Source: Dehalococcoidia bacterium (GTDB lineage Bacteria > Chloroflexota > Dehalococcoidia > Lucifugimonadales > Lucifugimonadaceae). Taken from it: 60,513 bases of DNA. The stretch is from contig SHXW01000014.1 in assembly GCA_009693115.1 (NCBI GenBank), positions 1 through 60,513 on the forward strand, read 5' to 3'. This document shows positions 1 through 60,513 of the stretch, one piece after another. The notes under the pieces are model-generated. The model did not search any database. It was given only the letters and a program-made list of their open reading frames with translations, and had not been told where the DNA came from. Within the stretch, counting starts at the first letter, position 1. Each line of letters opens with the position of its first letter. A program made the translations under genes and the position numbers.

Positions 1-3
1 TGT

Positions 4-2715
4 CTACCGGCCCTTCTTGGCCTTCGGGGCGGGTTTACGGGCAGCGGGCTTCTTGGGCGCGTCCTCGTCTTCCTCGACCTGCTCCTCTTCGGCTTCGGTC
101 TCGATGTCCTCGATTTCCTCGATCTCGCCTTCCACGTCGGGAGCGGCTTCGCCGGCGGCCTCTGCGGCCTCGGCTGCGGCGAGCTTCGCCGGGTCAATGA
201 TTTCGCCCGCGGTGCGGACAGGGCCGATGACGCGGATGGCGCTGATGGCGTCGCCCCCTTCAGGCGTGACCAATATCACGCCCTGCGTGATGCGCCCTGT
301 GGAGCGAATCTCGTTCAGTTTGGTACGGAGTACCTGCGCCTTGTCAGTCAGCAGGAAGACATTGCCCTCCGAGTCCATCCTTATCTCGTCGCTAATGACT
401 GCGGCGGCGGCTATGACACCGTTTTTTGGCGTGACTCTCAGTGTGATGAGGCCCTTGCCGCCGCGGCTCTGACGGCGGTATGCGTCCAGTGCGGAGATTT
501 TGCCGAAGCCGTGCCGACTCACGATCAGGAGCGAGCCTGAGCCATCCGACGGGACGACGTCCATGGCGACCACACGGCCCTTCTCGTCAATCCTCATGCC
601 CCGCATCCCGCCTGCCGCACGGCCATGTGCGGTGACACCCTGTTTCTTGACCTTGCCGTCCTCATCAACCTCATTCACGGATGGGAACCTGATGGCCATG
701 CCCTGTTCAGAGACCATGACGATGTCCTGGTCGTCCCGGGCGAGGCCCACCGCGACAAGCTCGTCACCGGAGTCCAGCCTGATGGCCTTGAGACCGGAGG
801 CGCGGATGTTGCGGAGCAGGGGCAGGTGCATGCGCTTGATCTTGCCGCGCTTTGTCGCCAGCACGAGGTAAACGTCCTCGAGCAGATCCTTTACAGCCAG
901 GATGGCGTGAACCGACTCCCTCGGCTCCAGATGGACGATGTTCTGCACAGGCGTACCGCGTGCGTTGCGGGACTGCTCGTCAAGTTCATGGACGTCGGAA
1001 AAGAAGACCCGGCCCCGGTTGGTGAACATAAGCAGGAGGTCGTGCGTGTCAGCCACCTGGAGGTACGGCGTAACGTCGTCCTCCTTGGTCATGCTCTGGC
1101 CTTTCACGCCCTTGCCGCCCCTGTGCTGGGCACGGTAGGTGACGGAGGATACGCGCTTGAGGTAGCCGTTCTTCGAAAGGGTGATCACGACTTCCTGGTG
1201 CGGGATCAGGTCTTTGAGCCGGAACTCGCCCAGTTCTTCGTCGTGGATCACGGTGCGGCGCTCGTCACCGAAGCGGCGTTTGAGTTCGAGCGTCTCCTGG
1301 CGGATCACCCGGCGCACCTTCTCGGGGCTGGCCAGCAGGGCCTCAAGCTCGGCGATGAGGGCGATCAACTCCCTGTATTCGTTTTCAATCTTTTCCCGTT
1401 CCAGCGCAGCCAGCCTGCGGAGCTGCATGTCCAGGATGGCCTGGGCCTGTATCTCCGAAAGGGCGAACTCGCTCATCAGGTTGATACGGGCGGTTTCCAC
1501 GTCTCTGGAAGCGCGGATGATTTCTATGACGCGGTCCAGGTTGTTGAGGGCGATGCGCAGGCCTTCAAGGATGTGGACGCGGGCGCGTGCCTTTTTCAGG
1601 TCAAACTCGGCCCGACGACGGACGATCTCCTCCCGGAACTCGATGTAGAGCTTGAGGGCGTCCTTCAAGCTCAGGGTGCGCGGCGAGCCGTGCACCAGGG
1701 CGAGCATGTTCACAGAGAACGATGACCGCAGCGCGGTGTGCTTGTAGAGGTTGTTCAGCACGACTTCAGGCTGCGTGCCCCGCTTGAGTTCGATGACGAC
1801 CCGCATGCCCTTGCGGTCAGATTCGTCCCTGACCTCCGATATGCCATCCACCTTGCGGGTCTTGATCAGTTCGGCGATGCGGGCCACCGTCACGGCCTTG
1901 TTGACCTGGAACGGGATTTCGGTGAAGACGATGCGTTTTCGATCGAGCTTCCCCATCTCTTCTATTTCATGCGTGGCCTGGACGATGATGCGGCCGCGGC
2001 CGGTGGCGAAGGCGCTGCGGATCCCTTCGCGGCCCATGATGTGGCCGCCCGTCGGAAAGTCAGGGCCCTTGATCTTCTCCATCAGGTCTTCGAGGGTGCA
2101 TTCCGGGTGCTCAAGCATCAGGACAATGCCGTCGCACAGTTCGGACAGGTTGTGCGGCGGGGTGTTGGTCGCCATGCCCACGGCGATGCCGGAGGCTCCG
2201 TTGGCGAGCAGGTTGGGCAGGCGCGCCGGGAGGATTGACGGCTCCTTGAGGGAGGCGTCAAAGTTGTCCGTCCAGTCAACGGTCTCCCGGTCTATATCTT
2301 CCAGGAGGGTGTCGCTTACCTGGGCCAGGCGGCATTCCGTATAACGCATCGCGGCGGCCGGGTCCCCGTCGACGGAGCCGAAGTTGCCCTGTCCGTCCAC
2401 GAGCATGTAGCGCAGTGAGAAGGGCTGGGCCATGCGGACCTGGGCTTCATAGACGGAGGAGTCACCGTGGGGGTGGTACTTGCCAAGCACCTCACCGACG
2501 AGACGCGCGCTTTTCTTGTATGCGGAGTTGGGGCGCATGCCAAGGTCGTGCATGGCGTAGAGGATGCGGCGCTGCACTGGCTTGAGGCCGTCGCGCACGT
2601 CAGGGAGCGCGCGGGCGACGATCGTGCTCATGGCGTAGTCGAGGTAGGAGATGCTCATCTCCTCCTCTATTGGGCGCAGACGTACTGTCCCGATCTCAGA
2701 ATTCGGTGTGACCAT
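4..2715 (-). CDS. gyrA: DNA gyrase subunit A
   Basis: Breakage-reunion subunit of the type II topoisomerase that introduces negative supercoils; works as a GyrA2GyrB2 complex. The 903-residue product is complete. The quinolone region reads [15 protein letters not shown] with Ser86 and Glu90 at the positions of E. coli Ser83 and Asp87, i.e. a wild-type-like pattern. The catalytic tyrosine is Tyr125 in [11 protein letters not shown] GyrA-box (QHRGGKG, residues 530-536) starts the C-terminal DNA-wrapping beta-pinwheel and separates gyrase from ParC. The tail after about residue 850 is acidic and then Lys/Pro/Ala-rich, likely disordered. A GGAGA Shine-Dalgarno lies about 9 nt before the ATG. No gyrB is adjacent. 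The stop codon lies 4 nt from the window edge. Confidence 0.98.
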
Positions 2716-3066
2716 TCAGCCTGTCTCCAGAAGAGGCCCGCCGGGACCGGAAGACTTAGCGCCGGGGTGTTTCCGCGGCTATGTCCCACATTGAGGCCAT
2801 CCTCACCACACTACGCTCCCCCACTCTCCCGCCGCAACTCGCGCCGCGAGCGCGGGAAGGGCCAGTTTTGGCAGGCCGCCAGGGCCGCCCGCCCTCGGAC
2901 GGTTCTATGTCGTTTCCCGGACGGGGACCCGCGTTCCGTTCAGGCACGGACTCGCCGTGAGATGACGGGCAGTATCGGAATCGGGTAGGCCGTACTTCTC
3001 CAACCCCCACCCTCCCGCGTCCATAAGGATTCCGGAGAAGAGAGGACACCGGGCGGATGAACACAT
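2716..3066. other. Intergenic region upstream of gyrA
   Basis: About 350 nt without a convincing gene. It should hold the gyrA promoter, but I see no clear -35/-10 pair. Around 2820-2865 there is a GC-rich stretch with a short perfect palindrome (CTCGCGCCGCGAG) that may be a degraded copy of the palindromic repeats found elsewhere in the window. No RNA gene is recognisable. Confidence 0.4.
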
Positions 3067-3665
3067 TCAGGGCCGGGCAGTGACTGGGCCTATGGCTGCG
3101 TCCACGTCTCCGACCATGCCAGGCATGAGCTTGATGACGGCTTGCCCGAGCGGTCTTCCAGCCATGGCTTCGCGCTCGATGCCTGCCCATCCACGGAGAA
3201 CTGCACGCCCTTCGCAGGCAGGAAGGTGCTGTAAACGCCCAGCGCGCGCCCGTTGTGCCCCGGCGGGACGGTCAGTACAAACGGGGCGAGGAAGTCCCAC
3301 CATGCGAGGATGATCTCATCGTGGGCTGAGACTACGCTTTCGACAAGTGTGCTCAGGGAGTCACCTTCGCGTTCGAAGTCGGCGTCGATGACGGGGATGG
3401 ACTCATCGGCGAATGGCTTGTAGAGGAGAGACTCGATGGTGCGCTGGAGGAAACGGGCCATGCCAAAGTTGTCTGAATAGATGCAGGGCTTCGTGCCGGT
3501 CAAGGGGCTTTCGACGAACAGCGCGTGCCCCGCGCCTGCGGGTGACCACAGGATGCGCCAGTGGCTGAGGCGGTCAACGACTGTCTTGCCACCATCATTG
3601 CTGAGGCGGATGAACGAGTTCTCTCCAGTGAGGACTACGCCGTGCGGGTCTACCAGTTGAGGCAT
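3067..3665 (-). CDS. Unrecognised conserved-looking protein, probable frameshift near 3190
   Basis: I do not recognise this family. The start is the ATG at 3665, preceded by AAGGAG at 5 nt. The frame runs to 'FSVDGQ' and then gives low-quality Ser/Trp-rich sequence ending at 3090. Adding one G to the short G run near 3190 switches into a frame that reads GIEREAMAGRPLGQAVIKL and then through an ordinary stop at 3067, with codon use like the neighbouring genes. The intact product would be about 199 residues, soluble, with no signal peptide or membrane segment. It lies about 190 nt downstream of the enolase-superfamily gene on the same strand and may be co-transcribed with it. The shift may be a true mutation or a sequencing error. 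Confidence 0.6.
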
Positions 3666-3854
3666 GGGTGCTCCTTGATCTGCTGACGGTCTTCCAGGAC
3701 GCGCTGGTCTGAACAAATCACTTGAATTGAAGTTTCGACGCTCGAAGTTCGTCCGTCAACCGTGGCCGCGGGACGGCAACGCCGCGAAGCCGTTTTACAC
3801 CTTCGCGCCCCGACCCCCTCGCGCCAGAACGGCACCAGAAGGACAGGGAATGTT

Positions 3855-5015
3855 TCACCCGTATCGGTCGTACTTGCGTTCGTCCTCTACGGTGCGGACG
3901 GCGCGCTTCGGGAAGGGTTTGTAGGGGTATTCGGCCAGTTTCTTTTCGTCAACGTCTATGCCAAGCCCCGGTTCCCTGGGCAGCTCGATGTACCCGCCCT
4001 CGACTGGCAGGTATTTCGAGCATACGGCGCGGGAAGCTTTCTCGACCGAAACAGCGTATTCGTAAATCAGGAAGTTTGGCATGACCGCTGATGCGTGCAC
4101 CGCCGCCGCGCAGCCCACGCCGGTGCTGTTCCACCCGTGCGGCGACACGCCGATGTAGTACGGCTCGGCCATGGCCGCGATGTGGGTGAGTTCCAGGATG
4201 CCACCTGTGTTGCAGATGTCAGGGTTGATGATGCTCGCGGCGCGCTTTTCAAACACCTCCCTGAATTCAGCACGTGTATAAAGCGCCTCGCCAGTAACGA
4301 TGGGGATGGTCGTCGCGTCCTTGACCTCTTTGATGGCGTCAAGGTTTTCTGATGGGCACGGCTCCTCGAACCAGTAGCAGCGGTACTTTTCGATCAACTT
4401 CGCCATGCGGATGGCGTTGGCGGGAGCAAAGCGCCTGTGGGCCTCGACGAGTATCTCCACGCGCGGCCCCACAGCTTCGCGCACAGCGCCTACGATGCTC
4501 GCGGCGCGCTCCAGTTCCTCGTGGTCAACATATAGCCGCCACGGGCCGGGGAAGGGGTCGAACTTGAGGGCCGTAAAGCCCTCATTGACCAGGCGTATGG
4601 AGTCCTTCGCCGCCTCGTCCGGCGTGCCGCCGCGGGGGCCGTTGGCGTAAACGCGGATGCGCGGGCGAACCGGGCCGCCAAGAAGGTTGTAGACGGGCTG
4701 ACCCATCGCCTTGCCCGCGATGTCCCAGAGGGCGATCTCGATGCCGCTGACGGCGCAGTGGAAGTCCATTCCCCCGCGCTTGGTCGCGAAGTCCTCGTAT
4801 GCGATATGCGTGAACTGGCGGATGTGGAGGGGGTTGCGGCCCTCCATGTAGCGCGCCATCTGGAGGATGTGCGCCTCAACCTGCGTGTCGCGATCGGTCT
4901 GTGTGTACGCCTCGCCCCAGCCGTATATGCCTGCGTCTGTCTCGACCTTGACGTAGATCATGTTCTTGCCTGAGCCGGGGTTCCATTTGTGAGCCTTGAT
5001 GTTTGTGATCTTCAT
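3855..5015 (-). CDS. Enolase-superfamily sugar-acid dehydratase (mandelate racemase / galactonate dehydratase-like)
   Basis: A 386-residue protein with the enolase-superfamily plan: N-terminal capping domain (about 1-115) and a TIM-barrel (about 120-355). Likely metal ligands are Glu191 (VEAHRRF), Glu217 (WFEEP) and Glu243 (TGE). His193 follows the first ligand as in the DxH motif of acid-sugar dehydratases, and His293 (SPHGW) fits the catalytic base of the galactonate/mannonate dehydratase group. The first ligand is Glu rather than the common Asp. The ATG at 5015 has GGGAGG about 11 nt upstream; an upstream in-frame extension lacks conserved sequence. The likely role is dehydration of an aldonic acid to a 2-keto-3-deoxy acid, which would feed the KdgK and aldolase genes at 51.4-54.3 kb. 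The exact substrate cannot be read from the sequence. Confidence 0.85.
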   Translation of the reverse strand: MKITNIKAHKWNPGSGKNMIYVKVETDAGIYGWGEAYTQTDRDTQVEAHILQMARYMEGRNPLHIRQFTHIAYEDFATKRGGMDFHCAVSGIEIALWDIAGKAMGQPVYNLLGGPVRPRIRVYANGPRGGTPDEAAKDSIRLVNEGFTALKFDPFPGPWRLYVDHEELERAASIVGAVREAVGPRVEILVEAHRRFAPANAIRMAKLIEKYRCYWFEEPCPSENLDAIKEVKDATTIPIVTGEALYTRAEFREVFEKRAASIINPDICNTGGILELTHIAAMAEPYYIGVSPHGWNSTGVGCAAAVHASAVMPNFLIYEYAVSVEKASRAVCSKYLPVEGGYIELPREPGLGIDVDEKKLAEYPYKPFPKRAVRTVEDERKYDRYG

Positions 5016-5238
5016 GACGGCGAGGGCCTCCCAGTTTATGGCCGGGTGACGGCGTGGGTTTCGAGTGATTCGTTTCGCCCCGCACCAGGATTCAGCCGGG
5101 GCTCCAGAGCGCTCCACGCTGATCGGCGCGGCGGCCCGCATGGTACAGGGGCGACCGCCTGCCGGCCCGCCGCCGTACAATCCGCTCTGTCGGCGTAGCG
5201 CATTCTCACAAGCGCTGGAGAGACGCCCCTCAACCACA

Positions 5239-5259
5239 CCCTCTCACGGCGGGAGAGGG
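5239..5259. repeat. Palindromic intergenic repeat (CCCTCTC family)
   Basis: CCCTCTC at 5239-5245 and GAGAGGG at 5253-5259 form a 7-bp stem around a 7-nt loop. It lies between the divergent enolase-family and JAMM genes and belongs to the repeat family seen throughout the window. Confidence 0.6.
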
Positions 5260-5290
5260 ATTACTTAGGGCAGAACGAAAGGCCCAACAA

Positions 5291-5734
5291 TTGCGCCTAA
5301 TGATCCCACGCAAGCTCATCGCTGAGATGATCGCCCACGCCCTTGAACAGGACCCCGAGGAGTGCTGCGGGGTGTTGTTCGGCAAAGACGGCGTGGCCGA
5401 AACCAGTCGGCGGATGCAGAATGCCCACCAGAACAAGGTCAGCCGCTACACGATGGAGCCGCTGGAGCTGATGCAGGCACAGAACGAGGCCGACAGGAAT
5501 GGCCAGCAGTTCGTCGCCATCTACCACTCGCATACATACACCCAGGCCTATCCATCAGAGACGGACGTGAATAACGCCGTTGAGTCCGGCTGGACCGACC
5601 CGTTTTACGTGTTGGTATCACTCGTCGAGAAGACGCGGCCCATCGTCCGGGCGTACCGCATCGGCGACGATGGTTCGGTCAACGAAGTTGCGATTGCTTC
5701 AGACGGTCAGGCCTACCGCGGCAGCGGGAAGTGA
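5291..5734 (+). CDS. JAMM/MPN+ metalloprotease (M67 family)
   Basis: A 147-residue stand-alone Mov34/MPN domain with a full JAMM zinc site: Glu24 (PEECCGVLFG), His79 and His81 (YHSH), Ser89 and Asp92 (SETD), i.e. HxH-x7-S-x2-D. In other bacteria such proteins cleave C-terminal peptides from ubiquitin-like sulfur carriers (ThiS/MoaD/CysO type) or act in related sulfur-transfer chemistry. No ThiS/MoaD or E1-like gene is adjacent, so the partner is unknown. The start is TTG 5291 or ATG 5300; neither has a strong ribosome-binding site. It converges on cimA 61 nt downstream. Confidence 0.85.
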   Translation: MRLMIPRKLIAEMIAHALEQDPEECCGVLFGKDGVAETSRRMQNAHQNKVSRYTMEPLELMQAQNEADRNGQQFVAIYHSHTYTQAYPSETDVNNAVESGWTDPFYVLVSLVEKTRPIVRAYRIGDDGSVNEVAIASDGQAYRGSGK

Positions 5735-5795
5735 CGGGCCTTAGTTAGATAGTGGCATCGCATGGCCCGCAAGGGTTCCCGGGCGCCACACTGTT

Positions 5796-7499
5796 TCACC
5801 GTTCCCTTGCGTTGTGCACCAGCCACCATTCGAGCGAGTCCGCCAGCGCCAGCCAGCTGGCCTCAATGATGTTTTCCGAGGCGCCCACGGTGCGCCAGAT
5901 GCTGCCCCCGTCTGCTGACTCGATTGTGACCCGCACCGACGCGCCTGTGCCCGACCCCTCGTTCACGACACGCACCTTGTAGTCAGTGAGGCGCACGTCC
6001 TTAAGATTTGGATAGAACTGCCTCAGCGCCTTCCGCAGCGCGGCGTCCAGCGCGCTCACTGGGCCGTTGCCTTCTGCTGCGGTATGAAGCTCCTGCTCAC
6101 CGACGCGCACCTTGATCGTTGCCTCGGAAAGCAGCGCGGAGCCGCCTCCGGGTTGCTCAGCGCCCCTTGAGACTGCGCCCCGCCGGCCAATCCTGTCCTG
6201 GACAACTACCATGAAATCAACAAGTTCGAACGGCGGCTCGTAGTTCGGGAGTGACCTCCGCACGACAAGCTCGAACGAGGCATCCGCGTCTTCATAGGAA
6301 AAACCGCGAGCCTCGTGGTCCTTGACATGCTTCAGGATGCGGCGGTGGTCGGCGTCAGTCAGTTCCATGCCGAGGCCGAGTTCACGCACGAGCCGGGCCA
6401 CACTGCCTCTGCCGGCCAGTTCGGACACCAGAACCGCGTTCACGTTTCCCACCTGTTCAGGCGGGATGTGCTGATATGTCTGGGCGGACTTCTCGATGGC
6501 CGCTGCGTGCAGGCCACCCTTGTGTGCGAAGGCGCTCCGGCCGACGAATGGCTGGAATGGGAACGGACGGCGGTTAACGACCTCGGCCACGTAGCGGGAC
6601 ACGCCGGTCAGCGAGGCAAGCTGGGCGTCGGTCACACACGTGGCTCCGAGCTTTAGCTGCAGGTTGGCGATGATGCTGATCAGGTTGGCGTTGCCTGTGC
6701 GTTCGCCGTATCCGTTGACCGTGCCCTGTATCTGGAGCGCGCCGGCCTGCCATCCGGCGAGGGCCGCTGCGACCGCTGTGTCCGTGTCATTGTGGGTGTG
6801 GATGCCGAGCGCCGGCTTGGCCCCTGTTCCACGGGGAGACGGGTGCCCGTCTGGCGCTGGCGAGGGTGATGCCGATCGCTCTGCGGCGCCCCCTGGCAGC
6901 CCCAGGGCCTTCCCCACCTCCGCCGTGATGCGCCCGACCTCATCAGGCAGCGTGCCGCCGTTCGTGTCGCATAGCACCAGCCGTTCTGCGCCTGCATCTG
7001 CGGCCACGCGGAGGGCCTGCAGGGCGTAGTCCGGGTTGGACTTGTAACCATCAAAGAAATGCTCGGCGTCGAAGAAAACTCTGCGCCCCTGTGCTTTCAG
7101 GTGGGTGACAGAGTCGGCGATCATCGCCAGGTTCTCTTCGAGTGAAGTTCCCAGCACCTTTTTGACCTGAAATTCGGATGCCTTGCCGACAATTGTGACG
7201 ACAGGCGCGCCAGAATCCAGCAGCGCCTTGATCGAGGGGTCTTCTGCGACTTTCGCACCGGCCCGGCGCGTGTTGCCGAACGCAGCCACCTGCGCGTTCC
7301 TTAACTTCAGGGTGCGGACACGACGGAAATACTCATCGTCCTTCGGGTTCGCGCCTGCGTAGCCACCTTCGATGTACTGCACGCCGAGTTCGTCCAGCCG
7401 CTGTGTGATGGCTAGCTTGTCCTCCACGGAAAGCGAGATACCCTCCTGCTGCGTGCCGTCGCGGAGAGTCGTGTCATAAAGCTCCACCTGTCTGTCCAT
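5796..7499 (-). CDS. cimA: (R)-citramalate synthase
   Basis: Condenses pyruvate with acetyl-CoA to (R)-citramalate, the first step of the threonine-independent isoleucine route. The 567-residue protein has an HMGL-like TIM-barrel starting with YDTTLRDGTQQEG (residues 8-20) and an HTHND metal motif near residue 234. It ends in a LeuA-type allosteric dimer domain (about 430-560), expected to sense isoleucine. The sequence matches the citramalate rather than the isopropylmalate branch (GTQQEGISLSVEDK, YIEGGYAGANPKD). A Pro/Ser/Gly-rich insert at residues about 203-228 corresponds to a palindromic repeat (6821-6868) read in frame. A separate leuA in the window makes the division of labour clear, and the leuCDB products would carry citramalate forward. 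Confidence 0.93.
   Translation of the reverse strand: MDRQVELYDTTLRDGTQQEGISLSVEDKLAITQRLDELGVQYIEGGYAGANPKDDEYFRRVRTLKLRNAQVAAFGNTRRAGAKVAEDPSIKALLDSGAPVVTIVGKASEFQVKKVLGTSLEENLAMIADSVTHLKAQGRRVFFDAEHFFDGYKSNPDYALQALRVAADAGAERLVLCDTNGGTLPDEVGRITAEVGKALGLPGGAAERSASPSPAPDGHPSPRGTGAKPALGIHTHNDTDTAVAAALAGWQAGALQIQGTVNGYGERTGNANLISIIANLQLKLGATCVTDAQLASLTGVSRYVAEVVNRRPFPFQPFVGRSAFAHKGGLHAAAIEKSAQTYQHIPPEQVGNVNAVLVSELAGRGSVARLVRELGLGMELTDADHRRILKHVKDHEARGFSYEDADASFELVVRRSLPNYEPPFELVDFMVVVQDRIGRRGAVSRGAEQPGGGSALLSEATIKVRVGEQELHTAAEGNGPVSALDAALRKALRQFYPNLKDVRLTDYKVRVVNEGSGTGASVRVTIESADGGSIWRTVGASENIIEASWLALADSLEWWLVHNARER
6821..6868. repeat. Palindromic repeat copy inside cimA
   Basis: The plus strand here aligns by eye with the intergenic copy at 41341-41392. 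Both run CCCCT-T-CC, CGGGAGA-like, GGTG-CCCGTC, GCG-GGGTG-like in the same order and spacing. It coincides with a Pro/Ser-rich insert in cimA that has no counterpart in the family, so it looks like an in-frame repeat insertion. Confidence 0.55.
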
Positions 7500-7702
7500 G
7501 CCGGTCGTATCCTCTCGCGTTTACACATATCCTGCGTCACGCCTTTTCAATGGCCAGCCACACCTGTCCACAACTGTGTCATCGTGAATCCAGCGATACT
7601 TCAGGACGACACGGGGCACATCGTGAAACCCCGGCGCCATTGGTAGGCTGTATTACCCCGACAATACCACTGTGAGCCAGGCTCGCGCCCTCATGAGGGA
7701 AC

Positions 7703-7719
7703 GCCCGATCTTTTCGGGC
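7703..7719 (+). other. Hairpin upstream of the Tag-like gene
   Basis: GCCCGA (7703-7708) and TCGGGC (7714-7719) form a perfect 6-bp stem around a 5-nt loop, just after a CCCTCATGAGGG palindrome. There is no T-tract, so a terminator role is doubtful. It may be a leader structure or a repeat remnant. Confidence 0.3.
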
Positions 7720-7749
7720 CAGAGGGCGGGCCACTACTAGAGGGCACGC

Positions 7750-8196
7750 ATGCCGTCCGCCCGGTCCGCCAGGAAACACTTGTCTGACGCCGGATACCTG
7801 GAAAACCTGACGAAAAAGGTTTTCGTATCGGGCTTTTCCTGGGGGCCGGTTGAGAAGAAATGGCCGCGCTTTCGCGAGGTGTTCTACAACTTCGACCCGG
7901 GGATGGCGGCGGACATGCCGGAGCCTCTCATTGAACACGTCTCTCAGGATGCGGGCATTATCCGAAACCGCGTGAAGATCCGGGCGACGGTCAGGAACGC
8001 GCAGGAGGTGTTGCGGATAGCGGAAGAGCACGGGTCGTTCTGGAATTACGTGAGGTCGCTTGATGGGCTGAAGTACGCAGAGCGGTCAAAGGTGATGGCG
8101 AAGCGTTTCGCGTGTGTCGGACCGAACACTGTTTACTATTTTCTCCGCGACTGCGGCGAGCCAGTACCGTCAAGCAAGCCCGAGGGTGTGAAGTAG
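7750..8196 (+). CDS. DNA-3-methyladenine glycosylase I-like protein (Tag family)
   Basis: A 148-residue protein matching the Tag core of the HhH-GPD superfamily: GFSWGPVEKKWPRF, FDPGMAADMPEPLIEHV, then DAGIIRNRVKIRATVRNA, and FACVGPNTVYYFL near the C terminus. Tag excises 3-methyladenine from alkylated DNA. This copy is shorter than E. coli Tag (187 residues), lacks the N-terminal Cys/His and C-terminal zinc ligands, and has no Glu just before the GxSW motif where classical Tag carries its key acidic residue. It therefore belongs to a divergent subfamily whose activity is uncertain. AGAGGG sits about 5 nt before the ATG. DUF3090 and SCO1664-family genes follow on the same strand. Confidence 0.75.
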   Translation: MPSARSARKHLSDAGYLENLTKKVFVSGFSWGPVEKKWPRFREVFYNFDPGMAADMPEPLIEHVSQDAGIIRNRVKIRATVRNAQEVLRIAEEHGSFWNYVRSLDGLKYAERSKVMAKRFACVGPNTVYYFLRDCGEPVPSSKPEGVK

Positions 8197-8283
8197 CCGC
8201 TGCGGATTGTGGCGGCTTGCGACCGAACATAGAATTGCCTGCAGGCCGTTACCGGAGATTCGACAGACAGGTTTCAGGGGGAT

Positions 8284-8835
8284 GTGTTGAGCGACGCAGT
8301 CATTTACGACCTTGGTCTTGTGGACTCTGTCACCGCGCAGTCCCATGGCAGGCCGGGCGAGCGCACCTTCAAGATCGTGGCAAGGAGTCCACGCGGTCAT
8401 GCCACGGTCTGGATGGAGAAGGAGCAGCTTTATCAGGTCGGCATCTCCATCAAGCAGTTCGTTGCAGAGCGCCCGCCCATCAGCACCCCCGCGCCGTTCG
8501 TGACCGAACCTGCTGTGGGAAGGCCAATCGAGGTTGAGTTCAAGGCGGGAGACATGTCCCTCCGCCATGACCCCGCCTCTGACACCTTTACCCTCGCCGC
8601 ATCCAACGTCTCCGATGATGATCAGGCGGCAGGCGTGCAGGAGGGACAGTACAGGGAGGAGCAGGCCGTTGAGGTGTTGGTGAACTTCTCCCGCGCTGAG
8701 GCGGACAGACTGGCGGACACGGCGCTTGAGGTGGTGGCATCAGGACGCAAGCCCTGTCCGCTCTGCGGAGCGCCAATCGATGCAAGCGAGCACTTCTGTG
8801 TGCGCAGGAACGGGCACCACAAGCAGCAGGACTGA
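8284..8835 (+). CDS. DUF3090 family protein
   Basis: A 183-residue (or 182-residue) protein of the DUF3090 family, known mainly from Actinobacteria and some Chloroflexota; biochemical function unknown. The sequence shows the family's beta-rich N-terminal part (FKIVARSPRGHATVWMEKEQ) and a C-terminal zinc-ribbon-like motif, CPLCG-PID-x5-FC-x3-NGHH. The start is GTG 8284 or TTG 8287: AGGGGG ends at 8281, so the TTG has the more workable spacing. It stands just before an SCO1664-family gene, the same pairing found in Actinobacteria, where the two genes lie next to mycothiol ligase mshC. No mshC is seen here. Confidence 0.8.
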   Translation: MLSDAVIYDLGLVDSVTAQSHGRPGERTFKIVARSPRGHATVWMEKEQLYQVGISIKQFVAERPPISTPAPFVTEPAVGRPIEVEFKAGDMSLRHDPASDTFTLAASNVSDDDQAAGVQEGQYREEQAVEVLVNFSRAEADRLADTALEVVASGRKPCPLCGAPIDASEHFCVRRNGHHKQQD

Positions 8836-9043
8836 CCGCGCATGCCACGGTCTGCGCTCCTGACACAGTGCTGTAATTCCATCTCCCGGCTGGAGTGGTC
8901 GGAGTGCGGGAATTACCTGAACCTGCACTTTGGAGACGGCCGCTCGCACCCCGTCATGCGTCCCGCTCCTGCCGGCGGCCCGTCCCCCGCTTCGGGATAT
9001 GCTCAGGCCACGACACCCCCGCAACCGCACCGGGCGAATACAC

Positions 9044-9811
9044 ATGCCTGACCCACGGACACCCGACGAAAAGACTACCGTCCTCCGCCGAATGCAAGAG
9101 TGGAGCGTGGACGGCATGGGCATGCATCCCGGCGGTTCGAACTACGTCTTCGTGTTGCGTCTGAAACCCCCCGGGCCGGAAAAGACACGCCCGGAAGACG
9201 CCGGGGCGGGCCCGCTCTACACGATCTATAAGCCAGCCGCAGGCGAACGTCCGCTCCACGACTTCCCTCACGGCACGCTTCACCTGCGCGAGCGGGCGTG
9301 TTTTCTGATTAGCGAGGCGCTGGGCTGGCCGCTCCTCCCGCCCATCGTCGTGCGAGATGGTCCGCACGGCCCGGGGTCGGTCCAACTGTTCATTGACCAC
9401 GAGACGGATCAGAACTACTTCACGATGCGGAAGGAGTGTCTGCAGATGTTCGCACCGGTGGCAGCGTTCGATGTCCTGGTCCATAACGCGGACCGCAAGG
9501 GCGGCGCCGTGCTCAAAGGAAGGGACGGGCGTCTGTGGGCGATAGACAACGCTCTCACCTTCAACCCCTACGCCCGCCGGCGCACGGTGATGTTCGAGTT
9601 CTCGCAGCAGCCTTATCTGGAAGGGACTGTCGAAGCGGTAAAGGCCCTCATGCCTGAACTGGAACAGGGCCATGCGCTGGGCGATGAACTGGCGGGGCTG
9701 CTCCGGCCCGACGAGTTGGGCCTCATCCAGCAACGCGCTGAGCGCATGGTCGCTTCCGGCTTACATCCCCGGCTCGACCCGGAAATGAATGTGCCCTGGC
9801 CGTACATCTAG
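9044..9811 (+). CDS. SCO1664 family protein (PI3/4-kinase-like fold)
   Basis: A 255-residue protein of the SCO1664 family, distantly related to phosphatidylinositol 3/4-kinases. Kinase-like features are visible: LYTIYKPAAGERPLHDFP (nucleotide-binding lysine region), HNADRKGGAVL (catalytic-loop-like, DxxN variant) and AIDNALTF (DFG-like metal loop). Substrate unknown. The start is the ATG at 9044, giving MPDPRTPDEK; an in-frame upstream extension reads as non-conserved sequence. It follows DUF3090 after about 200 nt, and its stop overlaps the convergent nucleotidyltransferase gene by 4 nt. Confidence 0.78.
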   Translation: MPDPRTPDEKTTVLRRMQEWSVDGMGMHPGGSNYVFVLRLKPPGPEKTRPEDAGAGPLYTIYKPAAGERPLHDFPHGTLHLRERACFLISEALGWPLLPPIVVRDGPHGPGSVQLFIDHETDQNYFTMRKECLQMFAPVAAFDVLVHNADRKGGAVLKGRDGRLWAIDNALTFNPYARRRTVMFEFSQQPYLEGTVEAVKALMPELEQGHALGDELAGLLRPDELGLIQQRAERMVASGLHPRLDPEMNVPWPYI

Positions 9812-10515
9812 AGGACAGCCTTTGCCAATACGCCGGACTGGAGCTTATCTCCGACTTCACGCACGTCCTTGGGGCTGTCCACTGTCAACCAGACGGCTTC
9901 TGATTTGAGAGCGGCCATGCGCCGTTCCTTCACAAGCTGAGGGAAGGTCGATGTCTCGTGGTCGCCGATCTCTGGCAGGAGCGTCTCAATGCTGCGGTCG
10001 AACACATAAACACCGGCATTTATCCAGAACGGCAGGCGGCCCTTTTCGATGAACTCTGTGACAAGGTAATCCTCGCCCGTCTGCACGACGCCATACTGGC
10101 TGGGGTAGGGCACGAGCATGGCGGTGGCCATGGCCCGTTTGCGCAGCTGCAGGGCGATCATCATGGCGAGGCTCTGGTTTGTGATGTTGTCGCCATTCAG
10201 GACAATCACCTGCTCCTCGGACTTCGGGACTAGGCCCATGCCCTTACGTACCGCGCCGCCGCGGCCGAGCGGGGTCTCCTCTAGCGAGTAGTGCGCGTGG
10301 AAGCCGAAGCGGAGGCCGTCGCCGAAATAGCCCCGGATCTTCTCCGCCTTCCACCCGCACAGAAAGACGATGTCCGTCACGCCTTCTCTGACAAGCCAGT
10401 CAGTCTGATAAGAGATCAGGGGCCGCCCGTTGATGGGGACCATGGGCTTGGGCAAGTCGTCGGTGAGGGGCTTCAGGCGCTCGCCCCTGCCGCCCGCGAT
10501 GGTGAGTGCGTACAC
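9808..10515 (-). CDS. Sugar-1-phosphate nucleotidyltransferase
   Basis: A 235-residue NTP-transferase of the GT-A-like fold. It begins with the nucleotide-binding signature AGGRGERLKPLTDDLPKPM and contains LNGD near residue 105 (metal-binding aspartate) and a C-terminal sugar-binding region (FWINAGVYVF). The family transfers NMP from NTP to a sugar-1-phosphate, producing a nucleotide-activated sugar or polyol phosphate. The short length, without a left-handed beta-helix, resembles single-domain glucose-1-phosphate or mannose/heptose-1-phosphate nucleotidyltransferases. Base and sugar specificity cannot be decided. It lies 196 nt downstream of a glycerol-1-phosphate-dehydrogenase-like gene on the same strand, suggesting the two act on one activated polyol. 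Confidence 0.85.
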   Translation of the reverse strand: MYALTIAGGRGERLKPLTDDLPKPMVPINGRPLISYQTDWLVREGVTDIVFLCGWKAEKIRGYFGDGLRFGFHAHYSLEETPLGRGGAVRKGMGLVPKSEEQVIVLNGDNITNQSLAMMIALQLRKRAMATAMLVPYPSQYGVVQTGEDYLVTEFIEKGRLPFWINAGVYVFDRSIETLLPEIGDHETSTFPQLVKERRMAALKSEAVWLTVDSPKDVREVGDKLQSGVLAKAVL

Positions 10516-10711
10516 GATATAGTCCCTTCCCCCAAGTCCTTGCTCATGTGCTTAAGGCCCTGCCCCCGCCCTGGCGCCTGCTTTTCACCAGATGCCAGAG
10601 CTCAAGCACCGCCAGCAACAACGCTTGCTGCTCAGCCTCGCCTTTGTTGTCTATCTCTCAGGTTTTGCTTGCAGCCCACCCGGAACCGCGAACCTCATTT
10701 CAGGACACTGC

Positions 10712-11740
10712 CTAAACCTTGCTGAGCCAGTTCCAGCAGTCCTCGAAGCGTTTGCCCACGACAGGCTCGCGCCGCATGATCGAGTCGACGTCCCGACCCG
10801 CCGACTTGTCACCCATCCAGCGCGCAGTTTCATCGAGGCCCTTGCGAAGCTCTTCCTTCGAGATTGCCATATCAGCGGGCCGGAAGCGCACCTTGCACCT
10901 GTCCAGGCGGTCAATCAGGACCTCCGGCTCTTGCGATGTGTGCCAGGCGACCAGCACGGCCCCCAAAGCGCAGGCCTCACCGTGTATCCAGTACCTGTCA
11001 TTCGCCTTCTCGATGGCGAAGCAGAAGTTGTGGTCCGCGCCCGGAGCGGCGGTGTGGCGCAGCATGCGGTCATCCCGGTCCTGCACCGCTTTCATTATGA
11101 AACGCACCGAATCCGGAGTCAGTCCCTTATCCACACCGAGCGTTTTCGGAAACCCTTCGTAGATCTCCCTGTGGTGCGCCTCGGTCCCGGCGACGGTCGG
11201 CTGGTCGAACGCTGGGCCGCGGCCGTGCGCTGCGTTGTATTTCCATTCGGAGATTCCGGCATAACCGCAGAGGACGTCACCGAGCCCTGCGGTGTTCAGG
11301 TGTTCCGGAGCCTTTAGAACGAGGTCATGGTCAACGACGACGTACTCGCAGTCCACCTCGGCGAGCGACCCTGTAATCACCCGCCCTGTCCAATCACCGA
11401 CGAAGCCGTGGATGATCGCTCCTGTCGAGACGACCGTGGGGACCTGCACCAGAGGCAGGCCCTTGCGTTTTGCGACTAGCTTCGCATGGTCGAGGGCTCG
11501 CCCGGCGCCCACTCCGACGACGAGCCTTGCCTGATTCGGCAGCGCGGCGGCGACCTCTTCAAGGTGCGTCTTGTCGAGCCACTTGTTATAGCCGATGCCG
11601 ATGGGCTGTCTGGCCAGAAAAGGTTGGGCTGTTTTCCATGCCGTAGGAGTCGTCACCACGACGTAGTCCGGCCAGCTCGCGGAAGTCGCTTTTAGCAGGC
11701 CGTGGCCGAAGCGGATGTCATATTCGCGGGCGGGTTTCAT
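10712..11740 (-). CDS. Iron-containing dehydrogenase, glycerol-1-phosphate dehydrogenase (EgsA/AraM)-like
   Basis: A 342-residue protein of the Fe-ADH/dehydroquinate-synthase superfamily. VVGVGAGRALDHAK (residues 74-87) is the NAD(P)-binding glycine loop and VPTVVSTGA follows. Likely metal ligands are Asp155 (GLGDVLCGY), His237 (ADHNF) and His253 (IHGEA). The sequence resembles AraM/EgsA enzymes, which reduce dihydroxyacetone phosphate to sn-glycerol 1-phosphate, more than GldA glycerol dehydrogenases. Together with the downstream nucleotidyltransferase it could make an NDP-activated glycerol or related polyol for a cell-surface polymer. That coupling is an inference from position. Another member of this superfamily with a different phosphorylated substrate is possible. 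Confidence 0.75.
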   Translation of the reverse strand: MKPAREYDIRFGHGLLKATSASWPDYVVVTTPTAWKTAQPFLARQPIGIGYNKWLDKTHLEEVAAALPNQARLVVGVGAGRALDHAKLVAKRKGLPLVQVPTVVSTGAIIHGFVGDWTGRVITGSLAEVDCEYVVVDHDLVLKAPEHLNTAGLGDVLCGYAGISEWKYNAAHGRGPAFDQPTVAGTEAHHREIYEGFPKTLGVDKGLTPDSVRFIMKAVQDRDDRMLRHTAAPGADHNFCFAIEKANDRYWIHGEACALGAVLVAWHTSQEPEVLIDRLDRCKVRFRPADMAISKEELRKGLDETARWMGDKSAGRDVDSIMRREPVVGKRFEDCWNWLSKV

Positions 11741-12057
11741 GGTCTGTCTGTCTCCAGTTCCCTTCTCTCAGGGGAGAGGGCGGCTCCGCACCGCAGGTAG
11801 GCGATGAAGGAGAAGTCCCATTCATATATTGCCGTCTGGCGCTTCAAATGTGCCTTTGGCCAGGAAGTGTTCGACGGCAGGCGAGGGCTGATGGTACAGC
11901 GTCGCTCACGGCGTCACACTGCTCTCCTTAGAGGCGCCTACACGGCTTCCTCATCCTGACCCGGCAATAAGACGTCCTGGATGACGTATCCTCCCCCATG
12001 AATGCATGAGGCCACGTCGAGTGTTGTGTTCGGGGAGAGACAGAGAGGGCCACTTCA
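11741..12057. other. Intergenic region between egsA-like and uspA genes
   Basis: A divergent promoter region of about 315 nt. It holds one copy of the palindromic repeat at 11760-11780 (CCCTTCTC ... GGGAGAGGG, imperfect). I see no gene or RNA and no convincing promoter pair. Confidence 0.4.
11760..11780. repeat. Palindromic intergenic repeat (CCCTCTC family)
   Basis: CCCTTCTC followed by GGGGAGAGGG after a short loop; an imperfect member of the repeat family, best represented at 37007-37029 and 45475-45497. Confidence 0.5.
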
Positions 12058-12936
12058 TTGCCTGAGATGCCCGCCCTTAAGCCGAGACTGATAAGGAGCA
12101 TCCTCGTCCCGCTTGACGGCACGTCCGCGTCGGAGGCCGTGCTGCCGTACATCGAGGGCATGGCCGCGCACCTCAATGCGAACCTCGTGTTCCTGACTTG
12201 TGTACCGGAAGGGCTGAAGAGCGGTGTTCCTGAGCGGCAGTACCTTGAGCGCCTGGCTATTCCGATCCGCAAGCGCGGACTTGGTGTTGCCACCACAGTA
12301 AGAGAAGCGGAACCGGGTCAGGGCATCGTACAGACCAGTCTGTCGTACGACACAGACATTATTGCCATCGCCATAGACGCAGACCCTACGGGCAAGCACG
12401 ACCTGCTTGGCACTGTGATACGCGAGGTCCTGACTTCAAGGGTCGAGCCTGTGCTGGTCTTGCGGGATGAAGACGGCAGGCTGGCCAGTGAGCGCTGGAC
12501 GCCGCCGAGCGCTGTCGTTGTGGGCCTTGACGGGTCGGCGCCCTCGGCCACTGCGCTGCCCCATGCCGAGGCCCTCGCGAACATGTTCAACTCAGAAATC
12601 GTACTTGTGCGGGCTGTGCTGGCATCAGATGCGCTTTCCGGCGCGGCGCGCTACTACGGCGCGGTTGACGAGTTCGCCGAGCGTCACCTCGCCGGCGTCG
12701 CTGAGGCGTTGAGACTGCGCGGGTTCAAGGTGGCGACGCGCACAGGACACCGGCTAGCCGATCAGGAGATACTGGCCGCAGCCGACTCCTGGCCCGGATC
12801 GCTAATTGTGCTGTCTACGCGCGGTATGACGGGCCGTACGAAACTGGTCCTCGGCTCTGTCACCGAACGAGTTATCCACTCGAAGCGCCATCCGGTGTTC
12901 GTAGTTCCAGCGGCGAGGCCGACGCCATTGAACTGA
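12058..12936 (+). CDS. Tandem universal stress protein (UspA family)
   Basis: A 292-residue protein with two UspA domains. Domain 1 (about 10-140) starts SILVPLDGTSASEAVLPY; domain 2 (about 150-290) starts VVVGLDGSAPSATALPHAEA and ends with STRG-x9-GSVTERVI, the ATP-type loop of nucleotide-binding UspA proteins. Domain 1 lacks this last motif and may not bind nucleotide. Such proteins help bacteria survive starvation or redox stress by poorly defined means. The start is taken as TTG 12058 because GAGGG lies 9 nt upstream; an ATG nine bases later (12067) has poorer spacing. Confidence 0.9.
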   Translation: MPEMPALKPRLIRSILVPLDGTSASEAVLPYIEGMAAHLNANLVFLTCVPEGLKSGVPERQYLERLAIPIRKRGLGVATTVREAEPGQGIVQTSLSYDTDIIAIAIDADPTGKHDLLGTVIREVLTSRVEPVLVLRDEDGRLASERWTPPSAVVVGLDGSAPSATALPHAEALANMFNSEIVLVRAVLASDALSGAARYYGAVDEFAERHLAGVAEALRLRGFKVATRTGHRLADQEILAAADSWPGSLIVLSTRGMTGRTKLVLGSVTERVIHSKRHPVFVVPAARPTPLN

Positions 12937-13057
12937 CTGGGATGTGGCACGGCTCCAGCGGACGACGTGAGGCTGGCCTGAACGTTTTGATGCGGGCATG
13001 GAGTCACTTAACACCGCCGCCGGGACAGTTCCTGAAATTCACCTGCGACCGGCAGCG

Positions 13058-14338
13058 CTACTTCCTTAGAGCGCGTCGGGCGGCAGCGACGGTGGTGTCA
13101 ATGTCCGCGTCTGTGTGGGCGAGGGACGGGAACCACGCCTCAAACTGCGATGGCGGCGGGTACACCCCTTCACCGACCATGGCGTGGAAGAACTCTGAGA
13201 ATCGCTGCCTGTCAGATCTGCCGGCAGTCTCCATATCCGTGACGGGGCCGGCCGTGAAGAACACGGTGAACATGCCGCAAACGCGGTTGACGGTCACCGT
13301 TGCTCCGGCATCACTGAAAGCCTTCGCAAGGCCGTCCGCCAGTCTGTCTGTGACATGCGCGAGCCTCGTGTGGACGCCCGGGTCTTTCAGGGCCTCAAGA
13401 GTGGCGATGCCAGCCGCCATGGCCACCGGGTTGCCGGAAAGGGTGCCGGCCTGGTACATGGCGCCCAGAGGGGCAACGTTCTGCATGATCTCCCGGCTCG
13501 CGCCGTATGCCCCGACTGGGAAGCCTCCGCCAACGATCTTGCCCAGGCAGGTGACATCTGGCTTGATGCTGTAAAGAGCCTGCGCACCGCCGGGGTGGAC
13601 GCGGAACCCGGTCATCACCTCGTCGAAGACAAGGAGCGCTCCGTCTTTGCGTGTGATGTCCCGCAGGCCGTTGAGGAACCCCTTCTCGGGTTGCACGACG
13701 CCCATGTTCCCGGCAACCGGCTCGACGATGACTGCAGCGATCTTGCCGCGGTTTTCGGCGAAGAGGCGCTCTACCGCGTTCAGGTTGTTGTAGGGCGCCA
13801 CCAGCGTGCTCGCTGCATATCCGGGATGAATGCCTGCTGAGTCCGGGATGCCGTGCGCTGCAGCGCCGGAGCCGGCCTTGACGAGCAACGCGTCGTCATG
13901 GCCGTGGTAACCGCCGTCAAACTTGACGATCATGTGGCGGCCTGTGTGTGCGCGGGCAAGGCGCAGGGCGGACATCGTGGCTTCGGTCCCGGAGTTGACG
14001 AAGCGCACCATCTCGATGCCAGGCATGAACTCATGCACAAGCGCCGCCATGCGGACTTCTGACTCAGTCGGAGCGCCGTAGCTTGTACCGCGCGATGCCG
14101 CCTCCTGCACAGCTGCAAGGACGCGCGGGTGGGCGTGGCCGAGAATGAGCGGCCCCCACGAGCCGACATAGTCTATGAACTCATTGCCGTCCACGTCCCA
14201 CAGGCGCGATCCACTCCCGCGTGCGAAAAAGAGGGGCTTGCCTCCGACGCTGCGCCACGACCGCGCCGGGCTGTTGACGCCGCCGGGGATGAGTTTTTGA
14301 GCCTGTGCGTAGAGTTCTGCTGACCGGGCCGTGTTCAA
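13058..14338 (-). CDS. hemL: Glutamate-1-semialdehyde 2,1-aminomutase
   Basis: PLP enzyme of the C5 route to heme, converting glutamate-1-semialdehyde to 5-aminolevulinate. The 426-residue protein, normal for the family, carries VNSGTEATMSA (phosphate/PLP contact), VFDEVMTGFR (pyridine-ring aspartate) and the Schiff-base lysine Lys267 in CLGKIVGGGFP. The start is TTG 14338, immediately preceded by GGAGAAAAAGG; a longer frame back to 14398 adds non-conserved residues. It is downstream of hemH and hemE on the same strand, with hemA further upstream, so most of the early and late heme pathway lies here. Confidence 0.95.
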   Translation of the reverse strand: MNTARSAELYAQAQKLIPGGVNSPARSWRSVGGKPLFFARGSGSRLWDVDGNEFIDYVGSWGPLILGHAHPRVLAAVQEAASRGTSYGAPTESEVRMAALVHEFMPGIEMVRFVNSGTEATMSALRLARAHTGRHMIVKFDGGYHGHDDALLVKAGSGAAAHGIPDSAGIHPGYAASTLVAPYNNLNAVERLFAENRGKIAAVIVEPVAGNMGVVQPEKGFLNGLRDITRKDGALLVFDEVMTGFRVHPGGAQALYSIKPDVTCLGKIVGGGFPVGAYGASREIMQNVAPLGAMYQAGTLSGNPVAMAAGIATLEALKDPGVHTRLAHVTDRLADGLAKAFSDAGATVTVNRVCGMFTVFFTAGPVTDMETAGRSDRQRFSEFFHAMVGEGVYPPPSQFEAWFPSLAHTDADIDTTVAAARRALRK

Positions 14339-14439
14339 CCTTTTTCTCCATCGAGTTAAAGGGGCCTTTGTTGAGGTGAACGTATCACCGCGCCCCAATT
14401 CTCTCCCCTGCAGAGACGGCGGACGCGGATTAGGCCGCC

Positions 14440-15375
14440 TCAGAGTTGCTTCAGGGTACGCCCGGCGACGGCAGCGAGGGCCTCGATGAACAGCGGCAGA
14501 GTGTTGGGGGCCGGCGACCGGGCAAACTTCATGCCTGCCTCTCCGGCTTCAGTACCGCCCGCTGTGTCCACGTCATACAGGGTCTCAAGGTGGTCCGCCA
14601 GGAACTGCACGGGCACCACGAGCACCGCCGTGTACCCCTGCGATTTCAGGTCGGGTAGGCGGTCCTTGAAGTCCGGCTTCAGCCACTCTTCGGGCGTGTG
14701 CCCTGCGCTCTGGTAGGCCTGCTCCCACTCGCCCTCGTTGAGCGCCGCCCTGGCTGCGACAAGACTGGTGGTCTCGCGGAGCTGGTTGAGGTATTCGGGT
14801 TCTTTTTCGACCATCGGCTTCGGCAGGCTGTGGACGGTCATGATGGTCTTGACGCGTTCGGCCATGCCGAACTTCGCCCGCCCTTCGTGCACGAGCTTTG
14901 CCATGGCAGCGGTGAACAGTGGTTCCGTATGCCACGACCCGGACAAGGCGACGCTGACGCCCGCGGGGAGGCGCGGCCTGGCGGCATCGACTGCTCGTTG
15001 GTAGCCGCCCATGAAATATGGCGAATACTGGGGCGACATGATGATCGCGGCGATCCTCGTCGCGCCCCAATCGGCAAGGCTGCACAGGCCGTCTGCTATT
15101 CCCGGTTCGGAGTAGCGCATGCCAGAGGTGACGCGGTACGCCTCCCCGGCGCTGGCGCGGCTGTTAAGGAGCGCTTCGAGGGCCGCGGCCTGGTCCGCGG
15201 TTATCTTCCTCAGCGGAGAGCCGCCCACGACCTCGTACCGCCTCTGGAACTCTGTGACAAGGTCGTCCGGGGCGGGGCGCCCGCCCCGGACCCGCGCCAG
15301 ATAGCCACTCACTTCTCCAGCGTTTGCGGCGGATCCGAAGCTCATCAACAGGACGCCAGTCTTGGTGACCGTCAT
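14440..15375 (-). CDS. hemH: Ferrochelatase (likely coproporphyrin ferrochelatase)
   Basis: Inserts ferrous iron into a porphyrin. The 311-residue protein shows the class motifs: LLMSFG at the N terminus, GGSPL, catalytic His182 (TVHSLP) and Glu264 (LADHLETLYDVD). Because a ChdC/HemQ decarboxylase is encoded close by, the substrate is probably coproporphyrin III (CpfC role) rather than protoporphyrin IX; this is inferred from context. Its ATG shares one base with the hemE stop (TGATG), indicating translational coupling. It lacks the [2Fe-2S] cysteines at the C terminus found in some ferrochelatases. Confidence 0.93.
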   Translation of the reverse strand: MTVTKTGVLLMSFGSAANAGEVSGYLARVRGGRPAPDDLVTEFQRRYEVVGGSPLRKITADQAAALEALLNSRASAGEAYRVTSGMRYSEPGIADGLCSLADWGATRIAAIIMSPQYSPYFMGGYQRAVDAARPRLPAGVSVALSGSWHTEPLFTAAMAKLVHEGRAKFGMAERVKTIMTVHSLPKPMVEKEPEYLNQLRETTSLVAARAALNEGEWEQAYQSAGHTPEEWLKPDFKDRLPDLKSQGYTAVLVVPVQFLADHLETLYDVDTAGGTEAGEAGMKFARSPAPNTLPLFIEALAAVAGRTLKQL

Positions 15376-16433
15376 CAGGCTGGTACTCTTGCGGACGAGT
15401 GTGAGTGTACAAACTCTGTCAGACGGGCAAGGCTGTCTGGGTTTGTGTTGGGCATGACGCCGTGGCCCAGGTTGAAGATGTGGCCAGGCCTCCCGCCTGC
15501 GCGTCGCAAGACGTCGGCGGCTTCCTGTCTCACGACTTCATCTGGAGCGGCGAGGATAGTCGGATCCAGGTTGCCCTGGATGCCTCTGTCGTGGCCAACG
15601 CGCGCCCATGCCTTGTCGAGCGGCAAGCGCCAGTCAACGCTCATTACGTCGCTACCGGCCGTGGACATGAGTTCAAGCAGGCCTCCTGCTGCGGTGCCGA
15701 AGTAAATGGTCGGAACGCCGAGCGAACGGATTTCAGCAAAGATTTGCTGTGTGTAGGGCAGTACATACCGCTCGTAGTGCGTTGGGCCGAGCGCTCCGAC
15801 CCAGCTTTCAAATATCTGCACTATGTCGACCCCGGCCCGGACCTGCTCGCGCAGGTAGTCCACCGTGACCACGGTGATCGTCTCCATGAGGCGGCGCCAG
15901 AGGTCGGGCCGGGAGAACATCAGGCCTTTTGAGTAGCCGAACTCCTTCGTGGGTCGGCCTTCAATCATGTAGCTGGCAAGGGTGAACGGCCCGCCGGCGA
16001 AGCCGACGACTGCCGTCTTGCCGCCCAGTTCACCACGGAGTTGGCGGATGGCTTTGAAGACGTATGGGGTGGCCTCTTCCGCAGGGATGGCCAGCAGGGC
16101 GGCAACGTCATCATCTGTGCGCACCGGCGAAGGTACGATGGGGCCGACGTCCGGGTCTATCCGGTACGGGAGGCCCATGCTTTCAAGGACGAGCATGATG
16201 TCTGCGTAGAGCACAGCGGCATCGACGCCGAGCCGCCTGACCGGCATCAGGGAGACCTCCGTTGCGAGGTCAGGGGTTTTGGCGATCTCCAGGATGCCGT
16301 ACTTTTCTCGCAATTTCCGATACTCAGGCAGAGCGCGACCGGCCTGGCGCATGTACCAGACGGGCGTTGCGTCCACGGGCTGCCTGTGGCAGGCGGCGAG
16401 CATCCTCTCTCGTCCGGTCATCTCCGAAGACAT
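15375..16433 (-). CDS. hemE: Uroporphyrinogen III decarboxylase
   Basis: Removes four carboxyl groups from uroporphyrinogen III to give coproporphyrinogen III. The 352-residue protein has the signature WYMRQAGRALPEYR with Arg29 and Arg33, catalytic Asp78 (LYADIM) and the second signature GFAGGPFTLASYMIEG. It heads the hemE-hemH pair and is divergent from chdC across a 162-nt intergenic region. Normal length; nothing unusual. Confidence 0.96.
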   Translation of the reverse strand: MSSEMTGRERMLAACHRQPVDATPVWYMRQAGRALPEYRKLREKYGILEIAKTPDLATEVSLMPVRRLGVDAAVLYADIMLVLESMGLPYRIDPDVGPIVPSPVRTDDDVAALLAIPAEEATPYVFKAIRQLRGELGGKTAVVGFAGGPFTLASYMIEGRPTKEFGYSKGLMFSRPDLWRRLMETITVVTVDYLREQVRAGVDIVQIFESWVGALGPTHYERYVLPYTQQIFAEIRSLGVPTIYFGTAAGGLLELMSTAGSDVMSVDWRLPLDKAWARVGHDRGIQGNLDPTILAAPDEVVRQEAADVLRRAGGRPGHIFNLGHGVMPNTNPDSLARLTEFVHSHSSARVPA

Positions 16434-16595
16434 CTTTCCCCCTCGTGGCCGGGCAGGCCCCTGCCTGTACCGGTTTGCTGTTCAGAGTCCTGCTCCGCGC
16501 ACCGGCCCAGACGGGCAACTGGGTATCATGGCCGCAGGTTTCAGTCAGTCCGGCGACGCTCCGCCGCCGGTTTGTTTATCAGGGTATAAAGCAAT

Positions 16596-17321
16596 ATGCA
16601 GGAACAGGAGCACCCACCGCGTTCGGATGAACGCCCGGAACAAGCCGGAGGGCAGCGTGAGTTCATGCGCTATGCCTTCTATAAGGTGTCGGCTGAATGG
16701 CGTCGCTTGGAGGCATCAGAACGTGGTGAGAGCAAGAGAGAGTTCGCCTCGGTCGTCGCCCTCGTCTCCGAGGCCGTTTCGACAAGGCCCTTTTCGCTTG
16801 CCGGGATCCGGGGGGACGTTGATTTCATGCTCTGGATGAGGAGTCCCAGCCTCGATGACTTGAAACGGGCGGGCGAGAGGCTGAACGCCACGCACCTGGG
16901 CCGTTATAGTTCGCTCCCTTATTCCTATCTGGCTATCACCCGGCCATCGCCTTATCTATCTTCGGCGCGCGAGCGGCCGAAGGAGGCTCAGTTCGAGAAG
17001 GCCAGGTACCTGTTCGTCTATCCCTTTGTGAAGACCCGGGCCTGGTATGCGCTGCCCCAGCACTGGCGCAAGGCGATGATGCTTGAACACATAGGAATCG
17101 GCGCCAAGTACCCCTCGGTCAGGATCAACACCGGCTATTCATACGGGCTGGACGATCAGGAACACATGGTGTCTTTCGAGACGGAATCGCCGTCCGACTT
17201 CGTTGACCTTGTAATGGCCCTGCGCGAGTCCCAGCAATCCTCCTATACGCTGCGTGACACACCAGTCTTCACTTGTGTGTCCGCGGAAATGCCCGCCATC
17301 CTGGATTCGATCGCCGGTTGA
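16596..17321 (+). CDS. chdC: Coproheme decarboxylase, chlorite-dismutase family (ChdC/HemQ)
   Basis: A 241-residue protein of the chlorite-dismutase fold. In the coproporphyrin-dependent pathway ChdC uses peroxide to decarboxylate coproheme to heme b. The sequence keeps the catalytic tyrosine region LFVYPFVKTRAWYALP (Tyr142) and the heme-ligand region MMLEHIGIGAKYPSV (His165). It has no distal arginine context typical of true chlorite dismutases. The first 23 residues are polar and variable. TATAAA lies right before the ATG and there is no clear Shine-Dalgarno, so the exact start is uncertain. It stands divergent from hemE-hemH, supporting its role in the last heme step. Confidence 0.9.
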   Translation: MQEQEHPPRSDERPEQAGGQREFMRYAFYKVSAEWRRLEASERGESKREFASVVALVSEAVSTRPFSLAGIRGDVDFMLWMRSPSLDDLKRAGERLNATHLGRYSSLPYSYLAITRPSPYLSSARERPKEAQFEKARYLFVYPFVKTRAWYALPQHWRKAMMLEHIGIGAKYPSVRINTGYSYGLDDQEHMVSFETESPSDFVDLVMALRESQQSSYTLRDTPVFTCVSAEMPAILDSIAG

Positions 17322-17440
17322 AGGGCCGTGTCCCCCTTCACAGCCGGAGTTGGGACTCGGTGTTGGCGAAGGGTTGATCTCACTGGCACGGCTTTCATGC
17401 TCTCCCCAGGCACTCCTCCATCGAGGGTGTGGAAACGATT

Positions 17441-18700
17441 TCATCCATCCGAGTCAAGGCCGAATGCGTGGGCGATTTCGCCTGGGGCATCCGGGTCTTC
17501 AGTGGACCTCAGGTAGTCAATAGGCTCTGCGAGCAGCCTGCTGACAAGCGATCTCGACATCGCTTCCAGCACCGCCCGTTGCCCATCCGTGATGTCGGGC
17601 AGGCGACGTAACGCCCGTTCAAGTTCGGCACGGCGCAAGGCTTCCGCTCTCGCTCCGAGCGTCCGTATGACAGGCTCGGTCTCAAGGCCGGTTAACCTTT
17701 CTCCGAAACGGGAGACTTCACGTTCGATCAATATGGCGGCTTGTTCCGCAGCGTCTTTTCGGCTCTCCCGGTGCTCGGCGGCTATCTGCTCGAGCGAGTG
17801 CAACGTGTGCAGACTGACGCCCGCGACGGCTGACGCCGCCGGCTCGACGTCGCGTGGCATGCCCACGTCCAGTACGAACACTGGCCTGTCAGGGCGGGAC
17901 CGCATGATTTCCGAGAGCGCATGCGCGGTGATGACATGTTCGGTCGCAGCCGTGCAAGTGACAGCAATGTCTGACTCGGCGAGCGCGGCGTACCGCCTTT
18001 CAAAGGGGACGGCCTCTCCGCCAAGTTCGCGGGCTATGCCCACGGCTCGCTCCATGCGGCGGCTGGAGACGACAAGCTTGCCTATGCCAGCTGTGCGGAG
18101 GGCGCGTGCGACGAGTTCTCCAGTTTCCCCAGCGCCAATGAGGAGGGCGCTTTTCGTCTTCAGGTCGCCCAGGCTGCGTTCAATCAGCTGCACGCCGATT
18201 GACGGCACGGAGACGCGATCGCGACCCAGCCCCGTCTTCTGACGCACCCTGCGGCTGGTCCGTAGAGCAGAGTGAAAAAGGCGGGATATCCGGTGAGGGA
18301 TTACGCCGGCCTCACCCGCAGCTTTAAGCGCGTCTGAGACCTGCCCGGCTATCTGGGCCTCGCCGAGGGCAAGTGAGTCCAGCCCGCTCGTGACGCGGAA
18401 CAGGTGGCGGACCACGTCATCCCCGCGCAGCGAGTGCAAGTGCGGAGGGAGAATCGCTGCACGGCCTGACTGTACGGCGATCTCGTTCAGGAACTCGGTG
18501 AGCCGGGCGATGCCTGCCTCCGGGTCTGCGGCATCGGCATAAACCTCGGCCCGGTTGCATGTTGAAATGAAGACGCCGCCGCCGGCATGGGACGCCAAGC
18601 GTGGCAGCCAGAGAGGCATGGCATGGCGGCCAACAGCCACGCTCTCAAGTACTTCGACAGGCGCTGAAGATATGTTGACCCCGACAAGGACGAACTGCAT
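17441..18700 (-). CDS. hemA: Glutamyl-tRNA reductase
   Basis: First enzyme of C5 tetrapyrrole synthesis: NADPH-dependent reduction of Glu-tRNA(Glu) to glutamate-1-semialdehyde. The 419-residue protein has the catalytic Cys48 in STCNRAEVY, the substrate-domain motif SLALGEAQIAGQV, the Rossmann motif LLIGAGETGELVARAL (about 185-200) and a C-terminal dimerisation helix. hemL, which uses the product, is encoded about 3 kb downstream on the same strand. A Rex/Crp-type palindrome lies 52-69 nt upstream of the start, in the region shared with the divergent rhodanese gene. Confidence 0.96.
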   Translation of the reverse strand: MQFVLVGVNISSAPVEVLESVAVGRHAMPLWLPRLASHAGGGVFISTCNRAEVYADAADPEAGIARLTEFLNEIAVQSGRAAILPPHLHSLRGDDVVRHLFRVTSGLDSLALGEAQIAGQVSDALKAAGEAGVIPHRISRLFHSALRTSRRVRQKTGLGRDRVSVPSIGVQLIERSLGDLKTKSALLIGAGETGELVARALRTAGIGKLVVSSRRMERAVGIARELGGEAVPFERRYAALAESDIAVTCTAATEHVITAHALSEIMRSRPDRPVFVLDVGMPRDVEPAASAVAGVSLHTLHSLEQIAAEHRESRKDAAEQAAILIEREVSRFGERLTGLETEPVIRTLGARAEALRRAELERALRRLPDITDGQRAVLEAMSRSLVSRLLAEPIDYLRSTEDPDAPGEIAHAFGLDSDG

Positions 18701-18751
18701 CTCGGCCAGGTTCCCCCTAGTGTGCGGTGTGCGACGAGTCCAAGTTTACAC

Positions 18752-18769
18752 CTGTGAATTGTTTCACAA
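18752..18769. promoter_or_regulatory. Rex-like operator (also fits Crp/Fnr TGTGA-N6-TCACA)
   Basis: The 18-mer CTGTGAATTGTTTCACAA differs at one position from the Rex consensus TTGTGAA-N4-TTCACAA and contains a perfect TGTGA-N6-TCACA. On the plus strand a TTTACA lies immediately before it and AAAGAT-like sequence follows at about 17 nt. On the minus strand a TAAACT -10-like hexamer follows. The palindrome thus sits between putative promoter elements of both hemA and the rhodanese gene, suiting a repressor. In Streptomyces coelicolor Rex controls an operon containing hemA. Which regulator binds here cannot be decided from the sequence. Confidence 0.6.
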
Positions 18770-18885
18770 AAGATGGGGCGACGTCACACAGCGATGCTGG
18801 AGGGTCGCCTGCCGTAAACTGCCGGTTGAGGAACTGCTTGCCCATCGGTAGAGGGGATTTTGCGACAGTTCCGAGTAGGAGTGCC

Positions 18886-19740
18886 ATGCCCATCGACCTT
18901 GACACATTGTCTCCGGACAAGCGCGGTTACACGGACTCCAGCATTTTTGTTACGACGGAGTGGCTGGAGAGGCATGTGGATGATCCCAAGGTCCGCATCC
19001 TGGACACGGACGGTGCCCCCCAGTGGGAACGGGCGCACATACCGAATTCGCTGCCCGTGCTTGACCATTACTACAAGGCGGCGGAGAAGGGTCGTACATT
19101 CATTCAGGGACCGGACGAGTTCGCCAAGACCATGTCAGCTCTGGGCATAAGCGACGACACGCTGGTCATCGGATACGACAGCGCTGGTTGTCTATATTCG
19201 TTCCGGCTCGCCTGGTCCCTGCGCTACTACGGTCACAAGCAGGTGAAAGTGCTGGACGGCGGCTTTCCGAAATGGCTTGCAGAGGGACGGCCTCTTTCCA
19301 GAACGAAGCCTTCGGTCGCCCCCGGCAGATTCACAGCCCGCCCCGACAAGTCCATCTGGGCGGGGAAGGAAGACGTGATGGCGGGCATCGGCAGAAAGGA
19401 CACCGTCATTCTGGATGTGCGGACCGATGATGAGTGGGACGGCTCGAATAAACGGGATAACGTCCGCGGTGGGCGCGTGCCCGGCGCTGTGCACCTTGAA
19501 TACAAGAACTTCCTTACAAGGGGAGATGTACCAACCGTCCTGCCAGCGGAGGACCTGAAGGAGATTCTCCTCGCGCACGGCGTGACACCGGATAAGAAGA
19601 TCATTACCTATTGACAGGGTGGCATCCGTGCGGCGCACGGATTTTGGGTGCTCAAGATGCTGGGTTACCCGCACGTCCGCGACTATGATGGCTCGATGCG
19701 CGAATGGCTCAATGAACCTTCCTGTCCGGTGGAGGTCTGA
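18886..19740 (+). CDS. Selenocysteine-containing thiosulfate sulfurtransferase (rhodanese); UGA at the catalytic position
   Basis: A two-domain rhodanese of 284 residues, provided TGA 19612-19614 is read through. The inactive N-terminal rhodanese domain spans about 10-140 (VLDGGFPKWLAEG near its end) and the catalytic domain 155-284 (ILDVRTDDEWDG). The active-site loop reads T-Y-TGA-Q-G-G-I-R-A-A-H, where relatives have Cys; coding continues in frame through FWVLKMLGYPHVRDYDGS to a normal TGA at 19738. Residue 243 is therefore probably selenocysteine. A hairpin 17 nt after the TGA fits a bacterial SECIS. The start is ATG 18886 with TAGGAG 4 nt upstream. It is divergent from hemA; two thioredoxin-fold lipoproteins follow. 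The alternative, a nonsense mutation, is less likely because the peroxiredoxin at 50.8 kb shows the same pattern. Confidence 0.85.
19624..19642 (+). promoter_or_regulatory. Putative bacterial SECIS element of the rhodanese
   Basis: An exact 8-bp inverted repeat (19624-19631 with 19635-19642) closes a GGC loop at 19632-19634. The loop begins 17 nt after the in-frame TGA and its first base is G, as expected of bacterial SECIS hairpins that recruit SelB. Confidence 0.65.
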
Positions 19741-19866
19741 GCGTGGCGTTATCGCCTACCTCTTGAGATGGAATGCAGAACCAGATTAGTGTGACGACCG
19801 TATAACCGCAGGCAAAAGGCGAACACCTGTCACTCCGAGAGAGGGTCAGGGAGAACAGAGGCGTGC

Positions 19867-21048
19867 ATGTCTGGACTCTTTAAGCGTTTCTCATTGGCAG
19901 CCGTGGTCGCGGCCGTCGTGCTCGTGGTTACCGCGTGTGGTTCTGGTGCAAAGCCTGCGTCGCAAGCCACGCCCGCTGCGCCCGGCACGACCCCTGTGCC
20001 AACGGCGACGGCGCGGCCTGCTTTCAACCGGGACGCCGCCCCCGCGTTTGAGGCTATAGGCGTGTCCAGCTGGATCAACTCGGAGCCGCTGACCATCAAA
20101 GGGTTGACCAGTGCCAACAAGGTCGTTCTTGTGGACTTCTGGACTTACACCTGCGTCAACTGCATCCGGACGTTTCCGTTCCTGAGAGAGTGGAACGCCA
20201 AATATGCGGACAGGGGCCTGGTGATCCTCGGTGTGCATACGCCGGAGTTTGAGTTCGAGAAGGTCAGGGCGAACGTCGAAAGGGCGACGGGCCAGTACGG
20301 CATCGTGTGGCCTGTTGCCCAGGACAATGACTTTCACACATGGCGCGCCTTTGGGAACCGCTACTGGCCGGCGAAATACCTGATCGACGCGGGTGGCAAC
20401 CTGGTGTTTTCTCACTTCGGCGAGGGTTCGTACATAGAGACCGAAAAGGAGATCCGTGCTGCGCTAAAGGCCGCCGGATACAAGGTTGATGACATCCCGC
20501 TTGGGTCTGTGGAGAACCTTGAGAGCGACGAGAAGGCGACGATGGTGACCCGCGAGTTGTATGGCGGGTACGGACGGAACTTTTCCGTCGGCGAGTTCAA
20601 CGCAGGCCAGGACGCTTATTACCTGGGCCCGGATCGCGTGACCGAATATGTCGACGCCGCCACCTACAAACACGATAAGTTCTATCTGCACGGGCTCTGG
20701 AAGAATGAGGAGGAGGCCGTCGTACATGCGCGGCAAACCGCAACTGCTGAGGACTACATCGCGCTGAAATTCGCGGCGACAAGCGTGAACGTGGTCATTG
20801 AGCCGCGCGGGCCAGAACCGTTCGACGTGCTGGTCGAGATGGACGGCGCGCCGCTGACGAAGGAGCAGGCTGGCTCGGACGTGAAGTTTGACGCAGAGGG
20901 CCGCAGCTTCTTCACGGTCACCGATGCGCGACTCTACTCCGTAGTCCGTCTGCCCTCGTTCGCCGTAGGCGACCTGAAGCTCAAGTCAGCGTCGAAGAAT
21001 TTCGCGGTATTTGCCTTCACATTCGGTGTTTATGAGTCGGGCATCTGA
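19867..21048 (+). CDS. Thioredoxin-like lipoprotein with DipZ-type C-terminal domain
   Basis: A 393-residue lipoprotein. The signal sequence ends in a lipobox, VVTAC, with Cys24 as the lipidated residue, followed by an Ala/Pro/Thr linker. The redoxin domain (about 60-210) has WTYTCVNCIRTFPFL with Cys96 and Cys99, the WTYxCVNC motif typical of DipZ/YneN-like periplasmic thioredoxins. The C-terminal part (about 230-390) matches the beta-sandwich domain found after thioredoxin in DipZ proteins. It would act outside the membrane in disulfide or peroxide chemistry. No CcdA-like membrane domain is attached or adjacent, so the electron donor is unknown. It follows the rhodanese by 126 nt and slightly overlaps the next lipoprotein gene. 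Confidence 0.85.
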   Translation: MSGLFKRFSLAAVVAAVVLVVTACGSGAKPASQATPAAPGTTPVPTATARPAFNRDAAPAFEAIGVSSWINSEPLTIKGLTSANKVVLVDFWTYTCVNCIRTFPFLREWNAKYADRGLVILGVHTPEFEFEKVRANVERATGQYGIVWPVAQDNDFHTWRAFGNRYWPAKYLIDAGGNLVFSHFGEGSYIETEKEIRAALKAAGYKVDDIPLGSVENLESDEKATMVTRELYGGYGRNFSVGEFNAGQDAYYLGPDRVTEYVDAATYKHDKFYLHGLWKNEEEAVVHARQTATAEDYIALKFAATSVNVVIEPRGPEPFDVLVEMDGAPLTKEQAGSDVKFDAEGRSFFTVTDARLYSVVRLPSFAVGDLKLKSASKNFAVFAFTFGVYESGI

Positions 21049-22069
21049 CCGCGCTGCGAGGCTTTTACCACTCTCCTTTGTTGGCCGCGCCGCTGTTCTC
21101 CTGACTATTGTTCTGGCGGCCGCGTGCGTGCCAGGCCGTGGACCAGTATCGTCGCCGCCCTCCACGGCTACACCGTTGCCAGCCTTTGCTGCGCCGCAGC
21201 CCACCCCGGGGCAGGTCGGTGGACTCGAAATCCAACGCTGGGCTGACTCCAGCGACCGCGGAGGGTACGCCATCCTGGCCACCACTGACCTCGCTCGCGG
21301 CCCGCAGCGCTTCGCTGTCGTCCTGACAGACGAAACCGGACTGGTCAACCTGCCTGTCGTCCAGATGCGGACGTATTACTACCGCGAAGGTTTCGAGTCT
21401 GGCAAACGAGAAGGCCCCGCAGAGACCGTAACCGCGCGTTTTCACGAGTTCCCGCTGGGTACGCGCGGCTTATACGCCACAAGCCTGGACTTCAACGAAC
21501 TGGGTGATTGGGAGGTCGAAGCTGATGTGCCGCGCTCGGACGGTTCAGTGCTCAAGGCGGCTGTCCGGTTCAGCATCGGCCACCGAACCTACTCACTGCC
21601 CGTTGGCGCCGTTGCTGACGCGAGCGTGAACCGGACTCTGAAGGACGTGCCCTCGATCGGTTATCTGACCACAGGCTCGCACCGGGACCCCGGCCTCTAC
21701 CAGACCACCATCGCGGATGCCCTCATGACGATGAAGCCGACGATCGTCGTGTTCGCCAGCCCGGCGTTCTGCACTAACGCAGTATGCGGGCCGCAAGTTG
21801 AGGTGTTGAGCGAGATCAGGGAGGAGTTCGGCGCAAGGGCCAACTACGTCCACATCGACTATTACGAGAACCCGCATGAGATCCAGGGCGACCTGACGAA
21901 AGCCGTCCCATCTAAACACCTTGCGGCGTGGGGCCTGACCTCGCAGGAGTGGACATATGTCATCGGCCGGGACGGCAAGATCACGGCGAGGTTTGAAAAC
22001 TTCGCTCCGCGTAAAGAGATCAAGGACGCGCTGGAGGCCGCGCTGGCAGCGGGTGTGCCTCCACGCTAG
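21032..22069 (+). CDS. Thioredoxin-fold lipoprotein
   Basis: A 345-residue predicted lipoprotein: hydrophobic signal and lipobox LAAAC with Cys32, then a Pro/Ser/Thr linker. The middle part (about 65-185) is beta-rich without a motif I recognise. The C-terminal part (about 205-340) looks like a thioredoxin fold, with FASPAFCTNAVCGPQVEVL (Cys247 and Cys252, a CxxxxC arrangement) and a WTYVIGRDGKI strand near the end. Cys spacing differs from the usual CxxC and recalls copper-binding Sco-like or OsmC-unrelated redoxins; function unknown. ATG 21032 lies inside the end of the previous gene, so the pair is probably co-translated; a TTG at 21011 is a possible alternative start. Confidence 0.78.
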   Translation: MSRASDRAARLLPLSFVGRAAVLLTIVLAAACVPGRGPVSSPPSTATPLPAFAAPQPTPGQVGGLEIQRWADSSDRGGYAILATTDLARGPQRFAVVLTDETGLVNLPVVQMRTYYYREGFESGKREGPAETVTARFHEFPLGTRGLYATSLDFNELGDWEVEADVPRSDGSVLKAAVRFSIGHRTYSLPVGAVADASVNRTLKDVPSIGYLTTGSHRDPGLYQTTIADALMTMKPTIVVFASPAFCTNAVCGPQVEVLSEIREEFGARANYVHIDYYENPHEIQGDLTKAVPSKHLAAWGLTSQEWTYVIGRDGKITARFENFAPRKEIKDALEAALAAGVPPR

Positions 22070-22169
22070 AGCGCTGGGCACTAACGGGCTTTGTGCTGAC
22101 GGGGCGCGGACATACAATGCCGGAGTCCGGCGGAACCTTCACCCTCTGCTCCACTCCGAGGCCGCACCG

Positions 22170-23300
22170 TTGACTGACTGGCTTTCTCTTGCACAAGCTC
22201 GCCGCGACGAACTGTTTGCCGTGCTTGAACAGATGGTCCGCATAGAGTCCCCAACTTCAGACAAGGCGGGGAACGACCGGGCGAGCGGTTTTGTCACGGA
22301 AAAGCTCGCAGCGCTGGGTGGGAGTGTCATCGTTGACAGGCAGGCCGAGTTCGGAGACCACGTCATCGTCTCCTGGCCGGGTGAAGGGGCGCCGGGGTTC
22401 GTCATCGGCCACATAGACACCGTCTGGCCGGTGGGGACGCTTGCCCGCATGGGTTACACGCACAATGGCGGCCGTATTTTCGGCCCCGGCGTGCTGGACA
22501 TGAAGGGCGGCATCGCGGCGACGGTGACGGCTCTGGGCGCACTCAAGGAGGCCGGTCTATGGCCGACGCGGCCGTTGAAGATCTTGATCAATGCGGATGA
22601 AGAGCGTGGGAGCCCGTCGTCGCGGCCGCTGATCGAATCTGAAGTGAAAGGCGCGGCCTACGCGATCGTCATGGAACCCGGTCAGGGGCCGAAGGGCGCA
22701 CTAAAGACACGTCGCAAGGGGCTCGGCGAGTTCAGGGTCACGGTCACCGGTCGCGCCGCCCATGCAGGTGTGTCGCCCGAGAAGGGCGTCTCTGCCATCC
22801 ACGAACTGGCCCATCAGATACTGCGCATACAGTCGTTCGCCAAAAGCGGGGACGGGATCAGCGTCAACGTGGGGCTGGTGTCAGGAGGATCGGCGCGGAA
22901 TACAGTGCCGGCCCATGCCGAAGTCATTGTGGACATGAGGGCGCCGGACGCAGCCCGCTGTAAATTGCTCGAAGCCGAACTCCGGTCCCTCCAGCCCGTG
23001 CTCAAGGGTGCGAAGATCGCGGTCGAGGGTAGTTTCCACAGGCCTCCGATGGAGCGTACGCCTGCCATTGCGGCACTCATAGAACAGGTGCAGGGCCTGG
23101 GTCGCGAGCTGGGCATGGAGTTGCCGGAAGAGCCGACCGGCGGCGGCAGCGACGCCAACCTGACCGCTGCTCTGGGTGTGCCGACCGTGGACGGCATGGG
23201 AGCGATAGGCGAGAACCCGCATGCCGAGGGTGAGAACATAGTGGCCGAGGGGCTGATCTGGCGTACGGCCCTGCTTGCCCGGACACTGCATCAGCTTTAG
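22170..23300 (+). CDS. M20 family metallopeptidase (glutamate carboxypeptidase-like)
   Basis: A 376-residue M20A-type di-zinc hydrolase. Metal and catalytic residues are visible: His81 and Asp83 (GHIDTVWP), Asp110 (GPGVLDMKGG), the EE pair at 144-145 (NADEERGS), Glu169 (VMEPGQG) and a C-terminal His (GENPHAEGE). The sequence resembles Pseudomonas carboxypeptidase G2 and related enzymes that remove C-terminal glutamate or hydrolyse amidated amino acids. A dimerisation domain lies at about 185-295 (GRAAHAG). No signal peptide. The start is taken as TTG 22170, with GAGG about 8 nt upstream. The last codons and stop fall in a 36-bp sequence repeated 66 nt downstream. Confidence 0.9.
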   Translation: MTDWLSLAQARRDELFAVLEQMVRIESPTSDKAGNDRASGFVTEKLAALGGSVIVDRQAEFGDHVIVSWPGEGAPGFVIGHIDTVWPVGTLARMGYTHNGGRIFGPGVLDMKGGIAATVTALGALKEAGLWPTRPLKILINADEERGSPSSRPLIESEVKGAAYAIVMEPGQGPKGALKTRRKGLGEFRVTVTGRAAHAGVSPEKGVSAIHELAHQILRIQSFAKSGDGISVNVGLVSGGSARNTVPAHAEVIVDMRAPDAARCKLLEAELRSLQPVLKGAKIAVEGSFHRPPMERTPAIAALIEQVQGLGRELGMELPEEPTGGGSDANLTAALGVPTVDGMGAIGENPHAEGENIVAEGLIWRTALLARTLHQL

Positions 23301-23395
23301 AGGCGGCTCAAGTATCTGCTGGGCGCGGCCGAACGCTGGGAACGTCACTGCCGCTGCTCGCTTTAGAGGCGGCTCAAGTATCTGCTGGGCGCGGC
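23294..23395 (+). repeat. 36-bp direct repeat, two copies 66 nt apart
   Basis: The 36-nt sequences at 23294-23329 and 23360-23395 are identical, with a 30-nt unrelated stretch between them. The first copy overlaps the last two codons and the stop of the M20 gene. Probably a local duplication upstream of glyA. Confidence 0.85.
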
Positions 23396-23491
23396 AGGGA
23401 CGCGGCGAGTACGATATTAGTTCGCCCTACTCCCTGGGAGTCCTCTCCCTTGTCGGAGTTGTGCCCCGACCGCCAGCCATGAAGGACGTCC

Positions 23492-24736
23492 ATGTTCGCC
23501 CTCGCCGCTCAAGACCCTGAAGTGGCGCGCGCCATTGCCGCCGAACGGCGCCGTCTTGTAGATGAGATAGTCCTGATCGCCTCTGAGAACTATGCCAGCA
23601 CAGCGGTGATGGAGGCGACCGGTTCAGTCATGACGAACAAGTACGCGGAAGGCTACCCCGGCCGCCGCTACTACGCCGGCTGCGAAAACGTGGACATTGT
23701 GGAGAGGCTGGCCATCGAGCGGGCGAAGCAATTGTTCGGTGCGGAACACGCCAACGTGCAACCGCATAGCGGCTCGCAGGCGAACATGGCAGCGTACTTC
23801 GCTCTCCTGAAGCCGGGCGACCGCATCATGGGCATGAGGCTCGATCAGGGAGGGCACCTGACGCACGGAGCGAAGATCAACTTCTCCGGGAAGATCTATG
23901 AGTTCAGCCACTATGGTGTGGACCCGGAGACGGAAATGATCGACTACGGCGATGTAGCGCGTATAGCCCGTGAGTTCAAGCCGGACCTGATCGTCGCCGG
24001 GGCCACGGCGTATCCCAGGACCATTGATTTCCCGCGGTTCAGGCAGATAGCGGATGAGGTTGGCGCGCGCTTGATGGTGGATATGGCGCACATTGCGGGG
24101 CTGATCGCGGGCGGCGCGCACCCTTCGCCTGTGCCGTACGCGGACATTGTGACCACGACCACGCACAAGACACTCCGCGGGCCGCGTGGGGCGATGGCCC
24201 TTTGCCGGACAGAGCATGCCAGGAAGCTCGACAACGCCGTGTTCCCCAACATGCAGGGCGGGCCGATGGAGCACGTCATAGCGGCCAAGGCGGTGGCGTT
24301 CGGCGAGGCGCAGAAGCCGGAGTTCGCGGCGTACGCCCGGGCTGTAGTTTCCAACGCGAGCGCTCTTGCCGCGGCGCTAGCGGCGGGCGGGTTGCGGATT
24401 GTCTCTGGTGGGACGGACAACCACCTCATGCTTGTGGACGTGCGGCCCTTGAAAATGACCGGCAAACAGGCTGAAGAGGCCCTTGTCGCAGCGGGTATTG
24501 TGGTGAACAAAAACTCCATCCCCAATGACCCTGAACCCCCGATGGTCACGAGCGGCATCAGGCTCGGCACGCCTGCGATTACAACGCGTGGCATGGCAGC
24601 GTCAGACATGGAGACGGTTGCCGGGTTCATCCTTGAGGGACTCAGAGCGGCAGGCGACGCTGGGAGGCTCGGAATCGTGAAAGGGCGCGTGAGGAATTTC
24701 GCAAGCGCATTCCCAGCCCCAGGCGTCACGAGCTGA
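23492..24736 (+). CDS. glyA: Serine hydroxymethyltransferase
   Basis: PLP enzyme interconverting serine and glycine with transfer of a one-carbon unit to tetrahydrofolate. The 414-residue protein has [12 protein letters not shown] (active-site start), [20 protein letters not shown] and the Schiff-base lysine Lys226 in [13 protein letters not shown]. Normal length with all motifs intact. It stands between the M20 peptidase and the rpsF operon on the same strand; the upstream 36-bp repeat lies in its leader. Confidence 0.97.
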
Positions 24737-24894
24737 CAATCGCTCTGGGAGGTCTTGCGCGACCTGTGCGATGATCTGGGCTGGTCGCGACTCGGTCTCA
24801 GCGTGGTAACATAATTCGGTTCGGAAGCATTGTGCCCACAAACAGTCCTGCGCCTGCAAAACGCAGGGGGATACACGGAAGCGGAACGCACATA

Positions 24895-25257
24895 ATGGTT
24901 CGTAACTACGAGTTGCTTTGGATCATCCCCGGCAGCGTGTCTGAGGGCGACGGCGCAGCCTCAATTGAGCGCATCAAGACGCTCATCACCGCCCGCGGCG
25001 GTCAGGCGCTGTCCGCCGAGTTCTGGGCGCGCCGCACTCTTGCCTTCGCCATCAAGGGCAACAAAGAGGGTGCCTACTTCATCGCCCGTTTCTCGATGGA
25101 TGGCAAACAGGTCCCGGATTTCGAGAGAGCCCTGTTGACCGAACAGACGGTCATCCGTCACATGCTCGTGAAGGCCGAGGAAGTGCAACCTTCAGAGCCG
25201 AAGGGTGAGACCAAAGAGGCTGCGGTGGCAGGCTCGCCGTCCGACAGGTCGTCCTGA
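24895..25257 (+). CDS. rpsF: 30S ribosomal protein S6
   Basis: Primary rRNA-binding protein of the 30S platform that pairs with S18. The 120-residue product starts MVRNYELLWIIPG and contains the typical AIKGNKEGAYFIARFSMDG strand-helix segment and a charged C-terminal tail. ATG 24895 is chosen because it gives the standard S6 N terminus; an in-frame upstream start at 24832 would add unrelated residues. First gene of the conserved rpsF-ssb-rpsR order. Confidence 0.95.
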   Translation: MVRNYELLWIIPGSVSEGDGAASIERIKTLITARGGQALSAEFWARRTLAFAIKGNKEGAYFIARFSMDGKQVPDFERALLTEQTVIRHMLVKAEEVQPSEPKGETKEAAVAGSPSDRSS

Positions 25258-25301
25258 ACGTTTCACGTCTTATAGCCCGTACTTGGGTTTGAGCCGCTGA
25301 T

Positions 25302-25802
25302 ATGACACTGAACAAAATCCTTCTGATCGGCAACTCGGGTACCGACCCGGAGATGCGCTATACGCCGAATGGGAAGGCTGTAACAAGCTTCCGCATGGCT
25401 GTGACTCGCAGGTTCGGCGGCGGCGAGGGTGCCGAACCGCGAGAAGAAACGGAATGGTTCACGGTGGAGTGCTGGGACAGGCAGGCGGAGGCCGTCAACC
25501 AGTACCTGACCAAAGGGAAAAAAGTTTTTGTGGAGGGCAGGTTCCGTAGCCGCCAGTACACGGCGCAGGATGGCTCTCCCCGCCATGTAAATGAAGTGGC
25601 GGATGCCCGTGTGCTGTTCCTCGACCGCGCTGGCGCACCCCAGTCGGCCGAAGGCGCAGCCGCCCCGGACACCCATGCTGGTGACCAGGCGGGTGATCCG
25701 ACAGGCGCTCCAGCACAGACACGCGCCAGGAGGCCGGGCAACCCGCAAGGCGGTGAACGCCGCGCTGGACAGGGCGGCGACGTGGAAGAACTTCCGTGGT
25801 AG
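25302..25802 (+). CDS. ssb: Single-stranded DNA-binding protein
   Basis: A 166-residue SSB. The OB fold covers residues 1-110 (LNKILLIGNSGTDPEMRYTPNGK, EWFTVECWDRQAEAVNQYL and VEGRFRSRQYTAQDG segments). A Gly/Pro/Gln-rich linker follows, and the acidic tip EELPW stands where the partner-binding DDIPF is found in E. coli. Binds and protects single-stranded DNA in replication and repair. It lies between rpsF and rpsR as in many bacteria. Confidence 0.95.
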   Translation: MTLNKILLIGNSGTDPEMRYTPNGKAVTSFRMAVTRRFGGGEGAEPREETEWFTVECWDRQAEAVNQYLTKGKKVFVEGRFRSRQYTAQDGSPRHVNEVADARVLFLDRAGAPQSAEGAAAPDTHAGDQAGDPTGAPAQTRARRPGNPQGGERRAGQGGDVEELPW

Positions 25803-25875
25803 TAATCCAGACAACTGAACGCAATTAGATTTGCGGCCTTGACGGGCCGCTGGCAACAAGGGGTTGGACCAGAAA

Positions 25876-26361
25876 ATGACGTCGTACTCAGGACATCAAT
25901 CATCGGGCGGATCACGTGGCGGCAGCGGCCCTCGTAGCGGGGGCGCTGGCGGCGCTGGTGGCACTGGGCCGCGCAAGTTCTTCCGAGGGCGGAAGGCGTG
26001 CACCTTCTGCGTTGAGCACATCGACACGGTGGACTACAAGTCTGTCAATCGTCTGCGGCGTTTCATGTCAGACAGGGCGCGGATGGAGTCTGGGAAACGG
26101 ACGGGCACGTGCGCCCGCCACCAGCGAATGGTTCGCACCGCGATCAAGCGGGCTCGCATCATGGGTATGCTCCCCTTTTCGCCGGATCACTTGCGCGTGA
26201 CTGGCCCGGTGTCTACCGGTGGGCCGCGCGGAACTGGGCCTGCAGCTGCCGCAGCCGAACAGGCTGAGGTTGAAGCCATCGGTGCGGAAGTGGATTCCGG
26301 CTTTGCCGAAGAAGACGTTGCGCAGGATGAGGATGGCGGGGAAGAAGAACGTACCGCATAG
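25876..26361 (+). CDS. rpsR: 30S ribosomal protein S18, zinc-binding form with long tails
   Basis: Core S18 (KACTFCVEHIDTVDYKSVNRL to RTAIKRARIMGMLPF) sits at about residues 40-115, flanked by a Gly/Ser-rich N-terminal extension and an Ala-rich, acidic C-terminal extension, making it about twice the usual size. The cysteines CTFC and TGTCARH suggest the zinc-binding (C+) version. The start could be TTG 25864 or ATG 25876; AAGGGG abuts the TTG, so the ATG is preferred. A rho-independent terminator follows the gene. No rplI follows. Confidence 0.93.
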   Translation: MTSYSGHQSSGGSRGGSGPRSGGAGGAGGTGPRKFFRGRKACTFCVEHIDTVDYKSVNRLRRFMSDRARMESGKRTGTCARHQRMVRTAIKRARIMGMLPFSPDHLRVTGPVSTGGPRGTGPAAAAAEQAEVEAIGAEVDSGFAEEDVAQDEDGGEEERTA

Positions 26362-26394
26362 GCTGGCCGGGCAAATATGAGCGCTCATGTTTAG

Positions 26395-26427
26395 TCAGGC
26401 GGCGTTATGGATGCCGCCTGATTTGTT
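26395..26427 (+). terminator. Rho-independent terminator after rpsR
   Basis: TCAGGCGGC (26395-26403) and GCCGCCTGA (26413-26421) form a 9-bp stem with a 9-nt loop, followed by TTTGTTC. It closes the rpsF-ssb-rpsR operon. Confidence 0.7.
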
Positions 26428-26481
26428 CACACAGGCGTCAGCAACCACCTCTAACAGTTCGAACGGGCGCGGTAAATACAG

Positions 26482-27651
26482 ATGACGACTGATAGCGCAG
26501 GCCAGGGGGGCCCAGCAGCAGATCCGCCAGCCGGAGAGCGCTCGGTAGTGGTTCCACGCGCTCCTGCCAGGCGAGAGATGGTAAAGGCGAAAAAGGCGGA
26601 AGTCCGCAGATCTCGCCCTTACCTTGCTGGCGCGGGGGTGATTCTTCTTGGTGTGCTCGCCTACGTCGCGTATGGTTACTTCGAAAGGTTCGTCAACCCC
26701 CCACGGCAGATAGCTGTGCGCGTGGCAGATGCGGAATACACCCGCGGTGACGTGGTTGACTTCATCCGGTTTAATCAACGTCTGGCTGAAGATCGGGGGG
26801 TGGAGTTCCCAATTGGCAACTCCCTCTTTGATGCGTTGCAGGTCATTCAGGACAATGAACTTTCCGTAAGAGCCGCGCCCAGTCTTGGAGTTAGCCTTAG
26901 TCCTGAAGAGTTGGAAGCCCGCCTGGAGAACCTTGTCGGGTTCCCCGGTCTGACCCAGGCAGAGCGCGAAAACCCAAGGACAAAACAGAATCTGGCTGAG
27001 GCAAACCGGCAGCTCCTGAACAAGATCGGTCTGACGGAAGATGTGTACAGGGAGATTGTCCGTAAGGCCCTGTTCAAGGAAAAGGTGCGCGACGCCGTGA
27101 GCAAGGATGTCCCGCGCGTACTTCCACAGGTTCATGTGTATGAAATTGTGCTGATGGAACCGACCCAGCAGATCATCCAGCGGATCGAACGGGACCTGCG
27201 TTCGGGTGATTCCCCCGCTGATGTCGCCGTGCGCTACTCCCAGGACCCCAACGCGAAGCGCAACAACGGCGAAGCAGGATGGTTCCCGAAGGGGGTGGTG
27301 CCCCAGTTGGATCCGATATTTTGGGGGACGAAGAAGGACGGCTCTCGTGTGCTTCCGTTCGGGCTGCCTAGCGATCCCCAATACAACTCCGAGGCCAAGT
27401 CCTACAACATCTACGTCGTAACTGAGTACGCGGAGGCGCGCGAATTGAGCGAAGCGTCGTTTACGAAGCTTGCCGACGCGGCCCTTCAGGATTTCCTCTC
27501 CGAACGGCGGCGCGAACTGGGTGAGAGGAAGCAGTTGTACATGGCCTTGGACGATAAGATCTATGCATGGGTGAACAAGCAGGTCAAACTGGCCTCACTC
27601 GGAGCCACGCCCACTCCGGGGTCGGCTCTTTCGCAGTTCGGACTACAGTAA
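26482..27651 (+). CDS. Membrane-anchored peptidyl-prolyl isomerase (PpiC/SurA type)
   Basis: A 389-residue foldase. One transmembrane helix at about 48-68 (YLAGAGVILLGVLAYVAYGYF) follows a cytosolic N-terminal tail of about 45 residues. A SurA_N-like helical region lies at about 90-210, and a parvulin domain at about 215-320 with VYEIVL, VAVRYSQDPNAKRNNGEAGW and PFGLPSD segments. It probably assists folding of exported proteins at the outer face of the membrane, like PrsA, but by a helix anchor rather than a lipid. Stands alone between the ribosomal operon and hom. Confidence 0.88.
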   Translation: MTTDSAGQGGPAADPPAGERSVVVPRAPARREMVKAKKAEVRRSRPYLAGAGVILLGVLAYVAYGYFERFVNPPRQIAVRVADAEYTRGDVVDFIRFNQRLAEDRGVEFPIGNSLFDALQVIQDNELSVRAAPSLGVSLSPEELEARLENLVGFPGLTQAERENPRTKQNLAEANRQLLNKIGLTEDVYREIVRKALFKEKVRDAVSKDVPRVLPQVHVYEIVLMEPTQQIIQRIERDLRSGDSPADVAVRYSQDPNAKRNNGEAGWFPKGVVPQLDPIFWGTKKDGSRVLPFGLPSDPQYNSEAKSYNIYVVTEYAEARELSEASFTKLADAALQDFLSERRRELGERKQLYMALDDKIYAWVNKQVKLASLGATPTPGSALSQFGLQ

Positions 27652-27664
27652 GGCCGGGTAAGCG

Positions 27665-29002
27665 ATGAGCGCGGCAATAGGGAAGGCCGGGCCGGGGGTG
27701 CATGGGGCGGCCGGTGTTGGCGTGCTGGGTCTGGGCGTCGTCGGGTCTGCCGTCGCCAGAGCAATTCTTGAACGAGAACATACAGGGCATACCCAGCCTT
27801 CGTTGAAGCTGCTGGGTGCGGTGGTGCGCGACATCAGGAAGCCTCGGTTGGTCAGGTTGCCAGAGGGCCTCTTGTCCACAGACGCAGCCACAATCTTGGA
27901 CAACCCTGACGTGAGCATCGTCGTCGAAGTCATGGGCGGCGAGATGCCTGCTTTCGACTACATCTCTCGCGCCTTGCGCGCAGGCAAGCACGTTGTCACG
28001 GCGAACAAAGAGGTTCTCTGCAAGCGTGGTGCAGAGCTGGAGGAGATCGCGGCGGAGCACGGTGTGCGACTGTTGTACGAGGCGAGTGTTGGTGGGGGCA
28101 TACCCATAATCGGCCCACTCACGACGGATCTTTCCGCGAATCGCATCCTGGGCCTCCGGGCGATCATCAACGGCACGACAAACTACATCTTGACGAAGAT
28201 GGCGGCTGGCGGCGCGGGGTTCGACGTTGCGCTCAAGGAGGCGCAGGGCCTGGGATATGCCGAGGCGGACCCCACAAACGACGTTGATGGGTTTGATGCA
28301 GCATTCAAGATCACTGTGTTGTCCCGGCTCGCGTACAGGACGCATGTGCCCCTCGAAGCCGTTTACAGGGAAGGCATCCGCAACATGGATGCAAAGGACT
28401 TCAGGTATGCAAAAGACCTGGGGTTCGCGATAAAGCTAATAGCCGCTGCCCAACGGGAGGAGGACGGCCTGCTGGTGCGCGTCCACCCTGCCTTCGTGCC
28501 TGTCGGAGTGCCCATGGCTAACGTCAACGGTGTACTGAACGCCGTTGAGATAGAGGGCGACATGGTTGGCCCTCTCTGGTTCCAGGGGCGCGGGGCAGGG
28601 CCATCTCCGACCGCAAGCGCGGTGATGGGTGACGTGTTGCGCATCGCCAGAGAAATTGAATCCGGCAGCGGTGTCTCGACGGTACGTCAGCCTGTCGAGG
28701 GCCTGCGCCTTCTGCAAATGGGCGAGCACCAGTGCCGCTACTACTTGCGCCTGACCGTCCATGACCGCGCGGGGGTGTTGGCGAAGATCGCCGGTGCGCT
28801 CGGAGAGATGAATATCAGTATCCGGTCCGTCCTCCAGATGGACACGGACGAAAAGCACAGAGTCGCGGGGCTCGTGATAATGACTCATCCGGCGCGGGAA
28901 GCTAACATGCAGAAGGCTGTGGCCCGTATACGCGATTTGGACGTGGTGGCATCCCTCGACAATCTAATCAGGGTCGAAAGCTACCCGGATATCGCGTACT
29001 GA
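27665..29002 (+). CDS. hom: Homoserine dehydrogenase
   Basis: Reduces aspartate semialdehyde to homoserine, the branch to threonine and methionine. The 445-residue protein has the Rossmann motif GVLGLGVVGSAVARAI, ANKEVLCKRG (catalytic/substrate region), YEASVGGGIPII and INGTTNYILTKM. A C-terminal ACT domain (about 360-430, LRLTVHDRAGVLAKIAGALG) is expected to mediate feedback by threonine. It begins 13 nt after the PpiC gene and is followed by thrC. Confidence 0.96.
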   Translation: MSAAIGKAGPGVHGAAGVGVLGLGVVGSAVARAILEREHTGHTQPSLKLLGAVVRDIRKPRLVRLPEGLLSTDAATILDNPDVSIVVEVMGGEMPAFDYISRALRAGKHVVTANKEVLCKRGAELEEIAAEHGVRLLYEASVGGGIPIIGPLTTDLSANRILGLRAIINGTTNYILTKMAAGGAGFDVALKEAQGLGYAEADPTNDVDGFDAAFKITVLSRLAYRTHVPLEAVYREGIRNMDAKDFRYAKDLGFAIKLIAAAQREEDGLLVRVHPAFVPVGVPMANVNGVLNAVEIEGDMVGPLWFQGRGAGPSPTASAVMGDVLRIAREIESGSGVSTVRQPVEGLRLLQMGEHQCRYYLRLTVHDRAGVLAKIAGALGEMNISIRSVLQMDTDEKHRVAGLVIMTHPAREANMQKAVARIRDLDVVASLDNLIRVESYPDIAY

Positions 29003-29078
29003 ACGCCATGCCCGGCTTCCGGGGATATGGCCAGGGTGAAGGCGTTGACGTGGGCCATGGTCGGCAACATGGGATCGC

Positions 29079-30233
29079 ATGGCGTCTCTCTCACCATCCG
29101 GGGAAGGCTACGGCGGATCCCTGCGTTATCTCACTCCTCTAATTCGTGAACGTGGTCACACTTTGCCCAGACCCAGCGGAGTCATAGAACACTATCGGGA
29201 CTTCCTCCCGGTCAGTGAGAACACGCCAATTGTCACTCTCGGAGAAGGCGACACGCCGCTGGTCAAGTCCCGGCAGATCGGTCCCGCTCTAGGGTGTAAG
29301 GCCCTGTATTTCAAACTGGAGGGCTGCAACCCGACCGGCTCCTTCAAGGACCGTGGCATGTGCATGGCGGTCGCCAAGGCGATCGAAGCCGGGCGGGAAC
29401 GCATCATCTGCGCCTCTACGGGGAACACCTCGGCATCCGCCGCTGCGTATGGCGCGAAGTACGGCCTGCAGACGTTTGTACTCGTTCCTGCGGGGGAAAT
29501 AGCCCTGGGCAAGATCGCGCAGGCCATGGCTTATGGTGCGCGCATCCTGGCGGTCAATGGATCGTTCGACGATGCGTTGACGACGGTACGCGGGCTTGTG
29601 GAAATCCTGGACATCGAGCTGGTGAACTCTGTTAACCCGTTCCGGATACAGGGACAGAAGACGGGCGCATTCGAGATCGTTGACGAGCTGGGCGATGCCC
29701 CGGACATCCTGAGCATACCCGTCGGCAACGCCGGGAACATTACGGCGTACTGGATGGGCTTCAAGGAATACAAAGCGGCTGGCAGATCAAAGAAGCTGCC
29801 CCACATGATGGGCTTTCAGGCTGCAGGGGCCTCACCCATAGTGCAGGACCGGATCATCGAGCGCCCGGAGACGGTCGCCACGGCCATTCGCATCGGTAAT
29901 CCTGCCAGCTGGAAACGGGCTGTGGCGGCGCGGGATGAGTCCGGCGGGCGGATAGAGGCTGTGACCGATGAACAGATAATCGCCGCTTACTTGAAACTGG
30001 CGCGGGAAGAGGGGCTATTCTTCGAGCCGGCGTCTGCGGCATCAGTCGCCGGGCTGATGCGCCTGCCCGAACTGGGAGTGGACCTGACCGGAAAGACGAT
30101 CGTGTGCATTTTGACCGGTACAGGCCTTAAAGATCCCGGCACGGCGGAAAAGCGGGCCTTCGTAAAGATGGAACTTGTCGAGCCGGACATGGAGTCCGTA
30201 ATGGCGCTGATCGGAGCGCCCCGGCGGAAATAG
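29079..30233 (+). CDS. thrC: Threonine synthase
   Basis: PLP enzyme converting O-phosphohomoserine to threonine. Residues from about 34 on match the family (GVIEHYRDFLPV, TLGEGDTPLV), with the Schiff-base lysine Lys90 in CNPTGSFKDRG and the glycine loop SIPVGNAGNITAYW. The first about 28 residues, including LSPSGEGYGG, look like translated palindromic-repeat sequence rather than protein, so a TTG at 29163 may be the true start although it lacks a clear Shine-Dalgarno. Threonine is not needed for isoleucine if cimA is used. Confidence 0.94.
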   Translation: MASLSPSGEGYGGSLRYLTPLIRERGHTLPRPSGVIEHYRDFLPVSENTPIVTLGEGDTPLVKSRQIGPALGCKALYFKLEGCNPTGSFKDRGMCMAVAKAIEAGRERIICASTGNTSASAAAYGAKYGLQTFVLVPAGEIALGKIAQAMAYGARILAVNGSFDDALTTVRGLVEILDIELVNSVNPFRIQGQKTGAFEIVDELGDAPDILSIPVGNAGNITAYWMGFKEYKAAGRSKKLPHMMGFQAAGASPIVQDRIIERPETVATAIRIGNPASWKRAVAARDESGGRIEAVTDEQIIAAYLKLAREEGLFFEPASAASVAGLMRLPELGVDLTGKTIVCILTGTGLKDPGTAEKRAFVKMELVEPDMESVMALIGAPRRK

Positions 30234-30348
30234 CCGCGGCATACTGCCCCGGCAGGCTATAACCTGCATGGTTGCATCAGCAACATGTTCCGGGCGGAGA
30301 GGTGCGGTGTGAACGTGAAACTCACGGGCCCCCGGGGTATTCCACCTG

Positions 30349-31377
30349 ATGCTGCCTATTCCGATTGCAAGCCCCGAGGTGTCGCCTTTGCCAGGTACCG
30401 TCTGCGTCCGGGAAGAGACATTTGAAAATCTCTGGCCGGAATGGACCAGTCTCATTGCCAGCCGCAGCGGTTTCACCGTGTTCGATACGCCGCTGTGGCA
30501 GCGCACCTGGTGGGACGAGTTCGGCCAGGGGTCGGCGCTGCGACTGATCAGTGTCTGCGACGTTGGCGCTAGGACGCTGCTGATCGCCCCGATGGTCATG
30601 TGCGAGGGCAAGGTTTCATTTCTTGGTGGCACAGACCTCGTTGACTACCACGATTTCCTTGCGACGGACGGACAGGCCGCGGGACATATCGAGGCAATCG
30701 TCAAAGCCTTGACGGACGACCCCGACTGCCGCGTCATTGAGCTGCTCTCGGTCCGCGGCGGGTCGCCCTGTCTTGACGCCTTCCCTGACTGCGCTAGTGC
30801 CATGGGCTGGCAGGTGGAGACGGCACAGGAGGACGTGGCGCCGCGCATGAACCTGCCCGCGACGTGGGATGCCTATGTCGAAGCCCTGCCCAAGCACGAT
30901 AGGCACGAACTCCGCCGGAAGATGCGCCGCATAGAGGAGGCGGGTGATGTACGTGAATACGAACTGCATGGGCCGGAGGAAATAGCTGCCGGGTTCGATG
31001 ACTTCATGGGCCTGCATCGGAAGAGCACGCCTGAGAAGGCTGTGTTCATGACGCCGGAGCGTGAGCGGTTCTTCAGGCGGGTGGCTGGGCAGCTTGCTCA
31101 TGAGGGTATTACGCGATTGCGGTTCCTGGAATTCAACGGCAAGCGCGTCGCCACGTCGCTCTCATGGGTCGTGGGAGGCACCCGCTATCTGTACAACAGC
31201 GGCTACGATCAAGAGCACCGGGATCTGTCCGTTGGTCTGATGAACCACGCCTACAGTATCCGCGCATCTATCGACGAAGGGCTGAAAGTGTACGACTTCA
31301 TGCGCGGGAACGAGGCGTACAAGTATCACCTTGGCGGGCATGACTGGCCCGTCTTCAAGATGATTGCCCGGAGATAA
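30349..31377 (+). CDS. GNAT/FemAB-like acyltransferase (CelD/BcsL-type)
   Basis: A 342-residue protein resembling the 'GNAT N-acetyltransferase, CelD/BcsL' family: an N-terminal part with FDTPLWQRTWWDEFG and a C-terminal acyltransferase domain (LRFLEFNGKRVATSLSWVVGGTRYLYNSGYDQEHRDLSVG, then a helix and KVYDFMRGNEAYKYHLG). Such proteins are encoded with glycosyltransferases and are thought to acylate surface polysaccharide. Here a GT4 glycosyltransferase follows 43 nt downstream, fitting that idea. The substrate is unknown. No membrane segment. Confidence 0.75.
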   Translation: MLPIPIASPEVSPLPGTVCVREETFENLWPEWTSLIASRSGFTVFDTPLWQRTWWDEFGQGSALRLISVCDVGARTLLIAPMVMCEGKVSFLGGTDLVDYHDFLATDGQAAGHIEAIVKALTDDPDCRVIELLSVRGGSPCLDAFPDCASAMGWQVETAQEDVAPRMNLPATWDAYVEALPKHDRHELRRKMRRIEEAGDVREYELHGPEEIAAGFDDFMGLHRKSTPEKAVFMTPERERFFRRVAGQLAHEGITRLRFLEFNGKRVATSLSWVVGGTRYLYNSGYDQEHRDLSVGLMNHAYSIRASIDEGLKVYDFMRGNEAYKYHLGGHDWPVFKMIARR

Positions 31378-31380
31378 CCA

Positions 31381-31401
31381 CCCTGTCCCAACGGGAGAGG
31401 G
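31381..31401. repeat. Palindromic intergenic repeat (CCCTCTC family)
   Basis: CCCTGTCCC with GGGAGAGGG after a short loop; an imperfect copy in the 43-nt gap between the acyltransferase and GT4 genes. Confidence 0.5.
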
Positions 31402-31420
31402 TGCAGACAGGGCTTAAATA

Positions 31421-32683
31421 ATGCAACGTCTTGCGATCATAAGCGTCCACGGTTGCCCGTATGTACAGGCGGGAGAGAAGGACGCGGGCGGCATGAACAT
31501 ATACGTCCTTGAGACTGCGAAGCGCCTTGCCGCACGCGGCCTCCAGGTTGATGTGTTCACCCGGCGGCACGATCCGAAAGACGAACAGGTGACTCAACTT
31601 GCGCCCGGTGCTCGCGTCGTCCACCTTGACGCCGGCCCGGCCTCGCCGGCAAAGGAGGGCGTGTACGACCTCCTGCCTGAGTTCTGCCAGAGGCTGTCGG
31701 CCTTCACGAGCGAAGAGGGCATCCGGTACGACGCCGTTTCCAGCCATTACTGGCTTTCGGGCCTCGTCGGACTGCACCTGCAGCGCGTTTGGGGGGTGCC
31801 GCACGTCACAAGTTTCCACACCATGGCTGAGATAAAGCGTCGCGCCCGTCCGGGGGAGAAAGACGTTCCGCAACGGGCCGACCGGGAACGCGAGGTGGCG
31901 ACGGTTTCAGACATGGTTGTTGCCTGGACAACCCATGAAAAGGAAGCCATCGTCAATTACTACGGCGCGGCAGCGGACAACGTGGCCATCATCCCGCCGG
32001 GCGTGGACACTAACCGCTTCCGGCCCATGGATCAGGCCGAGTGCCGCAGGAAATTGGGCATCGGCGACGAGCGCGTCCTGCTCTACGTGGGTCGGCTCGA
32101 GCGACTTAAAGGCGTGGACATCCTGCTAAAGGCAATGCAGCAGCTTGAGCACCCCTCGGGCTTGAAGTTGCTCATCTTGGGCGGCAACATGGGTAGCCCT
32201 GAGATGACGCGGCTCAAGGGTATAGCCAGAGACCTGGACATAGAAAAGAAGGTGCAGTTCCTGGGGTCCGTGCCGCATACTGATCTGCCGGTCTATTACA
32301 ACGCAGCTGATGTATGCGTGCTGCCCTCGTATTACGAAAGCTTCGGGCTGGCCGCGCTTGAGGCTGCAGCTTGCGGTAAGCCGGTCGTCGCATCGCGGGT
32401 TGGCGGCCTGCCTTCTGTGGTGCTCGATGGGCGCACGGGGTATCTGATCGCCTGGCGATGCCCGGGCCCGTTTGTAGAACGGCTCGACCTGCTCTTAACG
32501 AATGACCGTATGCGCCGCGGCATGGGAGCGGCGGCGCGGGAGCACGCACAGACGCTGACGTGGGACGCGACGGCGGACAGGCTGCTCGATGCCTTCAACA
32601 GTGCCGTGGCGAGGGCGGTCGCGTCCGGTATGTACCGGCACCCCGTCGCTCCTGAAGAACCGTGCCTGACCTCTATCGGGTAA
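31421..32683 (+). CDS. GT4 glycosyltransferase (MshA/sucrose-phosphate-synthase-like)
   Basis: A 420-residue retaining GT-B glycosyltransferase. The N-terminal acceptor domain has DAGGMNIYVLETAKRLAARG, a motif shared by MshA (which makes GlcNAc-inositol phosphate in mycothiol synthesis) and sucrose-phosphate synthases. The C-terminal donor domain shows LLYVGRLERLKGVDIL and the E-x7-E motif in YYESFGLAALEA. It is probably co-transcribed with the upstream acyltransferase, which favours a surface glycan role. A role in mycothiol-like thiol synthesis is only a possibility, since no mshB/C/D is seen. Confidence 0.85.
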   Translation: MQRLAIISVHGCPYVQAGEKDAGGMNIYVLETAKRLAARGLQVDVFTRRHDPKDEQVTQLAPGARVVHLDAGPASPAKEGVYDLLPEFCQRLSAFTSEEGIRYDAVSSHYWLSGLVGLHLQRVWGVPHVTSFHTMAEIKRRARPGEKDVPQRADREREVATVSDMVVAWTTHEKEAIVNYYGAAADNVAIIPPGVDTNRFRPMDQAECRRKLGIGDERVLLYVGRLERLKGVDILLKAMQQLEHPSGLKLLILGGNMGSPEMTRLKGIARDLDIEKKVQFLGSVPHTDLPVYYNAADVCVLPSYYESFGLAALEAAACGKPVVASRVGGLPSVVLDGRTGYLIAWRCPGPFVERLDLLLTNDRMRRGMGAAAREHAQTLTWDATADRLLDAFNSAVARAVASGMYRHPVAPEEPCLTSIG

Positions 32684-33031
32684 GGCCGGGCAGCCTGGGA
32701 CTGTCTAAGGGTGCCCCTCCCAGCCCAGCCATAGGTTTGTACGTGCGAAACGTGTCACCTGGTTCGGGCCGTCAACCTTCGCTCGCTGAGAGAACCTTCC
32801 TCTAGACAATCTCTGTTCTTCCGGAGAGGGTGGGCGTTGAGCGTTGAACCCTTAACCAGTTTCGCTGGATATGCGGGCCCGAACTATGCGAGGGACTGAG
32901 CGGAGTGAGGCGGCAAATCACCATCGATCTGGGATGCTGGCAATCAGGCACGATGCGGCACGAGTGTCAGGTCCCTTGGCTGCGTCCTGCAAGAGGGCGT
33001 GCTGCGCGGGTGTATCACGCATCTACGCTGA
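32684..33031 (+). other. Intergenic region before the T-box promoter
   Basis: About 350 nt between the GT4 gene and the promoter of the branched-chain leader. I see no gene, RNA or terminator with a T-tract. A 79-codon frame (32905-33144) runs into the T-box leader and is unlikely to be real. Confidence 0.4.
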
Positions 33032-33061
33032 TTGACCGAATTCGTAGCGGGCTGTTATCCT
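33032..33061 (+). promoter_or_regulatory. Putative promoter of the ilv-leu operon
   Basis: TTGACC (33032-33037) and TATCCT (33056-33061) are separated by 18 nt, a sigma-70-like arrangement, and would start the transcript near 33068, just before the T-box leader. Confidence 0.45.
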
Positions 33062-33067
33062 CACGTA

Positions 33068-33463
33068 CTATCAAACGCGTCGAACGGGATCAGTACCGTA
33101 CGTCTTTGTGTGAAGGACGGAAACCCGTGTTCTGGGCGGCATAGCTGCCTGAAGCACAGGCTAGGGAATGCTTGAGAGAGCCGGTGGTTGGTGCGAACCG
33201 GCAGCAAACCCGACGGGAACTCACCTGGGAGCGGCCATCCTGAGCGGCCTGAGCAACAAACCCACCCCTGAACAACTGAGGGGTTGAAGGGTGGAGCGAG
33301 GGGCTGTTAGGGATGTGACGGAAGGCCACGTTAAGGCTTTAGAGTGGTCTTCGCCCGCCGGCCTTGCGAGAACCTCAGGGCCGATGAGCAAGACAATGAA
33401 GGTGGTACCGCGGTAAGCCGAAAGGCCCCGTCCTTCTCATAGGACGGGGCCTTTTCTTTTTTG
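33068..33463 (+). promoter_or_regulatory. T-box leader, leucine specifier (CUC)
   Basis: A tRNA-sensing leader that allows readthrough into the ilv-leu operon when uncharged tRNA-Leu accumulates. Stem I is recognisable by GAGAGAGCCGG at 33173-33183 and its distal stem-loop, with the paired segments CCCGU (33124-33128) and ACGGG (33213-33217). Right after this lies GAA-CUC-A, placing a Leu CUC codon (33220-33222) in the specifier position. The T-box sequence AAGGTGGTACCGCGG is at 33399-33413, and UGGU (33403-33406) would pair with the tRNA ACCA end. An intrinsic terminator follows. Specificity for leucine fits the downstream leuACDB genes. Confidence 0.92.
33424..33462 (+). terminator. T-box intrinsic terminator
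   Basis: An 11-bp perfect stem (33424-33434 with 33441-33451), loop TCTCAT, followed by TTTTCTTTTTT. It is the terminator alternative to the T-box antiterminator. Confidence 0.93.
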
Positions 33464-33571
33464 CCCGAACCGCCAACCTGCGGCGATGCGACAGTATCCG
33501 GGCGCTCCGGGACGCAATGCGCGCTTAGGCGTATGGGCGACCCGGGCGCACGACAGGACGAGGTGACACAG

Positions 33572-35263
33572 ATGGCGCCAAGACAGCTCACTGGCGGACA
33601 GATAGTGTGCGAAAGCCTCATTGCCGAGGGGGTGGATGTCATATTCGGTATCCCCGGCGGAGCGATCCTGCCTCTCTACGGGTCACTGTCGCAGTACCCG
33701 AAGCTGCGCCACATCCTGGTTCGGCACGAGCAGGGCGCAGGGCATGCTGCAGATGGTTATGCGCGTGCCACGGGCAAGGTGGGGGTGGCATTCGCGACGT
33801 CCGGCCCTGGCGCGACCAACCTGATCACCGGCCTCGCAACGGCGATGATGGACTCGGTGCCGATCGTCGCGATCACAGGCCAGGTGGGCCGGGGAGCCAT
33901 TGGCACGGACGCGTTCCAAGAGACTGACATCACGGGCGCGACGCTGCCTGTGACCAAGCATAACTACCTGGTCATGCGTGCCTCTGACATAGCGCGCGTT
34001 ATCAAGGAAGCTTTCCACATCGCCCGTACAGGCCGGCCGGGTCCGGTGCTGATAGACATCCCCAGGGACGTCTTCCAGGAAAAGGCGATGTTTGATGACT
34101 ATGCTGCCGTGCAGACGGACATCCCCGGCTACAGGTTCCCTTCCAACGCTCCCGTCGCACAGGTAGAGGCGGCGGCGAAGTTGATCAACGAGTCGAAGAA
34201 GCCTGTCATCCTCGCCGGGCACGGGGTCGTGATCTCGCGCGCATTCAAAGAACTACGCGAACTGGCAGAGAAGGCGCAGATACCAGTCGTCACCACGCTG
34301 CTGGGCATTTCAGGCTTCCCGGAGGACCACGTGCTTAGCGTGGGGTTCCCCGGTATGCACGGGATGGCGTACGCCAGCCTGGCGCTGGACCAGGCGGATT
34401 TGATCATAGCCATAGGTTCGCGCTTCGACGACCGCATCGTAGGCGACGCGAAGCGGTTTGCCCGATCGTCGAAGAAGATCCACATAGACATAGACCGCGC
34501 CGAAATCAATAAGACGGTGCAGGTGGACGCGCCCGTCATTGGCGACGTGAAGCATGTCCTGGACCAGTTGAACCCCCTCGTCCACAAGACAACCCACACC
34601 GATTGGGTGAGGCACGTGGAGCACTTGAAAGCGGAGCACCCCTCGCTCAAGATACGCGAGACGGATCAGTTGCTGGGCCAGCACGTGATTCAAGGCCTGT
34701 CGAGAGTGACCCGGGGCAACGCCATCATCGTGACGGGCGTGGGCCAGCACCAGATGTGGGCGGCGCAGCACTACCAGTTCACGCAGCCCAACTCATGGCT
34801 ATCGTCGGGCGGGCTAGGCACGATGGGTTATGAGGTTCCTGCGGCGATGGGCGCGCAGGCCGGGTGCCCTGGGAAGCTCGTCTGGTCCGTCTGCGGCGAC
34901 GGCGGTTTCCAGATGACGCTCTCGGAGCTTGCGACCGTGTTTGAAAACCGCCTCCCGGTGAAGTACGCCATCCTGAACAACAACCATCTCGGAATGATCA
35001 CGCAGTGGCAGGACTTGTTCTACCGGGGCGACCACCAGGCCGAGACCTACACCGGCAACCCTGACTTCGTGAAACTGGCCGAGGCGTACCGGATCAAGGG
35101 GATGCGCGTGACGAGGCAGGAAGATGTGATACCGGCCATCGAGGAGGCGAACCGCCACCCCGGCCCGGTGATCGTTGATTTCGTCATCGCGAAGGTTGAC
35201 CACGTTTACCCGATGATCCCGTCGGGGCAAAGTGTTGCCGAACTGATGGAGGAGAAACTGTGA
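33572..35263 (+). CDS. ilvB: Acetolactate synthase large subunit
   Basis: TPP- and FAD-dependent enzyme condensing two pyruvates, or pyruvate and 2-ketobutyrate, in valine/leucine/isoleucine synthesis. The 563-residue protein has GIPGGAILPLYG, the catalytic glutamate region RHEQGAGHAADGYAR, and the TPP/Mg motif GDGGFQMTLSEL running to LNNNHLGMITQWQ. The start is ATG 33572 with GAGGTG 6 nt before it; the open frame upstream runs into the T-box terminator and is not coding. First gene of the operon; its stop overlaps the ilvN start. Confidence 0.97.
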   Translation: MAPRQLTGGQIVCESLIAEGVDVIFGIPGGAILPLYGSLSQYPKLRHILVRHEQGAGHAADGYARATGKVGVAFATSGPGATNLITGLATAMMDSVPIVAITGQVGRGAIGTDAFQETDITGATLPVTKHNYLVMRASDIARVIKEAFHIARTGRPGPVLIDIPRDVFQEKAMFDDYAAVQTDIPGYRFPSNAPVAQVEAAAKLINESKKPVILAGHGVVISRAFKELRELAEKAQIPVVTTLLGISGFPEDHVLSVGFPGMHGMAYASLALDQADLIIAIGSRFDDRIVGDAKRFARSSKKIHIDIDRAEINKTVQVDAPVIGDVKHVLDQLNPLVHKTTHTDWVRHVEHLKAEHPSLKIRETDQLLGQHVIQGLSRVTRGNAIIVTGVGQHQMWAAQHYQFTQPNSWLSSGGLGTMGYEVPAAMGAQAGCPGKLVWSVCGDGGFQMTLSELATVFENRLPVKYAILNNNHLGMITQWQDLFYRGDHQAETYTGNPDFVKLAEAYRIKGMRVTRQEDVIPAIEEANRHPGPVIVDFVIAKVDHVYPMIPSGQSVAELMEEKL

Positions 35264-35892
35264 TCACTCCCGCTCAGATCCCCGGCCCGGCGCTGACCGC
35301 GTCAACCTCCAATGCGCTGCGCTCGCGGGTCATCACTGCGCTCGTGTATGACAAGCCGGGCGTGCTGGCGCGCATATCCAGCCTGTTCCGCAGGCGCGGG
35401 TTGAACATAGCCAGCCTGACAGTCGGGCACTCGGAGAAGCCGGGAGTGTCCCGCATGACGTTCGTTGTCGAAGGCCAGGAAAACATTGTGCGGCAGATCG
35501 CCGCCCAGCTTGACCGACTGATCGACGTGCTGGAAGTGCTGGATATCACGGAAAAAAACACGGTCTGGCGCGAGTTGGCGCTGATCAAGGTCAGCGCCAC
35601 GGCGGTAACACGCACGGAAGTGCTGCAACTTGCCTCTATCTTCCGCGTGAGCGTGGTGGACGTGGGGGTGGAAAGCCTGACGTTCGAGGTGACCGGCGAT
35701 GAATCGAAGATCGACGCGCTCATTGAACTCATGCGCCAGTACGGTGTGCGGGAGGTCATGCGCACAGGCAAGGTAGCCGTCCTGCGCGGCTCTCTTGTGG
35801 TCGGCGAAGTGGATGGCTCCTTCTTCTCGAAGGACGTGGCACCGAAGATTGCAGCCGCCGAACTGGCCGGAGACGACTCCGGGAGTGTATAA
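35260..35892 (+). CDS. ilvN: Acetolactate synthase small (regulatory) subunit
   Basis: A 210-residue regulatory partner of IlvB. An ACT domain is clear at about 25-100 (ITALVYDKPGVLARISSLFRRRGLNIASLTVG), followed by the ALS_ss C-terminal domain (ELALIKVSATAVTRTEVLQLASIF). It normally confers valine feedback and raises activity. GTG 35260 overlaps the ilvB stop (GTGA) and is preceded by GGAGGAG inside ilvB, so the two subunits are translationally coupled. The N-terminal about 20 residues and the acidic C-terminal tail are variable. Confidence 0.95.
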   Translation: MITPAQIPGPALTASTSNALRSRVITALVYDKPGVLARISSLFRRRGLNIASLTVGHSEKPGVSRMTFVVEGQENIVRQIAAQLDRLIDVLEVLDITEKNTVWRELALIKVSATAVTRTEVLQLASIFRVSVVDVGVESLTFEVTGDESKIDALIELMRQYGVREVMRTGKVAVLRGSLVVGEVDGSFFSKDVAPKIAAAELAGDDSGSV

Positions 35893-35903
35893 GTCCCCCC
35901 TAG

Positions 35904-37004
<1,101 letters not shown>

Positions 37005-37006
37005 CA

Positions 37007-37029
37007 CCCTCTCCCTAACAGGGAGAGGG
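37007..37029. repeat. Palindromic intergenic repeat (CCCTCTC family), perfect copy
   Basis: CCCTCTCCC (37007-37015) and GGGAGAGGG (37021-37029) form a perfect 9-bp stem with a 5-nt loop in the ilvC-leuA gap. There is no T-tract, so it would not terminate the operon but could stabilise or process the mRNA. Confidence 0.75.
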
Positions 37030-37054
37030 ATCATGATGGCGACAGGAGACTCAC

Positions 37055-38644
37055 ATGACACCCACGGCCAAGAGCGGCGCGAAGGACAGGGTCACGATCT
37101 TCGACACCACGCTGCGCGACGGCGAGCAGTCTGCCGGCGCCGGCCTGACGGTTGAAGAAAAGGTTCTCATCGCCCACCAACTCCGGCGCCTGGGTGTGGA
37201 TGTGATCGAGGCGGGTTTCGCAGCTTCATCTCCCGGCGATTTCGAGGCCGTAACGCGCATCGCGAGGGAGGTAGGCGCCGGACCGGACGCTCCCACCATC
37301 TGCTCGCTCGCCCGCGCCGTCCCCGGCGATATAGACCGCGCCGGAGAGGCGGTGAAACACGCCGCGAAACCGCGCATCCACGTCTTCCTGTCATCGTCGG
37401 ACATCCACCTGATGCACCAGATGCGGAAGGACCGAGAGACGATCATGAACATGGCCGTCGAGGCGGTGAAGCGGGCGAAGTCACACTGCGATGACGTCGA
37501 GTTCTCGCCGATGGACGCCTCCCGTACAGCGCCCGAGTACCTTTACGCCATGCTCAAGGCGGTCATAGACGCGGGCGCAACAACTGTGAACATCCCTGAC
37601 ACCGTCGGCTACTCGAACCCAACTGAGTTCGGGGACTTGATCCGCGGTGTCTTCAAGAACGTCCCCAATATCAACAAGGCCACTGTGAGCGTCCATTGCC
37701 ACAATGACCTGGGCATGGCCGCTGCGAACAGCCTCGCCGCGGTCGAGGCGGGGGCACGCCAGGTGGAGGGCTGCATCAATGGTCTGGGCGAGCGTGCAGG
37801 CAACGCGTCTATCGAAGAGGTCGTCATGGGCATCGAGACCCGCAAGGACCACTACAGGGTCACGACAGGCGTGAATACAAAGGAACTTGGGCCGTCAAGC
37901 CGTCTCGTCTCGGACATCTTCAACTTCCCTGTCCAATACAACAAGGCCATCGTGGGACAGAACGCCTTCCGCCACTCCTCTGGCATCCACCAGGACGCCT
38001 ACCTGAAGGAGCGCACGACATTCGAGATCATGGATCCTGAGCGGGTCGGCTGGCGGGGTGAGGCCATCGTCCTGACCAAGGTTTCTGGGCGCGCTGGTCT
38101 GCGCGCCAAGCTCAAACAGATCGGCTACATCCTGTCCGAGGACGAGTTGAATGACGTCTTCGCCGCCTTCAAGACGCTGGCTGACCGCAAGCGCGAGGTT
38201 ACCGATGCCGATCTGGCAGCGCTCATGTCAGAACAGCTACGCATTGAGGAGTCGCAGAAGGGCTACCGCGTGTCAGACCTGCGGGTGATCTGCGGTACAG
38301 GCCTGAAACCGGAGGCCACGGTCACGCTCGAATGCCCAGACGGCACGTTGAAGACGATGCGCACAGAGGGCACCGGTCCTGTGGACGCCACGTGCAAGGC
38401 CATAGATGCCATCGTAGCCTTCCCGGTAAAACTCACCGAGTTTAGCGTGAACGCAGTGACGGAAGGCATAGACGCCCAGGGTCAGGTGATGATCCGGGTG
38501 CAGCACAATGGTTCGGTCTATTCCGGCCGCGGCTCAGACACGGACATAGTCGTCGCCTCTGCGAGGGCATACGTCAACGCCATCAACCGGGCGCGTACCA
38601 TTCGCTTTGAGGACAAGACCGCGAAGGCGGGAACGGTCCGGTAA
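37055..38644 (+). CDS. leuA: 2-isopropylmalate synthase
   Basis: First committed step of leucine synthesis: 2-ketoisovalerate plus acetyl-CoA. The 529-residue protein has FDTTLRDGEQSAGAGLTVEEK at the N terminus, the metal motif HCHNDLGMAAANSLAAVEAGA, the second signature RQVEGCINGLGERAGNA, and a C-terminal LeuA dimer domain (about 400-515) for leucine feedback. AGGAG lies 8 nt before the ATG. Its architecture is shared with CimA at 5.8-7.5 kb, but the substrate loop matches the isopropylmalate branch. Confidence 0.97.
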   Translation: MTPTAKSGAKDRVTIFDTTLRDGEQSAGAGLTVEEKVLIAHQLRRLGVDVIEAGFAASSPGDFEAVTRIAREVGAGPDAPTICSLARAVPGDIDRAGEAVKHAAKPRIHVFLSSSDIHLMHQMRKDRETIMNMAVEAVKRAKSHCDDVEFSPMDASRTAPEYLYAMLKAVIDAGATTVNIPDTVGYSNPTEFGDLIRGVFKNVPNINKATVSVHCHNDLGMAAANSLAAVEAGARQVEGCINGLGERAGNASIEEVVMGIETRKDHYRVTTGVNTKELGPSSRLVSDIFNFPVQYNKAIVGQNAFRHSSGIHQDAYLKERTTFEIMDPERVGWRGEAIVLTKVSGRAGLRAKLKQIGYILSEDELNDVFAAFKTLADRKREVTDADLAALMSEQLRIEESQKGYRVSDLRVICGTGLKPEATVTLECPDGTLKTMRTEGTGPVDATCKAIDAIVAFPVKLTEFSVNAVTEGIDAQGQVMIRVQHNGSVYSGRGSDTDIVVASARAYVNAINRARTIRFEDKTAKAGTVR

Positions 38645-38685
38645 AGAATGGTTTCGGCAAGAAACTCTGATTGGAGATCTGACAG

Positions 38686-40098
38686 TTGGCCAAGACCCTG
38701 TTTGAAAAAATCTGGGAGCAGCACGTCGTCGAGCAACCGGAAGGCGAACCGGCGGTGCTGTACATAGACCTGCACCTTGTCCACGAAGTGACCAGCCCGC
38801 AGGCCTTTGAGGGCCTGCGTCTCGCAGGACGCACGGTGCGCCGCCCTGAACTGACCGTCTCAACCGTGGACCACAACATCCCCACGGATCACACGCGCAT
38901 GCAGGTCATCAAGGACGAAGTCGCCCGAACCCAGGTCGAGGCCCTCCGGAAGAACTGCAAGGACTTCAAGGTCAAGCTCTACGATGTTGGCTCGAGCGAA
39001 CAGGGCATCGTCCACGTCATCGGCCCTGAGCAGGGCTATACGCAGCCAGGCATGACGATCGTCTGCGGCGACAGTCACACCTCGACGCACGGTGCGTTCG
39101 GAGCGCTCGCCTTCGGTATCGGCACAACTGAAGTCGAGCACGTCCTTGCGACCCAGACGTTGCGCCAGCGCAGGCCGAAGACGATGGAGGTCAGGTCTGT
39201 GGGCAAGCTGCCCCACGGCGTGACGGGCAAGGACCTGGTGCTGAGCATCATTGGCAAGTTGGGAGTCGCGGGTGGCACGGGCTACGTATTTGAATACACC
39301 GGTGAGGCTGTGAGTTCGCTTTCAATGGAAGGCCGCATGACGGTCTGCAACATGTCCATCGAAGGAGGAGCCAGGGCCGGCATGGTCGCCCCTGATGACA
39401 AGACGTTCGAGTGGTTGGAGGGCCGGCCATTCGTGCCGAAGGGCAAGGCGTTCCACGAGGCTGTGGAACGTTGGAAGGAACTGCCCACGGACAAAAGCGC
39501 GCAGTACGACCGTCTCGTCGAGATAGACGCCGCCGTGCTGGAGCCTCACGTGAGCTGGGGCACGAACCCAGGGCAGGTGGCCAGAGTCTCGGACAGGGTG
39601 CCTGACCCGGCGGACTTTTCCGACCCTGCGGACCAGCAGGGCGCGGCGAACGCGTTGCAATACATGGGCCTGAAGGCCAGGACTCCTATTCAAGACATCA
39701 AGATAGACCGCGTGTTTATCGGCTCCTGCACAAACGCGCGCCTTGAAGACCTGCGCCTCGCATCACAGGTCATCAAGGGCCGTCACGTAGCCCAGAGCGT
39801 GCGCGCCATGGTCGTACCCGGCTCGACGCTGGTGAAGCTTCAGGCCGAAAAAGAGGGCCTGGACAAGACGTTCAAGGACGCCGGGTTCGAATGGCGGGAG
39901 TCGGGCTGCTCCATGTGTCTGGGCATGAATCCGGACATCCTGAAGCCCGGAGAACGCTGCGCCTCGACGTCGAACCGTAACTTCGAGGGCCGTCAGGGCA
40001 AGGGCGGGCGCACTCACCTTGTGAGCCCGCAGATGGCGGCCGCTGCCGCGATCGCTGGGCACTTTGTGGACATCCGCGACTGGGACTTAGACGCGTAA
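38686..40098 (+). CDS. leuC: 3-isopropylmalate dehydratase large subunit
   Basis: Aconitase-like [4Fe-4S] subunit. The 470-residue protein carries the cluster cysteines in FIGSCTNAR and [11 protein letters not shown] and the substrate motif [21 protein letters not shown]. It pairs with LeuD, whose gene is separated here by a membrane-protein gene. It starts at TTG 38686 with GGAG 10 nt upstream. By known chemistry it also isomerises citramalate to methylmalate, linking it to cimA. Confidence 0.97.
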
Positions 40099-40156
40099 AT
40101 TGATCCCCTTCTCTCTCAGGGTGAGGGACGGGCGCCGGCGAAAGGCCAACCTCGAC

Positions 40157-41335
40157 ATGGGCGACAACAAACAGGGCATAAGGATGCGCATCCCTCCACC
40201 TCCAAAGCCGGTGGGGGAGAAGGCCCCAACGCCGCCGCCAGGGACCACGGGCAAGGCGCCGGGCCCGGTTCGGTTCCCCACCGCCACGCGCAAGAAGGTG
40301 CAGCAGGAGGAGCGAGATTCTCTATGGCGGCGTGCCACTGGCCGACCTCAACTTGAAGCCGCCATGCGGCAGCGGCTCCAGCCGTACCGTTTCGAGTCCA
40401 ACTCAACGACGTTGAGATGGGTGGTGGCCGGTCTCGCTGTGTGGATACTCGCAGTTCTGGCCCTCACATGGAGTGACAGGCAGACCCTGCGCACACTGAA
40501 GGAACTTGAGGCCCGTGGCATCAGTTCCATCCCGCCGACGGGTGTTGGTTTCGGGGACCTCGTCGCCTTCGCAAAAGAGGAGGGTTTCAAGTGCGCCACC
40601 GTGGCGGAAATCCTTGGCGATAAGAGCGACTGCCCCACTGTATTTGAGATCAAAAAAGAGTTCTCCGGCACGCAGGAACGCGGAAACGTTATGTTCGCAT
40701 TGCTGGCGGTCATCCTGATAACGACGGCGTTCCCATGGGGCACGATGACGCAGCGGGCCAGCCGGAACTTGCTGACTCTCAGGTCAGCACAGCAGAAGTT
40801 TCAGCCGGACTGGATCGTGTTGTGGGTCGTCGTCGGCACCGCGGTGTTCCTGCTCATGGCCCCGTTCGGGCGGGCCGTTGGCGTAGGCGCCGCTATAGGG
40901 CTGATCGTGCTGGTCTGGAAGGTGTTGCCGTCCTTTTCAGAAGTGTTCAAGGGCAGCGACCCCAAGCCGGGCTCGGAGGATGACACGGCATGGAAACGAC
41001 TGGGCAGTGTGCCGCCGGTGGCATATCTGTGGATGGCCTCGATAGCGGTAGTCTTATTCTTCAACCCGATCACGGTCGCGCGGCTTTCCCCCAGAAACGA
41101 CATGGCGGACTTGATCGGAGTCGTAAACAGGCTCGTGTGGTCGGACCTCTTATTGTTGCTACCGGCCGTAGCCGGCATCTTGATGCTGCGCGATCTTCAC
41201 CAGCGGCAGGAGGCTCGGCACGCGGTGGTTGGCGATATCGAAGTGACGCCGCCGAGGCCGCAGGACCCGATTGAAGCTGAACTGGAGAAACGGATCAGGA
41301 TGCGCGAGGAGCGCGACCAGGCCAAAGAAAAGTAA
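40157..41335 (+). CDS. Integral membrane protein of unknown function inside the leu operon
   Basis: A 392-residue protein with a Pro-rich N terminus ([18 protein letters not shown]) and about six hydrophobic segments, e.g. [74 protein letters not shown] and [18 protein letters not shown], ending in a charged tail. The stretch [20 protein letters not shown] followed by two helices loosely recalls DUF4328 proteins, but I would not assign it. ATG 40157 is the first with protein-like sequence; the in-frame region before it is repeat-like. It lies between leuC and leuD with no sign of its own promoter or terminator, so it is probably expressed with the leucine genes. Confidence 0.8.
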
Positions 41336-41340
41336 GCGTC

Positions 41341-41392
41341 CCCTCTCCCCTTGCGGGAGAAGGTGGGTACCCGTCGCTGCGGGTGTTGAGGG
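41341..41392. repeat. Palindromic repeat, long form
   Basis: CCCTCTCCCCTTGCGGGAGA followed by a second palindromic part (GGTGGGTACCCGTC...GCGGGTG). The same two-part sequence appears inside cimA at 6821-6868. It provides the GAGGG ribosome-binding site of leuD. Confidence 0.6.
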
Positions 41393-41402
41393 ATCAATAA
41401 CC

Positions 41403-41999
41403 ATGCAACCGTTCAAGAAATTCACAGGCGCCGTCGCCCCCATGGACCGCGCCAACGTGGACACCGACCAGATCATCCCGAAGCAGTTCCTTAAGCGCAT
41501 TGAGCGCACTGGCTTCGGTAAGTACGCGTTCTTCGACTGGCGCTACCTGGAGGACGGCGTACCGAACCCGGACTTCATCCTGAACAAGCCGCAATATCAA
41601 GGCGCGAGCATCCTCGTCGCCGGACGGAACTTCGGGTCCGGATCATCGCGTGAACATGCGCCGTGGGCGCTGGGCGAGTACGGCTTCCGGGCCATCATCG
41701 CTCCCAGCTTCGCTGACATCTTCCGCAGCAACTGCCTTCAGAATGGGATGCTGCCAATGGTCCTGACCGAACATGAAGTGGATACGGTCATGGCGAAGGC
41801 GTTGACGCGCAGGGGCTATGCCGTGACGGTGGACCTTGAGGCGCAGGCCGTATCGGACGCCGATGGCTTTTCAGCGAAGTTCGATGTGGACCCGTACCGC
41901 AAGGAGTCCCTGCTGAAAGGCCTCGACGATATAGGCCGTACACTCCTGCACGAGGCGACAGTCGCAAAGTTCGAAAAGACCCACCCGGCGCGCTGGTAG
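41403..41999 (+). CDS. leuD: 3-isopropylmalate dehydratase small subunit
   Basis: A 198-residue swivelling-domain partner of LeuC. Motifs: [37 protein letters not shown] and [21 protein letters not shown], all standard for bacterial LeuD. ATG 41403 begins MQPFKKFTG, the family start. It follows the unknown membrane protein gene by 67 nt. Confidence 0.96.
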
Positions 42000-42266
42000 T
42001 CGCACGGCGGCACACTGCGTACGCTCCCCTTGTAACAATCCGTTTTTCCTTTGCGGTCCCTCTCGCGCTAAACTACCCACGATTTGCCGGTGTCCACCAA
42101 GACACTTGGCGGCAAACGAGAAGTAACGCACACCTCCAACGAAAGGCCGCGCCCGCGGGTGCACGACTGGCGCGACGGCGCTGCCACGGCCTGTCTGAAC
42201 TCTTGTTCCACCCCTGCGGGTTCCGGGCGTTCCGGCTTGCGGGTACAGGACCTTCAAGGGAAACAC

Positions 42267-43376
42267 ATGCATGCACGGATAGCGGTCCTCGGCGGCGACG
42301 GCATTGGCCCTGAAGTCACGGTCGAGGCGGTCAAGGTGATGGACGCCATCGCCCGCCGCCACGGACACGATTTCAAATACGTCACCGCGCCCGTCGGCGG
42401 CAACTCCATAGACAAGTTCGGCACCGCCCTTAATGACGATGCCATGAACCTCGTCCTCGGGAGTGATGCCGTCCTGTTCGGCGCGGTGGGCGGGCCAAAG
42501 TGGGACGACCCGAAGGCCAAAGTGCGGCCCGAGCAGGGCATATTGCGCCTCCGCAGGGAGCTGGGCCTCTTTGCCAACCTGCGCCCCGTGAAGGTCTACC
42601 CTCAGCTCGTGGACTCCAGCCCAATCAAGCCGGAACGGCTCAAGGGCGTGGACTTCATCATCATCCGCGAGCTAACGGGCGGCCTCTACTTTGGCAAGCC
42701 CAAGAAACGCTGGACCACCACGCGCGGCCGCCGCGCCGTGGACACACTGCTCTACACGGAGCAGGAGATATCCCGAGTCGTGCGCGTCGGCTTCGAGCTG
42801 GCCCGCGCCCGCCGCAAGAAACTGCATTCGCTAGACAAGATGAACGTCATGGAGACGTCACGCCTCTGGCGCGAGGTGGCGACGGAGGTCGGCCAAGAGT
42901 ACCCGGACGTTCAGCTTGTGCACATGCTCGCCGATAACGCTGCCATGCAGATAGTGAACAATCCCGGCGTGTTTGACGTGATCGTGACTGAGAACACCTT
43001 CGGCGACATCCTCTCGGACGAGGCGGCGGTGATAGGCGGCTCCATGGGCATGCTGCCATCAGCGAGCCTGTCCAGTCTGCCTCCGGCGAACGGTAAACGG
43101 CCGCGGCGCGGCGGCAAACCTGCGCTCTACGAACCCATCCACGGGTCCGCGCCGGACATCGCCGGAAAGGGCATCGCCAACCCCATCGCAGCCATTCTCA
43201 GCGCGGCGATGCTCATGCGCTGGTCGTTCGGACTGCACGAAGAGGCGGACGAAATCGAAAAAGCCGTCGAGGGCGTGCTGGCCGAAGGTTACCGGACCCG
43301 CGACATCGCGAAGCAGGGCGAACGCGTCATGGGCACGAAGCAGATGGGAGACCTTCTGGCCGGGCGCGTGACATGA
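42267..43376 (+). CDS. leuB: 3-isopropylmalate dehydrogenase
   Basis: NAD-dependent oxidative decarboxylation of 3-isopropylmalate; can also act on 3-methylmalate from the citramalate route. The 369-residue protein has LGGDGIGPEVTVEAV, LLRREL-like arginines (ILRLRRELGLFANLRP), the catalytic Tyr/Lys region (ELTGGLYFGKPK, DKMNVMETSRLWRE), the Mg-binding aspartates (NTFGDILSDEAAVIGGS) and YEPIHGSAPDIAGKG. A small Lys/Arg/Pro-rich insertion (LPPANGKRPRRGGKP) precedes the last motif. The 267-nt gap from leuD is the longest in the operon and holds no clear gene; ATG 42267 has AAGGG 7 nt before it. Confidence 0.96.
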   Translation: MHARIAVLGGDGIGPEVTVEAVKVMDAIARRHGHDFKYVTAPVGGNSIDKFGTALNDDAMNLVLGSDAVLFGAVGGPKWDDPKAKVRPEQGILRLRRELGLFANLRPVKVYPQLVDSSPIKPERLKGVDFIIIRELTGGLYFGKPKKRWTTTRGRRAVDTLLYTEQEISRVVRVGFELARARRKKLHSLDKMNVMETSRLWREVATEVGQEYPDVQLVHMLADNAAMQIVNNPGVFDVIVTENTFGDILSDEAAVIGGSMGMLPSASLSSLPPANGKRPRRGGKPALYEPIHGSAPDIAGKGIANPIAAILSAAMLMRWSFGLHEEADEIEKAVEGVLAEGYRTRDIAKQGERVMGTKQMGDLLAGRVT

Positions 43377-43421
43377 ACGGAGCATCAGCAAAGCCGCGGG
43401 CTTCCATGTCGGACTGACGCT

Positions 43422-44609
43422 GTGAACGTTTCGGGCGAACCCCTCCTTTCTCCTGCGCTGCTGGTGTCGTCACTTCTCCCGCCGTGGAGGAGCGCGTCTC
43501 TGGCGCTCCCGCATTCAAATGTCCGCCTGTTTAATCTGGGCCGGCATGCGCTGGCGGCAGCAGTAGAGTCGCTGCCTCCCGGCCCGGTGCTTGTCCCCGC
43601 CTTCATTTGCCGCGAGGCTGTCGGTGGCATCCGCGCCGCTGGCAGAGATGTGAGGTTCTACTCGCTCGGGCCAGATATGAACCCTGTCTGGGCGAGCATT
43701 GATGCTTCCCCTGAGGGCAGGGTACCGGTGGCCGGGATCGCAACGGGGCCCTCAGACAAGCGCGGGGCCCGCAGTCGCACGTCTCCCGCAGCCGCCATGG
43801 TCCTCGTCCACTACTTCGGGGTGCCTGCCGATGCTGCCAGGGCGCGGCGGTGGTGCGACGAACGCGGCATTACCCTCATAGAGGACTGCGCGCATTCGTT
43901 CCTGAGCGCGGTGGGTGGCAGACCGGTGGGGTCGGAAGGGGACTTCGCTGTCTTCTCCTTCCGCAAACAGTTGCCCGTGTCGGGTGGCGCGGCGCTTGTC
44001 ATAAATGCTCATTCGGGTTCTTCGACAATGCGGCTGCGATCGGGGCGGTCTGGCGTCTGCCCTGTCCCGGCCGTGCGGGAAGTCGCAGCATGGGCGGTGT
44101 TCTCTTCGGGCTCAGGGAGGTTGCGGCGCTGGCTTGCGCCGTCGCTCTCGGACGAATCCATGAGGATCGGGACGCCGCCTGACCGCGCACAGGGCATCGA
44201 TCTATTCGCGCGCCGCATTGTCGCAAAGCTGGCCTCGCGGTCTGGCGAAATCGCAGTGAAGAGACGGGCGAACTACAAGCGGCTTGAGGGCGAGTTCCAC
44301 GACCTTCCGAGGCTGGCTCCGCTTTTTGCGAATCTGCCTAACGGCGCAGTCCCATGGGGCCTGCCTTTGAAGGTGGCTGGCGGCGGCGCAGCCAGAGATG
44401 AACTTCTCCTGGTACTGCTCCACGAGGGCATCGGCGCGTGGAAGTGGCCTGACCTGCCCGAGGAGGTGACTCAGGGAGGTTTCCCCGAAGCGTTGATGCT
44501 GGCGGGTGAGACGCTTGTGCTGCCGGTGCACCAGAATCTTTCACAGAGGCATGTCCAGCACATCGCAGACACGGTCTCCGGGTGGGCATTGTCGTCAGGA
44601 GAAGGCTGA
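43422..44609 (+). CDS. DegT/DnrJ/EryC1/StrS-type PLP enzyme
   Basis: A 395-residue fold-type I aminotransferase-like protein of the sugar aminotransferase family: VLVPAFICREAVGGIRAAG near the N terminus, VHYFGVPADAARARRWCDE, the PLP-phosphate/aspartate region LIEDCAHSFLSAVGGRPVGSEGD, and the expected Schiff-base lysine in FSFRKQLPVSGGAALV. The C-terminal half is less conserved and lengthened by Arg/Ser-rich loops. It may aminate a nucleotide-keto-sugar, but no partner sugar genes adjoin it. GTG start, 45 nt after leuB. Confidence 0.75.
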   Translation: MNVSGEPLLSPALLVSSLLPPWRSASLALPHSNVRLFNLGRHALAAAVESLPPGPVLVPAFICREAVGGIRAAGRDVRFYSLGPDMNPVWASIDASPEGRVPVAGIATGPSDKRGARSRTSPAAAMVLVHYFGVPADAARARRWCDERGITLIEDCAHSFLSAVGGRPVGSEGDFAVFSFRKQLPVSGGAALVINAHSGSSTMRLRSGRSGVCPVPAVREVAAWAVFSSGSGRLRRWLAPSLSDESMRIGTPPDRAQGIDLFARRIVAKLASRSGEIAVKRRANYKRLEGEFHDLPRLAPLFANLPNGAVPWGLPLKVAGGGAARDELLLVLLHEGIGAWKWPDLPEEVTQGGFPEALMLAGETLVLPVHQNLSQRHVQHIADTVSGWALSSGEG

Positions 44610-44659
44610 CAACATTCTGGACGCGGGCATGGAGGTGGACGCGCTGTTTGATTCAACCG

Positions 44660-44679
44660 CCGGGCGAATACACGCCCGG
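44660..44679. terminator. Hairpin between convergent genes
   Basis: CCGGGCG (44660-44666) and CGCCCGG (44673-44679) form a perfect 7-bp stem with a 6-nt loop between the convergent DegT-type and MFS genes. There is no T-tract on either side, so a terminator role is only likely by position. Confidence 0.35.
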
Positions 44680-44851
44680 GAGATCCGCAACGGGCCAGGC
44701 AGGTAATTCAGTGTGTTCTTTTCGAGTGTGCCCATGATCAGCTGAGTCTGGCGCTGGAAGTTGCCGTCACCGGCGTCCTGCGATATCGCCTCGCCATGCT
44801 TTGGCCCGGGCACCCTTGCAGTCTTTCGAGTGCAGGTGCAAACGGGGAGGC

Positions 44852-46366
44852 TCACACCGCGACGCCTGCAACTGCCTTCCTCACGGGGCGCTTCAGCAGC
44901 AGGAATGTGACCGCTCCACCCAGGAACAGGACCGCGCCGCCGAGCAGCGCGTACGTGTACGAGCCCGTCCTGTCGTAGATGACACCTGCAGCCACTGGCG
45001 TGACCACCAGCGCTGCGTTGTAGATCGGCGCGAGCAGACCGCGGATGGTGGCGTACTTCTTGCGGCCGAACAGGTCGCCTACAAGGGCCCAGTTCAGCGA
45101 AGCGCCGGCCTCGGTGCCTGTGAAAAGGAACAGGGCGATCATCAAGGGCACCATCCCGTCAGCAAACGCGAGCAACAACAGGCTGGCCGCGGAGGTCGCG
45201 TAGCACACGGCGAGGAGCTTCTGCCGGCTGAGGCGGTCGGAAGCCCAGCCTGCCAGGAGGATCAGCGGCACAGATATCAGCGCCATCAGGCCGACCATGT
45301 TTGCCGACACCTGCTGACCCTGGCCCTTGGACACAAGGATGGCGATGAGGTGGACGAAGATCGCGCCGTGCGCTGACATCCGCAGGACGGTGCCGAGCGC
45401 CAGAACCCAGAACGAACTGGTCTTCAGCGCCTCCATTACGCCCCAGTCTTCGTCGTCCGCGGCGGGAGGAGATACCCTCTCCCTGTGAGGGAGAGGGTTA
45501 GGGTTGGGGCCCTGGTCTGGCTCTGGCCCGGACACGGGATTCTTCGTCCCGCTGGGATCTGGGTTCAGGCTGACAGGCGGCCGCGCCGCATCTCCATCCG
45601 GCCTCTGCCCGATGGACTCGGGCGACCGCTTGAAGAAGAGGCCAAGCGGGGTTACGAACACGATAATGCACACGCCGACCCACAGCGACGCAGTCTGCCA
45701 GTCGTACTTCAACACGAAAGCGGAAAGAAGAGGGACCGTCACCGCGCCGCCCATCCTGAACGCCGCGCTGTTGATCGCCATGGCGATGCCCCGGCGTCGT
45801 ATAAACCACGAATTGATCGCGGTCGTGCTGGCCTGCATGAACGTCGTCGAGCCGCCGATGCTGATGAAGGTCAGATAGACCAGTAGGAACGAGGTGTACG
45901 AGTTCGTGAATGAGAGCAGGATGTAGCCCACCCCGGTCATGATCGTTCCGCCGATCATCAGCGGCCGCACGCCGAAGCGGTCGATCAGCCACCCGGTCAG
46001 TGGTCCCATCACGCCGTTTTCGGCGCGGGCGAGGGAGAAGGGCAGGGCGGTCATCGCGTGGCTCAGGTTCAGGCTGGCGGCGACGGGCAGGAAGAAGACC
46101 TGGAATCCCTGCCAGTGGACGCTGCCGCCTGTGCCGTTCATCGCGCTCGACGCGCCGACTATCCACCAGCCGTAGAAGATGTTGCGCTTCTTGCGTGCCG
46201 CAGGTGGTGGACCGGCTTGCGCGTCCCCCGCGTACACGGCTTCGCTCTGGCCATGCAGAGTGTCCACCGTGGCATCAGAAGCCGACGCGCTGGTATCCGC
46301 CGGCGGTTGCACGGCAGCGACAGGACTGGTCGGCGCAGAGCGAGCGCCGGTCGTGTCAGCGTCCAT
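44852..46366 (-). CDS. MFS transporter (OFA/monocarboxylate-like)
   Basis: A 504-residue, 12-helix major facilitator with the FYGWWIVGASSAMNG start of helix 1 typical of oxalate/formate- and monocarboxylate-type carriers. It has a cytosolic Ala/Pro-rich tail of about 60 residues and the loop 2-3 signature GWLIDRFGVRPLM. The central loop contains PNPLPHRERVS, which is a translated copy of the palindromic repeat at 45475-45497. The substrate is probably an organic anion; it cannot be named. It is the last gene of the minus-strand group that also holds the lipoprotein protease and M81 gene. Confidence 0.85.
   Translation of the reverse strand: MDADTTGARSAPTSPVAAVQPPADTSASASDATVDTLHGQSEAVYAGDAQAGPPPAARKKRNIFYGWWIVGASSAMNGTGGSVHWQGFQVFFLPVAASLNLSHAMTALPFSLARAENGVMGPLTGWLIDRFGVRPLMIGGTIMTGVGYILLSFTNSYTSFLLVYLTFISIGGSTTFMQASTTAINSWFIRRRGIAMAINSAAFRMGGAVTVPLLSAFVLKYDWQTASLWVGVCIIVFVTPLGLFFKRSPESIGQRPDGDAARPPVSLNPDPSGTKNPVSGPEPDQGPNPNPLPHRERVSPPAADDEDWGVMEALKTSSFWVLALGTVLRMSAHGAIFVHLIAILVSKGQGQQVSANMVGLMALISVPLILLAGWASDRLSRQKLLAVCYATSAASLLLLAFADGMVPLMIALFLFTGTEAGASLNWALVGDLFGRKKYATIRGLLAPIYNAALVVTPVAAGVIYDRTGSYTYALLGGAVLFLGGAVTFLLLKRPVRKAVAGVAV
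45475..45497. repeat. Palindromic repeat copy inside the MFS gene, perfect 10-bp stem
   Basis: CCCTCTCCCT (45475-45484) and AGGGAGAGGG (45488-45497) around a GTG loop. It is read in frame as part of the central cytosolic loop of the transporter, where added length is tolerated. Confidence 0.75.
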
Positions 46367-46655
46367 TCATGCGTGTAGCCGCGCTGTAAACCGCTCTCCT
46401 GCCGTGGGGCGGGCGCCCCGCGGCGAATCGGGGCGCGGCAAAGGCGAAGAAGAGCGTTGAAACCCGGAAACCTGTGTCACAGCAGAGGATGATAGTCCTC
46501 TGGCGGGGAAAGCCAGATTCCTGAGAGCCCGTTCCAATAACCAGCGGACAGGCACTAATAGCCCGTGACCGGTGCAACTTCGTCACGCCGGGCGGGACTT
46601 GCACCGTGCCAATGCCGGAAAACAGCTTCGCAGGGGGAAACGGCGAGCGTCGCGA

Positions 46656-48737
46656 TCAGGGAGTGGTGATGGACCAGACTCTTAGTTCTGAGAAGGTGGT
46701 GACTGTGCCTGCGGGCTGAGAAGTTGAGAAGAACCCGGCCAGCGGCGCCACATCACCCTGAGCGGGTGAGCCAGGCGCTGTTGTGGCGCCGACAAGGTTG
46801 CCGTTGATGAATAGGAACGCGGCTGCCTCGATAACGATCACGCGCAAGGTGTTGATTTCGCCCGGTCTGGTGTTGAAACCGGTGCCGGATGCAACCACGC
46901 CGGTCGCGATTTCACGGTCGTTGGTAAACGTCTCATTTCGCTGGTGGTGAAACCATTTTCCTGTGCTGTGGACAACAAAGGAGTGGAAGGCATTGGTTGC
47001 GTACCGCCGGAAGTAGATGCCATAGTCCCAACCTTGGCCGCTCGCCAGTTCTGGGTTTGTGAATGTGACCTCGAGCGCCGTATCGTGGATGTCAACTCCG
47101 GTACGCTGGGAGGCTATGAACCCTGCCTTTGAAGTCAGGTTGCCTGCCGAAGGGCCAGATTCAACTGTGACCTGTGAAACGGTGAAGTCTTCAAACCGGG
47201 TCGTCGCGCCCGCCACACTTTCGCCGGTGTAGTAGCCGCTGGTTGCCCATATGTCGCCGGTCTGGCTCGTGCTGCTGGCACCCAGATCAAGGGAAGCTAT
47301 GTATTCACCTGTGACGAACAGGTGGGCGGTGTTGCCCGTCACGAGCAGGCGCAGGTGGTTCTTGCCGCCGGCCGCGAGATTTAGCTTGGGCAGCGTTCCC
47401 TGGCGAACGACCTTGCTGGACTCGGCGGTTCCGGTTCGGATGATGTGGTAGTACGATCCGTCGCTCCTCAGGAACACAGTCTGGAAGGTATTTGTGCCCG
47501 TATGCCGGAATATGAACCCGTAGCTCCACGGATTAGTGTTCGCGGCGTACGGGTTGAAGAACCAGGCAGAGGCCATGAACTCCGCCGCCTCAATATCTGT
47601 GTCGTAGTAGTCAATGGACTTGTCGTCAGGGGTGTGCTTCATCTCGCCGTTGACCGGCCCGAATGAGCCGGGGACGGTCGGCGTGGCTGTGGCGGAAACG
47701 AACGCCTTCCCCGCCCGAAGCGAAACCAGCGCCGGGCTGAATGTCTGCGACGCTACGGCAAAGCCGAAGCCCTCTACGCTGATGCCGCCTCCGGTTGACC
47801 GAACCACCGAAGTGTTTATGCCAACAAGAGAACCGTCAGACGTGATAAGCGCGCCACCGCTGTTGCCGGGGTTGATGGCGGCGTCGGTCTGCAGGAGCCA
47901 GCGCTGACCTACGGCGTCATATCTGCTAGCGGACACGATCCCCTGGGTGACAGTGGGCGGGCCAGAGATCCCCAGCGGGTAGCCTATGGCGATGGCCGGT
48001 GTGCCCGCAGGCAGGCCAGCAGAGGCGCCTACAGTCAAGGGGGTCAGCGTGCCTACGCAGCAGAACCTGACCAGGGCCAGGTCCGCCGCCGGGTCTGAAC
48101 CTACAAGCGTGGCCGTATATTCAAGTCCGCTGGAGGTGACGACCTTGATGGAAGAGGCCCCGGCGATGACATGGGCGTTGGTCAACACTTCTGCAGATGT
48201 CGTTGCTGATGTGTACAGGATGATGACGCCAGACCCGGACGCGCGGTTTGTCTTGATCTGCACTACAGCTGGCAGAACTCGTTTGAGCACATCTGCCACG
48301 CTGTGGGCGGGGGCGACGGTAGGAAGAGGTGTGGGCGAGGGAGTAGGGATTGGCGATGGCGTTGCGGTTGGAGCTGGTGTAGGAGTCGCCGTCGGAGTGG
48401 GTGAGGGAGTCCATTTAGGGGTTGGACGCGCTGCTTCCGTCGCCCTCACTGCCGCCTCGACGGTTCCGGCGATGTTGGGCGTTGGAGTGGGTGAGGGAGT
48501 CCAGGTAGGGGTTGGCCGTGCAGCTTCCGTCGCCATCACTGCTGCTGCAATCGTCGCGGGCAGGTCAGGCGTGGGAATGGGAGTCGGAGTGGGGATTATG
48601 GCTGCCACAATCGCGGCGACCGTCGCAGGGATGTCCGGAGTTGGCGAAGGGATGGCCGCGGGCGTAGAGCAGCGTGTCGCGACGAACACTGCCGGCAGAA
48701 TAACCGCCAGTGCCAGCAGTTTCTTGACGCCTCTCAT
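46656..48737 (-). CDS. Lipoprotein HtrA-like serine protease with tandem C-terminal beta-sandwich domains
   Basis: A 693-residue secreted lipoprotein. The signal and lipobox end at Cys23 (FVATRC). Residues 28-140 are Pro/Thr-rich with two imperfect copies of ATEAARPTPxWTPSPTPTP, a wall-spanning stalk. The trypsin-like domain (about 145-365) has the full triad His189 (TNAHVIAG), Asp219 (PAADLALV) and Ser293 (NPGNSGGAL), as in HtrA/DegP, but no PDZ domain. The rest (about 375-693) appears to be two similar beta-sandwich units, each with a W-x-YG(F/I)-x-FR motif (WSYGFIFRH, WDYGIYFRR), resembling laminin-G/DUF1080-like carbohydrate-binding folds. ATG 48737 is preferred over 48794 because it starts the signal peptide. 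Confidence 0.88.
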   Translation of the reverse strand: MRGVKKLLALAVILPAVFVATRCSTPAAIPSPTPDIPATVAAIVAAIIPTPTPIPTPDLPATIAAAVMATEAARPTPTWTPSPTPTPNIAGTVEAAVRATEAARPTPKWTPSPTPTATPTPAPTATPSPIPTPSPTPLPTVAPAHSVADVLKRVLPAVVQIKTNRASGSGVIILYTSATTSAEVLTNAHVIAGASSIKVVTSSGLEYTATLVGSDPAADLALVRFCCVGTLTPLTVGASAGLPAGTPAIAIGYPLGISGPPTVTQGIVSASRYDAVGQRWLLQTDAAINPGNSGGALITSDGSLVGINTSVVRSTGGGISVEGFGFAVASQTFSPALVSLRAGKAFVSATATPTVPGSFGPVNGEMKHTPDDKSIDYYDTDIEAAEFMASAWFFNPYAANTNPWSYGFIFRHTGTNTFQTVFLRSDGSYYHIIRTGTAESSKVVRQGTLPKLNLAAGGKNHLRLLVTGNTAHLFVTGEYIASLDLGASSTSQTGDIWATSGYYTGESVAGATTRFEDFTVSQVTVESGPSAGNLTSKAGFIASQRTGVDIHDTALEVTFTNPELASGQGWDYGIYFRRYATNAFHSFVVHSTGKWFHHQRNETFTNDREIATGVVASGTGFNTRPGEINTLRVIVIEAAAFLFINGNLVGATTAPGSPAQGDVAPLAGFFSTSQPAGTVTTFSELRVWSITTP
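48400..48560 (-). repeat. Imperfect tandem repeats in the protease stalk
   Basis: Two copies, about 90 nt apart, of a sequence reading GGAGTGGGTGAGGGAGTCCA on the plus strand, each followed by a related Ala-rich segment. They encode the ATEAARPTPxWTPSPTPTP units of the lipoprotein stalk. Confidence 0.7.
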
Positions 48738-48919
48738 CCGGCCCTGTGCACTCACTTCCAACTCGGCGCAAATGCCGCTTGCCCGCGCGTCCATGCGAGA
48801 CGCAATGTCATGTTACTGGAGGCGTTGCCAACGGAATGGTGGCGTCAGATCCCCCGGCTACGCTGAGAATGAGGGTGGCAGCAGGCTATTGGCCTCGCCA
48901 ATGTTGCCTTCACACTGCA

Positions 48920-48942
48920 CCCTCCCCCTCGATGGGGGAGGG
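48920..48942. repeat. Palindromic intergenic repeat (CCCTCTC family)
   Basis: CCCTCCCCC (48920-48928) and GGGGGAGGG (48934-48942) form a perfect 9-bp stem with a 5-nt loop, just downstream of the M81 gene stop. Confidence 0.65.
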
Positions 48943-48955
48943 GATCTGCCGTCGA

Positions 48956-50521
48956 CTATCCGTAGCGCGTGTCTTTTTCGAACGGGAAGAGCGGCCGGCG
49001 GCGGTGGTTGTAGGTAAACGTGGACAGGTCAGCCGTCGTCACGCCGGGGGTGTTCGCGAGGATGATCTCGCCGGCTATGGGCTGGAAGGCAGGCCGGGGC
49101 GACACGACGCCCTTCGCCACGACTATCTGAAAATCCTCTGGCCGGATACCTAGGGAGTAGTACTGGTGACGGGCAGTGTTCCCCATACGCCCTGAGCACA
49201 GCACAATCGTCCAGCCGTCCGTCGTGTCCAGACGGGCGCAGAGGCCCTGGTCAAAGTACCTGCCGCCGCCGTGGTTGGGCAGCGTCTCTTCGAACTTGCC
49301 GTCAGAAATGACGCGCACCGTGCCGGTCAGCCTGATGGGTTTGCCGTGCAGCCCGTCCGTCCTGCCGCCTGCTTCGACGGTCACCGTGGCACCGGCGCCA
49401 GCCTTGACACAGGCCTGCACCGCCGCGGGGTCGTAGATCGACTGGAGAATGCTTTTTACGCCCATGACGCGGGCCTCGTGGAGGATGAAGGTGGAGTCCG
49501 CAGGCGAACCGCCGCCCACGTTGTCACCCACGTCCATGAGGACGATCGGGCCGTGCTTGACCTTGTTCGATGGCGCGGTGAGCGCGGACCCGTCTGTGGG
49601 GGCAAGGTCCTCCTCGCCACGCGGGCGCGGGCCGATGTAGTGCGCCTGTGCCGTCTTTAGAGCCTCGCGAATGGACGGAATAGGGTTGTTCAACTCCTCG
49701 CGTCGCGCCCATGCCCGCTCCGCCATCCAGCGCGCCGCCTGCTTCGCGGCGTCCTGGTCGCCGTCAGCGATGGCCAGGAATCCCATCCCTATCTTTTCGA
49801 TGTCCGAGTACGGGAAGCCTTCGGCGACGGATGTGTCGAGTATTTTCGGGCGTCTGTTCGCCTCGACGGCGTCATCAACGAGGGCCTTCATGGGCAGTTC
49901 GCCCGTGAACTGGCGGACGATATTTACGATGAGCGGGGGCATCTCAAGCCACTGCACGGGTTTAATTTCCCCCTTGACCGTGCGGCGGATGAGGTCAACG
50001 GTCTTCTTGCCGCGCAGCTTGCAGTCGAGGTGCGGGTTCGTGCGCCAGACGACGCAGACGGTCGTGTTGCGGACGATTTCCTGAGACAGGTTGCCGTGCA
50101 TGTCCAACGTGATTCCGACGGGCATTTTCGGGCCGACGATCTCCCGGACGGCCTTCGCAAACGCGCCGTCCATGTCAGGGTGATCCGCCGATACCGCCGC
50201 GCCGTGGTTGGCGATCAGCACGGCGTCCCACGGCCCCTGCTTGCGGAGCATGTCGAACATTTCAGTCGTGAGACGTTTGTAGGCGTCGGATGTGATCGTG
50301 CCGCAAGGGCCGGTGACGGCGAACATCAGAGGCACGCCTTCGATGCCCAGCTCACTGCAGGCTTCGACGTACCCCGCGATCGTCGAGTTTGACTGCCCGA
50401 AGCGCTGGGCGATCTCTGCGCCGCGGGCGATCGTTCCGCGTTTTGCGAACTGGTCGTAATCCGCAGGGGTCTGCGAGAAGGTATTGGTCTCATGGGAGAT
50501 GCCGAGGATCGCGAAGCGCAT
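48956..50521 (-). CDS. M81 family metallopeptidase (MlrC-like)
   Basis: A 521-residue protein of the MlrC family, named after the enzyme that hydrolyses linear microcystin fragments. It begins RFAILGISHETNTFSQTP with the conserved GISHETNTF motif; ANHGAAVSADHPDMDGAFAK and LDMHGNLSQ carry likely metal ligands (Asp/His), and VLMDVGDNVGGGSPADST opens the C-terminal domain. Most members are found in organisms without microcystin contact, so the natural substrate is probably another peptide or amide. No signal peptide. It is divergent from the peroxiredoxin gene. Confidence 0.9.
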   Translation of the reverse strand: MRFAILGISHETNTFSQTPADYDQFAKRGTIARGAEIAQRFGQSNSTIAGYVEACSELGIEGVPLMFAVTGPCGTITSDAYKRLTTEMFDMLRKQGPWDAVLIANHGAAVSADHPDMDGAFAKAVREIVGPKMPVGITLDMHGNLSQEIVRNTTVCVVWRTNPHLDCKLRGKKTVDLIRRTVKGEIKPVQWLEMPPLIVNIVRQFTGELPMKALVDDAVEANRRPKILDTSVAEGFPYSDIEKIGMGFLAIADGDQDAAKQAARWMAERAWARREELNNPIPSIREALKTAQAHYIGPRPRGEEDLAPTDGSALTAPSNKVKHGPIVLMDVGDNVGGGSPADSTFILHEARVMGVKSILQSIYDPAAVQACVKAGAGATVTVEAGGRTDGLHGKPIRLTGTVRVISDGKFEETLPNHGGGRYFDQGLCARLDTTDGWTIVLCSGRMGNTARHQYYSLGIRPEDFQIVVAKGVVSPRPAFQPIAGEIILANTPGVTTADLSTFTYNHRRRPLFPFEKDTRYG

Positions 50522-50758
50522 GTGTGAACTCTTTCAAGCTGCTTCCGGCGGGCACGATGGCAACCCGTACCGGGGGCGTGGTGGAGCGGGATGACACGAA
50601 AAGGGAGAATGTTAGCCCACGCGCACCGGGAGCGGTAATGGCTTATCCTTCCCGTGAACAAGCAGGGGCATACACTACCCGCCTGGCGGGTCTGCGCTGC
50701 CGGCCCCTCCGGCTTGAGTTGATCCATCTGTTCGTTGCGGCCTGACCGGAGATCCCAT

Positions 50759-51220
50759 ATGCCAGCACTACAGCCGGGCGACAAGGCCCCGGACTTCAAG
50801 CTTCCCGCCCACACGGGCGTGGAAGTGCAACTCAGCGCCTATTTGGGCCGCAGGGTGGTGGTGGCGTTCCATCCGGCCACGTTCACGGGCGGCTGAAAGA
50901 ACCAGGTCAACGAGTTCCGTGAGAACTACGAAGAGTTCAAAAAGCTGAACGCTGAAGTCCTTGAGATCAGCGTTGACAGCGTCCACGCGCAAAAGACCTG
51001 GGCCGAGCAGCTCAAGGATGTCCCGTTCCCGATCCTGTCTGACTTCTGGCCTCACGGCGCAGTCGGCAAGATGTTCGGAATCTTCAACGAGGAGCGCGGC
51101 ATGGACAGGCGGTCGGTCTTCTTGCTGGATGCCAGCCACACCGTGCGCTGGTCGAAGACCTACGAGCCGGGCACCATACCGCAAAGCGCAGAACTGCTGG
51201 AGAATCTGAAGGGGATCTAG
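50759..51220 (+). CDS. Selenocysteine-containing peroxiredoxin (AhpE/BCP-like); UGA at the peroxidatic position
   Basis: A 153-residue peroxiredoxin when TGA 50894-50896 is read as selenocysteine. The frame runs MPALQPGDKAPDFKLPA, then VAFHPATFTGG-TGA-KNQ, where relatives have the peroxidatic Cys after FTGG/FTGV, then KLNAEVLEISVDSV, FPILSDFWPHGAVGKMFGI, the RSVFLLD strand, and a TAG at 51218. Sec would be residue 46. No second cysteine is present, suggesting a one-Sec mechanism using an external reductant. The frame stays in register for 107 codons past the TGA, which argues against a pseudogene. A SECIS-like hairpin starts 14 nt after the TGA. ATG 50759 has GGAG 8 nt upstream. Selenocysteine peroxiredoxins are known in other bacteria. 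Confidence 0.87.
50911..50930 (+). promoter_or_regulatory. Putative bacterial SECIS element of the peroxiredoxin
   Basis: CGAGUUC (50911-50917) pairs with GAACU-CG (50923-50930, one bulged A at 50928) to give a 7-bp stem with loop CGUGA (50918-50922). The loop starts 21 nt after the in-frame TGA and has G at its second position. Confidence 0.55.
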
Positions 51221-51394
51221 CTTCCCCCCTCCGCCTGCGGCAGAAGGTCATGGGCGATGAACCTTGCACATGGTTCACGGCCTGCCTGATCGCGAGCAAC
51301 CCCGGTCAATAGCGAACGGTCAGACCCCTCCACTACGGCCCTCACAAGCCGCCGGTCGGGATGATGGTTGCAAAGGATCCTTTCCCGTGGATTC

Positions 51395-52243
51395 CTAATA
51401 GAAGGTCTTGCCGCTTGGGTCCTTCTTGCCGTCTGCGCCGGCCGCTCCACCTGTCCTCGCCGTGACGCCGCCCGCCTTGACACCCTTCGCGCGGGCGACT
51501 TTCAGGTGTTCTTCAAAGGCCCAGCGTAGGAGGCGGGCTTCTGAAGCGATGGGCATCCACTGGAACCCCTGCTCGATGCGACGCTCCACCTCCGCGCCGT
51601 CTACGCAGTGGATCCCGACTGGCATCCCGTGGCGCTTTCCGGCTTCAAGGACCTTTGCCACGGCGGCCATGTGATCCGGGTGTCGGTTGTCCAGGCCAAG
51701 TGGGAGGCCCATCGAACTCGCAAGATCGTTCGGGCCAACGAAAACGATATCGAGACCTGGCACGCGCATGATGTCGTCTATGCGGCGGACGGCGTCCGGG
51801 TGCTCGATCATGCACACGGTCATCGTCAGGCTGTTGGCCTTGGCAACGTAGTCCGAGCCATAGACAAGCATCCCGCGCGTTGAACCTATGCCGCGCTCCC
51901 CGAGCGGGCGATACTTGGCGTCGCGGACGATCTTGGCCACCTCTTCCGGGCTGCGGACGTCCGGCACGACAACGCCAAGAAAACCCATGTCCAGCACCCG
52001 TTTGATCCAGGTGAGGTCGTTCCAGGGGATGCGGGCGAAGGAGGCGCACTCAGTGCCCAGCATGGCCCGCAGGCAGTTGACCGCGCCGGACGCGTCTATG
52101 GGATTGTGTTCCATGTCAAGCGTCACCCAGTCGAGACCGGACCGGGAGAGTATCTCGATGACGCTGGGGTCGCCCGTGGTGCTCCAAGTGCCGATCGTAG
52201 CTTCGCCCCGGGCCAGTTTTTCGCGGACAGGGTTTGAGTTCAT
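51395..52243 (-). CDS. HpcH/HpaI-family aldolase
   Basis: A 282-residue class II pyruvate aldolase of the HpcH/HpaI fold: SGLDWVTLDMEHNPID at the start of the barrel, VVPDVRSPEEV, the metal-binding Glu in MIEHPDAVRRID and Asp near LDIVFVGPNDLASSMG. Such enzymes split 4-hydroxy-2-keto or 2-keto-3-deoxy acids to pyruvate and an aldehyde. ATG 52243 gives the family start MNSNPVREKLARGE; an earlier ATG at 52285 adds unrelated residues. It is divergent from a KDPG-aldolase-like gene, pointing to sugar-acid breakdown. Confidence 0.9.
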   Translation of the reverse strand: MNSNPVREKLARGEATIGTWSTTGDPSVIEILSRSGLDWVTLDMEHNPIDASGAVNCLRAMLGTECASFARIPWNDLTWIKRVLDMGFLGVVVPDVRSPEEVAKIVRDAKYRPLGERGIGSTRGMLVYGSDYVAKANSLTMTVCMIEHPDAVRRIDDIMRVPGLDIVFVGPNDLASSMGLPLGLDNRHPDHMAAVAKVLEAGKRHGMPVGIHCVDGAEVERRIEQGFQWMPIASEARLLRWAFEEHLKVARAKGVKAGGVTARTGGAAGADGKKDPSGKTFY

Positions 52244-52382
52244 GGGTGATGGCCTTTGAGTGCCGGCATGTGGAGAAATGGACACGCGGCTCGCACCTGC
52301 GATTATGCTTGCACGCGGGGTTTCAGGCTAGACTGGCCGGACTCGAAAATGGCTCGCTGGCTCTGAGAACCCGGAGGGCATA

Positions 52383-53060
52383 TTGCCTCGACACAAACGC
52401 CTTGATGTCCTGAACGCTCTTGTCCAGACCGGCGTCGCGCCGGTCTTCTACCACAGCGACCTTGAAACGGTGAAGGCGATCGCCCGGGCGTGCGTCGCGG
52501 GTGGCGTGCGCGTGCTGGAGTTCACAAACCGGGGCGACTTCGCATGGGAGGTCTTCGCCGGACTGGAGAAGTTCTGCGCGAAGGAATTGCCTGATGCTAT
52601 TCCTGGTGCAGGATCCGTTCTGGACGCGCCGACGGCCGCGCTGTACATCGCCTCGGGGGCGAATTTCATTGTCGGGCCTGTGACAAACCCGGACGTGGCC
52701 AGGCTGTCCAACCGCCGCAAGGTGGCGTACATACCGGGCTGTGCGACTCCATCGGAGGTTTCCAACGCCGAGGAGATGGGGTGCGAGGTGGTGAAGGTAT
52801 TCCCGGCCAAAGCGGCGGGCGGGCCGGACTTCGTACGGGAAGTCCTTGCGCCCATGCCGTGGTCGTCGATCATGCCAACAGGCGGGTTGGACGTGACAAG
52901 AGAGTCCCTGGAGCCGTGGTTCAAGGCGGGCGTCGTGTCTGTCGGCATCGGGTCGAAACTCATCTCGCCCGACCTGATAAAAGCGCGAGACTGGGACGGC
53001 CTGACGCGCCGCTGCCGGGATGTGACTGCCCTGATCCGGGAGATGCGCTCTGCGAAGTGA
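52383..53060 (+). CDS. KDPG/KHG aldolase-like protein
   Basis: A 225-residue Eda-type class I aldolase. Key residues: Glu46 (VLEFTNRG, the E-x-T-x-R motif with Phe in place of Val), IPGAGSVLD, GANFIVGPV and the Schiff-base lysine Lys138 in CEVVKVFPA, followed by MPTGGLD. It should cleave 2-keto-3-deoxy-6-phosphogluconate, or a related acid, to pyruvate and an aldehyde. It starts at TTG 52383 with GGAGG 6 nt upstream. The kinase gene that would make its phosphorylated substrate follows. Confidence 0.88.
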   Translation: MPRHKRLDVLNALVQTGVAPVFYHSDLETVKAIARACVAGGVRVLEFTNRGDFAWEVFAGLEKFCAKELPDAIPGAGSVLDAPTAALYIASGANFIVGPVTNPDVARLSNRRKVAYIPGCATPSEVSNAEEMGCEVVKVFPAKAAGGPDFVREVLAPMPWSSIMPTGGLDVTRESLEPWFKAGVVSVGIGSKLISPDLIKARDWDGLTRRCRDVTALIREMRSAK

Positions 53061-53063
53061 ACT

Positions 53064-53103
53064 CCCCTCTCCCATCCGGGTGCCTGCGGCAGTGGGCGAG
53101 GGC
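53064..53103. repeat. Palindromic repeat copy after the aldolase gene
   Basis: CCCCTCTCCCATCCGGGTGC followed by GCGGCAGTGGGCGAGGGCG; resembles the two-part repeat at 41341-41392. Confidence 0.45.
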
Positions 53104-53142
53104 GAAGTCGCGCCGCCATGTGAGGCGCTCCCCGCGTACCAT

Positions 53143-53250
53143 GTCATCCTTGGCGAAGCGAAGACCCTGGCACAGAGGGACTCGCGTTGCCCTGGTCAGC
53201 GTCATTCCGAGCGTAGCGAGGAGTCTTGGGCGTTGCAGGTTCAAAATGAC
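53143..53250. repeat. MITE-like intergenic element (GTCAT...ATGAC)
   Basis: GTCATCCTTGGCGAAGCGAA at 53143 and a related GTCATTCCGAGCGTAGCGAG at 53201 lie in the same orientation, and the element ends in AATGAC (53245-53250), giving GTCAT/ATGAC outer ends. Similar 'GTCATTC-GAGCG-AGCGA-GA' repeats are familiar from intergenic regions of several bacterial phyla, including Chloroflexota. No coding function. Confidence 0.6.
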
Positions 53251-53285
53251 ACCGTTCCGCACCCCCGCCCAATTGGAAGGAACCC

Positions 53286-54311
53286 ATGCCCAGGCAGATC
53301 GTGACATTCGGTGAAGTGCTCCTGCGCCTGACGACTCCTAAGCACGAGCGTTTCGTGCAGGCGCGCCAATTCGATGTCATTTACGGCGGGGCCGAGTGCA
53401 ATGTGGCGGTCGCCCTCGCCCAGTGGGGCATCGGGGCGCACCATGTCACTGCGGTGCCGGACAACGACATGGGGCAGGCATGCCTCGCCTACATCCGGCA
53501 GTTCGGCGTGGACACCTCGCTCTCGCAGAAGCGGCCTGGTCGGCAGGGCCTGTACTACCTCGAGACGGGCGCGAGCGTGAGGGCGTCGAAGGTGGTGTAC
53601 GACCGCGCCCGCAGCTCCTTCTCCGAACTCCAGCCGGGCATATTTAACTGGCGCGAGATCTTCCAGGGCAAGAGCTGGTTCCACTTCACTGGCATCTCGG
53701 CCGCGGTCTCGGACGGCGCGGCGGCAGTGTGCCAGGAGGCGGCGGCCGCGGCGCAGGCGCAGGGGTTGACCGTGACTTGCGATCTGAACTACCGCTCTGC
53801 GTTGTGGCAGCCGGAGAGGGCGCGCGAGGTCATGCGGCCCCTGATGAAGAATGTTGATTTTCTGCTGGGCGGCAGGGACGACGCAGACAAGATGCTGGGC
53901 GTGACGCTGCCTCCGACGTCGGGTGTCTCCGGGCTTGATTACAAGTCCACAGGCGAACTGGCGTTGAAGCTGCGCGACGAGTTCAATTTCAGCAAGGTTG
54001 CGCTGACGATGCGGGCGGGGGACTCGGCGGATGAAAACGAGGTGTCCGCGGTCTGCTTTGACGGCGTGAAGGTAATCAACGGCCGTCGCATCCAGCTCAA
54101 GGGGATGGTGGACCGCGTGGGCGGCGGTGACGCCTTCGCCGCGGGCATGATCTTCGGCAACCTGCAGGGTTGGGACTCTGAAAAGACGCTCGAGTTCGCC
54201 GTGGCATCAGGGGCGATCAAGCACACGGTCCACGGTGATTTCCAGATCGCATCTGTCGCTGAAGTCGAGGCACTGGCCGCGGGCGGAGGCGGGGGCCGCG
54301 TGCAGCGGTAG
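53286..54311 (+). CDS. kdgK: PfkB-family sugar kinase, probable 2-keto-3-deoxygluconate kinase
   Basis: A 341-residue ribokinase-fold enzyme. The N-terminal FGEVLLRLTTPKHERFVQA is typical of KDG kinases; YGGAECNVAVALAQWG is the substrate-side glycine motif, and DRVGGGDAFAAGM carries the catalytic base Asp282 and the anion hole. It phosphorylates 2-keto-3-deoxygluconate to KDPG. It lies 226 nt after the KDPG-aldolase-like gene and makes a short pathway with it; an upstream aldonate dehydratase candidate is at 3855-5015. GGAAGG lies just before the ATG. Confidence 0.88.
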   Translation: MPRQIVTFGEVLLRLTTPKHERFVQARQFDVIYGGAECNVAVALAQWGIGAHHVTAVPDNDMGQACLAYIRQFGVDTSLSQKRPGRQGLYYLETGASVRASKVVYDRARSSFSELQPGIFNWREIFQGKSWFHFTGISAAVSDGAAAVCQEAAAAAQAQGLTVTCDLNYRSALWQPERAREVMRPLMKNVDFLLGGRDDADKMLGVTLPPTSGVSGLDYKSTGELALKLRDEFNFSKVALTMRAGDSADENEVSAVCFDGVKVINGRRIQLKGMVDRVGGGDAFAAGMIFGNLQGWDSEKTLEFAVASGAIKHTVHGDFQIASVAEVEALAAGGGGGRVQR

Positions 54312-54330
54312 GGCGGGTCATCCCTGTCCC

Positions 54331-54399
54331 TGCGGGAGAGGTTCAGGGTGTGGGCATTAATTTCAGACTGCGGGAGAGGGTTCAGGGTGTGGGCATTAA
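54331..54399 (+). repeat. Tandem duplication of the pgpA ribosome-binding and start region
   Basis: The 30-nt sequence at 54331-54360 recurs at 54369-54399 with one extra G. Each copy contains GAGAGG and a GTG; the two GTG codons are 39 nt apart and in the same frame. The unit includes a half-palindrome of the CCCTCTC repeat family. Confidence 0.75.
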
Positions 54400-54937
54400 C
54401 GACAGCAAGCGCCGTTTCGCAGAACTAATAGCCACCGGGCTCGGCTCCGGGTACTTCCCTGTCGCGCCAGCGACGGCTGGGAGCGCGCTTGCACTCTTGA
54501 TTTACTGGGTACTGCCGTTCCCGGGCGCAGGCGATTCACCGGCGTTTTTCCTGATGATCGCCGGGACGCTCGTCGCAGGCACTGTCGCGGCGGCGGTGAT
54601 CATTGCGCCGTCACGCCGGTCTTCCGGTGTGGAAGCAAGGCAGGGCGAACAGGGGCGATCGGGCGCGGCTGGCCGGAGCAAAGATGAGAGCGACCCGAAG
54701 CGGTGCGTGATAGACGAGTTCGTGGGCGTGTGGGCGACTTGTCTGTTCCTTCCAACGACTTGGGCCTGGCTGCTCGCCGCGTTTCTGATGTTCAGGGCGC
54801 TGGACATACTGAAGCCATTCGGCATACGCCGGTTGGAAAAGCTTCCGGGCGCCTACGGCATCATGGCGGATGACCTTGCGGCGGGGCTGTTGGGCGCAGG
54901 GGTCCTGAATGCTGTGAGGTTGTTTTTCTTCAGCTAA
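54389..54937 (+). CDS. pgpA: Phosphatidylglycerophosphatase A
   Basis: Membrane lipid phosphatase making phosphatidylglycerol from its phosphate. The 182-residue protein shows the PgpA pattern: ATGLGSGYFPVAPATAGSALAL, then VIDEFVGVWAT with the conserved acidic pair, LFRALDILKPFGIRRLEKLPGAYGIMADDLAAG, and several membrane helices. A charged insert (SSGVEARQGEQGRSGAAGR) lies between the first helices and the IDEFVG motif. The start region is duplicated, so GTG 54350 or GTG 54389 can serve; the latter is adopted since the earlier adds only repeat-derived residues. Confidence 0.88.
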   Translation: MGINDSKRRFAELIATGLGSGYFPVAPATAGSALALLIYWVLPFPGAGDSPAFFLMIAGTLVAGTVAAAVIIAPSRRSSGVEARQGEQGRSGAAGRSKDESDPKRCVIDEFVGVWATCLFLPTTWAWLLAAFLMFRALDILKPFGIRRLEKLPGAYGIMADDLAAGLLGAGVLNAVRLFFFS

Positions 54938-55067
54938 TGGGCATCCAGAGATGTCTGCTGGACTGGTTTCAACATCTCCGCGTCATATGCCGGGCATGCC
55001 AGAGATGACTTCTGGATGAACTTTGTAAATCGCGAGCCTCGTTTCCTGCCCGATATACTCCCCCGCC

Positions 55068-55649
55068 ATGACTGTTGATGCATCTGATCACCCCAACGAC
55101 CGCTTCGGTTATTCGGTGTATGCGGGGGTGCTGCTCGCTTCGCCTGCACAGCAGCGCGCCGTCCAGGAACTGCGCGAAAAGATCAAGCCGGGGCGCGCCA
55201 TTCTCCCCGCACATGTAACCGTGAAGGGCACGTTCTGCGATATCTCCTCGCTTGACGAGGTTGAGCGGCTCTTTGCAGTGGTCGCCGCCAGGCACTCGCC
55301 CCTGACCGTGCGGTTTGAAAGCACGCACGTCAACGTAATCAAAGACGCCTCCGTGCTAGACGTTGTCAAGGCGCCGCAGCTCGTCCGAATATACGACGAG
55401 CTCCGCACCACCCTCGGCTCCGTAGGCACTGACGCCTACGGTTACGACACTCAGGGCTACGCGCCGCATCTGACCTTGTGGCAGGAGTGCCCGCCGGAGA
55501 ACGCTGCCCTGGCGGCAAGGCTGGGCCGCGAGATCAAGCTGGGCGAAGGCTTCACGGCTGCGGAAGTGGCCCTCGTCGGGCGCATCGGTCCTGCCCACGG
55601 AGGCAGGTGGACGACGCTCCGGGCGTTCAAACTTGGACTCGCGGGCTGA
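55068..55649 (+). CDS. 2'-5' RNA ligase/cyclic phosphodiesterase-family protein (LigT-like)
   Basis: A 193-residue protein of the 2H phosphoesterase superfamily. The two HxT motifs are His49-Val-Thr51 (PAHVTVKG) and His134-Leu-Thr136 (APHLTLWQ), spaced as in LigT and 'putative 2'-5' RNA ligase' proteins that open cyclic phosphates. The natural substrate is unknown. No neighbours suggest a role; it lies between pgpA and the molybdenum hydroxylase gene. Confidence 0.83.
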   Translation: MTVDASDHPNDRFGYSVYAGVLLASPAQQRAVQELREKIKPGRAILPAHVTVKGTFCDISSLDEVERLFAVVAARHSPLTVRFESTHVNVIKDASVLDVVKAPQLVRIYDELRTTLGSVGTDAYGYDTQGYAPHLTLWQECPPENAALAARLGREIKLGEGFTAAEVALVGRIGPAHGGRWTTLRAFKLGLAG

Positions 55650-55789
55650 GCCAGCCCGCCATGGGCCTGGCTGGGGGGCGAGGGGCCGCTGCGCTGGACA
55701 TCTCCCACTTCGTCATATCCCTCCCTATCTGCGCTCTGGTACGGTATTTCGCACACTAGTGCATACGATGGACAGCCCGGAGGCAACCC

Positions 55790-58084
55790 ATGGTCGCAAC
55801 TCCCGAGCGCGCACATTTCAAGAACTTCGGTCAGCGTTACGTCAAGGTTGACGGCCTCGAAAAGGTCCTGGGCGTATCCCAGTTCGGCGCAGATTTCACG
55901 GCTCAGGGCACGCTCTACGGTAAGATCGTCCGCAGCCCGCACGCCCATGCCCGCATCGTAAACATTGATACCTCAGCAGCCGAGAAGCTGCCCGGCGTCA
56001 TGTCTGTCGTCACTGCTGCGGACTTCCCTCCCGCCGTATCGGGAGACCTGGACACAGGCGAAGTAGAGATCGGTATCCAGTACCTTGCAAACTTGGTGAT
56101 GGCCCGCCGTAAGGTCCTTTTTCAGGGACACCCCCTCGCCGCCATTGCCGCGACCGACCCGCACATCGCCGAGGAGGCTGCGCGCCTCATCAGGGTCGAG
56201 TACGAGGTGTTGCCTCCGGTGACGGACCCCATCGAGGCCATGTCCCCGTCGGCGCCGCTGCTCCACGAGGGACTTGTCGCTCGATCGCTCTCTGGCGCGG
56301 GCAAGACACCCAGCAACATCTCTACGCACCTTGAAGCCCAGCGCGGCGACGTCGAGAAGGGGTTCAGCGAGTCGGACATCATTGTTGAGCGCACGTTCAA
56401 GACGAGCATCGTCCACCAGGGGTACATAGAGCCCGAGGCCGAGACTGTGAGCTGGGGCGGCGATGGCCGCATCACCGTCTGGGGAAACACGCAGGGATCG
56501 TTCGCGTTGCGCGGCAACATGGCGCCGTTGCTGGGCATTGACGCCGGTCGAATCACGGTCATCCCGCTTGAGGTCGGCGGTGCCTTCGGCGGCAAACTCG
56601 TGCCGCGCGTTGCTCCCATTGCGGCCCTGCTGTCAAAGAAAGCGGGCCGCCCGGTCAAGATTGTCCTGAACCGCACCGAGGTGCTCCAGGCCACAGGCCC
56701 CGGCGCGGCGGCTGTCATCACTCTCAAGGTGGGCGCGACGAACGACGGCAAGCTCAAGGCCGGACAGGCGCGCATCGTTTTCGCAGCCGGTGCGTTCCCC
56801 GGCGCTCCAGTGATCCGTGGTCTCCAGACCGTATTCGCTTGCTACCAGCCCGAGACGATGCGTGTTGACGCCTATGACGTCGTGACGAATACACCGCGGG
56901 TGGCGGCATACCGCGCTCCGGGGGCGACGGTGACGTCATTCTGCACGGAGAGCGTGATGGACGAGATCGCCCGGAAGATCGGCATGGACCCGCTGGACTT
57001 CCGCATCAGGAACGCCACCAGGACCGGCGACAAGAGCGTTGACGAGCAGACTTATACGCGTCTGGGCATCGTCGAGATGCTGGAGGCGGCAAAGGTTCAC
57101 CCGGCCTACACGACGCCGGTGGCGAAGTCACCGCGCGGCTGGCCGACGGGCCGGGGCGTGGGCATTGGCTGGTGGCCCTGCGGCGTGGAGGTATCGGCCT
57201 GCAGGATGATGGTGAACATTGACGGGTCTGTCGAACTCGTGTCGGGCAACGTTGACCTTTCAGGGACGCGCACCGGGTACGCGCAGATCGCCGCTGAAAC
57301 TCTGGGCATCACGCCGGATGAGGTACATGTCACTGTCGGCAACACAGACCAGATCCCGTATACCGGGTCAAGCGCAGGCTCGCGTGTGACCCGGGCCCAG
57401 TCGGACGCCATTTTCAAAGCGGGGAATGATGTCCTGCGCCAGATGAGAGAAAAGGTCGCGCAGAAGTGGACTGTACCCGCGGACCATGTCGAATATCACG
57501 ACGGTGTCTTCACCGCCCGCGACAACCCGGACAAGAAGTTGTCGTTCAAGCAGGCGGGCAAACTCGTGACGCAGCACGGGTCGAACGTCGTCGCCACGGC
57601 GTCGAACAACACTGCGATGCGCGCCGCGAACGGATATGCGCTGAACATCGCGGACGTTGAGGTTGACCCTGATACTGGCAAGGTGCAGCTGCTGAAGTTC
57701 ACGGCGTTCCAGGATGTGGGCCGCTGTGTGAACCCGACTCAGGTGGAAGGGCAGATGCAGGGCGGCGCGTCGCAGGGCATTGGCTGGGCGATGAACGAGG
57801 AATATGTGTACGACGACAAAGGCGTGATGCGGAACGCGTCGCTCCTTGACTACCGCATGCCCACCGCGCTGGATTTGCCGATGATAGATACGGTGATCCT
57901 TGAGACGCCCGCGGATGATGGGCCGTTCGGAATCCGAGGCGTGGGCGAACCGCCGATCATCCCCCCGGCGGGAGCGATAGCAAACGCCGTGCACGACGCG
58001 ACCGGGGCGCGCGTCACGAGCCTCCCCATTTCGCCGGAACGGGTGTTTTGGGCGATGAAGGCGAAACGCGAAGGTGGGCGATAG
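55790..58084 (+). CDS. Molybdenum hydroxylase large subunit (XdhA/CoxL family)
   Basis: A 764-residue molybdopterin-binding subunit. An N-terminal a/b-hammerhead (RYVKVDGLEKVLGVSQFGAD to about 125) precedes the molybdopterin domain (from about 150): HQGYIEPE, GNTQGSFALRGNMA, GGAFGGKLVPR, AAYRAPGATVTSF and the catalytic Glu720 in GVGEPPIIPPAGA. The AYRAPG loop matches xanthine/aldehyde-oxidase types, not the AYRCSFR loop of form I CO dehydrogenase. It oxidises an aldehyde, purine or aromatic heterocycle. No small Fe-S or FAD subunit is adjacent, which is unusual; these may be encoded elsewhere. GGAGG lies 5 nt before the ATG. Confidence 0.9.
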   Translation: MVATPERAHFKNFGQRYVKVDGLEKVLGVSQFGADFTAQGTLYGKIVRSPHAHARIVNIDTSAAEKLPGVMSVVTAADFPPAVSGDLDTGEVEIGIQYLANLVMARRKVLFQGHPLAAIAATDPHIAEEAARLIRVEYEVLPPVTDPIEAMSPSAPLLHEGLVARSLSGAGKTPSNISTHLEAQRGDVEKGFSESDIIVERTFKTSIVHQGYIEPEAETVSWGGDGRITVWGNTQGSFALRGNMAPLLGIDAGRITVIPLEVGGAFGGKLVPRVAPIAALLSKKAGRPVKIVLNRTEVLQATGPGAAAVITLKVGATNDGKLKAGQARIVFAAGAFPGAPVIRGLQTVFACYQPETMRVDAYDVVTNTPRVAAYRAPGATVTSFCTESVMDEIARKIGMDPLDFRIRNATRTGDKSVDEQTYTRLGIVEMLEAAKVHPAYTTPVAKSPRGWPTGRGVGIGWWPCGVEVSACRMMVNIDGSVELVSGNVDLSGTRTGYAQIAAETLGITPDEVHVTVGNTDQIPYTGSSAGSRVTRAQSDAIFKAGNDVLRQMREKVAQKWTVPADHVEYHDGVFTARDNPDKKLSFKQAGKLVTQHGSNVVATASNNTAMRAANGYALNIADVEVDPDTGKVQLLKFTAFQDVGRCVNPTQVEGQMQGGASQGIGWAMNEEYVYDDKGVMRNASLLDYRMPTALDLPMIDTVILETPADDGPFGIRGVGEPPIIPPAGAIANAVHDATGARVTSLPISPERVFWAMKAKREGGR

Positions 58085-58548
58085 GGGCCAGATGGAACTC
58101 CCCTCGTCCATTGGGACGGGTGTCCGGCAACGCTGTGTGACAGGGTGGGGGCATGTCCAACGTATGCAGCAGTCAGGAGCCACCCTCATCCCGGCCGTAG
58201 CTCAGGGATCTGGCGCTCGCCTAGAGCTGCGGCGGGTTGCCTTTTACCAGAAGGTCAGGCCCCTCCGTACCGTCCCGAGCGGGAAGAGGAAGTTCTCTGC
58301 ACGGTGTCTCCCGTCAGGGGAGAGTGAATTTTCCGGCACTGTGGCGGAAAGCCTCCTCTGCCGCTGGACATGCGGTATTGTTTGCCAGTCAAACGGTTGG
58401 CAAGTGGCGTCGGCGGTGTTCGGCAAAAACAGGTTTCTCGTAAATAGCGGCGGAGGCCTCTCCAGCACCTCCAGGCAGGCCGGGACCGGGAGAGTGGACT
58501 CTGCGGAGTTGAAGGCGCCTCCCGGCTAATCTCAGGAGGGTGCAACCG
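58085..58548. other. Intergenic region before the EmrB-type gene
   Basis: About 460 nt without a gene I can support. It holds a degraded palindromic repeat (about 58302-58320, TCTCCCGTCAGGGGAGAG) and the inverted repeat at 58382-58403. Open frames here have no recognisable protein features. Confidence 0.4.
58382..58403. promoter_or_regulatory. Inverted repeat, possible operator
   Basis: TTGCCA (58382-58387) and TGGCAA (58398-58403) form a 22-nt palindrome with a 10-nt centre, about 145 nt before the efflux-pump start. Position and symmetry would suit a dimeric repressor, but no regulator gene is nearby. Confidence 0.3.
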
Positions 58549-60258
58549 ATGGCAGAAAGCACTTCGACACCTGCTAGTGGCGCCCGGACTCCGGATGGGG
58601 GTGCGGCCGCGCAGAGCGCTGCCTGGGCCGGGCCTGGCCTGAGCCGGCGTGATGTAATGCTCACCCTGGCCGGCGTGATGCTCGGGATGTTTCTCGCCGC
58701 GCTCGACCAGACGATCGTCGGCACGGCGATGCCCCGCATTATTGGCGACCTGGGTGGGTTTGACCGTTACACATGGGTCACCACGGCGTACATAGTCGCC
58801 TCCACATCCGTGGTCCTGCTGATAGGGCGGCTGAGTGACATCTACGGCCGCAAGTGGCTGTTCATAACGTGCTTTGCCATTTTCCTGTGCGGGTCAGCCC
58901 TTTCAGGCATTTCGCAAAGCATGAACCAGCTCATCATCTCCCGCGCTGTTCAGGGCATCGGCGCGGGCGGCATCATGGGCCTGTCCTTCACCACAATGGC
59001 TGACCTCTTCCCGCCTGCCGAGCGCGGCAAGTACCAGGGCCTGATAGCGGCCATGTTTGGCATATCGTCCGTCATAGGCCCGGCGCTGGGCGGGTTCCTG
59101 ACCGACTCACTGTCATGGCACTGGGTGTTCTTCGTGAACATCCCGATCGGGATCCCTGTGGTCCTCGGCTTCCTCAGGTTCTTCCCGAAGCCGAAGAAGG
59201 CGGAAGGCGCGGGGAAGGTTGACTACGTTGGAGCGGTGTTGATGGTCCTGGCGCTTGTGCCTCTGCTGTTGGGCCTGTCATGGGGCGGCGTGCAGTACCC
59301 ATGGAGTTCAGCCCAGGTGCTGGGAGCGCTGGGGTTCGGCACGGTGATGGCCGCCCTGTTCGTCATGGTCGAACTCCGTATTGCGAATCCCATCCTGCCG
59401 TTCCAACTGTTCCAAGACCGGATAGTCGCCATTTCGATGCTTGCGATCTTCCTGACCGGGTTCGCCATGTTCGGGGCGGTCATATTCATGCCCCTGTATT
59501 TCCAGGGAGTGCTGGGCCTGTCTGCGACTTCAAGCGGCGGTTTCACGGTGCCGATGAGCCTGGGCATTGTCAGCGGGGCGACTCTCTCTGGCCAGCTGCT
59601 GTCGCGTGCCGGGGGACACTACCGGATACAGGGTGTGATCGGCCTCGCGATCATGGCGGTTGGCGCCGGGCTGCTCACGACGTTATCTGCCGATACGACC
59701 AGAGGCGCTGCGATCACTTACGCCGTCATCCTGGGGTTCGGCCTGGGGACCTCGTTCCCCACGTACACCATAGCCGTGCAGAACGTAGTCAACTTCAAAT
59801 ACATGGGCGTCGCGACCTCTGCGACGCAGTTCTTCAGGTCGGTCGGCGGCAGCCTGGGTCTGGCATTGCTGGGCGCGTTCATGGTTAGCCAGTTCAGCAG
59901 CGGGTTTGCGGCCTCTCTCCCCCCGGCGGCGCGTGAGGCGCTGCCGCCGGCTCAGATCGAAAAGCTTTCTCACAACCCCAACGCCCTTGTCAGCGGGCAG
60001 GGTCAGGCGCAGTTGAAACAGGCTTACAGCAAACTTGGTGAAAACTCTCAGGTCGCCTACGACGCGACGATAGCGGGGATGCGTTCGTCACTGGCGGGTG
60101 CGATTTCCAATGTGTTTAAGATCGGCTTCGCGGTCGTACTGATTGCGCTTGTGGCTACGCTCTTCCTGAAGGAGATCCCTCTGGCCAAGAGCAGCGGGCC
60201 GGGTGCCCACGGTGGGGAGCCGAAAGGAAACGCGCCGCCTGCGGCGGCGGGGCAATAG
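58549..60258 (+). CDS. MFS multidrug efflux transporter (EmrB/QacA, DHA2 type)
   Basis: A 569-residue carrier with about 14 hydrophobic helices. It has the DHA2 motif LDQTIVGTAMPRIIGDLGGFDRYTWVTTAY in helix 1, GRLSDIYGRKWLF in loop 2-3, and motif C-like GISSVIGPALGGFLTDSLSWHWVFFVNIPIG in helix 5. It exports drugs or amphipathic compounds by proton antiport. AGGAGG sits 9 nt before ATG 58549. No EmrA-like partner or TetR regulator is beside it. The C-terminal tail is Gly/Ala/Pro-rich. Confidence 0.93.
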   Translation: MAESTSTPASGARTPDGGAAAQSAAWAGPGLSRRDVMLTLAGVMLGMFLAALDQTIVGTAMPRIIGDLGGFDRYTWVTTAYIVASTSVVLLIGRLSDIYGRKWLFITCFAIFLCGSALSGISQSMNQLIISRAVQGIGAGGIMGLSFTTMADLFPPAERGKYQGLIAAMFGISSVIGPALGGFLTDSLSWHWVFFVNIPIGIPVVLGFLRFFPKPKKAEGAGKVDYVGAVLMVLALVPLLLGLSWGGVQYPWSSAQVLGALGFGTVMAALFVMVELRIANPILPFQLFQDRIVAISMLAIFLTGFAMFGAVIFMPLYFQGVLGLSATSSGGFTVPMSLGIVSGATLSGQLLSRAGGHYRIQGVIGLAIMAVGAGLLTTLSADTTRGAAITYAVILGFGLGTSFPTYTIAVQNVVNFKYMGVATSATQFFRSVGGSLGLALLGAFMVSQFSSGFAASLPPAAREALPPAQIEKLSHNPNALVSGQGQAQLKQAYSKLGENSQVAYDATIAGMRSSLAGAISNVFKIGFAVVLIALVATLFLKEIPLAKSSGPGAHGGEPKGNAPPAAAGQ

Positions 60259-60296
60259 TCCATCTCCTTGCCGGGAGGGGGGTTCGGGGTGGTTGC

Positions 60297-60513
60297 CTAG
60301 GCGGTTGGCCTGGCGGAGCGGGGCCCTCTCATCAGGAGCAGGCCCATGCCCGCGCCCAGCAGTCCCGGCCCGGCGAGTACGAGTTCGGCGGCATGAGCGT
60401 GCGGGGCGTCGGTATACCGGCGGGGGACGCCGCAACTTCCAGGGCCGTGAACACGATGTTTCTCCTTGACGCCGAGGGCCTCACAGTAGGCGTGCTGGGC
60501 CTGGCAAGCATCC
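60297..60513 (-). CDS. Partial gene at the window edge, C-terminal end with membrane segment
   Basis: A minus-strand frame is open from the right edge to a TAG at 60297-60299 (about 71 residues visible, start outside). The end reads AAELVLAGPGLLGAGMGLLL followed by RGPRSARPTA, i.e. one hydrophobic helix with a positively charged tail, as in C-terminally anchored proteins. The part before it (HAYCEALGVKEKHRVHGPG) has no motif I recognise. It converges with the efflux-pump gene 38 nt away. Confidence 0.45.
   Translation of the reverse strand, partial: DACQAQHAYCEALGVKEKHRVHGPGSCGVPRRYTDAPHAHAAELVLAGPGLLGAGMGLLLMRGPRSARPTA

Follow-up and report, generated by a model that had tools for sequence, protein, structure and literature searches.

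The window, a 60,513-nucleotide stretch of DNA from a Dehalococcoidia bacterium, carries a rhodanese gene on its forward strand (Table 1). The gene begins with an ATG at 18886 and ends on a TGA at 19738-19740. With the in-frame TGA translated as selenocysteine (Sec, U) it yields a protein of 284 residues with U243. The frame continues without a break past this TGA, which stands at the position of the catalytic Cys, and 41 sense codons separate it from the final stop, exactly as the initial annotation had described. Pfam Rhodanese (PF00581) matches the protein twice, and the best match, residues 162-276, runs across the TGA. An open reading frame list compiled mechanically, with TGA as a stop, cuts the gene at 19614, directly ahead of the active site, which is the truncation that had been foreseen for standard annotation.

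Table 1. Features of the rhodanese locus, in window coordinates
Feature	Position	Strand	Basis
Predicted Sec-containing two-domain rhodanese gene	18886..19740	+	Translation with TGA as U; Pfam Rhodanese, two stretches; AlphaFold2 model
In-frame TGA, predicted Sec 243 in place of the catalytic Cys in the C-terminal rhodanese domain (T-Y-U-Q-G-G-I-R-A-A-H)	19612..19614	+	Codons of homologs; column of the 1uar alignment
Bacterial SECIS hairpin, 8-bp stem (arms 19624-19631 and 19635-19642; loop GGC 19632-19634)	19624..19642	+	Pair conservation; covariation; bSECIS constraints
hemA, glutamyl-tRNA reductase, divergent conserved neighbour	17441..18700	-	NCBIfam TIGR01035 over cut-off; adjoins the rhodanese in same-family relatives
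TlpA/redoxin-like protein with Thioredoxin_10 C-terminal domain, conserved downstream neighbour	19867..21048	+	PF17991, PF08534; adjacent in relatives

In genomes of the same family the rhodanese gene is divergent from hemA and, in most of these relatives, lies upstream of a redoxin/TlpA-like gene. The more distantly related families in the order did not show this synteny with hemA and the redoxin gene. The N terminus of the redoxin-like protein contains, by eye, a lipobox-like VVTAC, and the protein is probably an exported lipoprotein. Beside the rhodanese, positions 13058-18700 hold a heme synthesis cluster with hemL, hemH, hemE, a chlorite-dismutase-family hemQ-like gene and hemA, of which hemL, hemH and hemE were assigned by reading translations. 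Positions 21011-22069 encode a thioredoxin-like protein with the motif SPAFCTNAVCGPQ and a lipoprotein-like N terminus, which gave no Pfam or NCBIfam match and is found behind the redoxin gene in some relatives.

The AlphaFold2 model of the rhodanese has a mean pLDDT of 95.8. Its best Foldseek match in the PDB is the Thermus rhodanese 1uar (TM 0.87/0.90, 36% identity). Mycobacterial thiosulfate sulfurtransferases and Azotobacter RhdA are also among the best matches. U243 falls over the active-site loop Cys of 1uar in the HMMER alignment. The PF00581 matches, the TM-score to 1uar and the aligned Cys column together give two Rhodanese domains, of which the second bears the catalytic residue. The predicted fold and the domain order are the same as in the canonical two-domain rhodaneses (Thermus 1uar, Azotobacter RhdA 1e0c, mycobacterial CysA2/SseA 3hwi/3hzu and bovine TST 1orb). 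However, these have Cys where the window protein has the predicted Sec, and the loop reads CRIAER in 1uar and UQGGIR here. The loop U-Q-G-G-I-R has what we take to be the usual rhodanese length, with Arg at its end, and G246 of U243-Q-G-G246 is nearly invariant in the alignment of homologs.

There are 202 TGAs in the window with at least 60 open codons upstream and at least 20 downstream. Considered by themselves, from the window alone, the frame and the hairpin are suggestive only and weaker than they look. What raises the selenoprotein reading far above chance is the homology across the TGA and the conservation of the TGA and the hairpin in scores of independent genomes.

The 8-bp hairpin with its GGC loop, described previously as starting 10 nt past the TGA, is present as stated: the 5' arm is ATCCGTGC, the 3' arm is GCACGGAT, and the stem starts about 9-10 nt downstream of the TGA. 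It lies within all four published bSECIS constraints (PMC13188914), with a loop of 3 nt, GGC (3-9 nt, with G in the first two loop positions), a stem of 8 bp (4-16 bp), 17 nt from UGA to loop (16-37 nt) and a folding energy of -11.6 kcal/mol for a 33-nt stretch (<= -7.5 kcal/mol). No Rfam match was found over the hairpin, which is expected because bSECIS elements differ between genes. For a 54-nt stretch the folding energy is what its composition would lead one to expect (z -0.19), and folding energy was rejected as evidence for a SECIS. When the same peptide is coded by random synonymous codons, all eight pairs form in about 1% of draws, or in 0.2% if only Watson-Crick pairs are counted.

Comparison of homologs extracted from the same order is more telling. 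All six inner pairs are preserved by 63/67 TGA genes vs 0/18 Cys genes. The codon of Arg+5 is CGT in 62/67 TGA genes, against six different codons among the Cys genes, and that of Ala+6 is GCG in 63/67 TGA genes; this freezing of codons is restricted to the genes with Sec. Among 42 distinct TGA sequences, compensatory changes occur at five of the eight pairs, with 18 two-sided change cells vs 4.2 in shuffles. In the same set the stem covariation score is 0.203 vs 0.068 +/- 0.013 after shuffling, and all slid registers score lower. Some of the compensations accompany amino-acid changes, as in CCGTTCGGCGAACGG (R-S-A-N) vs CCGTGCGGCGCACGG (R-A-A-H). Three TGA genes have one inner-pair mismatch each. 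A further TGA homolog, L085, has a decayed hairpin that keeps 3/6 inner pairs, and it represents either a different type of SECIS or a gene that is being lost.

The rhodanese protein is matched in 174 of the 197 genomes of the same order, which we guess is possibly the SAR202 cluster. In 85 extracted homologous genes the aligned codon is TGA in 67 and TGC/TGT in 18, and Trp does not occur; the extraction followed match ranking, and 67/85 is therefore a biased frequency for the order. A hand count from group codes finds TGA genes in 20 family-level groups. A wider collection of 200 rows, with genome_contigs records and other phyla among them, has U in 80, C in 120 and no other residue. TGA forms also turn up beyond the order, twice in genomes that belong to different groups of the class and once in a genome from another part of the phylum (L202, L204 and L197). 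Related genomes thus hold both forms at the exact codon. The Sec rhodanese is common within its lineage, and the rarity that the initial annotation ascribed to such proteins does not hold there. In genomes G068 and G112 two TGA-containing rhodanese genes stand side by side (L074 and L080), a tandem duplication of the Sec form.

The genome (2.0 Mb in 40 contigs, about 96% complete) has the full set of Sec machinery, the absence of which had been named as evidence against a selenoprotein. selA (contig C22, E 1.6e-166), selB (contig C6, E 8.2e-105), selD (contig C4, E 4.7e-107) and tRNA-Sec (selC; contig C16, 69.5 bits) are all matched above curated cut-offs, and ARAGORN also calls the latter as tRNA-SeC with the anticodon TCA (UCA). 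A second tRNA-Sec match above the Rfam cut-off was rejected, since it is tRNA-Ser(GCT). The selD gene has its own in-frame TGA near the N terminus (...ACAGUAGKFSQ...; L022:1501-2433, which is C4:10096-11028), and its product, selenophosphate synthetase, is itself probably a selenoprotein, the second candidate in this genome.

selA is present in 45/45 genomes that are at least 90% complete and have an extracted TGA gene, and it is missing in 3/10 Cys-only genomes of the same completeness (Fisher p 0.005, with relatedness ignored). Of the 64 genomes that contributed a TGA gene, 5 have no detected selA, and each of these five is less than 88% complete. Genome G080 (91% complete, about 260 contigs), with a TGA-bearing match and no selA, may be the one exception to the rule that a TGA gene implies selA; its gene was not extracted, and it stands outside the 45-genome count.

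On a tree of 135 proteins, built with the active-site columns left out, the Sec/Cys state requires 10 changes vs 44 with shuffled labels, and 5 of the changes are forced by well-supported branches. Two Cys clades (genus g7; genera g2/g3) are nested within the Sec clade of the window gene's family. This nesting suggests a reversion from Sec to Cys, although such counts give no direction. Genus g3 (G058, G166, G174) and G028 of g2 have small genomes of 1.3-1.4 Mb in which selA was not detected. Genus g7 and others have the Cys form despite selA; hence not every loss of Sec is forced.

The Sec machinery, the bSECIS constraints and the presence of both TGA and Cys at precisely this codon in related genomes support the selenoprotein status proposed in the initial annotation, and we consider it very probable that the product of the gene is a true selenoprotein. 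Sequence and comparison show the frame, the TGA, the machinery, the conserved SECIS and the predicted fold; the insertion of Sec, the chemistry, the donor and the acceptor we infer, and we suggest the following mechanism. SelB with Sec-tRNA-Sec would read the UGA as Sec, directed by the hairpin. Sec would be the nucleophile in the active-site loop of the C-terminal domain (U-Q-G-G-I-R), of thiosulfate-sulfurtransferase type, with the N-terminal domain presumably an inactive scaffold. By analogy with the Cys rhodaneses, the selenolate would take sulfane sulfur from donors like thiosulfate, polysulfide or mercaptopyruvate with the formation of enzyme-Se-S(-), from which the sulfur may then go on to cyanide, a thiol or an acceptor in biosynthesis. 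That sulfur transfer is the chemistry of the Sec rhodanese seems likely to us, on the ground of this analogy. The same genome also encodes a canonical Cys thiosulfate sulfurtransferase (contig C25, CRIGERSS loop), so that the Sec enzyme probably works with a donor or acceptor of its own, and it may do a narrower job than general rhodanese activity.

Alternatively, the selenoprotein might use its Sec for redox chemistry, as a selenenylsulfide oxidoreductase or in peroxide or selenium handling, rather than for the transfer of sulfane sulfur. Oxidoreductases make up the majority of Sec enzymes with a known function (PMC2398784), the canonical Cys rhodanese is there as well, and the adjoining redoxin/thioredoxin-like gene is conserved in the family. 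However, the fold and the active-site loop are those of two-domain sulfurtransferases, and Cys homologs substitute one for one. The rhodanese has no visible signal peptide and is probably cytoplasmic, and the N terminus of the redoxin-like protein resembles that of an exported lipoprotein; the two probably never meet, and the neighbour is thus not an obvious direct partner. We regard a redox role as rather unlikely. As a candidate sulfur acceptor the redoxin neighbour was likewise set aside, since it looks exported.

A reading of UGA as Trp, Cys or Gly, through a changed code or a suppressor tRNA, would also leave the frame open, and residue 243 is a prediction from sequence. We consider such a reassignment very improbable: the genome has the complete Sec pathway along with a tRNA-Sec whose anticodon is UCA, and ordinary genes of the window, the rhodanese gene included, terminate on TGA. 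Cys is the only other residue, in all 120 homologs without TGA, which fits Sec and argues against UGA as Trp. It should also be noted that a position-specific hairpin would be needless under global recoding. A sequencing error (TGA for TGC or TGT) or a true nonsense mutation that leaves a truncated pseudogene takes only a single-base change and is compatible with the Cys homologs at the same codon, but it is barely conceivable with TGA at that codon in more than 60 independent assemblies, down to about 34-40% protein identity and with frames otherwise intact, and with the hairpin kept in the TGA genes only; the same assemblies counter a read-level correction of the TGA. The conservation of the TGA and the hairpin, the Cys-only alternatives and the co-occurrence with selA thus exclude error, pseudogene and a UGA=Trp code in practice.

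The window gene is not a new kind of selenoprotein; Sec rhodaneses of COG2897 are already catalogued. A Sec-containing rhodanese-related sulfurtransferase of COG2897 was described with three sequences from the Sargasso Sea in 2005 (PMC1088965) and with eight sequences from GOS in 2008 (PMC2398784), and it is included in the catalogues of 2022 (PMC9312934) and 2026 (PMC13188914), the latter listing COG2897/SseA 'form 4' with the motif UxxG. Like form 4, the window gene encodes a two-domain rhodanese with UxxG (U243-Q-G-G246) and has a bSECIS just downstream, and both are known from prediction only. It fits this form by domain type and motif rather than by alignment to the deposited sequences (AACY01016424, MQG53192.1, MCY3690685.1). 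As far as the available parts of these sources go, the COG2897 entries consist of fragments from metagenomes or of isolated accessions and give no host, fold, covariation or phylogeny, unlike the window gene, which has these. The 2026 catalogue also has Sec in the rhodanese-type domains of COG0607 forms (CxU; UxxS) and of the TsoB fusion (NF045694), which belong to other rhodanese subfamilies than the window protein (PMC13188914). The NF041203 model, rhodanese_LYCAU, scores 39 bits against the window protein, far under its 115-bit cut-off. A literature search, with most subscription papers outside its reach, found no paper pairing 'selenoprotein' with 'SAR202' and no lineage-level report.

What is added here is the occurrence of the Sec form in 20 family-level groups from a single order of Dehalococcoidia, several switches between Cys and Sec, and the synteny within the family. 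This supplies chromosomal context, lineage and strong comparative proof for a protein family described, in the available parts of the earlier reports, mainly from marine metagenome fragments or single accessions. Where a gene caller takes TGA as a stop, the protein is truncated just ahead of its active site; hence the rhodanese is probably mis-annotated in many such genomes. Orthologs with Cys and with Sec in sister genera are ready-made pairs for the question of why selenium is used in a sulfurtransferase. We tentatively propose, as a possible rather than a probable scenario, that a core sulfurtransferase of the whole Dehalococcoidia order started out with Sec and still has it in most cases. 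Selection would maintain the Sec form for a step of sulfur transfer or redox chemistry that depends on selenium and lies beyond the Cys rhodanese of the same cell, and the enzyme would go back to Cys where selenium use is lost.

A further clade of two-domain rhodaneses with TGA, deeply split from the first (L098:489-1316 and L108:486-1316), has the loop U-[GH]-G-G-A-R and its own GC-rich hairpin (CGCGGGCGTCGCTCGCG). It is possibly an independent gain of Sec. Genome G168 has a gene of this clade together with a Cys ortholog of the window rhodanese.
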